Shown here: one piece after another, positions 1-64,000 of the stretch
Layout: each line of letters starts with the position of its first letter
Numbering within the stretch: the stretch's first letter is position 1
The notes under the pieces: generated by a model
The model's database searches: none
Seen by the model: the letters and a program-made list of their open reading frames with translations, nothing else
Told to the model about the DNA's origin: nothing
NCBI GenBank assembly: GCA_023250195.1
Contig: JAHFBF010000002.1
Coordinates: 124,001-188,000, forward strand
Direction: 5' to 3'
Length of the DNA: 64,000 bases
Source of the DNA: Candidatus Melainabacteria bacterium
GTDB lineage: Bacteria > Cyanobacteriota > Vampirovibrionia > 2-02-FULL-35-15
Program-made: the position numbers and the translations under genes

Positions 1-1531
1 CTCCTAATTTACAGACTTTAGGGGTTTGAGGAGATTGATCATCTGATGATTTGATAGGTAGTTTTTCTGCAAAAGAAGTGGTTCTGCTTTGTGCTACTCT
101 ATCCCGTAGGGCATTAGAGTCTAAAGGTGCATCAGGGGTAATCTGATGTCTGGTTTGTAATTCAGCATCAACAGCTAAAGGAGTAACTGTAGCACTATCA
201 GTTTCAAGTTCAGCCTTAATGGCTCCTCTTAAAGCAAATACTGCAGCGTGTCTGCCTTGATTAATCGTTGCTTCTTTCTGAGATACCACGACTTCTTCTC
301 CATTTCCATCTAAAATCCTGTAAAGGTTTTGTCTTCCAAGCGTCCTATCTAATAATTCTAAAGTTGGTCTAACACCAGTATATGCTGATAAGTGATCAAC
401 AGGAATATGTTGTGGTTGAACACCTAATAAGTAACCAGTGATAATTCCAGCAGCAAGTCTATTATTTAAAAAAGAATTTAAAGTTAAAACCGTGGTACCT
501 GCATACTCTCTTGTCTTAGTCTTTATTAAGACTCCACCTGAATCTCCGGGTTCAGCAAGAGCATTAGTAACAACTTTGCCTTGAAAAGTTTTAAGTTGTA
601 TGTGTGGTCCTTGTGTAATAGCTTGTAAAATTGCACCAGGACCGGACTCTGTCCTTAACTCACCAAAGACATTTAGAAGACTATGCTTAAGTCTTTTTAG
701 CTGCTCTGCTATTTTATCAATTTGTTCTGGTGTCAATTCTGAAACTATAACTTCACCTACAGAAACTAGTGTTGGATCCGTACAGCCAGCATGCCCAACC
801 TTTACAACGATGTCTCCAACATTTGGGTATTCAGCCCCCATTCTAACTAGAGGCATTTGGTTATTTGGAATTCCTGGGAATTGAATATCAGCAGTTGGAT
901 CTTTAAGTCCTAATATAGCTAAATCATTTATAGGATCTTCACCTAAAATTACAGCCTGAACTGAAACGATTTTTATTTCGCTTCCACTTGCTCCATTTGA
1001 TTGAGAAAAAACAGTTGGTGCAACTGGAACCGGAAAATCAATCCAGATTTCAGCACCTTGCTTTGTTAGCTCATGAATATCTTTGAGAACGTCTGACCCT
1101 GAGATTGGATTTCTATCTCTTGATCCTATTCCCATTGCATTTACATGATTTGCTCCTACAAAAATACCTTTTCCTATTCTTGCACAAGATCCTCCACCTA
1201 CTGGAACTGTTCCTTTTCCATTAGGCAGTTTCATAGTAACTCTTGGAACGCCTAAAGAAAGTAATAGGAGTGAACTAGGGTCTCCATTAATATCAAAACT
1301 TGAAGCTCTGTTTATTTCCCGCTGATCAGTTAATGTAGTTTCTGTGGTTTCTGTCTCATGTCTTTCAGAACCACCTTCCAGAATTGTTCTATTTGAGGTT
1401 TCTCTTCTAGTGGTTAAAGTTTTCAAGTCTCGAGCAAGTGGTGAATCTCCATAATGTTCTTGCCCAACATTAACACTGGGATTTTTTGCGCCAAAGAAAG
1501 AACTGATAAGTGATGGTCCATTAATAGTCAT
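1..1531 (-). CDS. Trypsin-fold serine protease, C-terminus beyond window
   Basis: This reading frame stays open to the left edge, so the gene is partial; about 510 residues are visible. The start is the ATG at 1531, preceded by an AAAGGTGGG ribosome-binding site. A chymotrypsin-type triad can be read: His129 in GANHV (instead of the usual AAHC/AAHV), Asp203 in NDLAIL as in HtrA-like enzymes, and nucleophile Ser331 in GDSGG. There is no signal peptide, and the first 80 residues are Ser/Thr/Arg/Glu-rich, so the protein looks cytosolic unless a non-Sec route exports it. A helical insertion near residues 265-290 separates the Asp and Ser strands. No PDZ domain is visible in the part seen. The family call is secure; substrate and role are unknown. 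It is the last of a minus-strand run with the EEP protein, the double AAA+ protein and the restriction operon. Confidence 0.8.
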   Translation of the reverse strand, partial: MTINGPSLISSFFGAKNPSVNVGQEHYGDSPLARDLKTLTTRRETSNRTILEGGSERHETETTETTLTDQREINRASSFDINGDPSSLLLLSLGVPRVTMKLPNGKGTVPVGGGSCARIGKGIFVGANHVNAMGIGSRDRNPISGSDVLKDIHELTKQGAEIWIDFPVPVAPTVFSQSNGASGSEIKIVSVQAVILGEDPINDLAILGLKDPTADIQFPGIPNNQMPLVRMGAEYPNVGDIVVKVGHAGCTDPTLVSVGEVIVSELTPEQIDKIAEQLKRLKHSLLNVFGELRTESGPGAILQAITQGPHIQLKTFQGKVVTNALAEPGDSGGVLIKTKTREYAGTTVLTLNSFLNNRLAAGIITGYLLGVQPQHIPVDHLSAYTGVRPTLELLDRTLGRQNLYRILDGNGEEVVVSQKEATINQGRHAAVFALRGAIKAELETDSATVTPLAVDAELQTRHQITPDAPLDSNALRDRVAQSRTTSFAEKLPIKSSDDQSPQTPKVCKLG

Positions 1532-1576
1532 AAAACCCACCTTTAGTAGTTAAAACCTCTATAGGAAAAATAACTT

Positions 1577-1604
1577 TATATATCAATTAAAGCAAAACAT
1601 TCAA
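1577..1604 (-). promoter_or_regulatory. Candidate sigma-70 promoter of the protease gene
   Basis: On the minus strand TTGAAT (1604-1599) lies 16 bases before TATATA (1582-1577). Both hexamers are 4/6 matches to the consensus. The predicted leader of roughly 40 bases would include the AAAGGTGGG site before the ATG at 1531. This is a sequence match only, in an AT-rich gap. Confidence 0.3.
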
Positions 1605-1658
1605 TCTAAAATCAAGAGATAAATATAAAGAGATTATTAAATTTAATACTTTCAAAAT

Positions 1659-3164
1659 CTAAAAACCAATATCTACGGTTAACGGATTATGATCAGAAAG
1701 ATGTCCTTTGAGAGAATAATTTAAAGTTTTTAGTGTTCTTCCGTTAAATGGTAAAAAATGTTTTCCTACAGGTTTTACAAAAAACCAATCAAGTTTAAAA
1801 TATGCAATTATCCTGGGTTCCTCCAGCTTAAAAGTACTTTTAAACCCTTTCCAATGTCTCTGGTTGGAGTTTGCAAGAAGTCCTCGTTTTCCATTTGAAC
1901 TCCTTTTTTTATCTCCACTTAAATCAAAAGTATTACCATCATTAAATTTAAATTTCTTTAAGTAGGCATAAAATTTTCTTTCATGATTTGGAAATATTAC
2001 AGGGATACTGGGAAAAAAAGGATCTTTGTATTGGAGGAGTTTACTGAATGTAACAGCAACAGCACTACCAACAAATGGTATAAACGGTACTGGTACAAAT
2101 GAAAGTCCGGTTTGCCTGATTAAGTAATGAGGATCTCTAAGTCTTTTATGAATCTCTTTTTTAACTGATGTTGGTTTTGTATCAGTAGTAGATGTATTAA
2201 AGTCACCAGCAAGTACTAAGGGTGTTTTTTTATCTTTTAGATTCTTGAGTAAATATTTAAACTGTTTTAGTCTTCCATCAGAATATGCCCTGTCTTCAAA
2301 GTGAGTCGACACAATGGTTACAATCTGATTATTTGGCAATTTTATATCTGCAATGATTGCATTTCTGCTGCCGTGCCTGACTTCATGATGTCTTATTCTT
2401 TCACGAAAAATTGCTTTTGCTCCAAATTTTCTAAAATGCTCAAGTGGAGATTGTCTTTTTTTTACTTCATTCTTGTACCAGTCATATTCCTCAGGTAGTC
2501 TAAGCACCTGTGCAGAAATAATTGGAAACTTTGATATTATTACATTCCCATGTAGTCCTTTATAAAGTTTTTTATCAACGGTCTGCTTTTGAAATAAGGG
2601 TCCTAATTCTATATATTCCGTCGCATATGCATAATCCCAATTAAGAGAATCACTTAATTCTGCAACAATATTTGCATATTTTGTGCGTGGCATTCCAATA
2701 TCTGTTTCGTTTAAGCATAGAATATCGGAAGTTGCAAAAGTATTCAGTTCTTCTCTAAACTTTTTCTTGTTCCTAGATTTTACATTTATAATATTTTTTT
2801 TCTCATAAGTGTTGGGACTCGTAAGAATTTCTTTAATTTCAGAAATGGTATATCCTCGATGAATATTCCAGCTTGCTATTCTAAGATAAGGTTTATCTAA
2901 TTTAGCTTGGTTGTTGCGGTTTACGATATAAACCATTGATAAATGATTATCTAATTTAATTTTAAGCTCTGCTTGTGGCTTAGCAGTCTGGCTTAGTTTT
3001 ACAAGTTCATCAAAGGTGAAATCAGAATCAATTTCTGACTTCACTAAACCAATATTTTTTTCTATGTGTTGCTTATAAATGATTGATGAACCACTGTCTT
3101 TTGCTGAAACACAAATACAAACAGATAAAGTTAAAATTAGAATAAGAGAGATAAATATTTTCAT
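1659..3164 (-). CDS. Exported endonuclease/exonuclease/phosphatase (EEP) family protein
   Basis: The protein has 501 residues with an N-terminal signal peptide (about 1-21, hydrophobic core ISLILILTLSVCICV), so it should act outside the cytoplasm. The EEP metallophosphohydrolase motifs occur in order: SWNIHRG near residue 98, LNETD near 151, a THFEDRAYSDGRL segment near 288, GDFNTS near 321 and the terminal SDHNPL. These are the metal-binding Asn and Glu and the catalytic His/Asp residues of the DNase I/sphingomyelinase/phosphatase superfamily. A long insertion (about 330-440) separates GDFN from SDHN and contains a hydrophobic patch, FVPVPFIPFVGSAVAVTF, that might touch a membrane. The substrate could be nucleic acid, phospholipid or an inositol phosphate; the sequence does not decide. 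It follows the double AAA+ gene on the same strand after an 83-base gap. Confidence 0.8.
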   Translation of the reverse strand: MKIFISLILILTLSVCICVSAKDSGSSIIYKQHIEKNIGLVKSEIDSDFTFDELVKLSQTAKPQAELKIKLDNHLSMVYIVNRNNQAKLDKPYLRIASWNIHRGYTISEIKEILTSPNTYEKKNIINVKSRNKKKFREELNTFATSDILCLNETDIGMPRTKYANIVAELSDSLNWDYAYATEYIELGPLFQKQTVDKKLYKGLHGNVIISKFPIISAQVLRLPEEYDWYKNEVKKRQSPLEHFRKFGAKAIFRERIRHHEVRHGSRNAIIADIKLPNNQIVTIVSTHFEDRAYSDGRLKQFKYLLKNLKDKKTPLVLAGDFNTSTTDTKPTSVKKEIHKRLRDPHYLIRQTGLSFVPVPFIPFVGSAVAVTFSKLLQYKDPFFPSIPVIFPNHERKFYAYLKKFKFNDGNTFDLSGDKKRSSNGKRGLLANSNQRHWKGFKSTFKLEEPRIIAYFKLDWFFVKPVGKHFLPFNGRTLKTLNYSLKGHLSDHNPLTVDIGF

Positions 3165-3247
3165 GCTTTAAATAGTTCTTACCCAACTGTAGGTGCTTTT
3201 AACAGTACGGTTAAATATTACCAGTAACAGTAGGTCAACTTCTGTTT

Positions 3248-5209
3248 TTATATACTTTTTGCTGGAAAAATTTCATCATAAAGTTGAGATATTAGATCAT
3301 TCGTTGATTTGTATCCATGTTTTTTAGCTAAACTTCTTACAGTATTTCTATTTAAATCCATCTCTCTTGCAACCAATATTTCTGAAGGCCGTTTTGTAGA
3401 ATCTATAATAAGTTTAACAATTTTTAACTTTAATAGTAAGATTTTGCTTAATGCTCTGTCGCTTCTCTCTATAGCTACATCTAATTCAAGTTTATATTTT
3501 CTATAAACAGAATTGGGTCCGGAATCTTTATTAGGAGGTGATTCTAAAAGCCCGGATGAAGGAAAAGTTATATGCTCGGCTTGAATCGGGCAACCATCTT
3601 TCACAGAAACACATGCTCTTGCTATTGTGTTTTCCAACTCTCTTATGTTTCCAGGCCAGTCATGTCCTATTAACTTTTGCATAGCTTCTTCTGAAATAGA
3701 TGGGATATTTTTACCAGGGCATATTTTAATAAGACATTTTTGAAGAAGCTCCGCAGCTAATCCCGGTATTCTCTCTTTGTGTTTTCTCAGTGGCGGAACC
3801 CTTACTGGAATCACATTTAATCGATGAAAAAGATCTTCTCTAAAACTACCATCTTTAACAGCTTTTTCTAAGTCACAGTTAGTGGCAGCCATTATTCTTA
3901 CATTTACTTTTTTAGGGAAGTTTGCACCTACAGGAGTTATTTCCCCTTCTTGAAGAACCCTTAGAAGCTTTACTTGAATATCCGGGCTCAACTCCCTAAC
4001 TTCATCTAAAAAGAGCGTACCGCCATCTGCGGTTTCAAAAAATCCTTTGTGTTGTTCACAGGCATTTGTAAAAGAACCCTCTTCATGACCAAATAACTGT
4101 GATTCTGCTAAATCTTTTTGTAAGGTAGCACAATTTACCACAACAAATGGTTTGTCTCTTCTCCTACTAAGCTGTTGAATCTGATTAGCAGTAACTTCTT
4201 TGCCAACGCCGGTTTCACCACAAATAATGATTGATGCATTACTAAGTGCAATATCTTCAATTCTTTCCAGTGCTTTAATCTCTGTTTCTGCAGTTGTAAT
4301 TGTTATATCATCCGGCTGTATTATGGGACTCTTTGCAAATATAATAGACCTTCTAACAATATTTTCAAGTTCACGGACATTTCCAGGCCATTCATACTTT
4401 CTTAGTTTTTCAACAGCTTCAGGTGAAAATCTATTTACTACTTTGTCAGGCACAAACATTTTGTGCTTCTCTAAAAAGTGTTCAGCAAGTTCAGGTATAT
4501 CTTCTGTTCTGTCTCTAAGAGGCGGCATATGAAGAGGAATTACATTTAATCTATAAAAAAGGTCTTTTCTAAATCGTTTCTCTTCAATAGCTTTTTTTAA
4601 ATTACAGTTAGTAGCTGCTATTACTCTGACATCTGTTTTAATATTTTCTGTACTGCCAACTCTTTGAAAAGAACCGTCTTCAAGAAATCTATTTAATTTG
4701 GCTTGTAAGGCTGGAGAAAGTTCTCCTATTTCATCTAAAAAAACAGTACCTTTATCAGCAGCTTCCAATAGTCCTATCCTTCTTTTAGTTGCACCGGTAT
4801 ATGCCCCTTTTTCATGACCAAATAATTCTGCTTCAATCATGTTTTCTGATATCGCTGCACAATTTACAGCGATAAAAGGCTGGTCACTTCTTCTGCTCTT
4901 TAGATGAATAGCTTTTGCTACAAGTTCTTTACCTGTTCCTGTCTCACCAGTAATAAATACTTTAGAATCCAAAGGTGCTACTTGTAAAATAATACTTCTA
5001 ACCCTTTGAATAGCTGGACTATCTCCAATAATGCCTAGGGTGGAATCAGGAAATAAATATAATTTTGTATCTGGTCGTGGTGTAAGCGGAATAGCTTTTA
5101 CAGAGTCCACAGGTTCAGGAAAAGGGGGCTTAACCTCTATAATCGGCTTTCTATCATAAGGAATTATTGGTAATGAACCTATATCATGTACAGGTGGAGA
5201 TCCAAGCAT
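3248..5209 (-). CDS. Protein with two tandem sigma-54-interaction AAA+ modules and a C-terminal HTH
   Basis: This 653-residue protein carries two complete bacterial-enhancer-binding-protein AAA+ modules in one chain. Module 1 (about 58-305) has Walker A GETGTGKE (88-95), the sigma-54 contact loop GAYTGA (135-140), Walker B GTVFLDE (154-160), an arginine-finger region [12 protein letters not shown] (213-224) and WPGNVREL (274-281). Module 2 (about 315-548) has GETGVGKE (331-338), a degenerate loop GSFTNA (378-383), GTLFLDE (397-403), [12 protein letters not shown] (456-467) and WPGNIREL (518-525). The C-terminus (about 585-640) has a Fis-like or HTH segment, [20 protein letters not shown]. No receiver, GAF or PAS sensor domain precedes module 1; the first 55 residues are Pro-rich. 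Family knowledge predicts ATP-driven remodelling of sigma-54 RNA polymerase. The degenerate second loop suggests that module 2 serves oligomerisation or regulation instead. No rpoN gene is visible here. Confidence 0.9.
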
Positions 5210-5261
5210 ACTTATAACAACCCTTTGGTATTAAATAACTACTATTTTGAAGATTAAAGCT

Positions 5262-5290
5262 ATTATATCTGACCGGTTAAATAGATGCAA
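5262..5290 (-). promoter_or_regulatory. Candidate sigma-70 promoter of the double AAA+ gene
   Basis: On the minus strand TTGCAT (5290-5285) is followed after exactly 17 bases by a perfect TATAAT (5267-5262), inside and just past the end of the second methyltransferase gene. The predicted transcript start near 5255 gives a leader of about 45 bases. The AAA+ gene could therefore be expressed apart from the restriction operon upstream. The -35 match is weak (3/6). Confidence 0.45.
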
Positions 5291-6008
5291 CTTTTTCTTT
5301 TTTCAATCTTGCTTTGGCAAGCTTGATGTATTCAGGACTAATTTCAATTCCAATATAATCTCTTAATAATCTTTTGGAAATAACAGCAGAAGTCCCTGAC
5401 CCCATAAATGGGTCTAAAACCATGTCGCCTTTCCTGCTGCCAATTGAAATTATTCTTTCTAATAACTCTTCAGGTTTTTCTGTTGGATGCGGGGTTATAT
5501 GTCTCTTTGCATTCATTATCCAGAGGTTTCTCATTTGCTTGCCGTTATTAGTGGATTTAGCTAAATCATAATTAAAATAATATTTTTTATTTTTACTTGC
5601 TACCCAAATAAGTTCTGTAGAAGGAGCAAATCTATTTTTTGAAAGCAATGGAGTTGCATTTGGTTTAAACCATATTAAATCATTAATTATCCAAAAACCT
5701 AATTCTTTTAAAGTAACTCCAATGGATGGGTGATTATGCAATGTTCCTGATATCCAGATTGTCCCTGTAGGCTTAAGAACCCTTTTGCACTCTTTTAGCC
5801 ATGAAAAATTAAAGTTGTGTATGTTTTCAATTTTGTCCCACATCCCTTTATCACATTTTACAGGCTTTCCTGAATGTACAGTTAAAGAGTTATCTCCAGA
5901 TAAATTATATGGAGGATCAGCAAAAATCAAATCTATTGATTCTTGTTTTAACTTTTTCAAAGCTTTAATGCAGTCACCTTTTATGAGAGCTGTAGTTGCT
6001 TTTGACAT
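5277..6008 (-). CDS. DNA adenine/cytosine-N4 methyltransferase of a Type IIS-like R-M system (second)
   Basis: The 243-residue protein is a beta-class amino-methyltransferase. Motif IV DPPYNLSG (31-38) is N-terminal, the variable target region lies in the middle, and the SAM-binding motif I DPFMGSGTS (199-207) is C-terminal, followed by YIGIEISPEYIKLAKAR. DPPY is typical of N6-adenine methylation. It overlaps the end of the first methyltransferase gene by 28 bases and ends the R-M operon. It shares DPPYNLSG and a KQMR segment before the HPTxKP motif with its partner, which suggests an old duplication. Two separate enzymes are what an asymmetric recognition site needs, one for each strand. The exact sequence methylated cannot be read from the gene. 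Confidence 0.93.
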   Translation of the reverse strand: MSKATTALIKGDCIKALKKLKQESIDLIFADPPYNLSGDNSLTVHSGKPVKCDKGMWDKIENIHNFNFSWLKECKRVLKPTGTIWISGTLHNHPSIGVTLKELGFWIINDLIWFKPNATPLLSKNRFAPSTELIWVASKNKKYYFNYDLAKSTNNGKQMRNLWIMNAKRHITPHPTEKPEELLERIISIGSRKGDMVLDPFMGSGTSAVISKRLLRDYIGIEISPEYIKLAKARLKKEKVASI

Positions 6009-6790
6009 GATAATTCTTTGATCCTTTTTTTTGCAAGATGAACATACTCTTGATTTACTTCAATCCCAATCCATCTTCTGTTTAATTGTTCTGCAACAAC
6101 ACCAGTTGTACCAGTACCAAAAAAAGGGTCTAAGACCAACTCGCCTTTATTTGAAGATGCTTTTATTATTATTTCTAACAATTTCTCAGGTTTTTGTGTA
6201 GGGTGCGATGCTCTGCCATTTTGTGACTTTAATCTTTCTTTTCCCTGCACAATAGGAGTTTCAACAATATTTATAAAATCTCTCATTTGTTTACATTCCC
6301 CATCTTTTGTTTTTTCTGGATTCAATGATTTTAATTCATTGTAGTTATAAGTCCAGTTTTTCCCTTTTGTAAACCAACATACAAATTCTGTGGAATGTGT
6401 GAAAACTCTTTTAGTAATACTTGGCATGGAATTTGATTTATGCCAGGTTAATATATTTTTCAGAGACAGTCCTAACTTTTTACCTATAAAGGCTAATTCA
6501 CCCACATTATGATAAGTACAGGAAATATATAAACTGCCGGATTCTTTTAAAGCATTAAAACATTGAGTTAACCACAATTCAGAAAAATTAATATACTCAT
6601 CATAATCCCAGGTGTCCCAATCCTCATTCATTTTATAAAAAGCACCACCAGTAGTATTATTAATTAGATTTAGAGGTTTTCCTGATAAATTATATGGAGG
6701 GTCAGCATAAATTAAATCAATACTGCCCGGGTTTATGCTGGTATTCATTGTTTCAATGCAGTCACCAGTATAAATATAGTTACTTTTCAT
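5981..6790 (-). CDS. DNA methyltransferase of a Type IIS-like R-M system (first)
   Basis: The 269-residue protein is a beta-class amino-methyltransferase: motif IV DPPYNLSG (30-37), catalytic-domain segments, HPTQKPEKLLE (196-206), motif I DPFFGTGTTG (221-230) and WIGIEVNQEYVHLAKKR. It probably makes N6-methyladenine. Its ATG overlaps the TGA of the restriction endonuclease gene by four bases, so translation of the two is likely coupled. Its end overlaps the second methyltransferase by 28 bases. The nuclease being transcribed before both methyltransferases is notable, because control of relative protein levels would then have to act at translation or folding. No controller (C) protein gene is present nearby. 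Confidence 0.93.
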   Translation of the reverse strand: MKSNYIYTGDCIETMNTSINPGSIDLIYADPPYNLSGKPLNLINNTTGGAFYKMNEDWDTWDYDEYINFSELWLTQCFNALKESGSLYISCTYHNVGELAFIGKKLGLSLKNILTWHKSNSMPSITKRVFTHSTEFVCWFTKGKNWTYNYNELKSLNPEKTKDGECKQMRDFINIVETPIVQGKERLKSQNGRASHPTQKPEKLLEIIIKASSNKGELVLDPFFGTGTTGVVAEQLNRRWIGIEVNQEYVHLAKKRIKELSCQKQLQLS

Positions 6791-8586
6791 TTAATTATTT
6801 CCCCTTTCCATTCTTCAATAATATTATTAATATTTTCCAACCAGGCTATGCTTGAACTATTTGTAGCACCTTCTTCAACTATTAAGTCAAATAATGCCAT
6901 TAAATGTTTATGATTGAATTCTCTACCATCCTTGATAATTTTAGTATAAATATCTAGGATATTTATGAAATTCACTAGACTAAGTGGCACAATCTTCTGC
7001 TTCTTACCTTGAAAACCATGGTTTATTGAAACCCAAAAATATTCCACTGTATCATTATGTACTTTTGGTGCTACAAAAATACAATAAGCGGGCTTATTTG
7101 AATTTGCTGTTTCGAAATCTCTCAAATGGCGCATTATTGGCATGCTTTCTCTGTATACTTGCTGCCTGGATGAGTCTAATGTTACTTCTGAAATACAATT
7201 AAATGAATGATAAAAACATTCTATATCAGGTATATTGCCAGGGGCATGTCCTATAGGTTTACCGTCATCATCAAATAACAAATTAGGAGCTATCTTAATT
7301 TCATCATCAATAACTTGTAAGCATTTAGAGATAAGGAACTCAAATTCTTCCGGGTCAATTGCCCTGAATAGTTTTTTGTCTTTAAAAATGTTTAATATTT
7401 TATTTAATTCCAGAAGATTTTTTCTTAATGAGTAGTTGCTGGATAATTGAATTATTTCAAGTCTAAGAGCTCTTAGTTCTGAATTGATTTTTTCAAGCCT
7501 ATCTGAATCTAATGTTTCTATATCTGTTTTGGTAATTGATTTATACTTACCACTTATTTTTTCTTTTAATGTGCTTGTTAATTGATTAAAGTCACTGGTG
7601 ATTATATCTTTTAGTGAATAGGTGATTTCCTTAAGTTTTGATAAGTCCCTTTTCCATGGTAGTACGGGTTTATTTTCGTCTGAAATATAACTTAAGTATG
7701 AATCAATACTTGAAAATCTTTCTGCTGACCCATCATACAGAGTTAATAACTGAGCTATTTCATTTTTTCTGGTTGGTTCAGCAAGTATCCTCCAATCACC
7801 CATGGTACTTTTTTCTACTCTGAAGTATTTTGTCAAACGAAAATAACGCATTAAATTGTCACCATATTCAAATGGATTGTTTAATTGCTCATCATCTAAT
7901 TCAGCTACTTTGTAAAATTCCTTAAAAAAACTACATTCGAAAATGTCTTTATCTTCTACTGTTTTTAATTTTCTGAACTTAAAAATCAAATCGGCATATT
8001 TATCAATATCCTTAAAGTGAATTAAAGTAGGTATAAATATAGAAAATTCTGTTTGTGTCAAACTATCAACCTTACTCAGCAGGTGTAATAGTGCAGCAAA
8101 TGGGTTAATATTAAAACCTTTTTTTTCGGTAAATTCTCTTGTATCTAACGGATTAGGAAAATTCAATTTTAATATGCAATTAAAGAAAATATTACTAACA
8201 TCAGCATTCTCTTTGAGTAACATATTGCCAATAGGGGTAATTATAATTTTGTCTAATGATTCCTTAGCAATAGCAAATCCCAATTTGTTCAAAGGATTTG
8301 CACTTTGCCTTCCTCTTATAGATGAACCTACATAGTCTTGATAATGGAAAGTTTTTTCCGCAACTTCATATGGAATTTCTTTAGTTGCATCATTAAATAT
8401 AGAAAAGTATTCTTCTGGTATATTGCTTGGCTTGTAAAGTCTTTCTTGTATTAATAATATTTGATACTTGATTTGATTGTCTTTGGAAAAACTCTGGCCT
8501 TCTAACTGTTTTAAGACTTTTAAAAAATCTGGCAACCTTTCTGGATTACGCACTGTTGTTGATATTGATAATAATATTTTTTTCAT
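6787..8586 (-). CDS. AlwI/Nt.BstNBI-family Type IIS restriction endonuclease
   Basis: The protein is 599 residues from the ATG at 8586 (604 from an in-frame TTG at 8601). The N-terminus KKILLSISTTVRNPERLPDF matches the opening of AlwI-type nucleases. Near the C-terminus GHAPGNIPD is followed by SEVTL, corresponding to THAAGNQPD and GEVTT as I remember them in Nt.BstNBI/BspD6I. Counting from the ATG, Glu416, Asp454, Glu467 and Glu480 have spacings of 38, 13 and 13. These equal the spacings of the four acidic active-site residues I recall for that nickase (418, 456, 469, 482). The family binds an asymmetric 5-bp site (GGATC or GAGTC in known members) with its N-terminal part and cuts a few bases away. 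No separate small catalytic subunit lies nearby, so a homodimeric cutter like AlwI is more likely than a nickase, but this is inference. Confidence 0.88.
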   Translation of the reverse strand: MKKILLSISTTVRNPERLPDFLKVLKQLEGQSFSKDNQIKYQILLIQERLYKPSNIPEEYFSIFNDATKEIPYEVAEKTFHYQDYVGSSIRGRQSANPLNKLGFAIAKESLDKIIITPIGNMLLKENADVSNIFFNCILKLNFPNPLDTREFTEKKGFNINPFAALLHLLSKVDSLTQTEFSIFIPTLIHFKDIDKYADLIFKFRKLKTVEDKDIFECSFFKEFYKVAELDDEQLNNPFEYGDNLMRYFRLTKYFRVEKSTMGDWRILAEPTRKNEIAQLLTLYDGSAERFSSIDSYLSYISDENKPVLPWKRDLSKLKEITYSLKDIITSDFNQLTSTLKEKISGKYKSITKTDIETLDSDRLEKINSELRALRLEIIQLSSNYSLRKNLLELNKILNIFKDKKLFRAIDPEEFEFLISKCLQVIDDEIKIAPNLLFDDDGKPIGHAPGNIPDIECFYHSFNCISEVTLDSSRQQVYRESMPIMRHLRDFETANSNKPAYCIFVAPKVHNDTVEYFWVSINHGFQGKKQKIVPLSLVNFINILDIYTKIIKDGREFNHKHLMALFDLIVEEGATNSSSIAWLENINNIIEEWKGEIIK

Positions 8587-8628
8587 GATAATCTTTAACA
8601 ATAGACTATCAAACTATGTTAAGAATAA

Positions 8629-8657
8629 TTGACATTAATAGTTTTAAATTGTAGGAT
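8629..8657 (+). promoter_or_regulatory. Sigma-70 promoter of the pyrimidine-degradation operon
   Basis: A perfect TTGACA (8629-8634) is followed after 17 bases by TAGGAT (8652-8657, 4/6 of TATAAT). The predicted start near 8664 leaves an 85-base leader before the first gene at 8749. It is the only good promoter match upstream of the whole 8749-16735 gene run. Confidence 0.6.
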
Positions 8658-8748
8658 TCTGTGCACTTTACAAACAGAAACAAAACCATAATACCCCTTG
8701 TGTTTTATACTTGGTCTCTGAAATGTAATTTTTACGAGAAAGAATAAT

Positions 8749-10269
8749 ATGCCAAAAAATCAAAATGAAAAAACAGCAATTATGAATCCACGTGAAAAAA
8801 TAAAAAATATTGTACTTGTTCGAAATTACATAAATGGTAAATGGATAGAATCATCAGGAACTGAATCCATTGATGTGATTAATCCTGCTAATAAAGAATT
8901 GATTGCAAAATGTCCGCTTGGAAGAAAAGAAGATGTTGATAATGCAGTTATTGCTGCAAAAGAAGCATATAAATCCTGGAGACAGACTCCTGTAATTGAC
9001 AGAGTGCAAATTTTATTCAGGTTAAAAACTCTTCTTGAAAAACATTCTGAAGATTTAGCCAAAATTTGTACTCAAGAAAATGGAAAAACTTTAATAGAAT
9101 CACGAGGTGATGTAAGGCGTGGAATTCAAATGGTTGAAACTGCATGTGGTATGCCTACACTTTTAATGGGAAAATCTCTTGAAGATATTGCTTCCGGAAT
9201 TGACTCTCAGGCAATAAAAAGACCTCTTGGTGTATTTGCTGCTATTACACCGTTTAACTTTCCTCCAATGGTGCCTTTCTGGTTTTGGCCTTTTGCCATA
9301 GCTTGTGGAAACACATTTATTTTAAAACCAAGTGAAAGAGTTCCACTTACACAAATTAGAGTATTTGAATTAATTGAAGAAGCCGGGATGCCAAAAGGTG
9401 TAATAAATCTGGTTAATGGCAGCAAGGAAGTAGTAAATTCCCTTTGCTCACATCCGGATATTGCCGGTATTTCTTTTGTAGGCTCAACTCCTGTTGCAAA
9501 ACATGTTTACCAGACTGCTGCATCATATGGAAAGAGAGTGCAGGCTCTTGGTGGAGCTAAAAACTTTATGGTGGTTTTGTTGGATGCAAATATGGATCTT
9601 GCTGTTAAAACAGTTTTTGAATCCTGTACGGGTTGTGCTGGTCAAAGATGCCTTGCTGGATCAGTTATTCTTTGTGTGGGAGATGTTTATACAAAGTTTC
9701 AGGAAGGAATAATTAAAAAAGCAAAAGAAGCTGTTGTTGGAGATGGTCTTGATCCTGCTGTTAATATTGGTCCTGTAATCTCAGAAGAAGCAAGAACTAG
9801 AGTTAAAGGACTTATACAATCGGCAGCCGATGAAGGTGCGAAAATATTACTTGACGGGAGGAAAGAAGCAGATAACTTGAACGGTTATTTCTTACGACCT
9901 ACGGTAATAAGTGAAGTGAACAAAAATATGAGAATTGCAAAAGAAGAAATTTTTGGTCCTGTAATTTGCCTTGCTAAAGTGGAAACTTTTGATGAAGCAA
10001 TAGGATGGCTTAACAGTTCAGAATACGGAAATACTGCTTCATTATTCACTTCAAGCGGTTCGGCAGCAAGAAAGTTTTCCTATGAAGTAGATCCCAGTAT
10101 GATTGGCATAAATATTGGAGTACCAGCACCAATGTCATTCTTTTCTTTTGGAGGAACAAAGGCTTCATTTTTTGGTGATGTTAAAGTTCATGGTCAGGCA
10201 TCTGTAGATTTTTATACAGATACCAAAGTTACTATTGCAAGATGGATAAAAGATTCCAGTATATGGTAA
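8749..10269 (+). CDS. mmsA: Methylmalonate/malonate-semialdehyde dehydrogenase (CoA-acylating)
   Basis: The 506-residue aldehyde dehydrogenase has the nucleophile Cys301 in GQRCLAGS and the subfamily signature LGGAKNFMV (268-276), both typical of MmsA/IolA rather than general aldehyde dehydrogenases. Members convert malonate or methylmalonate semialdehyde, CoA and NAD+ to acetyl-CoA or propionyl-CoA and CO2. It is the first gene of a plus-strand run that also encodes the rest of reductive uracil/thymine degradation, where it would perform the last step on the semialdehyde made by the aminotransferase at 12824. The ATG at 8749 has a purine-rich GAGAAAG upstream. A second in-frame ATG at 8782 (MNPREK) is possible. 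The function call rests on motif plus context and is strong. Confidence 0.93.
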   Translation: MPKNQNEKTAIMNPREKIKNIVLVRNYINGKWIESSGTESIDVINPANKELIAKCPLGRKEDVDNAVIAAKEAYKSWRQTPVIDRVQILFRLKTLLEKHSEDLAKICTQENGKTLIESRGDVRRGIQMVETACGMPTLLMGKSLEDIASGIDSQAIKRPLGVFAAITPFNFPPMVPFWFWPFAIACGNTFILKPSERVPLTQIRVFELIEEAGMPKGVINLVNGSKEVVNSLCSHPDIAGISFVGSTPVAKHVYQTAASYGKRVQALGGAKNFMVVLLDANMDLAVKTVFESCTGCAGQRCLAGSVILCVGDVYTKFQEGIIKKAKEAVVGDGLDPAVNIGPVISEEARTRVKGLIQSAADEGAKILLDGRKEADNLNGYFLRPTVISEVNKNMRIAKEEIFGPVICLAKVETFDEAIGWLNSSEYGNTASLFTSSGSAARKFSYEVDPSMIGINIGVPAPMSFFSFGGTKASFFGDVKVHGQASVDFYTDTKVTIARWIKDSSIW

Positions 10270-10339
10270 GTAGGGGCAGATCAGCGTGTCTGCCCAAATA
10301 AAAAGTAGGGGCAGATCAGCGTGTCTGCCTAAATAAAAA
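10270..10339 (+). repeat. Two tandem 35-bp repeats, each with a small hairpin
   Basis: Copy 1 spans 10270-10304 and copy 2 spans 10305-10339. They differ at one base (C/T) and fill exactly the gap between the stop codon of mmsA and the ATG of the dihydropyrimidinase gene. Each copy contains GGGCAGA and TCTGCC(C/T) arms around an 8-base loop (TCAGCGTG), giving 6-7 bp stems. No ribosome-binding site is visible in front of the next ATG apart from an A-rich run. Confidence 0.85.
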
Positions 10340-11764
10340 ATGAAAAAATCCCTCTTAATTAAAAATGGAATTGTTGTCACAGCTTCAGATAAATATAATG
10401 CAGATATTTATATTGAAGATGAAAAAGTTCATACCATAGGGAAAAATTTAAATTTTAGTGCAGATAAAACTATTAATGCAGAGGGAATGTATTTATTTCC
10501 AGGGGGAATTGATCCTCACACACACATGGAACTTCCTTTTATGGGTACTTATGCAAGTGATACTTTTGAATCTGGTACGCTTGCTGGTCTTTACGGTGGT
10601 ACTACTACGATTATTGACTTTGCAATTCAAACTCAGGGGGAATCTCTAAAAAAAGCATTGGATTTATGGCATAAAAAAGCTGATGGAAATGCAGTAAGTG
10701 ATTATGCGTTTCATATGGGGGTTACTGACTTTAACAAAAACACTCAGAAAGAAATTAAAGATATTTGTGAAAAAGATGGGATCTCTTCCTTCAAAGTATT
10801 TATGGCTTATAAAGGTGTACTAATGGTAGATGATAGGCAAATCATTGGACTTATGAAAGAAGCAGGGAAATATGGAGCCATAGTTATTTCACATTGTGAA
10901 AATGGTGATCTGATTGATGAACTTATTTCTGAAGCAAAAACAAAAGGTGATTTATCACCCAGATATCATTATCTTACACACCCTGAAATTGCAGAAGCTG
11001 AAGCAACAGGAAGAATTATAGATATGGCATATGATGGTGGACATCCGCTGTACATAGTTCATCTTACATGTGAAGGAGCTTTAAACCAAGTTCGGGAAGC
11101 TACAAAACGAAATCAGAAGATAAATGTTGAAACTTGTATTCAATATCTTTTACTTGATGAATCACTTTATGAAAGTCCTGACTTTGAAGGATCAAAATGG
11201 GTTATGAGTCCGCCGCTAAGAAAAGAAAAAGACAGAGTCGCTCTCTGGAATGGAATAAATCAAGGACTCTTACATACTGTAGCAACTGATCATTGTCCAT
11301 TTTGTATGGATCAAAAGAAGATGGGACTAAATGACTTCTCGAAAATTCCAAATGGAATGCCCGGTATAGAACACAGGATGGAACTGTTATTTTCAGAAGG
11401 GGTATTGAAAAACAAAATCTCATTAAATAAATTTGTAGAACTTACTTCAACAAATGCTGCAAGAATCTTTGGTATGTTTCCTAAAAAAGGGACAATTGCT
11501 CCGGGGTCTGATGCAGATATTGTTATATTTGATCCTAATATAAATCACACAATTTCCGTTAAAACACATCATCATAACTGTGACTATTCTGCATTTGAAG
11601 GCTGGAAAGTAAATGGGAAATGTAAAACAGTAATTTTAAGAGGAACACCTGTAGTTGAGGATGATCAAGCCTTAATAGGAAAAGGATTTGGGAAATATAT
11701 TAAGCGAAGTTCTCATAATAAAGAATATTCAAAAGAGATGGAGCTTAGTAAAATAAAAGTATGA
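10340..11764 (+). CDS. hydA: Dihydropyrimidinase / D-hydantoinase
   Basis: The 474-residue amidohydrolase opens the ring of dihydrouracil or dihydrothymine to N-carbamoyl-beta-alanine or its 2-methyl form. The binuclear-metal ligands are visible: His60 and His62 in GGIDPHTHMELP, a lysine at 152 in SSFKVFMAYKG that is carboxylated in the family, His185 in ISHCENGD, a His in YIVHLTCEG and Asp in ATDHCPF. Length and the SSFKVFMAYKG motif fit dihydropyrimidinases well and exclude dihydroorotase. It sits between the semialdehyde dehydrogenase and the beta-ureidopropionase genes of the same operon. The 35-bp tandem repeat directly precedes the ATG and a 124-bp palindromic element follows the stop codon. 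Confidence 0.95.
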   Translation: MKKSLLIKNGIVVTASDKYNADIYIEDEKVHTIGKNLNFSADKTINAEGMYLFPGGIDPHTHMELPFMGTYASDTFESGTLAGLYGGTTTIIDFAIQTQGESLKKALDLWHKKADGNAVSDYAFHMGVTDFNKNTQKEIKDICEKDGISSFKVFMAYKGVLMVDDRQIIGLMKEAGKYGAIVISHCENGDLIDELISEAKTKGDLSPRYHYLTHPEIAEAEATGRIIDMAYDGGHPLYIVHLTCEGALNQVREATKRNQKINVETCIQYLLLDESLYESPDFEGSKWVMSPPLRKEKDRVALWNGINQGLLHTVATDHCPFCMDQKKMGLNDFSKIPNGMPGIEHRMELLFSEGVLKNKISLNKFVELTSTNAARIFGMFPKKGTIAPGSDADIVIFDPNINHTISVKTHHHNCDYSAFEGWKVNGKCKTVILRGTPVVEDDQALIGKGFGKYIKRSSHNKEYSKEMELSKIKV

Positions 11765-11800
11765 CAAAAAGAGATGGGGGGACTAGCTTAAAACTATTCA

Positions 11801-11924
11801 CGTCATTGCGAGGAGGGACGAAGTCCCGACCCGCTCCGACTCGTCAGAGACGAGGCAAGCGCGGCAATCTGAAAACGTGAAAAAGTAAGGTGATTGCTTC
11901 GGGCTAAAGCCCTCGCAATGACGT
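11801..11924. repeat. 124-bp palindromic intergenic element (CGTCATTGCGAGG type)
   Basis: The ends are a perfect 13-bp inverted repeat: CGTCATTGCGAGG (11801-11813) and CCTCGCAATGACG (11912-11924). Shorter hairpins lie inside, including GGGACGAAGTCCC and GGGCTAAAGCCC, and the interior is more GC-rich than its neighbours. It lies within the pyrimidine operon between the dihydropyrimidinase and beta-ureidopropionase genes. A related 95-bp copy is at 62861-62955. It has no coding capacity, so it resembles a MITE- or REP-like dispersed repeat. Confidence 0.85.
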
Positions 11925-11948
11925 TAAACGATCAAGAAAGGATAAAAC

Positions 11949-12821
11949 ATGCCTGAGAAAAAACTTGTAAAAGTCGGATTGGTTCAAATAGCTAATAAGC
12001 TGCAGACCGATGCATCATGTGAAGAGCATAGAAGTGCCATGATAAAAGCACATATCCCTTTCATTGAAGAAGCGGCTAAAAAAAACGTGCAGATCCTTTG
12101 TTTTCAGGAGATCTTTACAGGACCATATTTTTGTCCTTCGCAGGATACCAAATGGTATAACCTTGCAGAGCCAATTCCAGATGGTCCTACCACAAAACTA
12201 ATGATGGAATATGCCAAAAGACACAACATGGTCATTGTAGTTCCTATTTATGAAGTTGAAATGGCTGGTGTTTATTACAATACGGCAAGTGTTATTGATG
12301 CTGACGGAAAATATCTTGGGAAATATAGAAAAAATCATATTCCACAGGTAAAAGGTTTCTGGGAAAAATTTTTCTTTAAGCCGGGAAATCTGGGTTATCC
12401 TGTTTTTAAAACTAAATATGCAAATGTGGGAGTTTATATTTGTTACGATAGGCATTTTCCTGATGGTGCCAGATGTCTTGGATTAAACGGAGCTGAAATT
12501 GTTTTTAATCCTTCTGCCACAGTAGCAGGACTTTCAGAATACATATGGAAAATAGAACAGCCTGCCCATGCTGTAGCAAACGGATATTTTGTCTGTGCAA
12601 TAAATCGTGTTGGAACTGAAGCACCATGGAACATTGGAGAATTTTACGGTTCTTCTTATGTCGTAGGTCCAAAAGGAAATATTCTTTCACAGGCTTCACG
12701 TGATAAAGATGAACTTCTTGTATGTGACATTGATTTGAATGAAATAAAAGAAGTAAGAGAGCTCTGGCAGTTTTACAGAGACAGAAGACCAGAAACTTAT
12801 AAAGAGTTAGTGGAATTGTAA
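11949..12821 (+). CDS. Beta-ureidopropionase (nitrilase superfamily)
   Basis: The 290-residue carbon-nitrogen hydrolase shows the Glu-Lys-Cys triad: Glu54 in CFQEIFTGPY, Lys128 in YRKNHIP and nucleophile Cys165 in VYICYDRHFPDGAR. The PYFCPSQDTKWYNLAEPIPDGPT segment and the long C-terminal WQFYRDRRPETY tail are typical of the beta-ureidopropionase/N-carbamoylputrescine amidohydrolase branch. It would hydrolyse N-carbamoyl-beta-alanine to beta-alanine, CO2 and ammonia. The gene follows the dihydropyrimidinase gene after the palindromic repeat, has an AAGAAAGGAT ribosome-binding region, and ends two bases before the ATG of the aminotransferase. N-carbamoylputrescine is an alternative substrate, but the neighbouring genes favour the pyrimidine route. 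Confidence 0.93.
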   Translation: MPEKKLVKVGLVQIANKLQTDASCEEHRSAMIKAHIPFIEEAAKKNVQILCFQEIFTGPYFCPSQDTKWYNLAEPIPDGPTTKLMMEYAKRHNMVIVVPIYEVEMAGVYYNTASVIDADGKYLGKYRKNHIPQVKGFWEKFFFKPGNLGYPVFKTKYANVGVYICYDRHFPDGARCLGLNGAEIVFNPSATVAGLSEYIWKIEQPAHAVANGYFVCAINRVGTEAPWNIGEFYGSSYVVGPKGNILSQASRDKDELLVCDIDLNEIKEVRELWQFYRDRRPETYKELVEL

Positions 12822-12823
12822 AA

Positions 12824-14152
12824 ATGGAATTAAAAGGCAAATCTAAACCTACAAATAATGAAGTTCGGGAGATTAGAAAAGATCATTTTCTGCCAACTGC
12901 ATTTTTGTATTATAAAAACCCACTACAGCTTATAAAAGGAAAAGGCTGCTATGTCTATGATGAAAAAGGAAATGAATATCTTGATGCAATAGGTGGCATA
13001 GTCTGTATTTCAGCAGGGCACAATCATCCAAAGATACAGGAATCTCTTATTGAAATGATAAAAGATGATGAAATCCAGCATACATCTACTATCTATATGA
13101 ATCATCATGCAGCAGAACTTGCAGAAAAAATAATAAGTGAAGCACCAAAAGGACTTGATAAGTGTTCGTTTACAAACTCAGGTTCAGAAGCAAATGAACT
13201 TGCATTTATGGCAGCACGCCATGCAACCGGTGAAACAATGGTTATAAATCTAAGACATGGGTATCATGGAGGAACATCAGGAACTCTTGCAAACTGTGGT
13301 CACAATACATGGCGTTTTAAAGCGCAGCCGGTTGCTTCTACTACCTCGGCATTGGAGCCATACTGTTATCGCTGTCCATTTAATCAAAAACCTGAAAGCT
13401 GCCATCTGGAATGTGCAAAAAATGTTGAAACTACCATACAGACTTCTACTCATGGAAAAATCGCAGCATTTATTGCAGAGCCTGTAATGGGAGTTGGCGG
13501 TGTAATAACACCACCGGATGAATACTTTCATGAAGTTACTAAAATAGTCCACAATTACGGGGGAAAATATATAAGTGATGAAGTTCAGACAGGCTCTGGG
13601 AGATGCGGAAATAGTTTTTTTCTCACTAAAGAACTTAAAATAGATGCAGATATAGTTACTACTGCAAAAGGGTTTGGTAATGGTGCTCCAATTGGAGCTG
13701 TTCTTATGAAAAGCAATATTGCTGAGTCTATGTCCGGTAAGCTTTACTTTAATACATTTGCCGGTGATCCCTACCAAGCCAGACAAGCTCTTACCACAAT
13801 GGAAATAATTGAAGAAGAAAAACTAATTCAAAATGCAAAAGAAATGGGAGATTATCTTTTAAGCGGTTTAAAAGATCTGATGAAAAAATATGAAATTATT
13901 GGTGATGTTAGAGGGCGTGGATTGCTCATAGGAATTGAACTTGTAAAAGATAGAAAAACAAAAGAATATGCAAAAGATGAAGCAAATGAATTAATGGAAT
14001 TTACAAAAGAGCGTGGCTTATTATTAGGAAAGGGTGGGCTTTTTGGTAATATCATTAGAATTGCACCACCCCTTTCAATTAACAAAAAACAAGCAGAGAA
14101 AATACTTTCTGTTTTGGATGAATCATTTCTTACCCTTTCAAATAAAAAGTAA
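12824..14152 (+). CDS. Class III PLP aminotransferase (beta-alanine/AGXT2-like)
   Basis: The 442-residue fold-type I PLP enzyme has the Schiff-base Lys282 in TTAKGFGNG and the cofactor-binding Asp in SDEVQTGSGRCG about 35 residues before it. A Cys-rich segment, CYRCPFNQ...CHLECA (about 184-201), matches the AGXT2-like subgroup of omega-aminotransferases. In this operon the obvious reaction is transamination of beta-alanine or 3-aminoisobutyrate to malonate or methylmalonate semialdehyde, the substrate of the enzyme encoded at 8749. The start ATG lies two bases after the preceding stop codon and overlaps no other gene. The amino acceptor (pyruvate, glyoxylate or 2-oxoglutarate) cannot be read from the sequence. 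Confidence 0.92.
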   Translation: MELKGKSKPTNNEVREIRKDHFLPTAFLYYKNPLQLIKGKGCYVYDEKGNEYLDAIGGIVCISAGHNHPKIQESLIEMIKDDEIQHTSTIYMNHHAAELAEKIISEAPKGLDKCSFTNSGSEANELAFMAARHATGETMVINLRHGYHGGTSGTLANCGHNTWRFKAQPVASTTSALEPYCYRCPFNQKPESCHLECAKNVETTIQTSTHGKIAAFIAEPVMGVGGVITPPDEYFHEVTKIVHNYGGKYISDEVQTGSGRCGNSFFLTKELKIDADIVTTAKGFGNGAPIGAVLMKSNIAESMSGKLYFNTFAGDPYQARQALTTMEIIEEEKLIQNAKEMGDYLLSGLKDLMKKYEIIGDVRGRGLLIGIELVKDRKTKEYAKDEANELMEFTKERGLLLGKGGLFGNIIRIAPPLSINKKQAEKILSVLDESFLTLSNKK

Positions 14153-14163
14153 GCAGGATTAAC

Positions 14164-15486
14164 ATGTCAGATATCAATTTTTTACCGGTGCCAGAACAAT
14201 CAAGCGTAGAAAAAAAATTCGCAAAAACAAAGCCTATGATGACTGCATCAGAGGCTATTCTGGAATCATCACGTTGTCTTTTTTGTTATGATGCGCCATG
14301 TATCAATGCCTGTCCTACATCTATAGACATTCCAATGTTTATAAGACAGATCATGACAAAAAATACAACAGGTGCAGCAAAGACAATTTTTACTCAGAAT
14401 ATTCTAGGAAAATCCTGTGGTCAGGTCTGCCCTACAAGTGTTTTATGTGAAGGGGCCTGTGTCTATCACGATTTAAATGAAAAACCAATTGATATAGGAA
14501 GACTTCAGGCTTATGCCACAGAACATGCCATCGATAATAACATTCGATTATTTAAAAAAGGGAAACCAACAGGTAAGAAAGTAGCAGTAATAGGTGCTGG
14601 TCCTGCAGGAATTGCATGTGCACATGAGCTTACAGTTATGGGGCATGAAGTGGTTATTTTTGAAGCAAACAAAAAGGCCGGTGGATTAAATACGTATGGA
14701 GTAGCTCCTTATAAATTTTCAAACGAAGATGTTAACCGGGAAATAAAATATATCTCAGAAATTGGTTTTAAAATAAAAACTAATTCTCCTATTGCAAAGG
14801 TCAGCAGGCTTGAAAAAGAATTTGATGTTATTTTTATCGGTACAGGTCTTGGAAGTTCAAAAAAAATCAATATTCCCGGAGAAAATCTTAAAGGTGTTTT
14901 TGGTGCTACTGAGTTTATTCATAACTTAAGAGCAAAAGAATTAAAAGTAAGTGTAGGGAAAGATGTAGTAGTGATAGGTGGTGGAAATACAGCGATTGAT
15001 GCTGCTGTAGAGTCTTCACTCTTAGGTGCAAATGTAACTATAATTTACAGGCGTTCTGAAAAAGAACAAAGTGCCTATGATTTTGAGATTGAGCATGCAA
15101 AAAAACATAATGTAAAATTTATCTATCTGACATCTCCTGTTGAAATACTTGGAAAAGGAAATGTTAAAGGTCTAAGATGTATAAAAAACAAGTTGAAAAA
15201 ATCTGAAATTGTCTCACAAAAAGGTTCTGAATTTGTAATACCCTGCAGTATGGTTATTAAAGCAAGAGGACAGGAGAAGATGACTGATTTTTTCAAGTCT
15301 ATTCCAAAAATTAAATTGAATAATGGAAAAGTAATAGTTAATAAAAGCTTCCAGACAGCAAATCCAAAATACTTTGCTGGCGGAGACTGTATTAATGGTG
15401 GAAAAGAAGTGGTTAATGCGGTGGCAGATGGAAGAGATGCAGCACGTGGAATTGATAAATTTTTAATGAAAAAAAACAGGAGCTAA
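14164..15486 (+). CDS. preT: NAD(P)-dependent dihydropyrimidine dehydrogenase subunit PreT
   Basis: The 440-residue flavoprotein resembles the glutamate synthase small subunit. Its N-terminal iron-sulfur cysteines lie in CLFCYDAPCINACPTSIDIP (about 38-57) and KSCGQVCPTSVLCEGACV (about 82-99). An FAD-binding GAGPAG motif near 139 and a second nucleotide-binding GGGNTAIDAA near 275 follow, and the FAD-contacting AGGDC is near the end. PreT takes electrons from NAD(P)H and passes them to PreA for reduction of uracil and thymine. It is 11 bases after the aminotransferase gene and one base before preA. It is a separate subunit, as in E. coli, not fused to PreA as in the animal enzyme. Confidence 0.93.
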   Translation: MSDINFLPVPEQSSVEKKFAKTKPMMTASEAILESSRCLFCYDAPCINACPTSIDIPMFIRQIMTKNTTGAAKTIFTQNILGKSCGQVCPTSVLCEGACVYHDLNEKPIDIGRLQAYATEHAIDNNIRLFKKGKPTGKKVAVIGAGPAGIACAHELTVMGHEVVIFEANKKAGGLNTYGVAPYKFSNEDVNREIKYISEIGFKIKTNSPIAKVSRLEKEFDVIFIGTGLGSSKKINIPGENLKGVFGATEFIHNLRAKELKVSVGKDVVVIGGGNTAIDAAVESSLLGANVTIIYRRSEKEQSAYDFEIEHAKKHNVKFIYLTSPVEILGKGNVKGLRCIKNKLKKSEIVSQKGSEFVIPCSMVIKARGQEKMTDFFKSIPKIKLNNGKVIVNKSFQTANPKYFAGGDCINGGKEVVNAVADGRDAARGIDKFLMKKNRS

Positions 15487-15487
15487 A

Positions 15488-16735
15488 ATGGCAAATCTTG
15501 AAACGAATTTTGCAGGAATAAAATCACCAAACCCATTTTGGCTTGCATCAGCTCCTCCTACAAATACCGGTTATCAGGTTATGAATGCATTTCGTGCCGG
15601 CTGGGGTGGTGCTGTATGGAAAACACTTGGAGTGCCAATAGTAAACGTATCAAGCAGATACAGTGCGATTTCATATAAAAATAATAAACTTATGGGCTTG
15701 AATAATATTGAACTTATAACTGACAGATCACTTGAAGTAAATCTAAAAGAGATGAAAGAGGTAAAAGAAAAATTTCCAAATAATGCACTTGTTGCTTCAA
15801 TGATGTTTGAAAAGAAAGAAGAATGGCATGACTGTATCAAGCGCTGTGAAGATATTGGAATTGATGGTTTTGAATTAAACTATGGTTGTCCGCATGGTAT
15901 GTGTGAAAGAGGCATGGGTTCTGCAGTAGGACAAAATCCTGATGTCTGTGAACGGATTACTTCATGGGTAACAGATGTAGCTACAAAACCTGTAATAGTT
16001 AAACTTACTCCAAATGTAACAGACATAACTAAGCCGGCACTTGCAGCACAGCGTGGAGGTGCAAGTGCTGTTTCATTAATAAACACTATTAACTCAGTTA
16101 CTGGAATAAACCTCACTACAATGGAGCCAAATCCTACAGTGGCGGGACAGTCAACTCATGGAGGTTACTGTGGCCCTGCAGTAAAACCAATAGCATTAAA
16201 TATGCTTGCTGAACTCACCAATCATCCTGACTTTAAGCTGTCGATTTCAGGAATAGGAGGAATTGAAACCTGGCAGGATGCTGTGGAATATTTTTTAATG
16301 GGGGCTGCTTCGGTACAGGTCTGCACAGCTGTAATGCATTATGGATTCAGAATAGTAACTGATTTAAGCTCTGGAGTAAACAATTATTTAGATTCCAATA
16401 ATATGGAAAGAGTTGTAGATTTAAGAGGTATTGCTGCAAAGAAACTTAAAAAGTGGGATCAGCTTGATTTAAATTACAAAGTTATTGCTCATATTGATCC
16501 TGAAAAATGTATTTCCTGCCAACTATGCTATATAGCATGTGAGGATGGTGCACACCAGTCAATTGCACTTTTACCTAATTCAAGAATTCCTCTTATAAAG
16601 GAAGATACATGTGTGGGCTGTAATCTATGCAGCTTGGTGTGTCCTGTTGAAAACTGTATTAGTATGGTAGAAGTTAAAAATAAAAAGAAAAAATTAGTCT
16701 GGGCTAATCATCCTGCAAATCCTTCTTGTATTTAA
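15488..16735 (+). CDS. preA: Dihydropyrimidine dehydrogenase catalytic subunit PreA
   Basis: The 415-residue protein joins an FMN-binding dihydroorotate-dehydrogenase-like barrel to a C-terminal 2[4Fe-4S] ferredoxin domain. The active-site signature NYGCPHGM (131-138) supplies Asn131 and the proton-donating Cys134, matching Asn668 and Cys671 that I recall for mammalian DPD. Asn199-Thr200 (LINT) correspond to its Asn736-Thr737. The ferredoxin cysteines occur as CISCQLCYIAC and CVGCNLCSLVCPVENC. It catalyses reduction of uracil or thymine to the 5,6-dihydro form with electrons from PreT. It is the last gene of the operon; a short, weak hairpin (16738-16754) follows the stop codon. Confidence 0.95.
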   Translation: MANLETNFAGIKSPNPFWLASAPPTNTGYQVMNAFRAGWGGAVWKTLGVPIVNVSSRYSAISYKNNKLMGLNNIELITDRSLEVNLKEMKEVKEKFPNNALVASMMFEKKEEWHDCIKRCEDIGIDGFELNYGCPHGMCERGMGSAVGQNPDVCERITSWVTDVATKPVIVKLTPNVTDITKPALAAQRGGASAVSLINTINSVTGINLTTMEPNPTVAGQSTHGGYCGPAVKPIALNMLAELTNHPDFKLSISGIGGIETWQDAVEYFLMGAASVQVCTAVMHYGFRIVTDLSSGVNNYLDSNNMERVVDLRGIAAKKLKKWDQLDLNYKVIAHIDPEKCISCQLCYIACEDGAHQSIALLPNSRIPLIKEDTCVGCNLCSLVCPVENCISMVEVKNKKKKLVWANHPANPSCI

Positions 16736-16758
16736 AAACTATTGAAACAGTAGATTTA

Positions 16759-17439
16759 TTAGTTAATAGCATAGCTAGCAAGTTCTATTATTCTTCTTAG
16801 AACCTTAGCTTTAATCGTTTTTTCACTGTCAGCTAAAGAACCTACAGCTACTAAGCTTGAATCTGACTCTTCAACAATAAAGCGAACAACAGCTATATCA
16901 TCAGTGCTGGTATCAGCTATAACATTAAATGAACAATTCATTTCAGACTCCGGACCTGTTAAATCAGGGAAATAATATTCAATTTCTCCAGGAGAACAAT
17001 TTAATTGTTCTAACATCCTAATTAATTCACTTCTATCTCTTCTAAGGATTTCAAGCTCTTCACTATAAGAATGATTTTCATCCATTAACTTAAATTCACC
17101 TTGTAAAGGTGGTGCATCACCAGCGATTATTTTTTTTGCAGTTGGCATGTCTACTCCATTTGCAGCACAAAGATCTCTAATTAAATCAATTGTAGAATCA
17201 GGATTATCAGATCTGGCATGGTGAAAAGGAATATAAGTAGAAACGCCTTTAATCACACCACCCCTGCATGGTCCAATCCCATATACATTTATAATGTCGC
17301 CTGGTTGAACTTTTGCAGTTTCATCATCAATACGAACAACATTCCTGGACCTGAATTTGGGGAAATATTTACCCGAAGTTTGTAAAGGTATTTGGTTTAT
17401 ATTTTTCAGAAACATAGCTTTTAGCTTACAATTTAGCAT
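16759..17439 (-). CDS. Uncharacterised protein, about 226 residues
   Basis: I do not recognise this family. From the ATG at 17439 the protein has about 226 residues. The frame continues upstream to a TTG at 17529, but that extension has no ribosome-binding site and reads less convincingly. The middle (about residues 30-70) has a PGDIINVYGIGPCRGGVIKG segment that looks like a small beta-rich domain. A helical stretch with SEELEILRRDRSELIRMLEQL (about 130-150) may form a short coiled coil, and an acidic beta-rich C-terminal region ends in a Lys/Arg-containing helix. No signal peptide or membrane segment is seen. It is convergent with preA (23-base gap) and divergent from rluE. Confidence 0.7.
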   Translation of the reverse strand: MLNCKLKAMFLKNINQIPLQTSGKYFPKFRSRNVVRIDDETAKVQPGDIINVYGIGPCRGGVIKGVSTYIPFHHARSDNPDSTIDLIRDLCAANGVDMPTAKKIIAGDAPPLQGEFKLMDENHSYSEELEILRRDRSELIRMLEQLNCSPGEIEYYFPDLTGPESEMNCSFNVIADTSTDDIAVVRFIVEESDSSLVAVGSLADSEKTIKAKVLRRIIELASYAIN

Positions 17440-17557
17440 TATAAAATTAAAATCTTTCACATCTTTAGTCTTTTTTAATCTTACATAGCATGCAAAGAAG
17501 GTTTCTGGTTTAAAGCGGTATCCCAACAATCAAGGAGTCCGGTATATAATTTCAGTT

Positions 17558-18115
17558 ATGATTCTGGCTTTTAATAAACCATATGGCGTTCTTTCTCAGT
17601 TTACAAAAGAGAAACCGGAACATCATACCTTAGCGGAATTCGGATTTCCGAAACATGTTTATCCTATTGGTCGCCTTGATTGGGACAGCGAAGGGTTGCT
17701 TCTCTTAAGTGATGAAAAAGAATGGAATAATAAACTTCTTAATCCGCAGCATGATCATAAACGAACTTATCATGTGCAGGTAGAAGGCATAGCGACTGAA
17801 GAAGCAGTATCCAAGCTTCAAAAAGGACTGGTTATTCAGGGATGTAAAACAAAGCTTTGTCAGGTAAGGTTGCTCAAAGAGCCTGGTTATCTGCCACGGA
17901 GTGTTCCTATTCGTTTCCGCATTTCTGTGCCAACAAGCTGGATTGAACTTAAGCTGATTGAAGGTAAAAACCGGCAGGTTCGTCGCATGACAGCAAAAGC
18001 AGGTTTTCCAGCACTTCGCCTGCTCCGTGTAGCTATAGGAATGCTTAATCTTGATGATTTGACAGTTGGAGAGTGGCGAGAGCTTAGCTCTCAGCAAAGA
18101 AAACTTTTACTTTAA
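17558..18115 (+). CDS. rluE: 23S rRNA pseudouridine synthase, RluE type
   Basis: The 185-residue protein is a compact RsuA/RluE-family pseudouridine synthase without an S4 domain. The catalytic Asp41 lies in the family motif GRLDWDSEGLLLL, followed by KTYHV-like and GKNRQVRRMTAKAGFPALRLLRVAIG segments. RluE modifies a uridine in the peptidyl-transferase region of 23S rRNA in E. coli (U2457). The ATG at 17558 has no ribosome-binding site; a perfect TATAAT ends exactly seven bases before it, so the transcript may be leaderless. It overlaps no neighbour. Confidence 0.92.
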   Translation: MILAFNKPYGVLSQFTKEKPEHHTLAEFGFPKHVYPIGRLDWDSEGLLLLSDEKEWNNKLLNPQHDHKRTYHVQVEGIATEEAVSKLQKGLVIQGCKTKLCQVRLLKEPGYLPRSVPIRFRISVPTSWIELKLIEGKNRQVRRMTAKAGFPALRLLRVAIGMLNLDDLTVGEWRELSSQQRKLLL

Positions 18116-18128
18116 TAGTTATGATCAA

Positions 18129-18323
18129 TCAGGATTCTTTCTCAGTTATTATATTTATAGTTCCATCAGCATGAATCTCGAATTGGAGAGTAATTGGTCT
18201 ACAGCATACTTCACAATCATATGTAAGAGATTGATTCTGCCCGCCGGTAAGATCAATCCTGACCTCAATACTTTCCAGACAGTAAGGGCAGTTTATAAAA
18301 CAATCCTCTTCAACACCTGGCAT
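18129..18323 (-). CDS. CPXCG-motif cysteine-rich zinc-ribbon protein
   Basis: This 64-residue protein has two Cys pairs, CPYC (12-15) and CEVC (37-40), around a beta hairpin, the layout of the small CPXCG-type zinc-ribbon family. The Gln-rich, acidic remainder and final acidic tail (ITEKES) fit that family. The molecular role is not known. It lies 12 bases downstream of the 35-residue membrane-peptide gene on the same strand, so the two probably share the promoter at 18479-18484. It is convergent with rluE. Confidence 0.85.
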   Translation of the reverse strand: MPGVEEDCFINCPYCLESIEVRIDLTGGQNQSLTYDCEVCCRPITLQFEIHADGTINIITEKES

Positions 18324-18335
18324 AAGCTCTTTGTT

Positions 18336-18443
18336 TTAATGCTGCTTACCTTCTTTAATAGTGTTATATAAAATAGCCATTCCAACACTAAAGTTTATGA
18401 GCATAAATGTTATTACGATGATTACACCTACCGTTGGACTCAT
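18336..18443 (-). CDS. 35-residue single-pass membrane peptide
   Basis: This short frame reads MSPTVGVIIVITFMLINFSV and continues GMAILYNTIKEGKQH. A hydrophobic segment of about 22 residues (5-27) is followed by a charged, Lys-containing tail, as in a single transmembrane helix with a cytoplasmic C-terminus. A consensus AAAGGAG ribosome-binding site sits six bases before the ATG. A perfect TATAAT lies about 35 bases further upstream, and the CPXCG gene follows after 12 bases. These signals together make it very likely to be translated. No homologue comes to mind; it could be a small membrane regulator or a subunit partner. Confidence 0.7.
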   Translation of the reverse strand: MSPTVGVIIVITFMLINFSVGMAILYNTIKEGKQH

Positions 18444-18478
18444 AATTTCTCCTTTATTTGTTCGTTAGCTTTATAAAA

Positions 18479-18484
18479 ATTATA
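18479..18484 (-). promoter_or_regulatory. -10 box of the membrane-peptide/CPXCG operon
   Basis: On the minus strand a perfect TATAAT reads from 18484 to 18479. A start near 18472 would give a leader of about 28 bases containing AAAGGAG before the ATG at 18443. The -35 region is weak. Confidence 0.45.
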
Positions 18485-18522
18485 CCCGACTTCTTTCTCT
18501 ATTAACCGGAATTAAAAGTCAT

Positions 18523-18804
18523 TTAATAGTAAAGTTTGCAGTTTATTTTACTATTCTTAATTAATTTTAGCTTTTCATTCCTGCTAAATCTTTTAATCTC
18601 AAGTTCTCTTTTAGTTGCTTCTGATCTATTATTGCAAGTTTGTATAAAGACAATGTTTCGGGGCTTCTCAAGCCTGAAGTATTTAGCCCCTTTATTTTTT
18701 CTGTGTTCATTGAATCTTCTGTCTATATCAGTTGTAATGCCGGTATAAAATTTCCCGGTATCAGTTTGAATAATATATACTTGCCAATTTTTGTCTTTTT
18801 TCAC
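18523..18804 (-). CDS. GIY-YIG endonuclease domain protein (YhbQ/UPF0213 type)
   Basis: The 93-residue protein is a stand-alone GIY-YIG nuclease domain. The two signature strands read VYIIQT and FYTGIT (residues 9-14 and 19-24), followed by the catalytic-Arg helix RRFNEHR, KYFRLEKP, and the metal-binding Glu in a SEATKRELEIK helix. This single-domain class is widespread, and its substrate is generally uncharacterised. The start is a GTG at 18804 preceded by GAGGACAA, a reasonable ribosome-binding site. It faces a 510-base gap. Confidence 0.9.
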   Translation of the reverse strand: MKKDKNWQVYIIQTDTGKFYTGITTDIDRRFNEHRKNKGAKYFRLEKPRNIVFIQTCNNRSEATKRELEIKRFSRNEKLKLIKNSKINCKLYY

Positions 18805-19314
18805 TTGTCCTCTATTAATCGCTAAATCTATAATTGTTCAAGCAGTGTAAAATGCAGGATTTTTTCAGACTATCTTATGAAGGTTAGGCTTTCTATAATA
18901 CCTTCTTTATAGAGGATAGAAATAGTTGATATTGGCTATAAGTTTTAGTCTTTGCTTAATAAGTTTTGCAAGTATTGGCAATATCCTTGAAAAGCTCATA
19001 AATACTGGTTTTATAAGGGATTATACAAGGGGATCTAAAAATTGCCTGATTCCAACGGTTTTATTTTATATTTAGTAAACCAAGTAAGTGTACAGGGAAA
19101 AAATCAACAACAATTGTTCTATCTTATTCAAATTAGGATTGTTTTGTAGTACTTGATTCCATAGGGTATAATTAAAGTCGCAGAAAAAGGGATTAATCAA
19201 TAAATATTTATTCTTAAGGGCACAAGCAAATAACAATAAAATATTTTAAGTCACCTAAACCTAATTGAGTTACTGATTAGATTAATTTAAATCCTGTAAA
19301 AGGCGGGAGTTTCT
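18805..19314. other. 510-base non-coding gap with desaturase promoter
   Basis: No convincing open frame or structured RNA was seen. It holds the predicted promoter at 19144-19172 and, further left, an isolated TATAAT at 18894 without a matching -35 box. The rest is AT-rich spacer. Confidence 0.6.
19144..19172 (+). promoter_or_regulatory. Sigma-70 promoter of the desaturase gene
   Basis: TTGTAG (19144-19149) is followed after 17 bases by a perfect TATAAT (19167-19172). The start would be near 19179, giving an untranslated leader of about 135 bases before the desaturase gene. Such length leaves room for temperature- or RNA-based control, which is inference. Confidence 0.5.
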
Positions 19315-20460
19315 TTGTTTCTGTTAATAACTATGTTGAATAACGAAACTAACGCCAAATTGAACCTTGATTTAAATAGAGAGCTAAAACTTATTTCTAA
19401 GAATGAGTACCGTTCTGTATTAAGAAAGTATCTGTCTATTGAAGATTTTTCTCCAGATAAAAAAGAACTCCTGCATTACTTTATATTTATGCTTGTATAT
19501 CTGTTTGGGATTTACAGCGTAGCAAATCTCCCGCTTTTTCTACCCATAAAAATAGTTGTATCAATTTTTATGGGCATATCACTTGCTTCATTAACTTTTT
19601 TTATGCACGATCTGATGCATGGAGCGGTTATAGAATCAAAAAGAATTACTCATTTTATTGGATTATCAATAGGATTGTTAAACTTTTTCCCACCACTTTT
19701 CTGGCAAAGAATACATAATTTCCACCATGCAAGAGCCGGGAATGTAGATGATCCTGATCGCATATATATATGGACTGAAAAACCTAAAAATGTATTTGAG
19801 AAATTTATCTATAATTTAAGAGTTTCCAGGGATTCATATAATACTTTTTTAAGTTTAATTGGCATGTCTCTAGGATTCTTTTGGTACTTCTCTACAATGC
19901 TTTATGCTTTACTGCAAAGAAAAACCAGCTTCAAAGAAACCAGCCAATACCAGGGAATTAATAAACTTTTTAAAGTTAAAGATACACTTATTGTTTTTGG
20001 AGAATTACTCTTGATTCTTTCATTCCAAGGATTTTTGTTTGCTGTTATTGCAAAGTATAATTTTTTAACTTATTTTCTAATTTCATTCCTGCCCGTACTA
20101 ATAGCGCACTTTACAACAATGTTATATATTCATACTAATCACTTTCTTTCACCACTTACAATGGCGGTGGATGATCCTTTAATTAATTCACTTTCATTAA
20201 AAAACAGCTGGCTTGTAGATAAAATGTTTTCAAATTTTTCTCACCACGTAGAACATCATCTGTTTCCAGCAATGAGTTCGTCACATTACCCCAAAGTTAG
20301 AAAATTACTTTTAGATTTGTACCCAGACCGCTTTCAGCTGATTCCAATGCTTGATGCCATAAAACTACTTTGTATAACACCAAGAATATATGGTGATAAT
20401 ACTCATCTCGTTACCTGTGATAACAGCAAACAATTTACTTGCTTGTTACCAAAAACATAG
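19315..20460 (+). CDS. Membrane fatty-acid desaturase
   Basis: The 381-residue integral membrane protein has the three histidine boxes of the acyl-lipid/acyl-CoA desaturase superfamily: HDLMH (98-102), HNFHH (134-138) and HHVEHH (310-315). Hydrophobic pairs near 55-100, 180-200 and 225-275 fit the usual four-helix topology, with the di-iron boxes on the cytosolic side. It introduces a cis double bond into fatty acyl chains using O2, implying at least occasional exposure to oxygen. The start may be TTG 19315, five bases after GGGAG, or ATG 19333, which gives a more ordinary N-terminus (MLNNE). The next gene encodes an RRM protein, a pairing reminiscent of cyanobacterial cold-response genes. 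Regiospecificity cannot be read. Confidence 0.9.
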   Translation: MFLLITMLNNETNAKLNLDLNRELKLISKNEYRSVLRKYLSIEDFSPDKKELLHYFIFMLVYLFGIYSVANLPLFLPIKIVVSIFMGISLASLTFFMHDLMHGAVIESKRITHFIGLSIGLLNFFPPLFWQRIHNFHHARAGNVDDPDRIYIWTEKPKNVFEKFIYNLRVSRDSYNTFLSLIGMSLGFFWYFSTMLYALLQRKTSFKETSQYQGINKLFKVKDTLIVFGELLLILSFQGFLFAVIAKYNFLTYFLISFLPVLIAHFTTMLYIHTNHFLSPLTMAVDDPLINSLSLKNSWLVDKMFSNFSHHVEHHLFPAMSSSHYPKVRKLLLDLYPDRFQLIPMLDAIKLLCITPRIYGDNTHLVTCDNSKQFTCLLPKT

Positions 20461-20555
20461 TTATTAGAGCAATCGCAAACCTGGGAGAGATACATAACCT
20501 GGGTTATCCCTTCCTTAAAAACACACATACTCTGGAGTCTTGTGGTATATTATCT

Positions 20556-20688
20556 TAGCCTAGTTATTAGGCTAGTAGTAAAATTTGGTGTTTGTGATCT
20601 TGAGAAGAGTATTAAGTTGTTATTTAAAGATAGTTTTCTTTATCCTCTTTTAAAAGTTGTCAAGTACCTATAAGAAAGAGGAAAAATA
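20556..20688 (+). promoter_or_regulatory. Leader region of the RRM gene with inverted repeat
   Basis: A perfect 7-bp inverted repeat, TAGCCTA (20556-20562) and TAGGCTA (20568-20574), is separated by five bases about 115 bases before the RRM gene. A TATATTAT run lies just upstream at 20547. The rest of the leader is unstructured by eye, ending in the AGAGGA ribosome-binding site. Whether the repeat is an operator or an RNA hairpin is not clear. Confidence 0.35.
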
Positions 20689-20988
20689 ATGTCAAAGAAA
20701 ATATTTGTTGGTAATTTATCGTTTGAAGTCACGGATTTTGATCTTGAAGATCTTTTCAAGCAACATGGAGAAGTTCTTTCAGCTAAAGTAATTCTTGATA
20801 GAGATACTAGTCGCTCGAGAGGATTTGGTTTTGTTGAGATGAGTTCTGATAGTAGTGCACAAAGCTCTATTGATGCCTTAAATGGAACTGAAGTAAAAGG
20901 AAGAGCTATTAATGTCAGCATTGCAAAAGAAAGAACAGATGATAGAGGTTCTGGTGGTGGTTTTAGAGGAAATAAGAATCGTTATTAA
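20689..20988 (+). CDS. Single-RRM RNA-binding protein with glycine-rich tail
   Basis: The 99-residue protein consists of one RNA-recognition motif: RNP2 KIFVGNLSF (4-12) and RNP1 RSRGFGFVEM (43-52), with the aromatic residues that stack on RNA bases. A short basic Gly-rich tail, GSGGGFRGNKNRY, ends it. Such small RRM proteins are typical of Cyanobacteria and some other bacteria, often induced by cold, and bind mRNA without strict sequence specificity. The ATG follows AAGAGGAAAAATA. The upstream desaturase gene and the long leader support a cold- or membrane-stress role, as inference. A small AGGC/GCCT hairpin with a T-rich tail after the stop codon may act as a terminator. Confidence 0.93.
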   Translation: MSKKIFVGNLSFEVTDFDLEDLFKQHGEVLSAKVILDRDTSRSRGFGFVEMSSDSSAQSSIDALNGTEVKGRAINVSIAKERTDDRGSGGGFRGNKNRY

Positions 20989-21084
20989 TTCTTTGTAGAG
21001 GCGTAAGCCTTTTATTTAAAACTAAACAAAAACACCTATTTGCTAAGTAAACTGGGTAAACTGAGCTATTGGTTTAATAAGGAT

Positions 21085-22158
21085 TTAAGTTGCCTCTGTC
21101 AATATGAATCCAAGATTTTTATTGCAATTCAATTCTCTTAAGATAGAATTACGCAGCTCAAGCAAAGAGGGTCTATCTTTTGGATCCTTTGATAAGGTTC
21201 TAAAAACTATTGAATCAAGTTCTTGTGAAATCTTTTTATTTAAATCATATGGGTGGGGAGGTTGAGAACTTATGTGTTGTTCTACAATTTCACAAACATT
21301 TCCACTAAACACAGTCTTCCCAGTTAAAAGATGAAACATTGTAGCTCCTAGTGAATAAATATCACTTCTAGGATCTAATATTTTATTTTTTGCTTCAGCT
21401 TGTTCGGGGGAAATATAATTTATCGTTCCTGATATTGAGTTTTCTGATGTATCAAATGTATCATCAGCTATTTCTCTTGTTAAATCAAAATCAGCAAGTT
21501 TTGCTGAGACTTGTACTACTAGGATGTTGTGTGGTTTTATATCCCTGTGGACAAAACCTTTCTCATGCATCTTGCAAAGCCCACAAGAAGATTCTTCTAT
21601 ATATTTAAGAACCATTCCTAGTGTTAAGTCTCCCCTTTTCATTAATGAATAAAGAGAACCATTGTTAGCAAACTCAGTTATGATTACTGGATTTTTGCCC
21701 ATGTTTGTAACAGCAATGAGTGATAATAAATGTGGGTGATGGTTTAATCTAAGCATTATTTCTATTTCATGCAAAAATCTTTTAAATTGCTTGGTAGTAT
21801 CTGTTCCTGATTTTAAAATCTTAGCTGCATAATTGTTTTCATTGGGATCAATTACAAGATAAACATCAGCAATTCCACCACTATCTAAATAGCGTACAAT
21901 TTTGTAATCTCCAGGGGTAAGAGTGACACCAAGAATATTTCCAAATTCTGAACAGCTGCCTGTTTCTATAAAATCACAGGTTGTACTTAATGAAGCACTA
22001 GAACTATACTCAAAGACTGCTTTTTTACTTGATTTTGCTTCTGTATATGCGGGGCTATCAGTTTCACGATCTTCTTTATCATTAAGTGCTATTTCCTTTT
22101 TACAGGGAGATGATAATTGATATTTAGGTAAATGGGTATTTTCTATTCTTGCTGCCAT
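21085..22158 (-). CDS. Eukaryotic-type Ser/Thr protein kinase with DFD in place of DFG
   Basis: The protein has 357 residues. An 80-residue Ser/Glu-rich N-terminal extension precedes the Hanks-type kinase domain (about 85-345). Visible motifs are the glycine loop LDSGGIADVY (91-100), ATP-anchoring Lys113 in YAAKIL, the alpha-C Glu near 131-133, HRDIKPHN (204-211), the Mg-binding segment ADFDLTRE (222-229), the SPEQA P+1 region and DIYSLG. The catalytic Asp and the Mg-binding Asp are both present, but the Gly of DFG is Asp225. No transmembrane segment or extracellular sensor follows, so it should be cytosolic. Partners are unknown. It is convergent with the RRM gene. Activity is probable but the DFD change makes it uncertain. 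Confidence 0.9.
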   Translation of the reverse strand: MAARIENTHLPKYQLSSPCKKEIALNDKEDRETDSPAYTEAKSSKKAVFEYSSSASLSTTCDFIETGSCSEFGNILGVTLTPGDYKIVRYLDSGGIADVYLVIDPNENNYAAKILKSGTDTTKQFKRFLHEIEIMLRLNHHPHLLSLIAVTNMGKNPVIITEFANNGSLYSLMKRGDLTLGMVLKYIEESSCGLCKMHEKGFVHRDIKPHNILVVQVSAKLADFDLTREIADDTFDTSENSISGTINYISPEQAEAKNKILDPRSDIYSLGATMFHLLTGKTVFSGNVCEIVEQHISSQPPHPYDLNKKISQELDSIVFRTLSKDPKDRPSLLELRNSILRELNCNKNLGFILTEAT

Positions 22159-22637
22159 ATGTTTTCTAGAATAAGTTTTGTTTTTTTTAATATTTAACTT
22201 AGAATCTTTATTCCCGCTTAGTGAGCAGATTTCACGGTTAATAATCCTTAAGAGAACTCAAAAAAATTCTTAATAGAAAAATCTTAATTAAATAAAAAGT
22301 TTTTCAGCAATTCGTTATGTCGAATTTATGAATAAAGTAATAATGACTTTAAGCAAGCTTTTGAATAATATTAATGGCATTGTAAGCATAGGCACAGTTT
22401 TCTCCTTTAATCGGAGAAATAATATAATTCATAAACTAATAACAAAAAAATAAAGTTATTCTGTTGATTAAAAATCCTCTTTTTTATGTAGTGGAATTTA
22501 CTCTACCCAGTTAATCTCTAGATTCCTTAACCTTCTTTGAAGTGATAATTTTTACTAGTATAATAAGTTAAGAACTAATCGGTTAAATATTTTACCTAAT
22601 GTAAATGGATTAAATTATTAAGGGGAAAAGATCAATT
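22159..22637. other. 479-base non-coding gap between divergent genes
   Basis: The gap separates the kinase gene (leftward) from the TPR lipoprotein gene (rightward). It contains a small hairpin, TTTCTCC/GGAGAAA with a 7-base loop (22399-22419), and the promoter at 22537-22564. I see no other gene or RNA. Confidence 0.6.
22537..22564 (+). promoter_or_regulatory. Sigma-70 promoter of the TPR lipoprotein/rmuC operon
   Basis: TTGAAG (22537-22542) is separated by 16 bases from a perfect TATAAT (22559-22564). The start near 22571 gives a leader of about 67 bases ending with AAGGGG ahead of the ATG at 22638. Confidence 0.5.
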
Positions 22638-23486
22638 ATGAAAACGAAGAATTCTGTAGTAATGCTTTTTGTGCTTTTAAGCTTATTTTGTTTAACAGGT
22701 TGCAAAAATCAGAAAGTTGTAAAAGCAGGTGAAGCTGAGGAAAAATACTGGAATACTCTTAGCAGCAATGTAGTAATTTTATATAGACAGGGAAAATATA
22801 ACGAAGCATATAAGTATGCTGATGAAGCCCTGAAAGTTGCAAAACATATTTATGGAGATAATCATCCAAAGGTAGCCTCTTCATTAAATAATATTGGAGA
22901 AATCTACAGAGCAAATGGGAATTATGCAGAAGCCGAATCCCTTTATAAACAAGCAATTCAAATAGATGAAAAAGCTCTTGGGAAAAATCATGTTGACCTG
23001 GCTAATGATTTAAATAACCTAGCAGTGCTGTACAGGGTGACTGGTAAACTTGCAGAAGCTGAAGCTCTGAACAAAAGGGCACTTGAAATAAGAGAAAAAT
23101 CTTTAGGTAAAGAGCGTCCTGAAGTTGCTATTTCATTAAGTAATCTTGGCATTATTTATAGAGTTCAGAATAAATACAAAGAAGCAGAGCCACTTCTTAC
23201 CAGAGCTTTAGCAATTAGAGAAAAAGTATTTGGAAAAGAACATCCGGATGTTGCTATATCTTTGAATAATCTTGCAGAGTTATATAGTGTTGAAGGAAAG
23301 TATACACAGGCAGAGCCTCTATTTAAAAGGGCAATAGCAATTTTAGAAAAAACTCTTGGAAAAGATCATCAAAATATTGCAACAGTTATGAAAAATCTGT
23401 CTGTAATGTATAAAAGTATGGGTAAAAATGATCTGGCGCAGGCTTTTGACAAGAATGCTTTAGCTATTCTTTCAAAGAAACACTAA
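22638..23486 (+). CDS. Tetratricopeptide-repeat lipoprotein (kinesin-light-chain-type repeats)
   Basis: The 282-residue protein starts with a lipoprotein signal peptide; lipobox LTGC places the acylated Cys at 22. From about residue 40 to the end it is built of 42-residue TPR units of the kinesin-light-chain type, with recurring SLNNLA-Y...GKY-EAE-L-KRAL-I-EK--GK-HP. At least four full repeats and partial ones at both ends are visible. It is probably anchored in a membrane facing the periplasm, where it would scaffold protein contacts. rmuC begins one base after its stop codon, so the two are co-transcribed, although no functional link is known. Confidence 0.88.
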   Translation: MKTKNSVVMLFVLLSLFCLTGCKNQKVVKAGEAEEKYWNTLSSNVVILYRQGKYNEAYKYADEALKVAKHIYGDNHPKVASSLNNIGEIYRANGNYAEAESLYKQAIQIDEKALGKNHVDLANDLNNLAVLYRVTGKLAEAEALNKRALEIREKSLGKERPEVAISLSNLGIIYRVQNKYKEAEPLLTRALAIREKVFGKEHPDVAISLNNLAELYSVEGKYTQAEPLFKRAIAILEKTLGKDHQNIATVMKNLSVMYKSMGKNDLAQAFDKNALAILSKKH

Positions 23487-23487
23487 T

Positions 23488-24399
23488 ATGAATGTTGTTA
23501 ATATTCTTATAATTGCATTACTTGTAATTTTAGTTCTTCTGATATTAATAGCATTAAATAAAATAAATTCGACCTTGAATCAAAAGCTTTCAGAGGTCAG
23601 AAGTGATGTTACAAAACATCTCAGTACGTCACAAACCACCCTGAGTAATATAACTGAAAATTTAACCGATTTAAAAAATACAAGTCAGAAAATGCTGGAA
23701 ACCGGCAAGGATATACAAAGTTTACAGGATATTTTGAAACCGCCAAAGTTACGTGGTGAAATTGGGCAAACTTTTTTAGAAAATATTCTGTCACAGGTAT
23801 TGCCTCCAAGCCACTTTCAGACACAATATAAATTTCAAAATGGAAATATTGTAGACGCGGTTGTAAAGTTGAAAGATTTAAGGTTACTTTGTATAGATTC
23901 TAAATTTCCTCTTGATTCGCTTAAAGAATTTCTTTCTAACGATAAAAAGACCCTGGATGAAACACCGACACAATTTATAAGAGATGTAAAAAAGCATATT
24001 GATGATATTTCAAATAAGTATATTCTTCCAAAGGAAGGAACACTTGACTTTGCACTAATGTATATTCCTGCAGAAAATGTTTACTATGAGGTGATTCTAA
24101 GAGATGAAAAAATAACTAATTATGCAAGGGATAAAAAAATAATCCCTGTTTCTCCAATAAGTTTATATTCTTATCTTTCAACGATTTTAGTTGGATTAAA
24201 AGGAGTTGAAGTAGAAAAGAATGCAAGACAGATTCTGGATCAACTAAGTGAATTGAAAAATAAGATCAGCGGATTTATTTCTGAGTTTAATATTGTTGGA
24301 ACTCATCTAAATAATGCAAAATCAAAATATGATTCTTCAAGGGAATTAATCATTGCTGTCTCAGATCAGCTAAAAAACATTGAAATCAGTAAGAACTAA
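23488..24399 (+). CDS. rmuC: DNA recombination protein RmuC family
   Basis: The 303-residue protein has an N-terminal membrane helix (about 4-24) and a heptad-rich coiled coil (25-90). The conserved RmuC core begins at KLRGEIGQTFLENILSQVLP, continues through VDAVVKLKDLRLLCIDSKFPLDSLKEF and FALMYIPAENVYYEVI, and ends in the SPISLYSYLSTILVGLKGVEVEKNA block. The core has a restriction-endonuclease-like fold, with Asp and Lys in CIDSKFP as candidate catalytic residues. RmuC limits rearrangement between inverted repeats in E. coli. It is shorter than the E. coli protein, mainly in the coiled coil. The gene follows the TPR lipoprotein by one base. Confidence 0.93.
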   Translation: MNVVNILIIALLVILVLLILIALNKINSTLNQKLSEVRSDVTKHLSTSQTTLSNITENLTDLKNTSQKMLETGKDIQSLQDILKPPKLRGEIGQTFLENILSQVLPPSHFQTQYKFQNGNIVDAVVKLKDLRLLCIDSKFPLDSLKEFLSNDKKTLDETPTQFIRDVKKHIDDISNKYILPKEGTLDFALMYIPAENVYYEVILRDEKITNYARDKKIIPVSPISLYSYLSTILVGLKGVEVEKNARQILDQLSELKNKISGFISEFNIVGTHLNNAKSKYDSSRELIIAVSDQLKNIEISKN

Positions 24400-24476
24400 T
24401 AAGTATATAAGACAAGAAATATAAAATTCTTATAAAATTCTGAGTCAAATTTCATTTAGCACGTCATTATTTACAT

Positions 24477-26303
24477 ATGCATCCAAATTCATCAAAAATT
24501 AGAAATGTAGCCATTATTGCACACGTTGATCACGGTAAGACAACTCTTGTAGATTCAATTTTAAAGTTTACCGGGGCTTTTCGTGCTAATCAGGAAGTTG
24601 TTGAATGTGTAATGGATTCAAATGATCTTGAGCGCGAACGCGGAATAACAATCCTTGCAAAAAATACTGCTGTTAAATTTGAAGATTATTTAATAAATAT
24701 TGTTGATACTCCGGGACATGCTGATTTTGGTGGTGAAGTGGAACGTGTTCTAGGAATGGTTAACGGGTGCCTGCTGATTGTTGATGCATTTGAAGGTACA
24801 AAACCACAGACTAGATTTGTTTTAAGAAAAGCTTTAGAAAAAGGACTCAGACCGATTTTAGTTATAAATAAAATTGACAGGCAAAACATTGATACAAATA
24901 AAGTTATCGATCAGGTTCTTGATCTTTTTATAGAACTTGGAGCAGATGAAAACCAGGCAGAATTTCCAATAGTTTACTGTAGTGGGCTAAAGGGAACTGC
25001 AAAGTTGAATTTATCGGATGAAGCAAAAGATATTAAACCCATTATAGATATTATTATTCATCATGTTCCACCACCTATTGGCGAGCCAGATAAACCATTT
25101 CAATTCCAGGTTACAAGTATTGATTACAGTGATTACCTTGGTCGAATTCTCGTTGGAAGAATTCATAATGGTACTATAAAACCCGGGCAACAGGTCTCTC
25201 TAATAAAATCAGACGGAAAAATAACTAAAGAAAAAGTTTATAAGCTTTATAGCTTTGAAAACTTAAAAAAAGTAGAAATTGAATCTGCCAGTGCCGGAAT
25301 GATTGTTGCAATGACAGGACTGCCTGATGCAAATATCGGGGAGACTGTGGCATGTTCAGAAAATCCTGAAGCATTAACATTAATAAAAGTGGATGAACCT
25401 ACAATGCAAATGACATTTTCTGTAAATGACAGTCCGTTTGCTGGTCAAGAAGGAAAATTTGTTACCTCAAGACAAATAAGAGAAAGACTTTTTAAAGAAT
25501 TAGAATCTAATGTGGCTTTAAGAGTAGAAGAATTAAGTACTGCTTCAGATAAACTTTTGGTTAGCGGTCGTGGTGAACTTCACCTTGGAATTCTAATTGA
25601 AACAATGAGAAGAGAAGGCTATGAATTCCAGGTAAGCAAGCCGGAAGTTATTTTTAAAACCATAAATAATCAGACATATGAACCATTTGAACTCCTTGTT
25701 TTGGATGTACCTGATGAATTTGTTGGTTCATGTATTGAAGCCATGGGAAAAAGAAAAGGCGAATTAAAAAATATGCACTCAGATGGAAATATCTCAGTGC
25801 TTGAATTTGAAGTACCTACCAGAGGTTTAATTGGTTATAGAGGAGAGTTTATAAGACAAACCAAAGGACAGGGAATAATGAACCATTCTTTTTATGAATA
25901 TCGTCCTTTTGCCGGTCCGATTAATAAGACAAGGGATGGGGTTTTAATTGCATTTGAAACAGGTACGAGTACCCCATATGCCATTTTAAATGCACTTGAC
26001 AGAGGGCATTTCTTTATTCATCCTGGGACAAAAGTTTATCAGGGAATGATCATAGGTGAAAATAACAAACCTCAGGACTTGGAAGTAAATGTATGTAAAG
26101 CAAAAAAACTTACCAATATGAGATCAGCCGGAGCAGAAGTATTAGAAACATTACCACCGCCAATTGAAATGTCATTGGAAGAAGGGCTTGAATATATAAA
26201 CAATGATGAGCTTCTGGAAGTAACACCTAAATCAATCAGACTAAGAAAAGCAATTTTAGATCCGAATAAAAGAAAACAGGCAAATAAAGAAATCAGTGTT
26301 TAA
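24477..26303 (+). CDS. typA: Ribosome-associated GTPase TypA/BipA
   Basis: The 608-residue translational GTPase has G1 AHVDHGKTT (15-23), the switch I segment [13 protein letters not shown]3 [14 protein letters not shown] and G4 NKIDR. These are followed by EF-G-like domains II, III and V and the TypA-specific C-terminal domain. [28 protein letters not shown] and [20 protein letters not shown] are hallmark segments. TypA assists assembly of the large ribosomal subunit, especially at low temperature and under stress. The length is standard. No Shine-Dalgarno site precedes the ATG. The last four bases overlap the end of the convergent gene at 26300. Confidence 0.97.
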
Positions 26304-26992
26304 AAAATTTTTGAAAGCTCAATGACAAAGCCATTATCACCATTAACTTTATTATTATGTATTTGATAACCTACCCACAGAGTAGCATTTTGAGGAAAAT
26401 TATAATAAAAGCCTGGAATTAAAAAGCCATTTGAATGTTTGCCAGAATACCATTCCACTTGTAATCCAAATTTTTTATTGATAGGTTGTTCAACAGCTCC
26501 GATGAAAGAAATAAAATCTCTGCCAAAAACCGTAGTAGTTCCTACAAATCCACCGGCAGTAAATCTTGTCTTCAATTTTGGCAATCGTGCACTTAAATGT
26601 GAATAAGCATATCCTCCGATGCCATTTCCTCTAAGTGAGACAGGAAGCAATGTTCCAAAAGTTAATTTTGTTTCACTTTTCTCGTGCAATGGAATAAATG
26701 TCTTAAATCCAAAACCTAAGACTTCATTTCTGACTTTTTTAGTACCTACTCCAAATAAAGTCAAATCAATTTCAGTATTTTTCCCTATACCGTATGCACC
26801 ATAACTTGTAAAAAGTCCAAACTTATCCGAAAATTGACCTTCCTGCTGAACAAATATCATTCCTTTTTCTGTAACATCAGCAGAAGGTACGTTAAAAAGT
26901 GTTTGCTGTGCATAAGCTTCATTTATAGAAAAAAACATTAACAAAAAAAATATTGTAATAAAAATTATTTGAATATTATTTTTTCTGCCCAT
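26300..26992 (-). CDS. Exported outer-membrane beta-barrel-like protein
   Basis: The 230-residue protein carries a signal peptide with predicted cleavage after EAYA (residue 28). The rest alternates hydrophobic and polar residues with frequent Gly and aromatic positions (YGAYGIGKNTEIDLTLFGVG, LGFGFKTFIPL, FGLQVEWYSGKHSNGFLIPGFYYNF, LWVGYQIH). This pattern fits about ten to twelve transmembrane beta strands, and the C-terminus FVIELSKIF ends in Phe, as many outer-membrane barrels do. I cannot assign a transport or enzymatic role. An AAGGAA site precedes the ATG. It converges with typA (4-base overlap) and diverges from glk by 45 bases. Confidence 0.75.
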   Translation of the reverse strand: MGRKNNIQIIFITIFFLLMFFSINEAYAQQTLFNVPSADVTEKGMIFVQQEGQFSDKFGLFTSYGAYGIGKNTEIDLTLFGVGTKKVRNEVLGFGFKTFIPLHEKSETKLTFGTLLPVSLRGNGIGGYAYSHLSARLPKLKTRFTAGGFVGTTTVFGRDFISFIGAVEQPINKKFGLQVEWYSGKHSNGFLIPGFYYNFPQNATLWVGYQIHNNKVNGDNGFVIELSKIF

Positions 26993-27037
26993 TTCCTTAG
27001 TAGAATTGTATACTTAATAGAAATAACTGGAGAAATT

Positions 27038-28051
27038 ATGTTCCTTGTTGGAGATATAGGTGGTACAAAAACAAACATAGCTGTTTTAGAACCACAAAAT
27101 GGTAAGTTTAAAACTCTTTATGAAAAGAGTTTTATTAGTAATGATTATGACAGTCTAAAAACGATTGTAGACAAAGTAGTAAATGGAGATTTAAAACACC
27201 AATTTAAAATTTCTTACGCATGTTTTGGTGTGGCTGGTCCTGTAAAAGATGGGCTTTGTGATGCTACAAATCTTCCCTGGCTTGTCGACTCAAAAAAAAT
27301 TGCTGAAGTATTAAACCTTACTAATAATTATGTATGCCTGCTGAATGACTTAGAAGCTGCGGCTTATGGAATCCAGGTTTTGGAAGAAAAAGATGTTTTT
27401 ACTTTAAACAAAGGTAAGCTTCAAAAGAATGGAAATATGGCACTGATAAGTGCAGGAACAGGACTTGGAGAATCAATTGTTTTCTGGGATGGAGAAAAGT
27501 ATAAGCCTTCTTCTTCAGAAGGAGGGCATACTGATTTTGCACCCAGAAATAAAATTGAAATAGATCTTTTAAACTACCTGATAAATAAATATGGAAGGAT
27601 CAGCTATGAAAGAATACTTTCAGGTCCCGGACTTTTAAATGTTTATAATTTCTTTAAAGAGACTACTTATCAAAACACTCCAGAGTGGTTACTTGAGAGG
27701 TTAAAAAAAGAAGATCCAAGTGCTGTGATTTCAGATGTTGCTATAGCAAAGAAAGATATTGCTTGTGAAAAAGCACTTGATTTATTTACTTCAATCTATG
27801 GTGCTGAAGCTGGGAATCTTGCTTTAACAGCACTTGCTACGGGTGGAGTTTATGTAGGAGGAGGTATTGCTCCGAAAATTCTGGAAAAGTTAAAAGAAGG
27901 TGCATTTATGCAGGCATTTACACACAAGGGAAGACTATCAGTTTTAATATCTCAAATACCAGTTAAAGTAATTTTAAATGACAAGATTCCCCTGCTTGGC
28001 TGCGGCAATTTTTTAAATGTACAAAAATATTTCAAGTTAACAACTGTATGA
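27038..28051 (+). CDS. glk: Glucokinase
   Basis: The sequence shows the phosphate-binding GDIGGTKTNIAV at the N-terminus, LLNDLEAAAYGI, ISAGTGLGESIV and the glucokinase-family SEGGHTDFAPRN, followed by the C-terminal GGVYVGGGIAPKI loop. It phosphorylates glucose with ATP to glucose 6-phosphate. The frame opens earlier at 26969, but the ATG at 27038 is chosen because it has a GGAGAAATT ribosome-binding site and puts the GDIGGTK motif at its usual position, giving 337 residues. The 45-base divergent spacer with the beta-barrel gene must hold both start regions. It is an E. coli-type (non-ROK) glucokinase. Confidence 0.94.
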   Translation: MFLVGDIGGTKTNIAVLEPQNGKFKTLYEKSFISNDYDSLKTIVDKVVNGDLKHQFKISYACFGVAGPVKDGLCDATNLPWLVDSKKIAEVLNLTNNYVCLLNDLEAAAYGIQVLEEKDVFTLNKGKLQKNGNMALISAGTGLGESIVFWDGEKYKPSSSEGGHTDFAPRNKIEIDLLNYLINKYGRISYERILSGPGLLNVYNFFKETTYQNTPEWLLERLKKEDPSAVISDVAIAKKDIACEKALDLFTSIYGAEAGNLALTALATGGVYVGGGIAPKILEKLKEGAFMQAFTHKGRLSVLISQIPVKVILNDKIPLLGCGNFLNVQKYFKLTTV

Positions 28052-28357
28052 TTTCTTATATCAAATAGCATTTATGTTCTATCGTAAGAAATGTTTCCAC
28101 ATATTAACAACACATACTTTTACTGTATTGCATTTAAGAGGACTATCAGAGCAATTTTTAAGAAATTATTAATTTTTTTTCAAAGTGTGACTTATATACT
28201 CTAATCTAAAAAAAATCAACTAAGCTTAAAGAAATATAATTTTGTGATACGAGTTAATTGCATACTTTTAGAATAAAATAGAGTCATTGATTGTAGTTAA
28301 TTTGTAGTGAATTTGTAGTGAAATAGAAAACAGTAAAAAATATTAGAAAACATACGA
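28052..28357. other. 306-base non-coding gap with 11-bp tandem repeat
   Basis: The gap follows glk and precedes an unknown gene. Close to its right end (28290-28321) are two exact ATTTGTAGTGA units preceded by a degenerate ATTGTAGTTA unit, in 10-11 base register. This could be an array of protein-binding sites. No terminator or clear promoter was found. Confidence 0.5.
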
Positions 28358-29179
28358 ATGAGTTATAAAGTTCATAATACTGAAGTGTCTACTCTTGGGC
28401 AAATTAATAGAGCCCTAAAGGCTAGTCCATACAGTAACCAAACATTAAAAAGGAATGGAGAAGGCAATTTCTCTCCTATTGTAGGTGCAGCAATTTCAGT
28501 TACTGAAAATCCTCTCAGGATAGCAGGTTCTACTATAGGACTATATACACTTGTTCGTCTAACGATGAAAATGTTTGGAGCCCCCAATGACTCATTTTTA
28601 AATAGCCGGGGTGGTTTAGCTGCTCTAGGCTTGACTACAGTTGTACCATTTTTGGCAGATTCATTGATTCCCAGAGAAGCAGGAAGAGAATCTCCTATGC
28701 TTTTACCAGTAAAATCAGTACAAGAAGCTAGCAATGCTCCAGTTACAGAAAATGTTTCTGATGAAACTATTTCTGCATCTCGTGAAATATTAAGAAAACT
28801 TTTAAATAACTGGGATTTGTATCATTCTCTTAGACCAGGACAGACAAATGAACAGTATTCTTTTCTATTGGCTTCTGTTACTCTTCCAACTTTAGATATT
28901 GAATTATTTAGTGAACAGGTCAATGGTAAGTTAGAATCTTATTTACAAGTTGTAGATGAGGAAAGTAATATTGGGAAGACCGAGATGGTGGGTTTGAGGA
29001 TAAAAGTAGATGATTTGGTGTCTGCATTTGAAACTAACCATAAAGTTGCGATTCAGGTAATAAAAAAAGATACAAATGCTATAAATCTAATTTTTAAACC
29101 CTATGGTAAACCATATTTAATCTCGACACAAGAGCTTAAAAGTACTCCATATGGAATGGGGAAAAAGGCTGTTGCTTAA
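28358..29179 (+). CDS. Uncharacterised protein, 273 residues
   Basis: I do not recognise this family. The N-terminal third has two moderately hydrophobic segments (about 45-75 and 88-110, GGLAALGLTTVVPFLADSLI) that could be membrane helices, although their Gly, Ser and Arg content makes this uncertain. The C-terminal half (about 140-260) is a mixed alpha/beta region with ISASREILRKLLNNWDLYHSL and a beta-rich end containing NLIFKPYGKPYLIS. There is no signal peptide. Codon and base use match the neighbours. The next gene is another short unknown on the same strand, but a promoter sits between them. Confidence 0.65.
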   Translation: MSYKVHNTEVSTLGQINRALKASPYSNQTLKRNGEGNFSPIVGAAISVTENPLRIAGSTIGLYTLVRLTMKMFGAPNDSFLNSRGGLAALGLTTVVPFLADSLIPREAGRESPMLLPVKSVQEASNAPVTENVSDETISASREILRKLLNNWDLYHSLRPGQTNEQYSFLLASVTLPTLDIELFSEQVNGKLESYLQVVDEESNIGKTEMVGLRIKVDDLVSAFETNHKVAIQVIKKDTNAINLIFKPYGKPYLISTQELKSTPYGMGKKAVA

Positions 29180-29211
29180 TTAATTTGGAATCAAATAAGG
29201 CTTGTTAAGGC

Positions 29212-29240
29212 ATGACAGAATAGGTTATTTTAAATATAAT
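29212..29240 (+). promoter_or_regulatory. Promoter giving a predicted leaderless transcript
   Basis: ATGACA (29212-29217, 5/6 of TTGACA) is followed after exactly 17 bases by a perfect TATAAT (29235-29240). The next start codon begins seven bases later at 29248, where transcription itself should begin. No ribosome-binding site can fit between them. Confidence 0.6.
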
Positions 29241-29247
29241 TGATTAT

Positions 29248-29532
29248 ATGATTACTACTAATCCTACTAATTATCCTAAATTTCCTAATATAGAGATTGT
29301 TAAAAAACCAGACGGGTCTTACGATGGTGACACACTCTTATTAGCATTTGCATATATTCAACACCATGCTGAGAGTGTAGTGGTTGAAGAGTTAGAGGAT
29401 GAAGCAGTAAAAAGAGCTCAAACTCTTTATCCTCCTGGTGTATCTCGTAGCTCTGCAATTCTTCGATTATGCTTTGGTCAAGTTCTTGAAGAATCTGGAA
29501 TAGTTCAAGTTCGAGTTATCAGTAAAAAATAA
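29248..29532 (+). CDS. Uncharacterised small protein, 94 residues
   Basis: I do not recognise this protein. It is soluble-looking: a Pro/Asn-rich N-terminus, then DGSYDGDTLLLAFAYIQHHAESVVVEELEDEAVKRA as likely helices, and a C-terminal SRSSAILRLCFGQVLEESGIVQVRVI segment of helix then strand. It has no signal peptide or metal motif. The strong promoter exactly placed for a leaderless start at 29248 supports its being a real gene. It lies 61 bases before the DAHP synthase gene, which has its own ribosome-binding site, so the two could share the transcript. Confidence 0.7.
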   Translation: MITTNPTNYPKFPNIEIVKKPDGSYDGDTLLLAFAYIQHHAESVVVEELEDEAVKRAQTLYPPGVSRSSAILRLCFGQVLEESGIVQVRVISKK

Positions 29533-29593
29533 TTAATCTTTTTAGTTTAAATAGCTATAATTTTATAAATAATTAAGCGAAGCGAGGACAAAA

Positions 29594-30616
29594 ATGATCA
29601 TCATAATGGAACCAGGTGCAACTAAGGGACAAATTCAAAATGTTATTGATCATGTCCATAATACAGGCATGAAAACTGTTGTTAATAGTGGAGTAATACA
29701 GACAGTAATTGCAGCTATAGGTGAAACATCAAAGTATTCTACAGAACAGTTTGAAATCTTAGAAGGTGTAAGAAAAGTTGAAAGAATACAGGTTCCCTTT
29801 AAATTAGTCAGCAGAGATAGTCATCACAGTGACACTATAGTAACAGTTGGTAAAAATGTAAAAATCGGTGGTGATAATCCACCTGTAATTATTGCTGGTC
29901 CATGCAGTGTAGAGAGTGAAGAAATACTTTTAGCCATTGCAAAAGTTGCTAAAGAATGTGGTGCAAAAATGCTTCGTGGTGGTGCATTTAAACCAAGAAC
30001 TGGTCCAAGGACATTTGAAGGGTTGGGAAAATTGGGGCTTGAGTTTTTAGCTACTGCCAGAAAAGAAACAGGTTTAGCTGTGGTGACTGAAGTTATGGAT
30101 ACAAGGGATTTAGATCTTATATGCGAGTTTACTGACATGCTTCAGGTAGGTGCAAGGAATATGCAGAACTTTTCCCTTCTGAATGAAATTGGAAAAACAA
30201 ATAAGCCTGTTCTTTTAAAAAGAGGTCTTTCTGCCACTATAGAGGAGTGGCTTTTAGCTGCAGAAAGAATATTGGATAAAGGGAATTCTCAGGTAGTTAT
30301 GTGTGAAAGAGGGATTAGGACCTTTGATAATAAATATACAAGAAACACTTCAGATATTGCTGCAATTCCGGTAATAAGAAAGCTTTCTCACTTGCCGATA
30401 ATCTTTGATCCAAGTCATGCTACAGGGAAATGGGACTTGGTAGCACCTTTATCTAAAGCAGCTATTGTAACTGGGGTACATGGATTAATAATAGAAATAC
30501 ATCCTGATCCGGAAAAAGCTCTTTCAGATGGTCCTCAAACACTAAACTTTGAAAACTTTAGGAAACTATCAAAAGAACTGGAAAAACTATCACAAACATT
30601 GGCAATAACAAAATAG
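29594..30616 (+). CDS. aroF: 3-deoxy-7-phosphoheptulonate synthase (DAHP synthase, type I-beta)
   Basis: The 340-residue enzyme has an N-terminal ferredoxin/ACT-like regulatory domain (about 1-70) followed by the KDO8P/DAHP-type barrel. Signatures include AGPCSVES, the substrate loop RGGAFKPRTGPRTFEGLG, VGARNMQNF, KRG and DPSHATG. It condenses phosphoenolpyruvate with erythrose 4-phosphate, the first step of aromatic amino-acid synthesis. The I-beta class with an N-terminal domain is often allosterically regulated by an aromatic end product. GCGAGGA lies six bases before the ATG. aroK and aroB are encoded about 9 kb downstream on the other strand. Confidence 0.96.
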   Translation: MIIIMEPGATKGQIQNVIDHVHNTGMKTVVNSGVIQTVIAAIGETSKYSTEQFEILEGVRKVERIQVPFKLVSRDSHHSDTIVTVGKNVKIGGDNPPVIIAGPCSVESEEILLAIAKVAKECGAKMLRGGAFKPRTGPRTFEGLGKLGLEFLATARKETGLAVVTEVMDTRDLDLICEFTDMLQVGARNMQNFSLLNEIGKTNKPVLLKRGLSATIEEWLLAAERILDKGNSQVVMCERGIRTFDNKYTRNTSDIAAIPVIRKLSHLPIIFDPSHATGKWDLVAPLSKAAIVTGVHGLIIEIHPDPEKALSDGPQTLNFENFRKLSKELEKLSQTLAITK

Positions 30617-30619
30617 GAT

Positions 30620-32032
30620 CTAATCAGGTTTTGACAGTCTTGCTTCTAATAGTTTTACTCTTTCATGAGCCCTTTTTGCGTCTCTAATTTTAGTGGTAAC
30701 GTCGTCAAAATCTATCCAGAATCCATATCGGCGAGGCTGTTTGGTATTAAAGGTATTAAGTAGATCATAAGTATAAACGGATGCTCTTTCTCTTCCGTCA
30801 CCTATTCCAAATGCTCTCATTTCTCTGGATTGTCTGTCACCTATTCTAAATGGTGGTGGCTCTAAATCTTCTCTAAGCATTTGTGAAACTTCAAATATAT
30901 AATCAACTCTCTTTAAAAATCCTCCTATACTATTTCTAATTCTAGGATCTAAGGCTAACATCTCACACTGTTTATGACTAAGTGCAATCAGTTCTGCTCT
31001 CTCCATGTCGGCAGGTAGTTTATCTGGACAGATCCCAAGATCAGTTCTAATTAAAAATTCAATCTCTGAGTTTATTTTAAAAGAGTTAGAGGTTCTATCA
31101 TAAGTGCCCAGATGTATTTCTGTTAGTCTTTTTAGTTCTTCTGCTGCCTCCTGAAGGGAAGATTTACTACTTAAATATCCCTGTTCATCTTTATTAGTTG
31201 GAGTTATTGCTCTACAATAGCTATGTAATGGTATAGTTTCTCTTTCTCCTGAATCGATTAAATCCAGTTCTGCTAGTCTTTCTGTTCCTGTTTCTTCAAG
31301 CCTAGTTCTAAAAAGAGTGTAATTCTGATGATGTTTTATAATAGCTTCAACTTTTTTTAAAATTGCTCCTAATCGTATTGTAAGTCTTTCAAATGCTTCT
31401 ATTCTTTTTTTATCGATTAGGCTATCTTTAAGAGTTCTAAGTTCTGTATTTTCCTGCCTTACCCTGGCAAGTTCTCCTTTTAGCAGTAGATTGTCTTGAA
31501 ATACTTCATCTATAACTGTTGTAGCCTTTGGCTGTAATTGTCGAAAATGTTTTTCATTTAATCTGAAAGAATTAAGATCACCAACAAACATAGATACAGG
31601 ACTGTAATAACCTTCATTTTGTTTGCCATAGGTTTCTTCATACCACCCGTCAACTGGCTCTGTATCATGGTCTCCTTCACTATCAAATAATAAATAAGCA
31701 AATTGGCTTTTTGTTTCTGAATCTCTTATTGGTAGGGCTTCAAAAATTGCACTTTTATCGGCATAATATTTAAGAGTGGCTTGACATTCTACAGCTCTGC
31801 TTACACCTCTGTTGAAATAATTTAAAGTGATTTGTGTAGGATTGAGATATTGTTCCAATGCTGCAGGTATTTGTCCAACAATATGTCGTTTTACAGTTGC
31901 TGCTGCGCCACCACCACTAGCCGGGAAACTGCCTTCACCAGGTGCTAGACTAGCCTCTTCGTCTGGTCGTTGTTGATGAACATATGCAACATGTGGTTTT
32001 CCACTTATTCCTGTTGGTTTATTTACATTCAT
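30620..32032 (-). CDS. Uncharacterised coiled-coil protein, 470 residues
   Basis: I do not recognise this family. The first 50 residues are low-complexity (Pro, Gly, Ala, Ser, with EEASLAPGEGSFPASGGGAA). A heptad-containing helix, LKGELARVRQENTELRTLKDSLIDKKR (about 180-206), begins a long helical region rich in Leu, Glu and Lys that includes AEELKRLTEIH (about 294-304). The C-terminus contains a helix ending in LLEARL. There is no signal peptide or transmembrane segment. It resembles, in its Ser/Pro-rich unstructured start, the protease at the left edge and the unknown at 28358, but I see no alignable homology. It converges with aroF, three bases apart. Confidence 0.65.
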   Translation of the reverse strand: MNVNKPTGISGKPHVAYVHQQRPDEEASLAPGEGSFPASGGGAAATVKRHIVGQIPAALEQYLNPTQITLNYFNRGVSRAVECQATLKYYADKSAIFEALPIRDSETKSQFAYLLFDSEGDHDTEPVDGWYEETYGKQNEGYYSPVSMFVGDLNSFRLNEKHFRQLQPKATTVIDEVFQDNLLLKGELARVRQENTELRTLKDSLIDKKRIEAFERLTIRLGAILKKVEAIIKHHQNYTLFRTRLEETGTERLAELDLIDSGERETIPLHSYCRAITPTNKDEQGYLSSKSSLQEAAEELKRLTEIHLGTYDRTSNSFKINSEIEFLIRTDLGICPDKLPADMERAELIALSHKQCEMLALDPRIRNSIGGFLKRVDYIFEVSQMLREDLEPPPFRIGDRQSREMRAFGIGDGRERASVYTYDLLNTFNTKQPRRYGFWIDFDDVTTKIRDAKRAHERVKLLEARLSKPD

Positions 32033-32172
32033 ATCAATTTTAATTTTATTCTATAATTTAATTTTATTAGATAACTTAATACTCAGTTAATCATTTAAAT
32101 AATCTAAACATATTGCCAGTTGCCTTGTGTTAATTAAAGATAAATCCAATAAATGTACACGTATAGACCAAT

Positions 32173-34368
32173 TTACTTATTTGGTTTTACTACACCTGCA
32201 TTTTGAAATAATTTTATTCGATCAGAATCAAATTCAATATTTACATCATACTTGCCCAACGGTAAAAAAGAAAAACTAAAAAAATTTGTAAGAGGAGTTT
32301 CATCTCTTGTTTTTAAATCTGCATAAATAGTTTTTAATAGTTCATCATTTATAAGATTAATTGTCATACTGAACTTAACCGTTGCTCTATAACCATCTTC
32401 AAGAACAGGACGAAAATCAGGTGGAATTAAAAATCCTGTTACATTACCCTGCTTCGTAAATGATTTGTTATTTAGTAGTGTAAAAGTCTTTTCAATGGCA
32501 AGTGTGAAAGGGTTTGTTTGGTTAGACAAATCAAGATTTGAAAAGTTCTTTGACAGAGTAAGCTCCGCTTTAGACTTATTATTTACTACTTCTATAGGTT
32601 TCCCCTTATCATCAACACTTGGAGCAGTGGTCTGTTCTACAAAAGTGTAATTTCTGTTTATTGTTAGATTAGATAATTTATCAGGTAAGTATGAAGATAT
32701 TATCAGGCTGTCAGGAGTAACTGTTTGTAATCTTTGCTTAGTGTTTTCAGAAGGGTCTAAAACAAGCAGATTTTTAATTATAATGTTGTTATTTGCAGAT
32801 AGATTATATGTATTTAATAAATCTTCAGTTCCTGTTAAAGAAATATTACTAAGAACAATCTCCAAATTCATATTACTCGAAATCGGAGGAAGAATTGCAT
32901 CTGCTTTGTCTAAAGGCACTGCAAAGGAAACATCATTTAATATTTTATTTAACTCTATAGGATTATTTAAAATAAAAACATTTTTCCTGTTCTTTGTTGT
33001 TGCAAGAGTTGAAATCTGTCCAAAATTTAGAGTGAAACTTGAATTGTTGTTTTCAAAAAAATATCCTCCAGAGGAAGAGCTGTTTATTTGAGCTGGTGTG
33101 TCTGTTAATCTGATATCTTGAGCAAGTTCAAAAACGTAATTGTGGGAAAGAGCGTTAAATCTGCCTGTGATAAATGAAAAAACAACATTTACTTCTCCCA
33201 TAGAGAGATCTTTATCTGCAGAATAGGTGCTCGTAGAACTGGGTGCTACTGAAGCTGAGCTTATATCAACAGTTGCCATTGCTCCAACAACTGTAACACC
33301 ACTGTTACCAAGCATATCTGAAATACTTTCAACAGAGAGAGGTGATGTGCCTGCTGCAACTCCAGCTAAATCAACTGTTAATTTTATAGTTGTAGGCAAA
33401 CTTGTACTTGAAGATATCTCGATTAAATCTGCATTTGAAAATGTGATCGTACTATTATCAACAGAAATTTTACCCAACTTTAATACGGTATTATCAAATG
33501 CAATTTTTGCAACGAGTGTATTTGTGTTTGCGGGTATTCCATTGACTGTGATTACTGCTTTTGAGGGTGTTGCTGTTAGAGAATTTTTAAAAGTTATTAC
33601 TGAGTTAACATTATTATTCACAGTAGTACAATTTGTAAGTTCAGTTATACTGGCAGTTTTTTTCTTTGCTACAAAACATAAATTACCTAAAGTAAGCAGG
33701 CTGGCAATATTTATAGGTGCTCGCTTAACTTCAGGTTGAGAACCAGTACCTAAATTAACATTTACATTCCTGAAATCTCCAACCATAAGAATTTTTGTGT
33801 CTTCAGGTAATGATAAAGTGGCAGAATAAAAATCTCCTGGGTTCAATATAGGGATCCTAAAGCTTGTATCCTTACTTAACATGATGTTTGTATGAAGTCT
33901 AAATAGTTCTGTATTTGGACAAATTGTGGTGGCTTGATCAAATCCAAAGGTCATAATAAGAGCATCACAATTTGGAGTTATCTCTTCGTAAATAGAATAA
34001 GTTTTCTCGGGATCAACCAGAGTGAAAACTGTATCATCAATAAATTGGTAAGTTATAGCTTCTGTACCATCACTTGCAAATACTTTTATTTTTGTATTTT
34101 CATTTTTTATTTTCGTAGAAGGTACCAAATGTAATATAAAGCCTGTTTTATCAAGAGTAAAACTCTGACTGGTGCCTGTTGTGCTTGAATCAAGAGTAAA
34201 TTCAAATTTTTTGCTTAGAGCTTTTGAACCTATAGAAAGATTCTGAAACTCTACTGGCAGGGTTAATTCTGTCTGGCAATAAGAAGGTGTACATAAAATA
34301 AAAAAAATAAAAAGTAGAGATATGCTACAGCATGTCTCTACTTGGATTAAATGTTTTAAGCCTGACAT
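32173..34368 (-). CDS. Large secreted beta-rich protein with cohesin-like domain
   Basis: The 731-residue protein has an N-terminal export signal (hydrophobic 13-29, SISLLFIFFILCTPSYC) followed almost wholly by Ser/Thr/Asn-rich beta-sheet sequence. Around residues 240-350 it reads like a cohesin-type module (TITFSNADLIEI, TIKLTVDLAGVAAGTSPLSVESISDMLGNSGV), and several other beta-sandwich units are likely before and after. It has no LPXTG motif, lipobox or C-terminal membrane anchor, so it may be released or held by other proteins. The role is probably cell-surface or matrix adhesion, but this is inference. The gene lies 29 bases downstream of dnaK on the same strand. Confidence 0.7.
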   Translation of the reverse strand: MSGLKHLIQVETCCSISLLFIFFILCTPSYCQTELTLPVEFQNLSIGSKALSKKFEFTLDSSTTGTSQSFTLDKTGFILHLVPSTKIKNENTKIKVFASDGTEAITYQFIDDTVFTLVDPEKTYSIYEEITPNCDALIMTFGFDQATTICPNTELFRLHTNIMLSKDTSFRIPILNPGDFYSATLSLPEDTKILMVGDFRNVNVNLGTGSQPEVKRAPINIASLLTLGNLCFVAKKKTASITELTNCTTVNNNVNSVITFKNSLTATPSKAVITVNGIPANTNTLVAKIAFDNTVLKLGKISVDNSTITFSNADLIEISSSTSLPTTIKLTVDLAGVAAGTSPLSVESISDMLGNSGVTVVGAMATVDISSASVAPSSTSTYSADKDLSMGEVNVVFSFITGRFNALSHNYVFELAQDIRLTDTPAQINSSSSGGYFFENNNSSFTLNFGQISTLATTKNRKNVFILNNPIELNKILNDVSFAVPLDKADAILPPISSNMNLEIVLSNISLTGTEDLLNTYNLSANNNIIIKNLLVLDPSENTKQRLQTVTPDSLIISSYLPDKLSNLTINRNYTFVEQTTAPSVDDKGKPIEVVNNKSKAELTLSKNFSNLDLSNQTNPFTLAIEKTFTLLNNKSFTKQGNVTGFLIPPDFRPVLEDGYRATVKFSMTINLINDELLKTIYADLKTRDETPLTNFFSFSFLPLGKYDVNIEFDSDRIKLFQNAGVVKPNK

Positions 34369-34397
34369 ATCCTTATTATTTTATGCTATGTGTAAGA

Positions 34398-36311
34398 TTA
34401 ATTGCTGGGTTTAAACTCAGCATCTATTACATCATCGTTAGGATCGGGTGTTTTCTTAGCTCCAACAGGCTCCTGTTCAGAACCGGTACTTTTTTGATTT
34501 TCCGGCTGAGAAGTTTTTGTAGCAAGTGAATACGAGGCTTCCTGTAAATCCTTAGTCAAAGTCTTTATTTTACTAATATCGGACTTGTCTTTTATAGCCT
34601 GCCTGAGATCATTTAACAGTTGTTCAACCTTTGCTTTTTCTGTCTGAGGAATATTATCTTTCAACTCAGATAATTGTCTTTCAACACTGTAAACAAGACT
34701 GTCAGCTTTATTTCTTTCTTCCACTTCTTCTTTTCGTTTTTGATCTTCAGAAGAGTGTGATTCTGCAGCTTTAACCATCTTGTCAATTTCATCTTTGGTT
34801 AAATTTGTTGATGCTGTGATTGTAATTTTTTGCTCTTTTGACGTAGCCTGATCTTTTGCAGTTACACTTAAAATACCATTTGCATCAATATCCAATATGA
34901 CTTCAATTTTCGGAATTCCTCTTGGTGATGATGGGATACCTTCAAGATGAAATTCTCCTAATAGTTTATTGTCAGCTGCAATGGGTCTTTCTCCCTGATA
35001 AACTTTTATATCAACTCTTGTCTGGTTGTCATCAGCAGTACTAAATATCTCTGATTTTCTTGTAGGAATTGTGGTGTTTCTGTCAATTAACTTTGTAAAT
35101 ACTCCTCCTAAAGTCTCGATGCCTAGACTTAGTGGCGTGACATCCAATAAAACTACGTCTTTAACTTCACCAGCTAATATCCCAGCCTGAATGGCTGCTC
35201 CTACAGCAACAACTTCATCAGGATTTACTCCCTGATTAGGTTCTTTCCCTGTTAAATCTTTAACTAATTTGATAACCGCAGGAATTCTTGTAGAACCACC
35301 AACTAAAACCACCTCATCAATTTGACCGGTATTTAGTTTTGAATCATCCAATGCTCTCTTTACCGGGCCTCTTACTCTTTCAAAAAGGTCATGGCAGAGA
35401 TCTTCAAATTTAGCCCTGGTTAATTTCATCTCGAGGTGCTTTGGACCGTTTTGATCAGCAGTAATAAATGGAAGACTTATAGTTGTTTCCATAAGGGTTG
35501 AAAGTTCAATTTTTGCTTTTTCACTGGCTTCAGTTAATCTTTGAAGTGCCTGCCTGTCTTTCCTTAAATCAATTCCTTCAAGCTTAACAAATTCTTCTGC
35601 AACCCAGTGAACTATTTTCTGGTCAAAATCATCTCCTCCTAATCTGGAGTCTCCGTTTGTTGCCTTGACTTCAAATACGCCGTCACCAACTTCCAGGATA
35701 CTTACATCAAAAGTACCTCCACCAAGGTCAAAAACAAGGATTGTTTCATCAGCTTTTTTATCAAGACCATAAGCTAAAGCTGCTGCAGTAGGCTCATTGA
35801 TTATTCTAAGTACATCAAGCCCGGCAATAGTTCCTGCATCTTTGGTGGCCTGTCTCTGACTATCATTAAAGTAGGCTGGTACAGTAATTACTGCACTTGT
35901 AACTTTTTCACCAATATATTTTTCTGCATCTTCTTTTAGCTTTCTTAAAATCATTGCGGAAATTTCTTGGGGAGTATATTCCTTGCTATCTACCTCAACA
36001 ACAACAGCATTATCTTTCTCTTTTTTTGTTTTATAAGAAACATAGCTGCGTTCAGGTTCGGTTTCATCATAGGTGTGACCCATAAAACGTTTAATACTTG
36101 AAACGGTTTTTTCAGGATTTAATTCTCTCTGTCTTTTGGCAATCTGACCAACAACCCGTTCTCCGTTTTTTAAAAATCCTACAACAGAAGGAGTAGTTCT
36201 ATTCCCTTCAGAATTAGGAATTACAGTTGCATTTCCGCCTTCCATTACGGCAACTACAGAATTTGTAGTTCCTAAATCGATTCCTACTACTTTGCCTTTT
36301 CTCTGGTTCAT
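34398..36311 (-). CDS. dnaK: Chaperone DnaK (Hsp70)
   Basis: The 637-residue protein is a full-length DnaK. The phosphate-1 motif [13 protein letters not shown] (9-21), phosphate-2 [25 protein letters not shown], the linker [18 protein letters not shown], the beta-sandwich substrate-binding domain, the helical lid and the usual acidic tail DDVIDAEF are all present. It folds and protects proteins in an ATP cycle with DnaJ and GrpE, neither of which is encoded nearby. A strong AAAAGGAG ribosome-binding site precedes the ATG. I looked for a CIRCE element upstream and found none. A TTGACA occurs on the minus strand at 36462-36457 without a good -10 partner. Confidence 0.98.
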
Positions 36312-36714
36312 TTCTAACTCCTTTTACCTGTCTACTATTATTTATAGAGTATAAATCGATATATTTCCTAACTGTTCATGTTCTTTTAATTTTTTTGTCT
36401 AATATTAATATCTTTTTCATATTTTTATACCATAATCGTTATTACCTTTTCTTAATTGTCAACAAAACACCCTGGTTTCTATATACAAGCTTAGCTATTG
36501 TCTGAAAATGAAAGCTGTATTACAAGGTTTATTTATCCTATATATGAAATAAAACAACTTACTAAGAATCTTTTTCAACAAATAAGCAGAAAGAATTATT
36601 TAGTTTATGCTTTTAAAGTTAACAAACCAATTTTAACTTAAAAGCTTGAAAAGATTTTAAGTTAGTTTTAGTAAATTAAGATAACAGATTCAAGCAGAAC
36701 ACAGGAGAAAGAAA
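36312..36714. other. 403-base non-coding divergent spacer dnaK/ferredoxin
   Basis: The gap must contain promoters for both neighbours, but no full match is evident. A perfect 10-bp inverted repeat, TAACTTAAAA/TTTTAAGTTA (36634-36664, 11-base loop), lies 50 bases before the ferredoxin ATG and could be an operator. A minus-strand TTGACA lies at 36457-36462. No structured RNA was recognised. Confidence 0.5.
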
Positions 36715-36945
36715 ATGTCATATACGATAGTTAGTGATGTTTGTGAAGCAAAGGCAGATTGCATACCAGTATGCCCAGTAGATTGTATTCATTGGATTAA
36801 AGATAAAGCATGGAAAAATGTAAAGGGTCTTGAGTCTACCTATATTGATAATGAAACCTGCATTGATTGTGGAGCCTGTTTAGCGGCATGTCCTGTAGAG
36901 GGCGCTATTCTTGATGAATGGAAGCCTGAACTTCAAAAATTATAG
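36715..36945 (+). CDS. Ferredoxin, 7Fe/8Fe type
   Basis: The 76-residue protein has two iron-sulfur binding motifs. The first is C10-x5-C16-x3-CPVDC, of the type seen in [3Fe-4S][4Fe-4S] ferredoxins; the second is CIDCGACLAACPVEG. Intervening loops and an acidic C-terminal tail complete a typical small bacterial ferredoxin. It would carry low-potential electrons in the cytoplasm; PreA/PreT or other oxidoreductases are possible partners, but nothing nearby points to one. AGGAGA lies seven bases before the ATG, and a good intrinsic terminator follows 27 bases after the stop codon. Confidence 0.93.
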   Translation: MSYTIVSDVCEAKADCIPVCPVDCIHWIKDKAWKNVKGLESTYIDNETCIDCGACLAACPVEGAILDEWKPELQKL

Positions 36946-36972
36946 ACTTAAACAATAAACTTATATCTATAT

Positions 36973-37001
36973 AAGCCTGCAGAAAAAACAGGCTTTTTTT
37001 G
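36973..37001 (+). terminator. Intrinsic terminator after the ferredoxin gene
   Basis: AAGCCTG (36973-36979) and CAGGCTT (36989-36995) form a 7-bp stem with a 9-base A-rich loop, followed by a run of T. It fits a Rho-independent terminator for a monocistronic ferredoxin transcript. Confidence 0.8.
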
Positions 37002-37206
37002 TTTTAGGGGGGAACCTCCTTATTATTTAAAACTACTTTATAACCTAAGGTTCTATTAAAAATCTGGTAAAAACAATAATTTACAGCAGTAAAATCTACA
37101 ATTTTGGGGATAACTACATGGGATAGTTACTTAAGGAAGCTGGAAAGCAGAAATACAAGTGGAGATTTTTCTATAAACGAAAAACCGGAACGTCAAAATA
37201 AATTAG
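37002..37206. other. Spacer holding a short open frame upstream of the TPR-YkgJ gene
   Basis: This stretch and the next 26 bases hold a 42-codon frame from a TTG at 37104 to a TGA at 37230-37232 (MGITTWDSYLRKLESRNTSG and on). Its residue composition looks protein-like, but it has no ribosome-binding site and ends inside a hairpin. It may be a leader peptide or chance. Confidence 0.25.
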
Positions 37207-37238
37207 CCGCTAAGAGCGGAGTGTTTTCTTGAAAACAC
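37207..37238 (+). promoter_or_regulatory. Twin hairpins just before a ribosome-binding site
   Basis: Two perfect inverted repeats follow one another. CCGCT-AAG-AGCGG (37207-37219) comes first, then GTGTTTTC-TT-GAAAACAC (37221-37238). The GGAG ribosome-binding site starts on the very next base (37239) and the ATG follows at 37249. The geometry suits a structure that affects ribosome access or an operator; the sequence alone does not say which. Confidence 0.5.
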
Positions 37239-37248
37239 GGAGCGATAA

Positions 37249-39258
37249 ATGAAGGAATCATTGCAGATATTAGGAGTTACTTCTTCAGGCTTAGAAGGAA
37301 TAGAAAACATTGTCTCAAATAAAAGAAATGATAACGAAGTATTTACTGAAATTGAGCAGATAATTAATCCTGAAGAAAGAGAACATTATTTAAGAAAACT
37401 ATTAGAAAGTAAACCTGATGGCTTTATAAAATCAAAACTTCTGTTAGCAGAGCAAATTAAAAATAAAGATCTTAAGTATGCTGTTGATTTGATTTTGTCT
37501 GCAACTTTAGCAGATCCTGTAGAGCCAAAATGTTACTTGCTGTTGGCAGAAATTGCATATGAAAACAAAGCATGGTTAGTCACAAATAATGTATGTGAAA
37601 TTGTTAAGTGGTTATGTCCAGAAGATAAAAGCGGTAAGAAAGAATTAGTTGTGAAAGCTGAGGAGATATTTGTTAAAACTAAGGAGAAAATTAAAAGTAA
37701 AGAACCTGACAGTTCAGAAGACGAATTCTGGAGAAGTAAAAATCCAAATAAATTGTGGATACTTGAAAAACTGTATTTTCAGGGAAAAATCAAGGAATTG
37801 ACAGAGCTTTGTTTTAAGCTTTTGCATTTATTTCGAGAAGATATAAACAACTATGAGACTGTCTACAAAGTACTTGTATTGGTTGATCAGAAAAAACCCT
37901 TTGAAAGATTCAAAGACTCCATTGAAAACTATCTAAAAGATGATCATTTAAATAAAAATTTATTTCTGGGGATGATCTGCTATCACTTTTTGGATTTTCA
38001 AACATCAATTAATTACTTAAACAATTCATTAAAATTAAATCCTACGAATTCAAAATCTTTATTTTATCTGGCGCTGAATCACTTGATGACCAACAATGTG
38101 AAAGACTTTATGAAAACCAGTGAAATAATTATACCGGGTCTAAACTTAACATTTATTGCACTTTATTTTATATTTGCAGCTGTAAGCAATTCTGTACTTG
38201 AAAAGGTAGAGTTTCCGAACCATAAAAACATTGCAAGGGAGCTTTCGCTTATACTTGAGAAACTTTTAAAGTGTGGTCAGTCTGAAGAAGTTTCAGTAAT
38301 TGAAAATAAGTTCAAGCAATTAAATTATAATTTAATCCTTCCATATTGGCAGTTGTATTTGGCAGAAGTTTATATAAAACAAAATCTTCTTGAAAAAGCG
38401 AAGGAAGTTTTGAATGATTGTATAGATTCAGATGTACACAGATTAAATTCATGGATTTACAGGCTTGAGGGAAAAGATGATTTGGCAGAAGTTGAATTAT
38501 TAAAATACAGACAAAGCTGGACGCCAAAAGAAAAAGAAGCAGGGTTCTATTGTCAGGCGATTAATTTAAATCTGCCGGAAGAAATTCCAAACAATATTGA
38601 GGAAATGCTTAAACATATTAAGGATGCATATAATCAGATTAAAGAAATTATTAAACAAATTGATCTTGAATATGGTTTAAACCCAATGACGTGTATAGAA
38701 GCGGGTTGTCAGGATTGCTGCAAAAAGACCTTTCCTACATTAACTTATACTGAATATCTTTATATGAGAGATTGGTTAGAGAAGCAGCCAGTGGATTTTA
38801 GAAACAAGATCCAGGATGAATCACTTAAAATAGTGAATCTATATCTGGAAAGATTTAAAAAGGATCCGCCATTTATGGTAGGTGATGTGGTTTTTACACA
38901 ATTTTATCCATTGGATTTTGTGTTTGATTGCCCATGTCTTGGGGACAACAAATGTAATGTTTATGAAGCAAGACCTTTTAGCTGTCGTGGTTATGGCTAT
39001 TCCAGCTATGGTGGGATAAGTTTTAAAGGATGTAATTATTTTTATGAACAATTCAGATCAGCTACAAAATTAAATAACATAAGAAAAGTTATAAGTGCGG
39101 TTTCGTTTTTTCACTTTGCAGGTTTAGTAGATGTAAAGCTGATTGGAAAGAAAGTTATGGCCCCAATTCCTGTCTGGTTTGCACAAAACCATGAAGAGAC
39201 TATAAGAAAGGTAAAGGAAACAATTAAAAACTCTGAAACAACGGCTTTACATCCTTAA
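37249..39258 (+). CDS. TPR-like protein fused to a YkgJ-type cysteine-cluster domain
   Basis: The 669-residue cytosolic protein has two parts. Residues about 40-440 are helical repeats of TPR type (for example FLGMICYHFLDFQTSINYLNNSLKLNPTNSKSLFYLALNHL near 240-280). The C-terminal part has a YkgJ-family metal-binding cluster: C482-x4-C-x2-CC at the start, then CPCLGDNKCNVYEARPFSCRGYG (about 565-587). The family is thought to bind iron or zinc, and its function is generally unknown. The fusion to a long TPR array is unusual and suggests a scaffolding or substrate-recognition role. The ATG is preceded by GGAG and the twin hairpins. The last 35 bases overlap the convergent aroB. Confidence 0.83.
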   Translation: MKESLQILGVTSSGLEGIENIVSNKRNDNEVFTEIEQIINPEEREHYLRKLLESKPDGFIKSKLLLAEQIKNKDLKYAVDLILSATLADPVEPKCYLLLAEIAYENKAWLVTNNVCEIVKWLCPEDKSGKKELVVKAEEIFVKTKEKIKSKEPDSSEDEFWRSKNPNKLWILEKLYFQGKIKELTELCFKLLHLFREDINNYETVYKVLVLVDQKKPFERFKDSIENYLKDDHLNKNLFLGMICYHFLDFQTSINYLNNSLKLNPTNSKSLFYLALNHLMTNNVKDFMKTSEIIIPGLNLTFIALYFIFAAVSNSVLEKVEFPNHKNIARELSLILEKLLKCGQSEEVSVIENKFKQLNYNLILPYWQLYLAEVYIKQNLLEKAKEVLNDCIDSDVHRLNSWIYRLEGKDDLAEVELLKYRQSWTPKEKEAGFYCQAINLNLPEEIPNNIEEMLKHIKDAYNQIKEIIKQIDLEYGLNPMTCIEAGCQDCCKKTFPTLTYTEYLYMRDWLEKQPVDFRNKIQDESLKIVNLYLERFKKDPPFMVGDVVFTQFYPLDFVFDCPCLGDNKCNVYEARPFSCRGYGYSSYGGISFKGCNYFYEQFRSATKLNNIRKVISAVSFFHFAGLVDVKLIGKKVMAPIPVWFAQNHEETIRKVKETIKNSETTALHP

Positions 39259-40339
39259 CTAAAATATCACTTACAATTTTAACCTTCCCAATTTTATCTA
39301 TAGGTAAAATAAATCTAAATTTTCCATCCTTGTTTTTCTTATCCAAGAGCATTGATTTTATGATTTTATTTAAATTAAACGGCTGCTCTAGCTTTGAAGG
39401 GAGTCCATAATCTGAAATTAGTTCTATTACAGAATCCAGCATCTGTTTTGAAATGAGATTTTCTTTAAATGCTAATTTGCTGGCAAGACACAGTCCTATA
39501 CTGACTGCTTCACCATGAGTATATTTCTTATAGTTAAATACTTGTTCTATACCATGGGCAAAAGTATGTCCCAGGTTTAATATTGCCCGTAAGTTTGACT
39601 CTTTTTCATCTTTACTTACTACCTGTGCTTTAACAAAAGCAGAGTAATAAATTATTTGCAGCAGCTCTTTCGTGTTTAATTTTAAAATCTTTTTTCTTTT
39701 GCTTTTTAAGAACTTAAAAAAATTGTTCTTTGAAAATCTTGTTTTTGCTGTTTTTTCAAGCAGAGCATATTTTATTACTTCTCCCATCCCGACCAGGAGC
39801 TCTCTTTTTGACAAGGTCTTAAGGGTTCTTGGATCAATAATGACAATCCTCGGCTGATAAAAAGTACCAAGCAGATTTTTCCCCTCTTTTATATTGATAG
39901 ATGTTTTTCCACCAATTGCAGCGTCAACCATCCCAAGTAAAGTAGTAGGAATACAAATAAAATTAATACCTCTATAATATATTGAAGCTGCAAAACCGGT
40001 CAGATCACTGATTACTCCGCCGCCAACAGCACAGAATGAATCACTTCTTTCGAATTTGTTTTTAATGGCAAAATTTGTGATTTTAAGTAGTGTGCTTAAA
40101 TCTTTATTTTCTTCTCCTGATTGCAGGACTAAAACAAAAGTTTTAAACCCTTTTTTAGTTAAGCTTTCTTTTACTTTTTGAACCCATATAGAAGGAACCT
40201 TGTTTTGTGTTACCAATAATATCTTTTTGCCTATATTAAGCTGATTAATATAGTTTCCGCTGGAGGATAAAATATTTTCTTTAATAAAAATATTGTAACT
40301 TTTTTCTTTCAGATTGACTTTTATTATTTTTTCGCTCAT
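39224..40339 (-). CDS. aroB: 3-dehydroquinate synthase
   Basis: The 371-residue enzyme has an N-terminal NAD-binding region with QSGEENKDLSTL and GGGVISDLTGFAASIYYRG. PTTLLGMVDAAIGGKTSIN follows, and then the zinc-binding C-terminal domain with GEVIKYALL, NLGHTFAHGIE and HGEAVSIG. It converts DAHP to 3-dehydroquinate, the second shikimate-pathway step. It lies four bases after aroK and the two form an operon. The insertion SKNNFFKFLKSKRKKILKLN (about 205-222) is somewhat basic. Its 3' end overlaps the convergent TPR-YkgJ gene by 35 bases. Confidence 0.96.
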   Translation of the reverse strand: MSEKIIKVNLKEKSYNIFIKENILSSSGNYINQLNIGKKILLVTQNKVPSIWVQKVKESLTKKGFKTFVLVLQSGEENKDLSTLLKITNFAIKNKFERSDSFCAVGGGVISDLTGFAASIYYRGINFICIPTTLLGMVDAAIGGKTSINIKEGKNLLGTFYQPRIVIIDPRTLKTLSKRELLVGMGEVIKYALLEKTAKTRFSKNNFFKFLKSKRKKILKLNTKELLQIIYYSAFVKAQVVSKDEKESNLRAILNLGHTFAHGIEQVFNYKKYTHGEAVSIGLCLASKLAFKENLISKQMLDSVIELISDYGLPSKLEQPFNLNKIIKSMLLDKKNKDGKFRFILPIDKIGKVKIVSDILVKDVKPLFQSF

Positions 40340-40343
40340 AGTT

Positions 40344-40883
40344 CTATGTATTAATTCTACTGTTTGTATTTAATAAACTAATAATTTCGTCTGCAATTTG
40401 ATCTATTTCCTTCTCTTCCGTATTAACCTGAAAATCTGCCTGAGCGTACATTCCCTTTCTTTCATTAAAGATTTCCTCAAGCTTTTTAACCGGATCTCCT
40501 TCATTAAGCAATAAAGGTCTTATCCTTTTTCCTTCGATTCTTTTATAAAGAGTGGCAGGTGAAGCATATAGTGCTATTATCCAGCCGGATTCTTTAAGAT
40601 AACGAAAATTCTCAGGATCTTTTATAGCTCCACCGCCTGTAGCAATTACAATTCCAACATATTGAGATATTTTTTTAATTACTTCTTTCTCAAAAGTCCT
40701 AAATTCATTTTCTCCACTGTCAAAGATCTCAGGTATTGTTTTACCTGACTTTCTTTCTATATATCTGTCAGTATCTATAAACCTTCTGCCCAGTTTTTTT
40801 GCAATTGTACGACCTATTGCGGACTTGCCGGAGCCCATTAAACCGATTAAAACTATGTTTTTTGCTTCGTCTATGATTTGCAT
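40344..40883 (-). CDS. aroK: Shikimate kinase
   Basis: The 179-residue P-loop kinase has Walker A GLMGSGKS (14-21), the shikimate-binding DTDRYIERKSGKTIPEIF and FR, GGGAIKDPEN, and the lid region KRIEGKRIRPLL. It phosphorylates shikimate at the 3-hydroxyl with ATP. It is the first gene of the aroK-aroB operon. No ribosome-binding site is present. A TATATA sequence ends seven bases before the ATG and a perfect 13-bp palindrome lies directly upstream, so the transcript may be leaderless and controlled at the promoter. Confidence 0.95.
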   Translation of the reverse strand: MQIIDEAKNIVLIGLMGSGKSAIGRTIAKKLGRRFIDTDRYIERKSGKTIPEIFDSGENEFRTFEKEVIKKISQYVGIVIATGGGAIKDPENFRYLKESGWIIALYASPATLYKRIEGKRIRPLLLNEGDPVKKLEEIFNERKGMYAQADFQVNTEEKEIDQIADEIISLLNTNSRINT

Positions 40884-40898
40884 GATTTTTTATATACC

Positions 40899-40929
40899 GC
40901 AACACAATTTTCTAATAAAATTGTGTTGC
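40899..40929. promoter_or_regulatory. 13-bp perfect inverted repeat upstream of aroK
   Basis: GCAACACAATTTT (40899-40911) and AAAATTGTGTTGC (40917-40929) surround a 5-base spacer, 15 bases from the aroK ATG. If the minus-strand TATATA just inside is the -10 box, the palindrome covers the promoter spacer and -35 region, a typical repressor-operator position. It could instead form an RNA hairpin. Confidence 0.6.
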
Positions 40930-40969
40930 TTTGCACAGTTTTTCTGATCTGTCCAACTTAACAGTATCC

Positions 40970-40999
40970 AGGTTTTGCCGAATAAATCGGACAAAACCT
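40970..40999. repeat. Short hairpin repeat, copy 1
   Basis: A 28-base core (40971-40998) has arms GGTTTTG and CAAAACC, an inner CCGA/TCGG pair, a 5-base loop (ATAAA) and one unpaired A at 40991. A flanking A/T adds another pair. A second copy with the same layout is at 63223-63250. It lies between aroK and dnaB, about 90 bases upstream of the aroK start. Confidence 0.7.
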
Positions 41000-41148
41000 T
41001 CCTTTGTAAGTTTCATTATTTTAGTCATTTTACAAATAAGCAGTTATAACAAACTATACAATTTTACATCTTTTTGACATCTTTGGTTCATATTACAAAT
41101 TATTCTCTTAATTCTCTTGTCATATAATTAATTAACCACAAAAAAAAG

Positions 41149-42555
41149 ATGAATCCAGAAGAAACAATTACAAAAAAAACAACCAACAAAACAGTTTTTA
41201 ATAGTACTGAAAACAATAATGCAAACAATGATAACTTTTTATTGTTGCCTCAGTCACAGGAAGCTGAACAGGCAGTTTTGGGTGCGATATTTGCTCAAAG
41301 TGATTGTTTAAATAAAATAATTGAACTGTTACCGAATCAGAATTGTTTTTACAGACCGGCACACCAAATTATATACAATGCGATTTTGAAGCTTTATGAC
41401 AGGAATGAAGCTATTGATCCGCTGACAGTTTCTGAATATCTTCAAAACAAAGATCAACTTGAAGAAATCGGTGGGAGATATTACCTGGGTCTTTTACTTT
41501 CACATTCACCTCTGGCTGTAAATGCTGAAAGATATGCTCAGATTGTAATGGAAAAATTTCTTCTTAGAGAAATAATTTTTACAGGTACTCAAATTGCAAA
41601 AATTGGCTATGAAGAAACTCAGGCAGAAAAAGCAATTGAAAAATCAGAACAATTAGTCTTTAATCTGGGACAAAAAAGAACTAATCAGACACTTACACCT
41701 ATAAGCAGCCTTGTTAACTCTACATGGGAAAGGCTTGAACAAAGAGAACAAAATAAAGGGGAGCTTCTTGGCTTAGATACAGGCTATTATGATTTAAATG
41801 CCCTGACATCTGGTTTACAAAAGTCTGATCTTATAGTTATAGCAGCAAGGCCAAGTATGGGCAAAACAGCCCTTTGCTTAAATATTGCAGAGCATGTAGG
41901 GATTACACAAAAAAAAATTATAGCCATGTTCAGTCTGGAAATGTCAAAAGAACAGGTTATACAGAGAATGGTATGTAGTCGTGCTGGTGTGGATGCAAAT
42001 AAAATGCGTTTTGGGCAGTTACAGCAGGATGACTGGACAAAATTAGGGATTGCATTTGGAGATCTTGGTGATGCACAAATTTATATTGATGATACAGCTG
42101 TTTTAAATGTGATGGAAATCAAAGCAAAGGCAAGAAGGTTAAAAGCTGAACTTGGAGATCTTGGACTAATAATTATTGACTACTTGCAGCTTATGGAAGG
42201 ACAAAGACCAGATAACAGGGTTCAGGAAATATCTGATATTTCCCGTGGATTAAAAGCACTTGCAAGAGAACTTGATGTTCCAGTAATTTCTATAAGCCAG
42301 CTTTCAAGAGCAGTTGAAGCCAGACAAAACAAAAGACCAATGCTTTCGGATTTACGTGAAAGCGGTTCAATTGAACAGGATGCTGACATCGTCATGTTTA
42401 TTTATCGTGATGAATACTATAATCCTGAAACTACAAATAAAGGTGAAACTGAAGTAATAATTGCCAAGCAGCGTAATGGTCCTACAGGAAGAATTACATT
42501 GTTATTCCAGCCAAATATTACCAAATTTAGAAATCCTGCTAGAACGTTTGTGTAA
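41149..42555 (+). CDS. dnaB: Replicative DNA helicase DnaB
   Basis: The 468-residue protein begins with a 25-residue Asn/Thr-rich tail, followed by the N-terminal helical domain (PQSQEAEQAVLGAIF, HQIIYNAILKLYDRNEAIDPLTV), a linker and the RecA-like motor. The motor has Walker A ARPSMGKTALCLN (about 233-245), Walker B LIIIDYLQLM, SQLSRAVEARQNKRPMLSDLRESGSIEQDAD and the arginine-finger region QRNGPTGRITLLF. It unwinds DNA at the replication fork. Length is standard and no intein is present. No ribosome-binding site is visible before the ATG. The 3' end overlaps the convergent ddl by 17 bases. Confidence 0.97.
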   Translation: MNPEETITKKTTNKTVFNSTENNNANNDNFLLLPQSQEAEQAVLGAIFAQSDCLNKIIELLPNQNCFYRPAHQIIYNAILKLYDRNEAIDPLTVSEYLQNKDQLEEIGGRYYLGLLLSHSPLAVNAERYAQIVMEKFLLREIIFTGTQIAKIGYEETQAEKAIEKSEQLVFNLGQKRTNQTLTPISSLVNSTWERLEQREQNKGELLGLDTGYYDLNALTSGLQKSDLIVIAARPSMGKTALCLNIAEHVGITQKKIIAMFSLEMSKEQVIQRMVCSRAGVDANKMRFGQLQQDDWTKLGIAFGDLGDAQIYIDDTAVLNVMEIKAKARRLKAELGDLGLIIIDYLQLMEGQRPDNRVQEISDISRGLKALARELDVPVISISQLSRAVEARQNKRPMLSDLRESGSIEQDADIVMFIYRDEYYNPETTNKGETEVIIAKQRNGPTGRITLLFQPNITKFRNPARTFV

Positions 42556-43528
42556 CATAAGAATCCTTACTTATGTTATGCAGTCTTGCCGTCTTTAAAA
42601 CCATCTCTACCACTTCATTATATTTAATTTCAGCACAGGCTGCCTGTGCTGGGAGATCGCTTGTATCGGTCATTCCGGGAAGTGAGTTTACTTCAAGCAA
42701 GTAAGGAATGTTTTTTTCATCCACTATATAATCAACTCTTCCAAAAGATGAACAGCCAATTAATGAAAAAATAGTCTTTGAAATATTGCCTATTTTAACT
42801 TCAGAATCTTTATCAAGATTTGCAGGAAGTATAAACTCAGTCATTCCCTTTGTATATTTTGCATGGTAGTCATAGAAATCAGCTTTAGGTTTCAATTCCA
42901 GTATAGGCAGAACTTTAAATTGTTTTTCAACTTCCAGGATGCTTACTGTAATTTCTCTGCCAGAGATATACTCTTCAATTAAATAGTCGGATACAGTTAA
43001 ATCGATTTTAGAAATTTTTTCTTCAAGTTCAGATAAACTCTTAATTTTAAAAGTGTTTACACTGGAGCCTTCATCACGCGGTTTCAAAAACACTGCTTTG
43101 CTTTTTTTGGAAAGTTCTTCCCAGGCATCTTTTATGTAAGAAGTATTTTTGTTATTTCTAGTCAGCAGGTATGAATTTGGGGTGTCTATTTTATTGTTCT
43201 GTGCAATTTGCTTAGTAAGCCACTTGTCCATTGACAGTGCACTTCCAAGCACAGAAGATCCTGTATATGGTATCTGTAGCCATTCAAGTATTCCTTGAAT
43301 AGTTCCATCCTCACCAAACTTCCCATGAGTTACTAAAAATGCTACTTCAATATTTTTGTGTTTTAAATCCAGCAAATCTTCAATCGTTTTTATATCTACT
43401 AATATTGAGTTATAACCTAAACTCTCCAATGCATTAAAGCAGTTTTTACCAGATCTCAGTGATATTTCCCTTTCACTGGACTTTCCCCCGCATAAGACAG
43501 CTATTTTAGTTTTCTTATCAATTTTCAT
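42539..43528 (-). CDS. ddl: D-alanine--D-alanine ligase
   Basis: The 329-residue ATP-grasp enzyme starts with AVLCGGKSSEREISLRSG and contains HGKFGEDGTIQGILEWLQIPYTGSSVLGSALSMDK, KPRDEGSSVNTFKI, LIEEYISGREITV, SSFGRVDYIV and EVNSLPGMTDTSDLP. It joins two D-alanines for the peptidoglycan precursor. The YTGSS segment has Tyr, which in Ddl enzymes is associated with D-Ala-D-Ala rather than D-lactate specificity, as I recall it; this detail is from memory. It is divergent from the DUF39 gene by 34 bases. Confidence 0.95.
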   Translation of the reverse strand: MKIDKKTKIAVLCGGKSSEREISLRSGKNCFNALESLGYNSILVDIKTIEDLLDLKHKNIEVAFLVTHGKFGEDGTIQGILEWLQIPYTGSSVLGSALSMDKWLTKQIAQNNKIDTPNSYLLTRNNKNTSYIKDAWEELSKKSKAVFLKPRDEGSSVNTFKIKSLSELEEKISKIDLTVSDYLIEEYISGREITVSILEVEKQFKVLPILELKPKADFYDYHAKYTKGMTEFILPANLDKDSEVKIGNISKTIFSLIGCSSFGRVDYIVDEKNIPYLLEVNSLPGMTDTSDLPAQAACAEIKYNEVVEMVLKTARLHNISKDSYVTQTF

Positions 43529-43562
43529 ATGGCAATATATACGATAAACTATTATTATACAA

Positions 43563-44723
43563 ATGAACAGGACTTACGGAGAAATCAATGAAAAAATTAA
43601 AGCTGGCAGAGCTCAGGTTTTAACTGCACAGGAAGCCAAAGCTTTAATCAAGGAAAAAGGGCTACAGTATTTTATGGATAATGTTGATGTCGTTACATTT
43701 GCAAGCTTTGAAATGCATGCAAATGCTCTTATATATTTAAGCTTTGGGCAAACAGATCCGCTCATATACTTTTCTGAAGCTTTTATTAACAGTGTTCCTG
43801 CTTATCCCTGCGGACCGACAGATTTTGCTCTTTCCTGTGTTGCTTTTTCGAAAGAAAATCTGGAATATGGCGGAGGGCATATTCTGGAAGATTTAGTGAA
43901 AGGGAAAGATATTCATCTTAAAGCAGTAGGAAGAAATCTTGAAGTTTTTACAAATAAAGAATTTGAAACCTGGTTTAATTTAAAAAATTTAAATAATGGG
44001 AAATTGTTTTTGAATCAGGCTATTATTCAGAATAATATAGTAGCTACAAACTCCGGCGAAAAAGATATTAATTCTCCCATGGGGACTTTAATTGGAAAGT
44101 TGGAGAATTCAACTTTTAATTCTTCCAGCTATTTGAATCCACTGATAAATGATCCCTATGCAAGTTTAATTGGTATTGGAACGAAAGTCTGGATAGCTGG
44201 AGCTGTCGGGGTTATAGTAGGACATGGCAGTAGTCATAATGCTCTCCAAAAAAGAAATGAACATGGTGTTCCAATTGGACCAGGGATTACACTTTCAGCA
44301 GTAGCAGATATAGAATCAATGATTCCAAAATGGGTTCGCGGAGGATTTATTAAATCTTATGGACCGGTTTTATATATTGGAGTGGGAGTTCCAATCCCTG
44401 TCTTAAATGAAGAAACTGCAAAATATATTTCAATTACTGATGATAAGATTCATTCAACAATAGTTGATTTCTCGATTCCAAGGAGAACAAAGCCTACATT
44501 TGGCCAATGTACTTACAGCGAGTTAAGAACAAGTACAGTAGTAATAAATAAAAAACCTACTCTTTCAGCTCCATTATCCAGCATGGCTTTGGCCCTGGAA
44601 ATATGTACTGAGCTTAAAAATGCTATATTACAAAAAAGCTTTTTACTTTCCGAAAAAGTAATCCCCATAGATTTAAGCATAGAACCTAAGAAGCTGGATT
44701 CAAGATTAAGGGAGCTGGTCTAA
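43563..44723 (+). CDS. DUF39 homocysteine-biosynthesis protein
   Basis: The 386-residue protein opens with YGEINEKIKAGRAQVLTAQEA, the DUF39/HcyBio family start. A conserved PCGPTDFALSC segment follows (Cys83, Cys92), with a central GGHILEDLVKGK, GGxVGVIVGHGSSH-like region and FVISxPVPVL-like strand (GVGVPIPVLNEE). In methanogens DUF39 proteins, with a partner ferredoxin-like protein, take part in sulfide incorporation to make homocysteine from aspartate semialdehyde. Here the CBS and ferredoxin domains of some archaeal forms are absent, and no partner is adjacent. A TATTAT ends seven bases before the ATG and no ribosome-binding site is seen. Confidence 0.88.
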   Translation: MNRTYGEINEKIKAGRAQVLTAQEAKALIKEKGLQYFMDNVDVVTFASFEMHANALIYLSFGQTDPLIYFSEAFINSVPAYPCGPTDFALSCVAFSKENLEYGGGHILEDLVKGKDIHLKAVGRNLEVFTNKEFETWFNLKNLNNGKLFLNQAIIQNNIVATNSGEKDINSPMGTLIGKLENSTFNSSSYLNPLINDPYASLIGIGTKVWIAGAVGVIVGHGSSHNALQKRNEHGVPIGPGITLSAVADIESMIPKWVRGGFIKSYGPVLYIGVGVPIPVLNEETAKYISITDDKIHSTIVDFSIPRRTKPTFGQCTYSELRTSTVVINKKPTLSAPLSSMALALEICTELKNAILQKSFLLSEKVIPIDLSIEPKKLDSRLRELV

Positions 44724-44735
44724 CAGATTAACTCG

Positions 44736-45845
44736 ATGAAATTAAATCATGGCATAAAAAAAATAATTTTAATACTGTTTGTTTCTTTGTTATGTGGGTC
44801 TATCTCAGAGGCTTTAGGAGAAAATATAACTGCAGAGGTCCTAAATGTAAACGCAGAAAATAATGTTCTCCTGATAGATGTAGCTAAACGATATCCAGAA
44901 GCCCGATTTTCCAAATTTGAGAGTCCAAATAAGGTTTTGATTGAATTGTTGGAGAGCAGGCTTCACGATAAATTTAAATTTGATGATTTAGCAAAAAAAA
45001 GATTGTTGGATGGAGTCAATTTTATTACAGACTTAACAATTGGCACGGCAAGATATGAAAATGAAAAGATAAAAGTTTCAATTATTCTTGTATTGAAGGA
45101 AGGTTTCAAGCCCTTTCCTAAAATAATTTCCACGAAAGATAATGTTATAAAAATATCTTTTAATGAGCTGTTAAAAGCTCAACCACCTCAGGAAATAAAA
45201 CCTCAGGAAGACCAGATAGATCAGAATCTTGAGAGCATAAAAGATCTTTACAATAAAGCTGTTGAAGAAAATATAAATGGCAATGTGGGGAAATCGGAAG
45301 AATTATATAAAGAATTAATATCCAAAGACAATAATTTCTTTTTTGCAAGATATAATCTTGCAAAAATATATTTTGATAAAGAAAGCTATGATCAGCCTCA
45401 GGAGCTTCTTTCTGCTTTAATAACAGATATTGAAAATAAGAAAGAAGAAGTTACTGATGGAAGGTTATTGTTGCGTTCGAAAAATTTATTAGGGCTTATT
45501 TATTTAACTAAAGAAATCTATGATAAAGCACAGGAACAGTTTAATGAAATCATAAAAACGGATCCTTTGTTTTATGAGGCATATTATAACCTTGGAATTA
45601 CATATGAAAAGATGAAAGATTTAGACCAGGCAATTATAAATTTTAAGAAAGCTGTTGAGCTAAAGCCTGATTATGCTTCGGCTTACTATCATTTGGGAGT
45701 GTTAAACTTGATTTTGAAAAATAAAAAAGAAGCTATTTCTAGCCTTGAGAAAGTGTTTTCTCTTTCACCAGAGAGTAATATTGGTAAATTAAGTGAAAAA
45801 GAACTTCAAAAACTTGAAAGAAAAAAATTTAAATTACATAAATAA
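44736..45845 (+). CDS. Exported protein with AMIN-like domain and TPR repeats
   Basis: The 369-residue protein has a signal peptide (about 1-28). An AMIN-like beta domain (about 30-145, with SPNKVLIELLESRL and FPKIISTKDNVIKISFNELL) precedes at least four TPR units (about 165-365; for example FYEAYYNLGITYEKMKDLDQAIINFKKAVELKPDYASAYYHLGVL). AMIN domains target periplasmic proteins to septal peptidoglycan or to secretin and pilus machinery, and TPRs mediate contacts, so an envelope scaffold is plausible. It begins 12 bases after the DUF39 gene, and its 3' end overlaps the LipM-like gene by 53 bases. It may belong to a longer operon with the next two genes. Confidence 0.82.
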   Translation: MKLNHGIKKIILILFVSLLCGSISEALGENITAEVLNVNAENNVLLIDVAKRYPEARFSKFESPNKVLIELLESRLHDKFKFDDLAKKRLLDGVNFITDLTIGTARYENEKIKVSIILVLKEGFKPFPKIISTKDNVIKISFNELLKAQPPQEIKPQEDQIDQNLESIKDLYNKAVEENINGNVGKSEELYKELISKDNNFFFARYNLAKIYFDKESYDQPQELLSALITDIENKKEEVTDGRLLLRSKNLLGLIYLTKEIYDKAQEQFNEIIKTDPLFYEAYYNLGITYEKMKDLDQAIINFKKAVELKPDYASAYYHLGVLNLILKNKKEAISSLEKVFSLSPESNIGKLSEKELQKLERKKFKLHK

Positions 45846-46512
45846 TATTTCATCAACCTGGTTCTTTTTGGACACAGGGACTAATGATGGAATTTTTAAT
45901 ATGTCCAGTGATAATTTTTTACTGGACTCAATGTCAAATAAGCTCATCAAATTTCCACTGCTCAGGGTCTATGGATGGGTAGAGCCTACTCTTTCAATTG
46001 GAGCAAATCAATTAGTAATTGAACCAATCCAAAAGGCTTCAGTTGTTAAAAGAGTTACAGGTGGACAGGCTGTTTTACATGGATTGCAGGACGACGAACT
46101 TACTTATTCTGTCTTTATAAACTATGGATACAAAGTTAAACAGCTTTATCTTGAAATCGGTGAAATCCTTCTTACGTTTTTAAACATATATGATTTGAAA
46201 GGAGAATTTGGTTATTCAGCAAACAACTATTTTAAAAACTTTGATTGCTTTAGTTCGAAAACAGAAGCTGACATTGTTGTAAATGACATGAAAGTCATAG
46301 GGAGTGCCCAGTGCAGGAAAAAAAATTATGTTTTACAGCATGGTTCAATAAAACTTGACATAATGCGCAGGCTTTTAGGAAAAAATCCTGATTTTGAACA
46401 GGCTAAAATAAATTTAAAAAAAGCATTTGAGGACAAACTAAAAATTAATTTTATCGATTATACTTTGACAGAGAATGATTGTAAAAAGATAAAAAATGGA
46501 AACAATAATTGA
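45793..46512 (+). CDS. LipM-like octanoyl/lipoyl-protein transferase
   Basis: The roughly 239-residue protein belongs to the BPL/LplA/LipB catalytic superfamily. WFFLDTGTNDGIFNMSSDNFLL, RVTGGQAVLHG and DMKVIGSAQCRKKNYVLQHGSIKLDI are hallmark segments. Lys167 matches the superfamily lysine. Cys152 in DCFSS is at the place of the acyl-thioester cysteine of LipM-type octanoyltransferases, so LipM-like chemistry is favoured over the ATP-dependent ligase LplA. Neither LipA nor a lipoyl-domain protein is encoded nearby. The start, a GTG at 45793 inside the preceding gene, is uncertain and has no clear ribosome-binding site. It overlaps bioB by 17 bases. Confidence 0.85.
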   Translation: MKKNFKNLKEKNLNYINNISSTWFFLDTGTNDGIFNMSSDNFLLDSMSNKLIKFPLLRVYGWVEPTLSIGANQLVIEPIQKASVVKRVTGGQAVLHGLQDDELTYSVFINYGYKVKQLYLEIGEILLTFLNIYDLKGEFGYSANNYFKNFDCFSSKTEADIVVNDMKVIGSAQCRKKNYVLQHGSIKLDIMRRLLGKNPDFEQAKINLKKAFEDKLKINFIDYTLTENDCKKIKNGNNN

Positions 46513-47452
46513 AAAATCAGAAAAATGTTCCCTGGAAGAAGTAAGCAATATTTATAATCTTCCATTTCTGGAATTGGTTTTTAAATCCCAGTCTGTTCAC
46601 CGTCAATATCAGCCGTTGAATAAAGTACAGCTTTGTACTTTAAGTAATATTAAAAGTGGCAATTGTCCTGAAGACTGTAAATATTGTCCGCAGAGTTCAA
46701 GATATGAAACCGAAGTCGAAAATTATAAACTGCTGTCAAAAAATACTGTCTTGGAACAGGCAGAAGAAGCAAGAAAAAACGGTGCTACCAGATTTTGTAT
46801 GGGGGCAGCATGGAGAAGTGCTCCTACAAATAGTGAATTTGAACATGTACTTGAACTCGTAAAAGAGGTTGCAAAGCTTAATTTAGAAGTGTGTTGCACA
46901 TTAGGTATGCTTACCCAGGAACAAGCCTTTGAATTAAAAAAAGCCGGACTTACTGCATATAATCATAATCTTGATACGTCTCCAGAGTTTTATAAAGAGA
47001 TAATTACAACAAGAACTTATGAAGATCGGTTACAAACTATTCAATATGTCTCCAATGCTAACATTCAGGTATGTTGCGGTGGAATTTTAGGACTTGGGGA
47101 GAGTCAAATAGATAGAATCGGCTTAATTAAAACTTTGGTTAATTTAGATCCTCAGCCGGAATCAGTGCCAATTAATGTTCTTGTAAGGGTAAAAGGGACC
47201 CCCCTTGAAAGGCAGGAAGATGTAGATTCATTTGAAATTATTCGTTCAATTGCTACCTGTAGGATATTAATACCTAAAGCAAAAGTAAGACTTTCAGCCG
47301 GAAGGCTTGAAATGAGTGAGGAATTGCAGGCATTAGCGTTTTTAGCAGGTGCTAACAGTATTTTTATGGGGGAACGATTATTAACCACAGATAACCCGAA
47401 AATTAACAAAGATAAAGAGATATTTAAGAAACTTAAAATTGAGCCGTTATAA
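46496..47452 (+). CDS. bioB: Biotin synthase
   Basis: The 318-residue radical SAM enzyme has the cluster-binding CPEDCKYC (Cys57, Cys61, Cys64), followed by PQSSRY, RFCMGAAWRSAP, ICCGGILGLGES-like and VRVKGTPL segments and RLSAGRLEMSEELQALAFLAGANSIFMGERLLTT, all characteristic of BioB. It inserts sulfur into dethiobiotin using a [4Fe-4S] cluster with SAM and a [2Fe-2S] cluster as sulfur source. It overlaps the LipM-like gene by 17 bases, and the pairing of biotin and lipoyl chemistry in one operon is notable, since both cofactors have related ligase families. No other biotin gene lies in the window. Confidence 0.97.
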   Translation: METIIEKSEKCSLEEVSNIYNLPFLELVFKSQSVHRQYQPLNKVQLCTLSNIKSGNCPEDCKYCPQSSRYETEVENYKLLSKNTVLEQAEEARKNGATRFCMGAAWRSAPTNSEFEHVLELVKEVAKLNLEVCCTLGMLTQEQAFELKKAGLTAYNHNLDTSPEFYKEIITTRTYEDRLQTIQYVSNANIQVCCGGILGLGESQIDRIGLIKTLVNLDPQPESVPINVLVRVKGTPLERQEDVDSFEIIRSIATCRILIPKAKVRLSAGRLEMSEELQALAFLAGANSIFMGERLLTTDNPKINKDKEIFKKLKIEPL

Positions 47453-47505
47453 TTACTTAAGCGGTTTGAAAAAAGTAAGATTTAATAGATTAAGGAGTAA
47501 TCACG

Positions 47506-47976
47506 ATGTATAAAAAAATTCTTTCTGGTTTAGTTCTTTTAATATTTGTAAGTTCTCAATTAATTTCTTATGCTCAAGAGCCTGAACGTCAAGAGCTTGA
47601 ACGTAAGTATGTACAACCTTCGGCAAATCCAAACCAACCACCTTCTCTCCCACCTATTGTCTTAATAGCTGGTAAAGAAAAAGATTCTTTCCAAAGAGTC
47701 TTTATTGAAAAAGTAAAAACGGGTGATCAGGTTAATGTAAAACTATTAATGTTTGATCGTGAACCAGGTGAAAAAATAACAGTTAATTCATATGGGCTGC
47801 CTGGTTCAGCAAAATTGAATGTAGTACAAGATGAAAAAACCAAAAATCGTGCTGAGGCCACTTTGACGTGGACACCTTCAATGGCTGATACAGGTTTTCG
47901 TACTGTAGTAATCGAAGCTATAAATTCAAAAGGGTTAGCCAGCAGAGTTTCGCTTTCTTATAAGGTAAATAAATAA
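47506..47976 (+). CDS. Exported Ig-like domain protein, 156 residues
   Basis: The protein has a signal peptide (cleavage probably after SYA at about 23). A Gln/Pro-rich linker of about 25 residues (QELERKYVQPSANPNQPPSLPP) is followed by a single beta-sandwich domain of about 95 residues (IVLIAGKEKDSFQRVFIEKVKTGDQVNVKLL...TLTWTPSMADTGFRTVVIEAINSKGLASRVSLSYKV). The terminal pattern is that of cadherin-like or putative Ig domains. It is probably secreted or periplasmic with a binding or adhesive role. AAGGAG precedes the ATG at a normal distance, and a large palindrome follows the stop codon. Confidence 0.75.
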   Translation: MYKKILSGLVLLIFVSSQLISYAQEPERQELERKYVQPSANPNQPPSLPPIVLIAGKEKDSFQRVFIEKVKTGDQVNVKLLMFDREPGEKITVNSYGLPGSAKLNVVQDEKTKNRAEATLTWTPSMADTGFRTVVIEAINSKGLASRVSLSYKVNK

Positions 47977-47999
47977 GCTGTAAGATATTTATCACTGGT

Positions 48000-48023
48000 A
48001 GAGATACACCATGGTGTATCTCT
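48000..48023. terminator. 24-base perfect palindrome after the Ig-like gene
   Basis: AGAGATACACCA (48000-48011) and its exact complement TGGTGTATCTCT (48012-48023) form a 12-bp palindrome with no spacer, so a hairpin would have a 4-base turn at CATG. It is 25 bases after the stop codon at 47976 and is followed by TTATGTTCC, which has few consecutive Ts. A terminator or a protein-binding site are both possible. Confidence 0.45.
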
Positions 48024-48103
48024 TTATGTTCCTTTTGGTCTTTCTTAAAAAGAAGTGATTTCTATTTGAACTTCATCGATTTGTAGAACGTCGATAAATA
48101 ACG

Positions 48104-49726
48104 ATGGTCTATAAAAAATACAATTTGTTGTTTTTGTTTATTGTATTTTTGTTAACCTTTAATTTTGCTTATTCAAATGCTGCTGTAGAAAACAACAGCA
48201 GCAATATAATTCAATTAAAAACATCTACACCCGATGAAATTTTTAAGTCTGGAGAATTTGGTACTCCAATAAAACTTGAAGCAAGAATTGATGTACCAAT
48301 GGAATTAAGCCTGGAGGAGGCATTAAATCTGGCTATTGCACAAAATTTGGATGTGGAGCTTGCAAAGCATCAAAAAGATATAGATAAATGGAGGCTTTGG
48401 GAGAACCTTTCACATTATTTACCAAATTATAGTCTGGGGGCATCAAGCCAGAGGTTTGACGGAACATTTTTAGTTGGTGGTGTTTTTGCAGTAATGTCAC
48501 AGACAAGCAATGCAAATGCTTTTATGAGGTTTGATTATCCTTTTTTTCAAGGCGGTAAAGGCTTTTTTAACACACTTGCTGCAAATAAAATATTTAAATC
48601 TTCCAGGGAAAATCTTTCAGCTTCAATGAAAGATATATTACTTCTTGTTACAAAAGCATATAATCAGCTACTGAGGGAAGAAGCTCAGTTAGATGTCCTG
48701 GCAAAATCATTTGAAGAATCAAAAGGAGTATATGAGTTAAATCAAGCTTTGGAAAAGGAAGGGGCTGGTACAAGATTTGATGTTTTACAGTCTGAGGTAC
48801 AACTTGCTGAGCAGGAGCAGTCATTTATAGTGCAGCAGGCAAATTTTAGAGAAGCTGCCATTAATCTGTCAAAACTTTTAAACTTAGAACAGGGTACTCA
48901 CATAAAACCAAGTCAGGCTGATTTAACTGTTAAAAAACTTTTTAATATTGATAGACCAATAATTGAAATATTAAAAACCGCATTTGATAACAGGCCGGAG
49001 ATTAAAAAAGCCAGGCTGGAATATAAAGCACAAAGAAATTATATTGCAGCTGCTTATTCAGGCTTTCTGCCAAGCGCAAATTTTTATGGACAATATGGCG
49101 GGACAGGACGTGTTTTTTTTCATAGAACAAAAATTTCTCAAGTTATCCCGGATGCAATTGCACTTGATGCAAGTGGTAATCCAATAGTAGGAATGATTAA
49201 CAGGGGAAGAGTTTTAGAGCAAACCAACTTAAGCGATATAACTAATGTCTCAGATGTAATAAAAGGTGCGGGTAAGCCATTTTTGGCAAGTAATGATGAT
49301 TCACTTATGGCAAGTAGATTTATTGGTGTTCAGGTTGGTTGGAATATAGGTGAGGGATTGGGGCTGGCAACTTTATCAAAAATTAGTCAGGCAAGAAATC
49401 AAGCAAAACTTTATAATACAAACATAGAAAAAACAAATCAGCAGGTTGAACAGGAAGTACGCTCAGCATATCTTAAAGTACAAACCACAGAAAAACTTTT
49501 AGAAGTAGCCCGGAAGCGTGTAAATGCTGCTGCAGAAGCGCTTAGACTGGCAAAGCTAAGATTGGAAAATGGTATAGGGATCAATACAGAACTTTTAAAT
49601 GCTCAAAAACAATATTCAGGAGCATTGGGTTCTCAGGTTGATGCAATAATTGCCTACAATAATACACAGGCTGATCTATTACATAGTCTAGGGTTAGTTA
49701 GTGTAGAAAGTTTAACAAAGAAATAA
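48104..49726 (+). CDS. tolC: TolC-family outer-membrane efflux channel
   Basis: The 540-residue protein has a signal peptide (about 1-25) and the duplicated long coiled-coil organisation of TolC: MELSLEEALNLAIAQNLDVELAKHQKDI, GAGTRFDVLQSEVQLAEQEQ (the characteristic (A/G)T-x-D-V at each repeat), then ENGIGINTELLNAQKQYSGALGSQVDAIIAYNNTQADL. These are paired periplasmic helices and beta-barrel strands. It should be the outer-membrane exit duct. The convergent RND pump and adaptor genes end eight bases away on the other strand, so the three probably make one tripartite efflux system, although tolC has its own promoter. Confidence 0.92.
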   Translation: MVYKKYNLLFLFIVFLLTFNFAYSNAAVENNSSNIIQLKTSTPDEIFKSGEFGTPIKLEARIDVPMELSLEEALNLAIAQNLDVELAKHQKDIDKWRLWENLSHYLPNYSLGASSQRFDGTFLVGGVFAVMSQTSNANAFMRFDYPFFQGGKGFFNTLAANKIFKSSRENLSASMKDILLLVTKAYNQLLREEAQLDVLAKSFEESKGVYELNQALEKEGAGTRFDVLQSEVQLAEQEQSFIVQQANFREAAINLSKLLNLEQGTHIKPSQADLTVKKLFNIDRPIIEILKTAFDNRPEIKKARLEYKAQRNYIAAAYSGFLPSANFYGQYGGTGRVFFHRTKISQVIPDAIALDASGNPIVGMINRGRVLEQTNLSDITNVSDVIKGAGKPFLASNDDSLMASRFIGVQVGWNIGEGLGLATLSKISQARNQAKLYNTNIEKTNQQVEQEVRSAYLKVQTTEKLLEVARKRVNAAAEALRLAKLRLENGIGINTELLNAQKQYSGALGSQVDAIIAYNNTQADLLHSLGLVSVESLTKK

Positions 49727-49733
49727 TGAATAG

Positions 49734-52700
49734 CTATGCTCTAAACTTCTTAACAACTTTTACCATTAATATGTAAACTACAGGGATAACAAAAAGCGTA
49801 AAAAATGTAGAAAAAACAAGACCACCTACAATTGCTAAACCCATTGGATGTCGGCTTTCTGCACCGGCACCACTTGCAAATACCAGTGGGACTGCTCCAA
49901 GAATCATTGTGGTACTGGTCATAAGGATTGGTCTGAAGCGGACTTTGCATCCTTCCATAACAGCTTCAAATAATTCTTTTCCTTTAATTCTGCTTTGGTT
50001 TATGTACTCAACAATTAATATTGCATTTTTTGTAACAAGCCCAATTAAAAGTATTATTCCAATTGCACTGTAGAGATTTAAAGTATCTCCTGTAAGTAAA
50101 AGGATCAACAGAGCTCCAAAAATTGCAAGCGGAACACTGAAAAGTATAATGAATGGGTAAATAAAACTTTCAAATAATCCAGCAAGAACAAAATAAATAA
50201 ATGCAATTGCAATTGCAAAGGTGAAATATATTTCTGTGGATGTCTCTGCAAATTCTCTGGATGCACCGGCAAGTGCTGTGGTATAACCGGTTGGCAATTC
50301 TTCTTTAGCTATTTTGGCTATTTCATCCAAAGCTTTTCCAAGTGGAAAGCCTGGAGCAAGGCTTGCATTTATTGTTACTGAACGTTGAAGATCATAGTGG
50401 TTTATTTGTGCTGGCGCAATCTTTGTAATTACTTTTACAAAACTGTTAAGTGGTATCATGCTGCCACCTTTTCCATGTACATAAACCTGGTTTATCTGCT
50501 CCGGCATGCTCCTGTATTTTGGTAACAATGCAGTAATTACATCATATTGTTTATTACGAAGAATAAAATCATTGACTCTTCCTTCCGAAAAAAGGGTCTG
50601 CAGACTATTTAAAATCTCTGATATTGGAACACCTGAATCTGCCGCGCGATCTCTGTCAAAAATAATATCAATCTGGGGAGTGCTTATTAATAAATCACTG
50701 TCTACATTTATGAGTCCTGGTATTTGACGAACTTTATCAAGAATAGAGTTGCTGACTTTTGCAAGTTCTTCCAAATTATTTGAAGAGCCTTTAACTATAA
50801 ACTGAACATCCTTACTGAGTGCGCTTTGTCCAAGCGAAGCAGGATTTAAAGCAAACACTAAAGATCCGGGTAAACCAAGAAGCTTAGGAAATAAAGCTTG
50901 AACAATATTTTGTTGTTTTACTTTTCTCTGGCTCCAGTCTTTTAGCCTTGTAAAAATAAGTCCGTTACTTGTATTTGGCGGGCCACCTATAGCAAGTCCA
51001 ATTGAAGAAAAGTAATCAGTAACTTCTGGAATCTTTGATATTTCTTTTTCTACTTCTAATTGTGTACGATTTGTATAAGCAAGAGTTGCTCCTTCAGGAG
51101 ATTTTATTATGCTTACAAACATCCCTCTGTCTTCAACTGGTATAGAAGTCTTTGGAATAATAATGAACAGTCCTGCTATCCCAAACATTATGATAAATAA
51201 GAAAATCAATACTGCTGATGAATGACTGAGTGTCCATCTTAAGCCCTTTTCATAGAGCTTATTTAAGCCGCTGAAAAAATTCTCAAGCATGTAATAAACT
51301 GTTCCATGCTTTGAAGTGTACTGAAGATATTTTGAACAAAGTGTTGGGGTTAAGGTCAGTGCTACAAAACCGGATAATACTACGCTAAGGGCAATGCCCA
51401 TAGCAAATTCCTTAAATAGCCTTCCCGTATATCCGGTGAAAAGAGATAAAGGAATAAAGATTGCAACCAGAGAAACAGTAGTTGCTATTACAGGAAAAAC
51501 AATTTCTCTACTACCGTAAATTGCTGCATCTGACTTATTCTCTCCATTCTCCTGATGTCTGAATATATTTTCCAGAACGACAATAGCATCATCAACAACA
51601 AGTCCAATTGCAAGGACAAGTGCAAGAAGAGTAAGAACATTAATTGAATAATCCAGAATTCTTAGTCCTGCAAAGTGACCAATTATAGATGGGGGAATAG
51701 CCAGTGCTATTATCACGGTTGGTGAAACAGCTCTTAAAAAAACAAAAGCTACCAGCACAACTAAAATAACTGTAATTAATATCGTATTGGTAACTTCTTT
51801 TAGAGATGCTCTTACAAACTTTGAATTATCTACTGCAATCTTAAGTGATATGTCGCTCGGGAGAGATTTTATTATTTTTGGTAATATCCTTTTTACTTCT
51901 TCAGCAACTTTCAGCTCATTGGCTTTTGATTGTTTTATAACACCGAGTGCAACTACAGGTTTTCCGTTATGCCTTACGAGGGAGTTGTAATCTGCTGAGC
52001 CGATTTCTACTCCGCCAATATCTTTAATTCTTACCAGGGTTCCATTGTAGTTGCGAATAACTAAATTTGAAAAAACTTTCGGATCTGCAATCTGTGCATT
52101 TGCATAAATATTAAACTTTCTGGTTTCACCCTCGATTTTTCCAGCCGGCAGTAAAAGATTACTCATTAAAATTGTGTTTCTTACATCGACTGCATCAACT
52201 CCCCGTGCTGTCATCTTTTCAGGATCCAGCCATACCCTCATGGCATATTTTCTTTGTCCACCAATAAGCACTGAGCCTACGCCCGGCAGTACCTGAAGTG
52301 GAGTTTTTACTATTCGATCTGCAATATCACTTAAATCTTCCTGGGAATACTTGTCTCCTACAAGGACAATCCACATAATAGCTCCGGAGTTTGCCTGAGA
52401 TTTTGCAATTATTGGTTTGTCAGCTGATTGCGGAATTTTTCCCAGGGCACTCTGAACAACATTATTTACGTCAGTAGCTGCTAAATCTATGTTTCTTGAA
52501 GGAATAAATTCTATATTTATAGTACTTATACCTGTTGAACTGATAGATGAAATAGATTTGATTCCATCTATTCCATTTAAAACTTCTTCTAAAGGTTGTG
52601 TAACTGTGCTTTCAATTGTCTCAGAGCTTGCTCCGGTATAAGTTGTTTTTATTGATACGATTGCTGTTTCAATATCGGGATATTCGCGAACTGGAAGCGC

Positions 52701-52790
52701 TTCATAAGCTACAATACCGGCTATTATTATTAGAATATTAAATACTAAAGATAGTACAGGTCTTTTTATAGCTAAATCAGAGATTAACAT
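49734..52790 (-). CDS. RND-family multidrug efflux pump, inner-membrane subunit
   Basis: The 1018-residue protein is a full AcrB/MexB-type (HAE1) transporter with two six-helix halves and two large periplasmic loops. Family segments include the start MLISDLAIKRPVLSLVFNIL, the relay-helix GLVVDDAIVVLENI (the Asp-Asp pair near 401-402), the conserved KTSIPVEDRGMF after the first half, and RFRPILMTSTTMILGAVPLVFASGAGAESRHPMG near the end. It should extrude substrates using the proton gradient and be handed to TolC by the adaptor. The two-Asp motif supports function. Substrate range is unknown. It follows the adaptor gene by 17 bases. Confidence 0.95.
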   Translation of the reverse strand: MLISDLAIKRPVLSLVFNILIIIAGIVAYEALPVREYPDIETAIVSIKTTYTGASSETIESTVTQPLEEVLNGIDGIKSISSISSTGISTINIEFIPSRNIDLAATDVNNVVQSALGKIPQSADKPIIAKSQANSGAIMWIVLVGDKYSQEDLSDIADRIVKTPLQVLPGVGSVLIGGQRKYAMRVWLDPEKMTARGVDAVDVRNTILMSNLLLPAGKIEGETRKFNIYANAQIADPKVFSNLVIRNYNGTLVRIKDIGGVEIGSADYNSLVRHNGKPVVALGVIKQSKANELKVAEEVKRILPKIIKSLPSDISLKIAVDNSKFVRASLKEVTNTILITVILVVLVAFVFLRAVSPTVIIALAIPPSIIGHFAGLRILDYSINVLTLLALVLAIGLVVDDAIVVLENIFRHQENGENKSDAAIYGSREIVFPVIATTVSLVAIFIPLSLFTGYTGRLFKEFAMGIALSVVLSGFVALTLTPTLCSKYLQYTSKHGTVYYMLENFFSGLNKLYEKGLRWTLSHSSAVLIFLFIIMFGIAGLFIIIPKTSIPVEDRGMFVSIIKSPEGATLAYTNRTQLEVEKEISKIPEVTDYFSSIGLAIGGPPNTSNGLIFTRLKDWSQRKVKQQNIVQALFPKLLGLPGSLVFALNPASLGQSALSKDVQFIVKGSSNNLEELAKVSNSILDKVRQIPGLINVDSDLLISTPQIDIIFDRDRAADSGVPISEILNSLQTLFSEGRVNDFILRNKQYDVITALLPKYRSMPEQINQVYVHGKGGSMIPLNSFVKVITKIAPAQINHYDLQRSVTINASLAPGFPLGKALDEIAKIAKEELPTGYTTALAGASREFAETSTEIYFTFAIAIAFIYFVLAGLFESFIYPFIILFSVPLAIFGALLILLLTGDTLNLYSAIGIILLIGLVTKNAILIVEYINQSRIKGKELFEAVMEGCKVRFRPILMTSTTMILGAVPLVFASGAGAESRHPMGLAIVGGLVFSTFFTLFVIPVVYILMVKVVKKFRA

Positions 52791-52807
52791 AGTGGTTTAT
52801 TTTCAAT

Positions 52808-53920
52808 TCATTCAGGAATTTGTTTGTCCAATATTTTGTTATGTATTGAATTGAATTCTTTTGGAATAACCTTACTGCCAGGGTGAACTTTTTGATGTCC
52901 GGATGTAATAATTACGTCGCCTACCGTGAGTCCGTCTGAGATTAAAATTTTATCTTTATCCCATTCAGTTACGGTAACGTCCTTAAAGGATACTATATTG
53001 TCATTAGCAACAATGGCAACCTGTTTTTTAGAACCGTTCTGAATTAAAGCTTCTGAAGGTATTGAAATTGCATTGCTGATATTTCCAACTTCTAAATTTA
53101 TATTTGCAAATCTTCCGGGTAATAATTCTCTTTTTGGATTTGGAACAGTTGCTTTTATCTGAACAAATCGGGTATTAGGATCAATGTACGGATCAATAAC
53201 AGTAATTTTTGCAGAGTACTCTTTAGAAGTATTACCAACCTTAAACTTAACTGTTTGATCGATTTTTATCTCTGAAATATATTGTTCAGGAAGACTAAGG
53301 ATAAGGTCCAGTGGATCTACCTGACTTATCCTTACAATAGGATCTCCGGAGTCAACAAATGCCCCTAAACTAACTTTACGAAAACTCAGTAGCCCGGAAT
53401 ATGGAGCAGTAATTGTAGTTTTTGTTTCAACAGAGGTAGCTTTCTCTGACTCACCTTCTGCGGTTTGTAAAACCTCAAGAGCATTATCCAGTGATTGTTG
53501 AGATATTGCTCCTTCATTTTTTAAAGCCTGCATTCGTTTGAAATTTTCACGTGCATTTTTCAACTTTGCTTCTGTTACTTTTATATCGGCAATAGTTGTG
53601 CTGTCGTCTAATCTTGCTAAAACATGACCAGCAGAAACTTCTTTTCCTTCAGGGATATTTAAGTAAATAATTTTCCCCATATTTTCGGAATTAACTTCTG
53701 TGGTTTGTGGACTTCTTAACTCACCGACCGATTCAATAACTTTTGTTTTTGGTGAAGTGGAAATTTTGATTGTTTCTACTTTGACCGGTGGGATATCATG
53801 CATATGGTTTTGAGATTTCAACCCACAGGCAGTAAAAGTGAAAAATGGTAATGAAGCACAAAGTATCAATACTAGCTTATTTGATATTTCTTTTTTATTT
53901 AAAAGCAATTTAATCCCCAT
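52808..53920 (-). CDS. Efflux periplasmic adaptor lipoprotein (MFP family)
   Basis: The 370-residue protein begins with a short cytoplasmic stretch and a lipoprotein signal; the lipobox FTAC places the lipid-carrying Cys at 32. It then shows the membrane-fusion-protein layout: barrel-sandwich half-motif (SENMGKIIYLNIPEGKEVSAGHVLARLDDS), alpha-hairpin (AKLKNARENFKRMQALKNEGAISQQSLDNALEVL), second half-motif (TITAPYSGLLSFRKVSLGAFVDSGDPIVRIS), and the beta-barrel and membrane-proximal domains. It joins the RND pump to TolC. AGGAGAAC lies a few bases before the ATG. It starts 47 bases from the divergent mutS. Confidence 0.93.
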   Translation of the reverse strand: MGIKLLLNKKEISNKLVLILCASLPFFTFTACGLKSQNHMHDIPPVKVETIKISTSPKTKVIESVGELRSPQTTEVNSENMGKIIYLNIPEGKEVSAGHVLARLDDSTTIADIKVTEAKLKNARENFKRMQALKNEGAISQQSLDNALEVLQTAEGESEKATSVETKTTITAPYSGLLSFRKVSLGAFVDSGDPIVRISQVDPLDLILSLPEQYISEIKIDQTVKFKVGNTSKEYSAKITVIDPYIDPNTRFVQIKATVPNPKRELLPGRFANINLEVGNISNAISIPSEALIQNGSKKQVAIVANDNIVSFKDVTVTEWDKDKILISDGLTVGDVIITSGHQKVHPGSKVIPKEFNSIHNKILDKQIPE

Positions 53921-53967
53921 AATGTTCTCCTATTATAATAGACAAGATCCTTTCTCAAAGGCAAGGC

Positions 53968-56586
53968 TTGAAAATCATTATCATGAACATTTGTTTGGTT
54001 AAAAAAGAAAAATCAGAAGAACAGCCGCAATGGCCTCAAAATCCGGAACAATTTACTCCACTAATGAGGCAATTCCTTGAAACTAAATACAAATATGATC
54101 TGGATATACTGCTTTTCTTTAGAGTCGGAGATTTTTACGAAACATTTTTTGAAGATGCAAAAATTATTTCAAAAGAATTAGAGATTACACTTACAGGCAG
54201 AGCAGAAGCAACTTATCATACCGGTAGAATACCAATGGCAGGAGTGCCTGCAAAAGCACTAATTAACTATGTCTCAAGGTTATTGGAAAAAGGTTTTAAA
54301 GTGGCAATCTGTGAACAGATGGAAGATCCTGCTTTAGCCAAGGGTATTGTAAAAAGAGAGGTTACCAAATTACTTACACCAGGTACTATACTTGAAACAG
54401 ACTGGCTTCCACAAACAAAAAATAACTATGTTGCTTCTGTTTGTAAAGATAAAAAAAGAAACCGATATGGTTTTGCATATGCAGATGTGTCATGTGGAGA
54501 GTTCTTCTTTACCGAATTAAATTTTGATGAGTTAATTTCAGAGTTAAACAGGACAATGCCTTCAGAGTTACTGGTTCCAGTGGTTTACAAAAAAAACGAA
54601 AACCAGATAGTTAAAGAAAAAATACAGGATATCGATTTAATAATTAAAGAAAACTGGTTTTGTACCGGCTTAGAAGATGAATATTTTACTAAAGACTTTG
54701 CAGATAAAAGAATTAAAGAAGAATTGAAGATTCAATCAGTAGACAGCCTTGGCGGAAAAGATTCAACTCTGGGACAAATTGCAGTTGGAGCAATATTGGC
54801 TTATATTGACAAAACACAGCTACAGGAAAGACCAAGCTTTGAAAAAATTATTCCATACCGGATTGATTCATTTTTAAATCTCGATAAAATAACAAGGAAA
54901 AATCTGGAACTTACAGAAACCACAAAGGATAAATCTTACAACGGTTCACTGCTCTGGGCTGTTGATTTTACAAAAACTCAGATGGGTAAAAGAAGGCTCA
55001 GAGCATGGGTTGAACAGCCACTCATAGATTTGGATTTGATTAATTTAAGATTGAATTCTGTTGAAGAATTAATTCAAAACAAATATATGTTTAGTGATAT
55101 TACAAAATCACTTGAAAATATCTTTGATCTGGAAAGAATTACTTCTCGTCTGAGTGCTTCCGCGGTTAACGCTAAAGAGCTTGTGGCTCTAAAAGAATCA
55201 CTAATGGAAATCCCTTCATTATCCGTAAAACTTAAAAATTTTAAATCACCTCTTTTTCAAAGAACCATTAACTACCCGGAAGAAATTGTGGAAGTTGTGC
55301 AAATAATAGAAAATGCAATTGTGGATAATCCTTCAAATATACTTACCGAAGGCAACTTAATTAAGCCAACATTTAATGATGAGATAAAACAATTAAAAGA
55401 AATAATGGAAAATGGAGATAGCTATTTGAGCTCTTTTGAGGCTATTGAAAGAGAAAGAACAGGGATTAAAAATCTTAAGGTTGGCTTTAACAGAATATCT
55501 GGATATTTTATAGAAATAAGTAAAGGTAATTTATCGCTTATTCCGCCGGAATACATTTGCAGACAAACAATGGTTAATTCCTCAAGATTTATTACAAAGG
55601 AACTGAAAGAGTTTGAACAAAAAGCGCTTCACTCAGAGCAAAGAATTAAAACTTTAGAATATGAAATCTTTTGCCAAATTAGAGAAAAAGTAAAAAACTA
55701 TAGTTCAATAATCAGAGAACTTGCATATAATATTGCATGCCTGGATGCCTTGTTTTCTCTGGCGCAGGCAGCAGTTATAAACAGTTATAAAAGACCTGTT
55801 TTAAATAATTCGGGAATTATAGATATAAAAGCTTCAAGGCATCCGGTTATTGAAAAAAAAGTTGGGTTTAATAATTTTATTCCGAATGACTGCTATCTGG
55901 AATCCGGCATAGATAAAAAATCAAAACAGCAGTTAATAATACTTACTGGTCCAAACATGGCAGGAAAAAGTACTTATATGAGGCAAATTGCATTAAATGT
56001 AATCCTCGCCCAGATTGGATCTTATGTACCGTGTGATTATGCTCAGATTGGAATAGTCGATCAAATTTTTACACGTGTCGGTGCATCTGATGATATCTCT
56101 GAAGGGCAGTCTACATTTATGGTTGAGATGGTAGAAACCAGTGCGATTATAAATAGAATGACTGAAAAAAGTTTAATTCTACTTGATGAAGTGGGTCGTG
56201 GAACCAGTACCTATGATGGTGTTGCAATTGCATGGTCACTTGCTGAATATCTAGTAAAAAACAAAATGGCACGGACGGTTTTTGCTACTCATTTTCATGA
56301 ATTAAATGGGTTGGCTGATTTATATGAATCGATTTGTAATTATCAGGTTACTGTAAAGGAAGAAGAGGGACATGTAATTTTCTTAAGAAAAGTAATTCCT
56401 GGCGGAGCAGATAGAAGCTATGGAATAGAAGTAGCTAAAATGGCAGGGCTGCCAAAAGAACTTCTTGCAAGAGCTCAAACCATTATGAATACTATGTATA
56501 ACAAATCAGATGTAAAAGCCCCACTTCAAAAAAAAGAAACAATTCAATCCCGGATAGAATCCGGACAGTTAAGTTTATTCGGGTAA
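53968..56586 (+). CDS. mutS: DNA mismatch repair protein MutS
   Basis: The protein has 872 residues. Its mismatch-recognition domain contains FFRVGDFYETFFEDAKI (the Phe-x-Glu clamp residues appear as FYE), followed by a connector, lever and clamp. The ABC-type ATPase has Walker A GPNMAGKST (about 661-669), signature DDISEGQSTFMVEM, Walker B LILLDEVGRGTS and FATHFHEL. The last 30 residues end in ESGQLSLFG, as in many bacterial MutS1. The start could be the TTG at 53968, six bases after AAAGG, or the ATG at 53983; the latter removes five residues before NICLVKK. It binds mispaired bases and recruits MutL, which is not encoded here. Confidence 0.96.
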   Translation: MKIIIMNICLVKKEKSEEQPQWPQNPEQFTPLMRQFLETKYKYDLDILLFFRVGDFYETFFEDAKIISKELEITLTGRAEATYHTGRIPMAGVPAKALINYVSRLLEKGFKVAICEQMEDPALAKGIVKREVTKLLTPGTILETDWLPQTKNNYVASVCKDKKRNRYGFAYADVSCGEFFFTELNFDELISELNRTMPSELLVPVVYKKNENQIVKEKIQDIDLIIKENWFCTGLEDEYFTKDFADKRIKEELKIQSVDSLGGKDSTLGQIAVGAILAYIDKTQLQERPSFEKIIPYRIDSFLNLDKITRKNLELTETTKDKSYNGSLLWAVDFTKTQMGKRRLRAWVEQPLIDLDLINLRLNSVEELIQNKYMFSDITKSLENIFDLERITSRLSASAVNAKELVALKESLMEIPSLSVKLKNFKSPLFQRTINYPEEIVEVVQIIENAIVDNPSNILTEGNLIKPTFNDEIKQLKEIMENGDSYLSSFEAIERERTGIKNLKVGFNRISGYFIEISKGNLSLIPPEYICRQTMVNSSRFITKELKEFEQKALHSEQRIKTLEYEIFCQIREKVKNYSSIIRELAYNIACLDALFSLAQAAVINSYKRPVLNNSGIIDIKASRHPVIEKKVGFNNFIPNDCYLESGIDKKSKQQLIILTGPNMAGKSTYMRQIALNVILAQIGSYVPCDYAQIGIVDQIFTRVGASDDISEGQSTFMVEMVETSAIINRMTEKSLILLDEVGRGTSTYDGVAIAWSLAEYLVKNKMARTVFATHFHELNGLADLYESICNYQVTVKEEEGHVIFLRKVIPGGADRSYGIEVAKMAGLPKELLARAQTIMNTMYNKSDVKAPLQKKETIQSRIESGQLSLFG

Positions 56587-56641
56587 TTTCCATACATATA
56601 TTAAGATCCTTTAACCGGAAAAATCTGGTAAAGTATTTTTA

Positions 56642-57250
56642 ATGTCCCAAATAAAACTCTTAAATCCAAGTGATCTTGGAATTATGCATATTGCAAGAAA
56701 GTTTAATTCAACACGTTCTAATGTAAACTTGTTAAATCTCTTTAGACTTGCAGTTTGTGAGAATGATAATAAGACTCGTGATTTTTTAAAAACTGAGCGT
56801 ACATTAGCTCGAGGTGCAGTTGAAATTCCATCAAGTGTATACCTTGACTATTTATATGCTGTTGCACTTGCTCAAAGACGGATTAAGCGTGAAGGTGATG
56901 AGCTTGTACAACTTAAACGTTTAATTAACGAGAATTTTCTAAAGCAAAGATGCTTAGAGGTCCAGAAAACTTTTACAGATATCGGTTATGCACAGGGAGC
57001 AATAGACTTAGTCCGCGAACAGAATTTTTTTAATTATCTTATTGATAAACTTATTTTTATATCAATTAAAAAAGAAAGAGAATTTGCAAGTGGTCAAGAA
57101 GCATCTTTAGATATTGGAAATATTGATACAGAGGTTACTTCTAACGATAATGGATTTATTCTTAGTGGTCTTGAATCTGAAGAGGTTACTGACTTGCTCT
57201 TTGAAGCAGCAATTACACCATTGCATGTTAATGAAACAAATGTTAGTTAA
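56642..57250 (+). CDS. Uncharacterised protein, 202 residues
   Basis: I do not recognise this family. The protein looks soluble and mainly helical: SRSNVNLLNLFRLAV, ALAQRRIKREGDELVQLKRLINENFLKQRC (about 75-105) and AIDLVREQNFFNYLIDKLIFISIKKERE. The end is acidic (GLESEEVTDLLFEAAI). It has no signal peptide or known motif. The -10-like TGGTAAAGT ends seven bases before its ATG, and no ribosome-binding site is seen. It converges with the HerA-like gene, one base apart. Composition is like its neighbours, so I see no sign of recent transfer. Confidence 0.65.
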   Translation: MSQIKLLNPSDLGIMHIARKFNSTRSNVNLLNLFRLAVCENDNKTRDFLKTERTLARGAVEIPSSVYLDYLYAVALAQRRIKREGDELVQLKRLINENFLKQRCLEVQKTFTDIGYAQGAIDLVREQNFFNYLIDKLIFISIKKEREFASGQEASLDIGNIDTEVTSNDNGFILSGLESEEVTDLLFEAAITPLHVNETNVS

Positions 57251-57251
57251 A

Positions 57252-58880
57252 TTATAACTCCGCAGCAGCTAACTCTCCACGCCTAATAATCTCTTCTTTT
57301 GTAAGTTTCTCTTCTTTATTCATTGCTTTATAAAATTCTGAGTCATATCTTCTGGAGCGCACTACGATTGGCATTGGCATTGCATAGCCAAACATTAGAA
57401 CTTCCTGCTTTGGATTTAACTGGGAGAGAATTGTTTTTAAATTATTCCCGCCGGATTCACCCACAAACACTGCATTAATATCATTTTCATCATTTAAAAG
57501 CAGCGTAGCCCGTGTACCGATCTGTGAGAGCACTTCACTGTCAATTCCTGATGGTCTTTGATCAATAATCAGCAAAGTTACATTATATTTTCTAAGCTCT
57601 CTTGCAATAGTTCCAAAGGTTGAAAACTTTGCAACCTGTGGAGATAAGAATTTATGTGCTTCTTCTATAGTAATTACAAGCCTTTTTGGCTCCTGAAACT
57701 TTGTAGTATCCAGCATATACTGCTCAGTTAAATTAACATACTCAGTATGGATTCGCCTTGTGATTATATTTGAAGCTAAGATGTAACTTTTTAAATTATT
57801 TAATCGCCCAAACTGCAGGACTACGCTTTTTCCACTTGTTAAAAAGCTAAGGATCTTTTTTATACCATCGTAACTTGTTACAGGTTTTAAATATTTAACG
57901 GAATCCACAAGAGTATTTAATTTTCTTTGTAAAGCCAGTATTGATCCTATGTTTGCACCGTTCTGAGCACAAAACTCTTCAATCTGACCAACAGTCATAT
58001 TGCAAATTTTTGAAAACCAGTCTCTTTCATGAATTCTTTGAATCATTCTTGCATGATCAATTGCTGCTTCAGACAAACCAAGCTCTCCTCGAAGCAATTC
58101 CAGGTCTTCTATTTCTACCTGATTAAAACCTATAGTTAAGTCACTGGCGTCTTTAAACGTAAAACTTTTGTTTTCAGGATCAAGGGTAAAAACTTCAACC
58201 TTATCGCCGAATAATTGTTTCAAACCTTTTATAGATTTACTTTCTTCACTTGTGCCCTGCCAGCCATATTCATTGTGCATATCAAAAACTAAAACACTTG
58301 CTGCATCTTTTTTTAAGATTCCAGACAAAAGGACTCTGCTTAGGAAAGATTTTCCTGTCCCGGATTTTCCAAATACAGCATTTGATCTCTGAACAAACTT
58401 GTCGAGATTTATACAGAGAGGGATTTCCATCTCAGGTGGATATCCAATATGAAAGTTTTTATTTGACTTTTCCTCTTTGCCGAAGATTTGTTCAATATCT
58501 TCTTCAAGAGCTTCGTAAACACTTGAAAAGTGAGGTGGTATGGTTTTTACCTTTAGTGCAGAATCTTCAATAATAGTACTTTTTAAATCAACCATTAAAT
58601 AGGGTGTTAACTGCACAAGGCTGTATACCGAAGAACCTTTTAAAACATCTTTTATAAAATTTTCATCAGGAGATGGAATATGATTTAAGAATTTAGGATT
58701 ATTGGTTTCAAGCAAAATGTCTGTAACCATTGAAAAGTATTTTGTTTTTTCACCTTCAATAATTGCAAACTTTCCAATTCTCAACTCTTCTATATTAAAA
58801 GCATTTGAGAGTTTTAATAAAAGTCCTTTTGAAAAAGCTCCAGATATAATTTGTCCAATTAGTTTCTTTATAGATTTCAT
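57252..58880 (-). CDS. HerA/VirB4-like P-loop ATPase (DUF87)
   Basis: The 542-residue protein has an N-terminal beta-rich HAS-barrel-like region (about 25-150) and a RecA-like motor. Walker A is GKSGTGKSF (171-179), followed by LVFDMHNEYGW. Walker B reads RLVITIEEAHKFL (about 408-420), with the downstream sensor RELRKYNVTLLIIDQRPSGIDSEVLSQIGTRATLLL and LNPKQEVLMFG. These match HerA-type DNA translocases that form hexamers and, in archaea, work with the NurA nuclease; no NurA is visible. Bacterial members are often of unknown or defence-related function. Its start lies eight bases from a 93-bp palindromic repeat. Confidence 0.9.
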   Translation of the reverse strand: MKSIKKLIGQIISGAFSKGLLLKLSNAFNIEELRIGKFAIIEGEKTKYFSMVTDILLETNNPKFLNHIPSPDENFIKDVLKGSSVYSLVQLTPYLMVDLKSTIIEDSALKVKTIPPHFSSVYEALEEDIEQIFGKEEKSNKNFHIGYPPEMEIPLCINLDKFVQRSNAVFGKSGTGKSFLSRVLLSGILKKDAASVLVFDMHNEYGWQGTSEESKSIKGLKQLFGDKVEVFTLDPENKSFTFKDASDLTIGFNQVEIEDLELLRGELGLSEAAIDHARMIQRIHERDWFSKICNMTVGQIEEFCAQNGANIGSILALQRKLNTLVDSVKYLKPVTSYDGIKKILSFLTSGKSVVLQFGRLNNLKSYILASNIITRRIHTEYVNLTEQYMLDTTKFQEPKRLVITIEEAHKFLSPQVAKFSTFGTIARELRKYNVTLLIIDQRPSGIDSEVLSQIGTRATLLLNDENDINAVFVGESGGNNLKTILSQLNPKQEVLMFGYAMPMPIVVRSRRYDSEFYKAMNKEEKLTKEEIIRRGELAAAEL

Positions 58881-58888
58881 AATACCTA

Positions 58889-58981
58889 TATGTCATTCTG
58901 AGCCAAAGGTGAAGGATCTCTTGTTGACCAATATTGCTTTTGTGAGATTCTTCAGTTGCTTTACTCCTTCAGAATGACATA
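58889..58981. repeat. 93-bp palindromic intergenic element (TGTCATTCTGA type)
   Basis: A 13-bp perfect inverted repeat, TATGTCATTCTGA (58889-58901) and TCAGAATGACATA (58969-58981), bounds the element. An inner pair, GAAGGATCTC and GAGATTCTTC, matches at nine of ten positions when folded. It fills the 104-base gap between the HerA-like start and the LamB/YcsF stop codon. It differs from the CGTCATTGCGAGG elements and has no coding capacity. Confidence 0.85.
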
Positions 58982-58984
58982 GTC

Positions 58985-59872
58985 CTAATTTAAGACTGAT
59001 ATGCCTTCAAAATACTTATCAAATTGATCCATATGTAATGGCTTTGCTTCAGGAACCATTGCTCTGACCAGTCTGGCCAGTTCAATGGACTGTTCATTAT
59101 CAGATGGGATATGTATGGTGTCTGCATTTACGCGTACTTTGCTGTTATCCTCACAGGTTAATCTTCCTGTTTGAATCAGTTCACGAGCTTTTTCTGCAGT
59201 ACTTTCAAGGAGATTGTTTATACTTGCATTTGAGCCGCAGGGTAGAATTGTTCCATCTTTTCTATATTTCCGAGCTACCTGTACTTCATGACCTGCTTTG
59301 ATATTTGCATTTGTACATGCTGTAGCTAAAACAGCTCCACTTAAACCAACCAGAGTAATCCATGAGCTGAACTCACTTACTGCCTTTGCTACAGTTTCAG
59401 CAATTAAAACATCAGTATAAAGCTGTTTGTATAAAAATCCATGTGTTCTAACATGTCTAATTTCCAGTCCTTTTGAGTGAAGCAGTGCATGCAATGCTCC
59501 CAGCTGATAAAGAACCATTGCTCTTAATTCTTCCACGCCAAGATATATTTCTCTTTCACCATTTCCAACTCTGTCATCAAAACCAATTAATGCTCCAATA
59601 CTGACATTGTGATTTTTTGCGAGATCTATAACTTTTGTCATAGTAAGCGGATCGCCGGCATGTGCTCCACATGCAATATTTATAGAGGTTACATAAGGCA
59701 TTAATTTTTCTTCAAATTGATTCTGGTAAATGCCAAACCCCTGTCCGACATTACAGTTAATGTCCAGGTTTTTTTTCTGAGTAAATATCCCGGCAACGCT
59801 GCCTCTGTTGCTTGGTCTTTGGCTATATCGTTTGGTTTGGTTTCTATTATTATACGGTCTTTTGTTTCTCAT
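58985..59872 (-). CDS. Divergent LamB/YcsF (PxpA-like) family protein
   Basis: The 295-residue protein has an N-terminal Arg/Asn/Lys-rich extension of about 35 residues (MRNKRPYNNRNQTKRYSQRP...), then the LamB/YcsF fold beginning DINCNVGQGFG and passing SINIACGAHAGDP and RTHGFLYKQL. The usual family forms are DLNCDLGEGFG, SANIACGFHAGDP, HPGFxDxxGFGRR and KPHGALYN. Here the Asp and Glu of the first block are Asn and Gln, the Phe before HAGDP is Ala, and the HP-containing loop is altered. Known PxpA proteins need PxpB and PxpC for 5-oxoproline hydrolysis; none is nearby. A role in ring-opening of 5-oxoproline is therefore doubtful. AGAGAGG precedes the ATG. Confidence 0.85.
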   Translation of the reverse strand: MRNKRPYNNRNQTKRYSQRPSNRGSVAGIFTQKKNLDINCNVGQGFGIYQNQFEEKLMPYVTSINIACGAHAGDPLTMTKVIDLAKNHNVSIGALIGFDDRVGNGEREIYLGVEELRAMVLYQLGALHALLHSKGLEIRHVRTHGFLYKQLYTDVLIAETVAKAVSEFSSWITLVGLSGAVLATACTNANIKAGHEVQVARKYRKDGTILPCGSNASINNLLESTAEKARELIQTGRLTCEDNSKVRVNADTIHIPSDNEQSIELARLVRAMVPEAKPLHMDQFDKYFEGISVLN

Positions 59873-59914
59873 GAAACCTCTCTTTATTTAACTAATTAAT
59901 CCTATCACAATGTT

Positions 59915-60862
59915 TCACTCTCCATCATCCAAACCTTCTGTATATTCTATTGCCATTGTTGCAGCCAGAGAGCCATCAGAAGCTGCCGTTACTGCCTGCT
60001 TTAAAGGTGTTTCTCTTACATCTCCAGCAGCGTAAACACCGGGGAAACTTGTTTCCATTTTTTCATTGGTTTCTACCCTACCGGCTTGATCCATTTTCAA
60101 TTTGCCTTTAAACAACTGTGTGTTTGGATCAAGTCCAACATAAATAAAAATACCATCACAGGGAAAATCTTCTTCTTTATTGGTAACAATATTTTTAATT
60201 TTTACCCCGACTACGGAATTTCCATCGCCTTTAATTTCAGGAACTACGGTATTCCAGACAACATTGATCTTTGGATTTTTAAATGCTCTATCCTGAATGA
60301 TTTTTTCAGCACGGAATTTATCTCTTCTATGAATTATAGTTACATTGCTTGCAAACTTTGTAAGAAATGTACCTTCTTCTACTGCAGAGTCGCCACCACC
60401 GACAACTACGAGTTTTTTTTCTTTAAAGAAAGCTCCATCACAAACTGCACAGTAACTTACTCCCTTGCCGCTGTATTCTTTTTCACCGGGGACACTGAGT
60501 TTTCTATATTCAGAACCAGTTGCAACAATTAATACTTTCCCTCTGTAGGTTCCCTGGTCAGATTTAACAATGTGTTTACCTTCATTTAATTCTACTTCTG
60601 AAATATTGCAGTTATTTACAATTTCACAGCCAAAACGTTTGGTCTGATTTTCCATTGCCTCTGCAATCTGTGGTCCGGTTACATGATCCATGCCGGGATA
60701 ATTTTCTACATCCAGAGTATTATTTAACTGCCCGCCGGGAATTAACTTTTCAAGAATAATTGTTCTCATGTTTCCGCGAGCAGCATATAAACCTGCCGCC
60801 AAGCCTGCTGGCCCTCCGCCAATAATAACTATGTCGTAATCTTTTATGTTGTCGCTTGTCAT
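59915..60862 (-). CDS. trxB: Thioredoxin reductase
   Basis: The 315-residue flavoenzyme has an FAD-binding GGGPAGLAAGLYAARG (15-30), the redox-active CAVC (Cys138, Cys141), the NADPH-binding VVGGGDSAVEEGTFL, and the final GVYAAGDVRETPLKQAVTAASDGSLAA. It reduces thioredoxin with NADPH. Length is standard. It is 34 bases downstream of the DUF58 gene on the same strand and 42 bases before the LamB/YcsF gene, so it could be part of a longer transcript. No thioredoxin gene lies in the window. Confidence 0.97.
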   Translation of the reverse strand: MTSDNIKDYDIVIIGGGPAGLAAGLYAARGNMRTIILEKLIPGGQLNNTLDVENYPGMDHVTGPQIAEAMENQTKRFGCEIVNNCNISEVELNEGKHIVKSDQGTYRGKVLIVATGSEYRKLSVPGEKEYSGKGVSYCAVCDGAFFKEKKLVVVGGGDSAVEEGTFLTKFASNVTIIHRRDKFRAEKIIQDRAFKNPKINVVWNTVVPEIKGDGNSVVGVKIKNIVTNKEEDFPCDGIFIYVGLDPNTQLFKGKLKMDQAGRVETNEKMETSFPGVYAAGDVRETPLKQAVTAASDGSLAATMAIEYTEGLDDGE

Positions 60863-60896
60863 CTGAATAAACTGTCGTATAATTTTAACTTTTATT

Positions 60897-61784
60897 TTAT
60901 ATGAAGTCTCTTTTTTCTATAAGTAAATGATGAGTTCCTATACTTTCAAGAAACATTTTAAGCTTTTTTTGTTTTTCAAGCATTAAGTTATGATAATTCT
61001 CCTGAACCATTTTACTATCAGTATTAACAGTAAAACGTTGCTTTGTTTCAGGATCAATCAGGGTAATATAACCATTTTGCGGCAGGCTGAAATCCAGTGG
61101 ATCATAAATTTGAAATAAGTATATGTTTTGCTTCTGGGAAGTTTCAAAAACCGATTTTTCCCAGTTAGAAAGATTTATAAAATCACTGATTATAAAAATC
61201 ATTCCCTTCTTTGAAAATGATCTTTTAGCAAAGTCCAATGCACTGGAAAAATTTGTAATTGTTTGAAGGGTTGAATTCTTCCTGTTCTCTGTACTTGAGT
61301 TATTAAGTATATTTAAAAGTGTTTCAAAAATAAGATTTGTCTGTGAATGGGCATGAGACAGAGAAAATATATGTTTAATTTCTTCAGAAAAGAATACACC
61401 GCCGACTTTTTCACTAAAGGCAGCAGCCATGTTTAATAAAAATGCAAATAGTTTTATAAAAGGTTCAGGTTTGTTTCCACAGAGCATTGAATTGCTTATA
61501 TCAATTAAAAAATAAGAATAAATCTCTTTTTCAGCAAGGTATTCTTTTGTCTGCAGGGTTCCTGTTTTTGCTGTAGCGCTCCAGCTTATATGTCTTAAAT
61601 CATCCCCCATTTTATATTCTCTGATTTCATTAAAATCAAATCCGCTGCCAAATTTATTACTCTGAAATGTTCCGTGTAAAAGAGCTTCGATCTTTTTTAA
61701 TTTATCTTTGTTTAAATTTACCTGTCGCAAGAAATCTTTTAATTTATAAGATTTCTCTTGCAATAACCAATCTTTGTATTTCAT
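60897..61784 (-). CDS. DUF58 (MoxR-associated, von Willebrand-like) protein
   Basis: The 295-residue protein has the DUF58 signature: GSGFDFNEIREYKMGDDLRHISWSATAKTGTLQTKEYLAEKE followed by the metal-site-like DISNSM (D-x-S-x-S) of a vWA domain. A later segment, KKGMIFIISDFINL, has the second vWA region. DUF58 proteins usually work with a MoxR-type AAA+ ATPase and are thought to help protein or metal-centre assembly. No MoxR gene is seen in the window. Its start overlaps the end of the acyl-CoA dehydrogenase gene by 41 bases, which suggests co-transcription. Confidence 0.9.
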   Translation of the reverse strand: MKYKDWLLQEKSYKLKDFLRQVNLNKDKLKKIEALLHGTFQSNKFGSGFDFNEIREYKMGDDLRHISWSATAKTGTLQTKEYLAEKEIYSYFLIDISNSMLCGNKPEPFIKLFAFLLNMAAAFSEKVGGVFFSEEIKHIFSLSHAHSQTNLIFETLLNILNNSSTENRKNSTLQTITNFSSALDFAKRSFSKKGMIFIISDFINLSNWEKSVFETSQKQNIYLFQIYDPLDFSLPQNGYITLIDPETKQRFTVNTDSKMVQENYHNLMLEKQKKLKMFLESIGTHHLLIEKRDFI

Positions 61785-62835
61785 TTGTTCCTTCGTAAAT
61801 CTCTAAAACTTTTGAATCTCTATAGGCAGATGCTACATAGGAGTCTTTAATCAATCCAGCTCCTCCAAGAATTTGAACTGCATTTGCAGAGTGCTTTTGA
61901 GCTGCACTGGTACAGAAATATTTTGCCATACTTGAGAGCTTGTTTAATTCTTCAGAGTTGTTTTCTTTTGTCCATGCTGCTTTATGTAAAAGAAGTCTTG
62001 CGGCATCCAGATCTTTTGTCATATCGGCAATGTACCATTTTATTGCCTGATAATCTGAAATTGATTTCCCAAACTGATTCCTTTTTGTACTGTGCTTAAT
62101 GGATTCTTCCAAAACCCCGCTTAACAAACCAACTGCCTGAGCTGCACAAAATATTCTTCCAAGCGTTATAGTACTGAGTGCGATTTTTATTCCATCTCCA
62201 AGATTGCCTATTTGAGAGTTTTCATCGATAGTTAAGTTTTTAATAAAGACCTCATTTGATGGAGTGATTTCTACCCCTAACTTTGGAGTGTCTTTTAAAA
62301 TTTCCACTTCTTTACACTTTGATGGGATGATAAGGCAGGTTATTCCTGATTTATCTTTATGAGATTTTGTCTGAACAAAGGTAATAATAATGTCAGATAT
62401 AGAACCATTACTTGCCCAGATTTTATGACCATTTAATAACCAGCTGTTTCCTTTCTTTTCAGCAAAAGCTTCAATCATGCTTACATCAGAACCTGCATTT
62501 GGTTCAGTGATTGAAAAGCAGGAAATATTCTCACCTGAAAACAACTTGTTTAAATACTTTTCTTTTAAAGAATCAGAAGCAAAGTTTTTAATAATTTCAA
62601 TACAAGTGAACTGTGTAATTAAAAACAATCCTATTCCAGGTCTGAATTTGCAGAGGATTTCTGAAAGCAGGATATTTTGCAAAACCCCATTCTCTTTATT
62701 TATTAATCCTTCTTTATATAAGTTTTGCCAAAGAGCTTTTAAATTAAGTTCTTTGGATTTGTTTAATCGAGTATCTATAAAAGCCTGAGTTCTTTGTTTG
62801 AAATCTTCTTTCTCTTTTTCAAGCAAGACTTGCAT
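61744..62835 (-). CDS. Acyl-CoA dehydrogenase
   Basis: The 363-residue flavoprotein shows [85 protein letters not shown] and the C-terminal [40 protein letters not shown]. The catalytic base is the Glu in IYEGT. The residues of the FAD ring and the fatty-acyl binding lid are all recognisable. It would form an alpha,beta-double bond in an acyl-CoA and needs an electron-transfer flavoprotein, which is not encoded here. It overlaps the DUF58 gene by 41 bases. Chain-length preference is not evident. Confidence 0.93.
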
Positions 62836-62860
62836 AATGGTTTACATTATAGCGTTCAAC

Positions 62861-62955
62861 GTCATTGCGAGGAAGGACAAAGTCCTGACGAAGCAATCTC
62901 ATTTCGTTAAACGTTATGAGATTGCCACGCCTTACTTTGTTCGGCTCGCAATGAC
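62861..62955. repeat. 95-bp palindromic intergenic element (CGTCATTGCGAGG type)
   Basis: Outer arms GTCATTGCGAG (62861-62871) and CTCGCAATGAC (62945-62955) pair perfectly over 11 bases. Inner arms CAATCTCAT and ATGAGATTG (9 bp) lie around AACG-containing sequence. It shares the outer arms with the element at 11801-11924 but is shorter inside. It lies between the acyl-CoA dehydrogenase start and the end of the next gene. Confidence 0.85.
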
Positions 62956-62967
62956 ATGAAAAAATTG

Positions 62968-63273
62968 TTATGCAAACAATAATCTTTTTTCCAGTTCTTC
63001 TGCAATTTCATATAAATCTATAAGCAAATTTCCAGTCAGTGCAAAGTCATCAGTTGCGGGATCGATTTGTGAAAATTTTTCTTTTGTTAAAATAAGCCCT
63101 TGCATAAGTGTTTCAGTGTCAATCTCCTGCCAGCTCTCATATGTTCTTTTTTGATAGTTAGCCATTTTTTTTATGTTCCAGACAAGGTGGAGCTTCCTTC
63201 GGTCAATTTCTTTCGCTTGCTCGGATTTGCCGGGTGAACCGGACAAATCCTTATAACTGTTAGAGCGTTTCAT
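62968..63273 (-). CDS. Uncharacterised small helical protein
   Basis: From the ATG at 63273 this frame gives 101 residues; from the ATG at 63162 it gives 64 (MANYQKRTYESW...). AAGGAG lies only two bases before the upper ATG, and a weak GGAAC lies about ten bases before the lower one. The first 37 residues read through the hairpin repeat at 63223-63250, which argues for the lower start. The conserved-looking part is mostly helical (ETLMQGLILTKEKF, NLLIDLYEIAEELEKRLLF). I recognise no family. It may be linked with the acyl-CoA dehydrogenase gene but is separated from it by the palindromic element. Confidence 0.5.
   Translation of the reverse strand: MKRSNSYKDLSGSPGKSEQAKEIDRRKLHLVWNIKKMANYQKRTYESWQEIDTETLMQGLILTKEKFSQIDPATDDFALTGNLLIDLYEIAEELEKRLLFA
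63223..63250. repeat. Short hairpin repeat, copy 2
   Basis: The 28-base element has arms GGATTTG and CAAATCC, an inner CCGG/CCGG pair, a 5-base loop (GTGAA) and one unpaired A at 63243. The layout equals that of 40971-40998, with 22 of 28 bases identical. Two of the differing pairs are compensatory. It lies near the start of the small gene at 62968-63273. Confidence 0.7.
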
Positions 63274-63435
63274 CTCTCCTTCTTATTAATCCCTTAACAA
63301 TGTCATCGTCCAATATATATTTGAGTGGTTCTAATGCTTTTTTGCTTTGTTTTATATACATTCCCAAAAATTGTTAAAAAGTGGTATATATAAAATAAAA
63401 TAGACTTTAAGGATGAGAAATTAGGGGTAGCACTT

Positions 63436-64000
63436 ATGCCAAGCTCAGTATATTTATCAGGGCCATCAATTACACTAAATGATCCATTGTTGCCAATTGC
63501 GGCTGACTGGAAAACTTATGCTGCAAGTACATTTATAAGATCGGGCATTACTGTAGCTAATCCTCTGGATTTGGATTTAACTGGTTTTGTATCAAGTGTA
63601 GATGGAGCTACAAGTACAGTAAAACATTCGCTTTCACTGATAGACCGAGCAGATTCACTTTTAGCAAATCTTACACAGGTTACAGAATCTGCAACTATGG
63701 AAATGTTTTATGCTCATGGACAGGGAAAGCAGGTAGTGGTGGTAGGCAACGAACCATTTAGTCCATGGGTATTATTTCATTCTGAAGCACGTTTTAATAA
63801 ATTAAAAGAAGCTCTTTATTACCTAGTGAATCATCCTACAAATTTTGACACAATTGCCTGGTCTACACAGTTTGAAGCACAGTTAAAAAGACGCTCTGAA
63901 CAATATCCTCCGGAAGGAGAATTTGATTATGAATATTATGGCGGTGAAATCCCTATTTTAGTTTTAGCGCCGCACTCAACTGCATTTTTTACGGAAGGAA
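63436..64000 (+). CDS. Nucleoside 2-deoxyribosyltransferase-like protein, C-terminus beyond window
   Basis: The gene is cut by the right edge; about 188 residues are visible from the ATG at 63436, which follows TTAGGGG at nine bases. The N-terminal 120 residues resemble the nucleoside 2-deoxyribosyltransferase-like fold: VYLSGPSI near the start, DWKTYAASTFIRSGITVANPL, SLSLIDRADSLLANL (catalytic Asp/Glu region), TMEMFYAHGQGKQVVVVG and SPWVLFHSEARF. After a linker (QLKRRSEQYPPEGEFDYEYYGG) a new hydrophobic strand, IPILVLAPHSTAFFTEG, starts, which may be a second domain. Enzymes of this family transfer deoxyribose between bases or act on modified nucleotides. Its location, far from the pyrimidine operon, gives no pathway clue. 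Confidence 0.75.
   Translation, partial: MPSSVYLSGPSITLNDPLLPIAADWKTYAASTFIRSGITVANPLDLDLTGFVSSVDGATSTVKHSLSLIDRADSLLANLTQVTESATMEMFYAHGQGKQVVVVGNEPFSPWVLFHSEARFNKLKEALYYLVNHPTNFDTIAWSTQFEAQLKRRSEQYPPEGEFDYEYYGGEIPILVLAPHSTAFFTEG

Follow-up and report, generated by a model that had tools for sequence, protein, structure and literature searches.

The locus described here raises the question of which DNA sequence is cut by its nuclease and protected, strand by strand, by the two methyltransferases encoded beside it. The operon lies in a 64,000-nucleotide stretch of DNA from a Candidatus Melainabacteria bacterium (the window) and consists of a nuclease gene followed by the genes of two methyltransferases, referred to as M1 and M2 (Table 1). 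It had been put forward, in a reading of the sequence referred to below as the original prediction, as a complete operon of these three genes; all three frames are full length and have kept their motifs. The claimed overlaps, 4 bases (ATGA) between nuclease stop and M1 start and 28 bases between M1 and M2, agree exactly with the coordinates of the open reading frames. An alternative TTG start would lengthen the nuclease frame to 8601. The operon is a complete and intact restriction–modification operon, ordinary in kind and of a known family. Leaving the target aside, it very probably forms a complete Type IIS system of the AlwI family. From the data given below we infer restriction–modification activity, cleavage by a homodimer, a strand for each methyltransferase, and a target sequence.

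Table 1. Features of the operon and its surroundings; positions are those of the window.
Feature	Position	Strand	Remarks
Sigma-54 activator-like protein gene	3248-5209	(-), same strand as operon	reading of translation
M2 (P0003), beta-class N6-adenine DNA methyltransferase	5277-6008	(-)	243 aa
M1 (P0002), beta-class N6-adenine DNA methyltransferase	5981-6790	(-)	269 aa
RE_AlwI-family nuclease (P0001)	6787-8586	(-)	599 aa from ATG; support from AlphaFold, Pfam, PADLOC and PDB
Catalytic acids E416, D454, E467 and E480 of the nuclease	7147-7341	(-)	spacings 38-13-13
Nuclease domains			predicted: N-terminal DNA-recognition region, linker, C-terminal PD-(D/E)XK-like catalytic domain (~residues 410-599)
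Methylmalonate-semialdehyde-type dehydrogenase and hydantoinase-like gene	from 8749	other strand	reading of translations

The family of the nuclease was established from profile, sequence and fold comparisons. The Pfam profile RE_AlwI (PF09491) matched residues 101-543 at 1.7e-69, with a score of 235.4 bits against a curated cut-off of 23.1 and with profile positions 2-441 of 441 covered, so that the similarity to AlwI/BstNBI enzymes, for which a profile search had been proposed as the test, was found. In a sequence search of the PDB, the nuclease was aligned with Nt.BspD6I/BstNBI (5.4e-28); the nickase N.BspD6I and the small subunit of R.BspD6I were its sole solved relatives, and identity to BspD6I was only ~21-24%. 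The four acidic residues and their spacings, part of the original prediction, were located in columns shared with BspD6I E418/D456/E469/E482, and these columns were invariant in both alignments made, in one of them across 10 diverse RE_AlwI proteins (Nt.BspD6I included). The BspD6I variants E418A and D456A are catalytically deficient (PMC6261011), and structures of such variants (PDB 6qnz and 5lhc) were among the matches of the fold search. The GHAPGNIPD motif that had also been pointed out is present in the nuclease; homologues vary at this place around A-P-G/A-N-x-P-D. A model of the nuclease was prepared with AlphaFold from 8 natural homologues (pLDDT 79.5, pTM 0.58) and submitted to Foldseek. 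The top 8 matches were all Nt.BspD6I (E 5.6e-24 to 1.9e-22), superimposed over the whole length (~630 columns) with TM 0.55-0.58, followed by the BspD6I small subunit (2p14) on the C-terminal domain (TMt 0.82). The nuclease is a member of the RE_AlwI family with the fold and the acids of BspD6I.

Its position within the family was determined with the PADLOC profiles, with a tree of 47 nucleases, and with a scan for related loci by means of a profile built from four closer nucleases. The nuclease scored 335 bits on PDLC03393 and 99 bits on PDLC03394; a BspD6I fragment scored 1202 bits on the latter. Two further PADLOC groups comprise AlwI-type enzymes from Acinetobacter, Geobacillus and Priestia plasmids (PDLC03463) and nucleases from Helicobacter, Staphylococcus and Apilactobacillus (PDLC03507). 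The founder enzyme of PDLC03393 was sought via plasmid homologues, and the copies from Acinetobacter, Staphylococcus and Helicobacter turned out to belong to other groups. The highest PDLC03393 score among the loci scanned (765 bits) was obtained for locus L058, in which nuclease and methyltransferase are oppositely oriented. In the tree, the window nuclease was placed within a branch of 36 members apart from BspD6I, the wider placement of which is uncertain owing to its long branch. The window nuclease was grouped (support 100/100) with that of a Spirochaetes metagenome-assembled genome (locus L026), the nearest relative found (55% identity for the nuclease, 64% each for M1 and M2). The same three-gene operon is carried by L026 and by L057. 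The nuclease of a class-mate genome (G024) was identical to that of locus L044. The original assignment to an AlwI/Nt.BstNBI family therefore holds for AlwI, on the evidence of Pfam, PADLOC, PDB and fold, but not for the BstNBI branch, since the nuclease falls under PDLC03393 rather than PDLC03394 and on a separate branch of the tree.

Both methyltransferases are of the beta class, as had been proposed: the Pfam profile N6_N4_Mtase was matched by M1 at 3.9e-59 and by M2 at 1.9e-58, and in each the DPPY motif (DPPYNLSG; not SPPY) is found near the N terminus and an intact FxGxG motif (DPFFGTG/DPFMGSG) near the C terminus, in the order typical of this class. CcrM was the best PDB match of M1 (8.9e-48) and of M2 (2.8e-56), and the CcrM-like stretches QMR...GKERL and HPTQKPE are kept in M1. 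M2 is ~47-48% identical to the DpnA-type second methyltransferase of the restriction–modification operon on the Lactococcus plasmid pSRQ700, which we take to be LlaDCHI, a DpnII-like GATC system. Among characterised enzymes, CcrM (GANTC) and the DpnA/LlaDCHI type (GATC) come closest to M1 and M2 in sequence. Both, however, act on palindromes; CcrM is an orphan enzyme with a C-terminal extension that is missing from M1 and M2, and the DpnA type is accompanied by a different nuclease. The M1 proteins of nine loci (the window and eight related ones) formed a single clade and the M2 proteins of four loci another (support 100/100); judged by these trees, M1 and M2 are old, distinct lineages and not products of a recent duplication.

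Evidence that bears on the target came from the methyltransferases found beside the nuclease in related loci. Three pairings were encountered. M1 and M2 (beta and beta) accompany the nuclease in four loci (the window, L026, L057 and L035), M1 and an alpha-class enzyme, D12', in six (L027, L028, L029, L031, L032 and L043, the M1 of the last being incomplete because it runs off the contig end), and two alpha-class enzymes, D12 and D12', either separate or fused, in ~21. A third, DpnA-like enzyme is present in addition to D12' and D12 in locus L048. M1 together with D12, or M2 together with D12', was found in no locus among the related loci dissected. This mutual exclusion of M1 and D12, and of M2 and D12', is a computed result, and it suggests strand-specific replacement at a conserved target. 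Provided that both strands need protection and that orthologues keep their site, M1 and D12 would act on the same strand, with M2 and D12' acting on the opposite one, and the whole branch would share its target; the strands of M1 and M2 are assigned here solely by this pattern of exclusive replacement. Three methyltransferase pairings around one nuclease also suggest a target other than that first assumed. The D12 enzymes that take the places of M1 and M2 are relatives of Dam, which fits a site with a GAT core, and such a core is most probable.

Among sites of this kind, GCATC/GATGC is the leading candidate; it is favoured over GAGTC because it agrees better with the methyltransferase evidence and is the site methylated by comparably organised AlwI-family systems in the literature. 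In Caldicellulosiruptor, an AlwI-family nuclease (R.Cal02329/CsaDORF2754P) and two separate adenine methyltransferases are encoded in one operon, their accessions (WP_011918235-237) running consecutively from R through M1 to M2, which is the gene order of the window; the system methylates GCATC/GATGC, although REBASE had predicted GASTC, and the DNA of the host is cut by PleI (GAGTC) (PMC9799307). The GASTC prediction is what would be expected for CcrM-like methyltransferases. Expression in E. coli of the methyltransferase belonging to an AlwI-family system of Staphylococcus xylosus (TMW 2.1324) led to methylation of GATGC/GCATC (PMC10030836). The Caldicellulosiruptor and S. xylosus systems are likened to the window branch by gene order, by size and by the descriptions given in the papers. 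In M. agalactiae, GATGC has been assigned to a methyltransferase 96% identical to M. bovis MBOVPG45_0722 (PMC9465063), and an RE_AlwI nuclease of M. meleagridis, which shares 49% identity with an RE_AlwI nuclease of M. bovis PG45, is oriented oppositely to a methyltransferase gene (PMC4807054). In MhoVII of Mycoplasma hominis, GATG is methylated by a beta-class M1 and CATC by a D12-class M2 (PMC12898733). This system resembles the present one in that a beta-class M1, acting on one strand, is paired with a second adenine methyltransferase that acts on the opposite strand; it differs in that M1 and M2 are fused, M2 is of the D12 class, and the nuclease clusters apart from the AlwI family. The original prediction was sound in leaving the specificity open, but its list of known sites, GGATC and GAGTC, was too narrow, GCATC/GATGC having been published (PMC9799307, PMC10030836). 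We propose that the nuclease lineage keeps its target while its strand-specific methyltransferases are exchanged singly, beta-class by alpha-class D12 enzymes, and that the window represents the beta/beta end of this series, with GCATC/GATGC and not GAGTC as its target; a probability of about 0.5 is assigned to this reading.

The second candidate, an unlikely one, is GAGTC/GACTC. The system would then be the same, with a target like that of BstNBI, PleI and MlyI, and M1 and M2 would be CcrM- or HinfI-like enzymes, each narrowed to one strand. Such a target would agree with CcrM (GANTC) as the best PDB match of both methyltransferases and with the CcrM-like stretches retained in M1; however, the nuclease branch is separate from BspD6I, and on this branch M1 and M2 are replaced by alpha-class D12 enzymes related to Dam. 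A D12 enzyme with GASTC as its target is not known to us. BspD6I, to which the nuclease is homologous and whose structure is solved, does cut at GAGTC, but according to the same source MlyI requires just one methyltransferase, directed at GASTC (PMC4081073), and the GASTC guess made by REBASE for Caldicellulosiruptor was overturned when GCATC was found by experiment (PMC9799307). The remaining probability is distributed over GGATC, GGATG, CCATC or other sites.

Counts of candidate sites in the genome, suggested in the original prediction as a check, did not favour GCATC/GATGC or any other target. Pentamers were counted in 864 kb sampled from the genome and in two genomes of the same genus without the system. 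The ratios of observed to expected numbers in the 864 kb were 0.97 for GAGTC, 0.91 for GCATC and 1.01 for GGATC; no site was distinctly avoided, no candidate pentamer was uniquely depleted, and the relatives without the system scattered similarly. GGATG was low in the genome and equally low in a relative without the system. Comparison of pentamers in 31 operons with those in their flanks did not single out a candidate either; an excess of GGATC in the operons is probably due to the codons of a conserved Asp-Pro.

As to how the site would be cut, the N-terminal part of the nuclease would read a short asymmetric sequence and the C-terminal PD-(D/E)XK-like domain would cut a few bases to one side, both strands being cut by a (possibly transient) homodimer in the manner reported for AlwI-type enzymes. 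Each strand of the site would carry one methylated adenine, placed by M1 on one strand and by M2 on the other, so that the host is protected, and the overlapping genes would keep the three products together. The nuclease might instead be a strand-specific nickase, acting alone or with a small subunit that has been lost or is encoded elsewhere. Its closest solved homologue, Nt.BspD6I, nicks by itself and cleaves the second strand only with the help of a small subunit of 186 aa (PMC4081073), and PADLOC labels PDLC03393 ‘Type II nicking endonuclease’. AlwI, on the other hand, is described as requiring dimerization for double-strand cleavage (PMC12898733). The absence of a second subunit, already noticed in the window, extends to the 98.9% complete genome, in which no second RE_AlwI protein was found; a search of the genome with the catalytic domain only gave one chance match (E 0.07), which lies antisense in trpC and was rejected as a candidate for a small nicking subunit. 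In those related loci that are intact, the nuclease likewise has no RE_AlwI half-gene next to it. With a small subunit missing from the genome, we regard a nickase as improbable, and as less likely than a Type IIS enzyme that cuts as a homodimer; double-strand cleavage by a (transient) homodimer is most likely. It is very improbable that the operon has decayed or lost its activity and is retained just for its methyltransferases: decay does occur in the family (the nuclease of L056 is split, that of L021 is truncated, and a truncated copy on a Macrococcoides plasmid adjoins IS257), but none of the three frames in the window is shortened, their catalytic motifs are conserved and their starts overlap.

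The neighbours of the operon are ordinary chromosomal genes. The dehydrogenase–hydantoinase gene pair is kept in four relatives, in none of which a nuclease homologue was found within 1.5 kb beside it, and no RE_AlwI gene was found in the two same-genus and eight other same-family genomes searched; the operon is therefore best read as an accessory insertion. A phage origin was considered and rejected, no close relative having been found in viral contigs and phage records (one weak match only); a distant copy of the RE_AlwI nuclease in an Erysipelothrix phage belongs to another subgroup.

Comparison with the characterised members sets the system apart in composition. Nt.BspD6I/BstNBI (GAGTC) shares with it the whole-length fold, the RE_AlwI domain and the four acids at the same spacings, but differs in sequence (identity as given above), in PADLOC group and in tree branch; BspD6I, a Type IIT heterodimer, has a small subunit, whereas the window system has none and carries two beta-class methyltransferases in its operon. 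AlwI (GGATC) and its homologues on the Acinetobacter, Geobacillus and Priestia plasmids likewise combine an RE_AlwI nuclease with two methyltransferase activities, but these reside in a fused pair of alpha-class D12 enzymes in front of the nuclease.

This work adds to the AlwI family an intact and very probably Type IIS system, found in a Melainabacteria-like genome. The site of such a system should not be read off the class of its methyltransferases alone: CcrM-like companions suggest GANTC, whereas the design has been shown to use GCATC/GATGC. What may be transferred to other systems is the observation that, around one nuclease lineage, strand-specific methyltransferases are exchanged singly for enzymes of an unrelated class. 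If this replacement is real, it would constitute a natural test of strand-specific methyltransferase swaps without death of the host, and would provide a rule by which strands and sites could be assigned in AlwI-family systems that are uncharacterised.

Some nuclease genes of the AlwI family have decayed: at three loci (L010, L021 and L056) the gene is broken, and one of the three, on a Macrococcoides plasmid, is adjoined by IS257. At L048, an otherwise complete operon of D12′, D12 (alpha-class methyltransferases that appear to replace M2 and M1, respectively, in related loci) and nuclease is followed by a third methyltransferase. The joining of a RadC-like protein to D12′ (L028, L032 and L043) is unusual.

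The sigma-54 activator-like protein encoded beside the operon in the window retains the GAYTGA loop in its first AAA+ unit and carries GSFTNA in the second, which raises the possibility that one of the two units has degenerated. The related genomes G002 and G004 encode orthologues of about the same length.

Feature coordinates (L, loci with relatives of the AlwI-family nuclease; G000, genome holding the window; C, its contigs)
Feature	Location	Strand	Basis
Nuclease gene, truncated or split	L010:4258-5046
Nuclease gene, truncated or split	L021:1492-2256
Nuclease gene, truncated or split	L056:4992-6799
Two tandem sigma-54 interaction AAA+ domains	window 3248-5209	-	Pfam, two stretches
DpnA-like beta-class methyltransferase, 394 aa	L048:5701-6885
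RadC-like protein (UPF0758_N + RadC JAB), D12′ fused behind it	L028:941-2743		Pfam
RadC-like + D12′ fusion	L032:3194-4996		equal length, domain position
RadC-like + D12′ fusion	L043:3176-4981		its sequence
N6_N4 methyltransferase other than M1/M2	G000 C2:111356-112366
N6_N4 methyltransferase other than M1/M2	G000 C4:66037-66708
N6_N4 methyltransferase other than M1/M2	G000 C2:63462-64259
N6_N4 methyltransferase other than M1/M2	G000 C5:17101-17694

GGCC is strongly rarer than expected in G000 (observed/expected 0.41 over 864 kb, the sampled stretches and the window together); the ratio is likewise 0.41 in G002 and is 0.65 in G001, another related genome. CTAG was the next most under-represented in the counts for these 864 kb and for G002. 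The genus is possibly under old or present GGCC-directed restriction pressure.

Because G000 carries further N6_N4 methyltransferase genes, extra 6mA or 4mC motifs would be expected in any methylome, and those of M1 and M2 need to be told apart from them.
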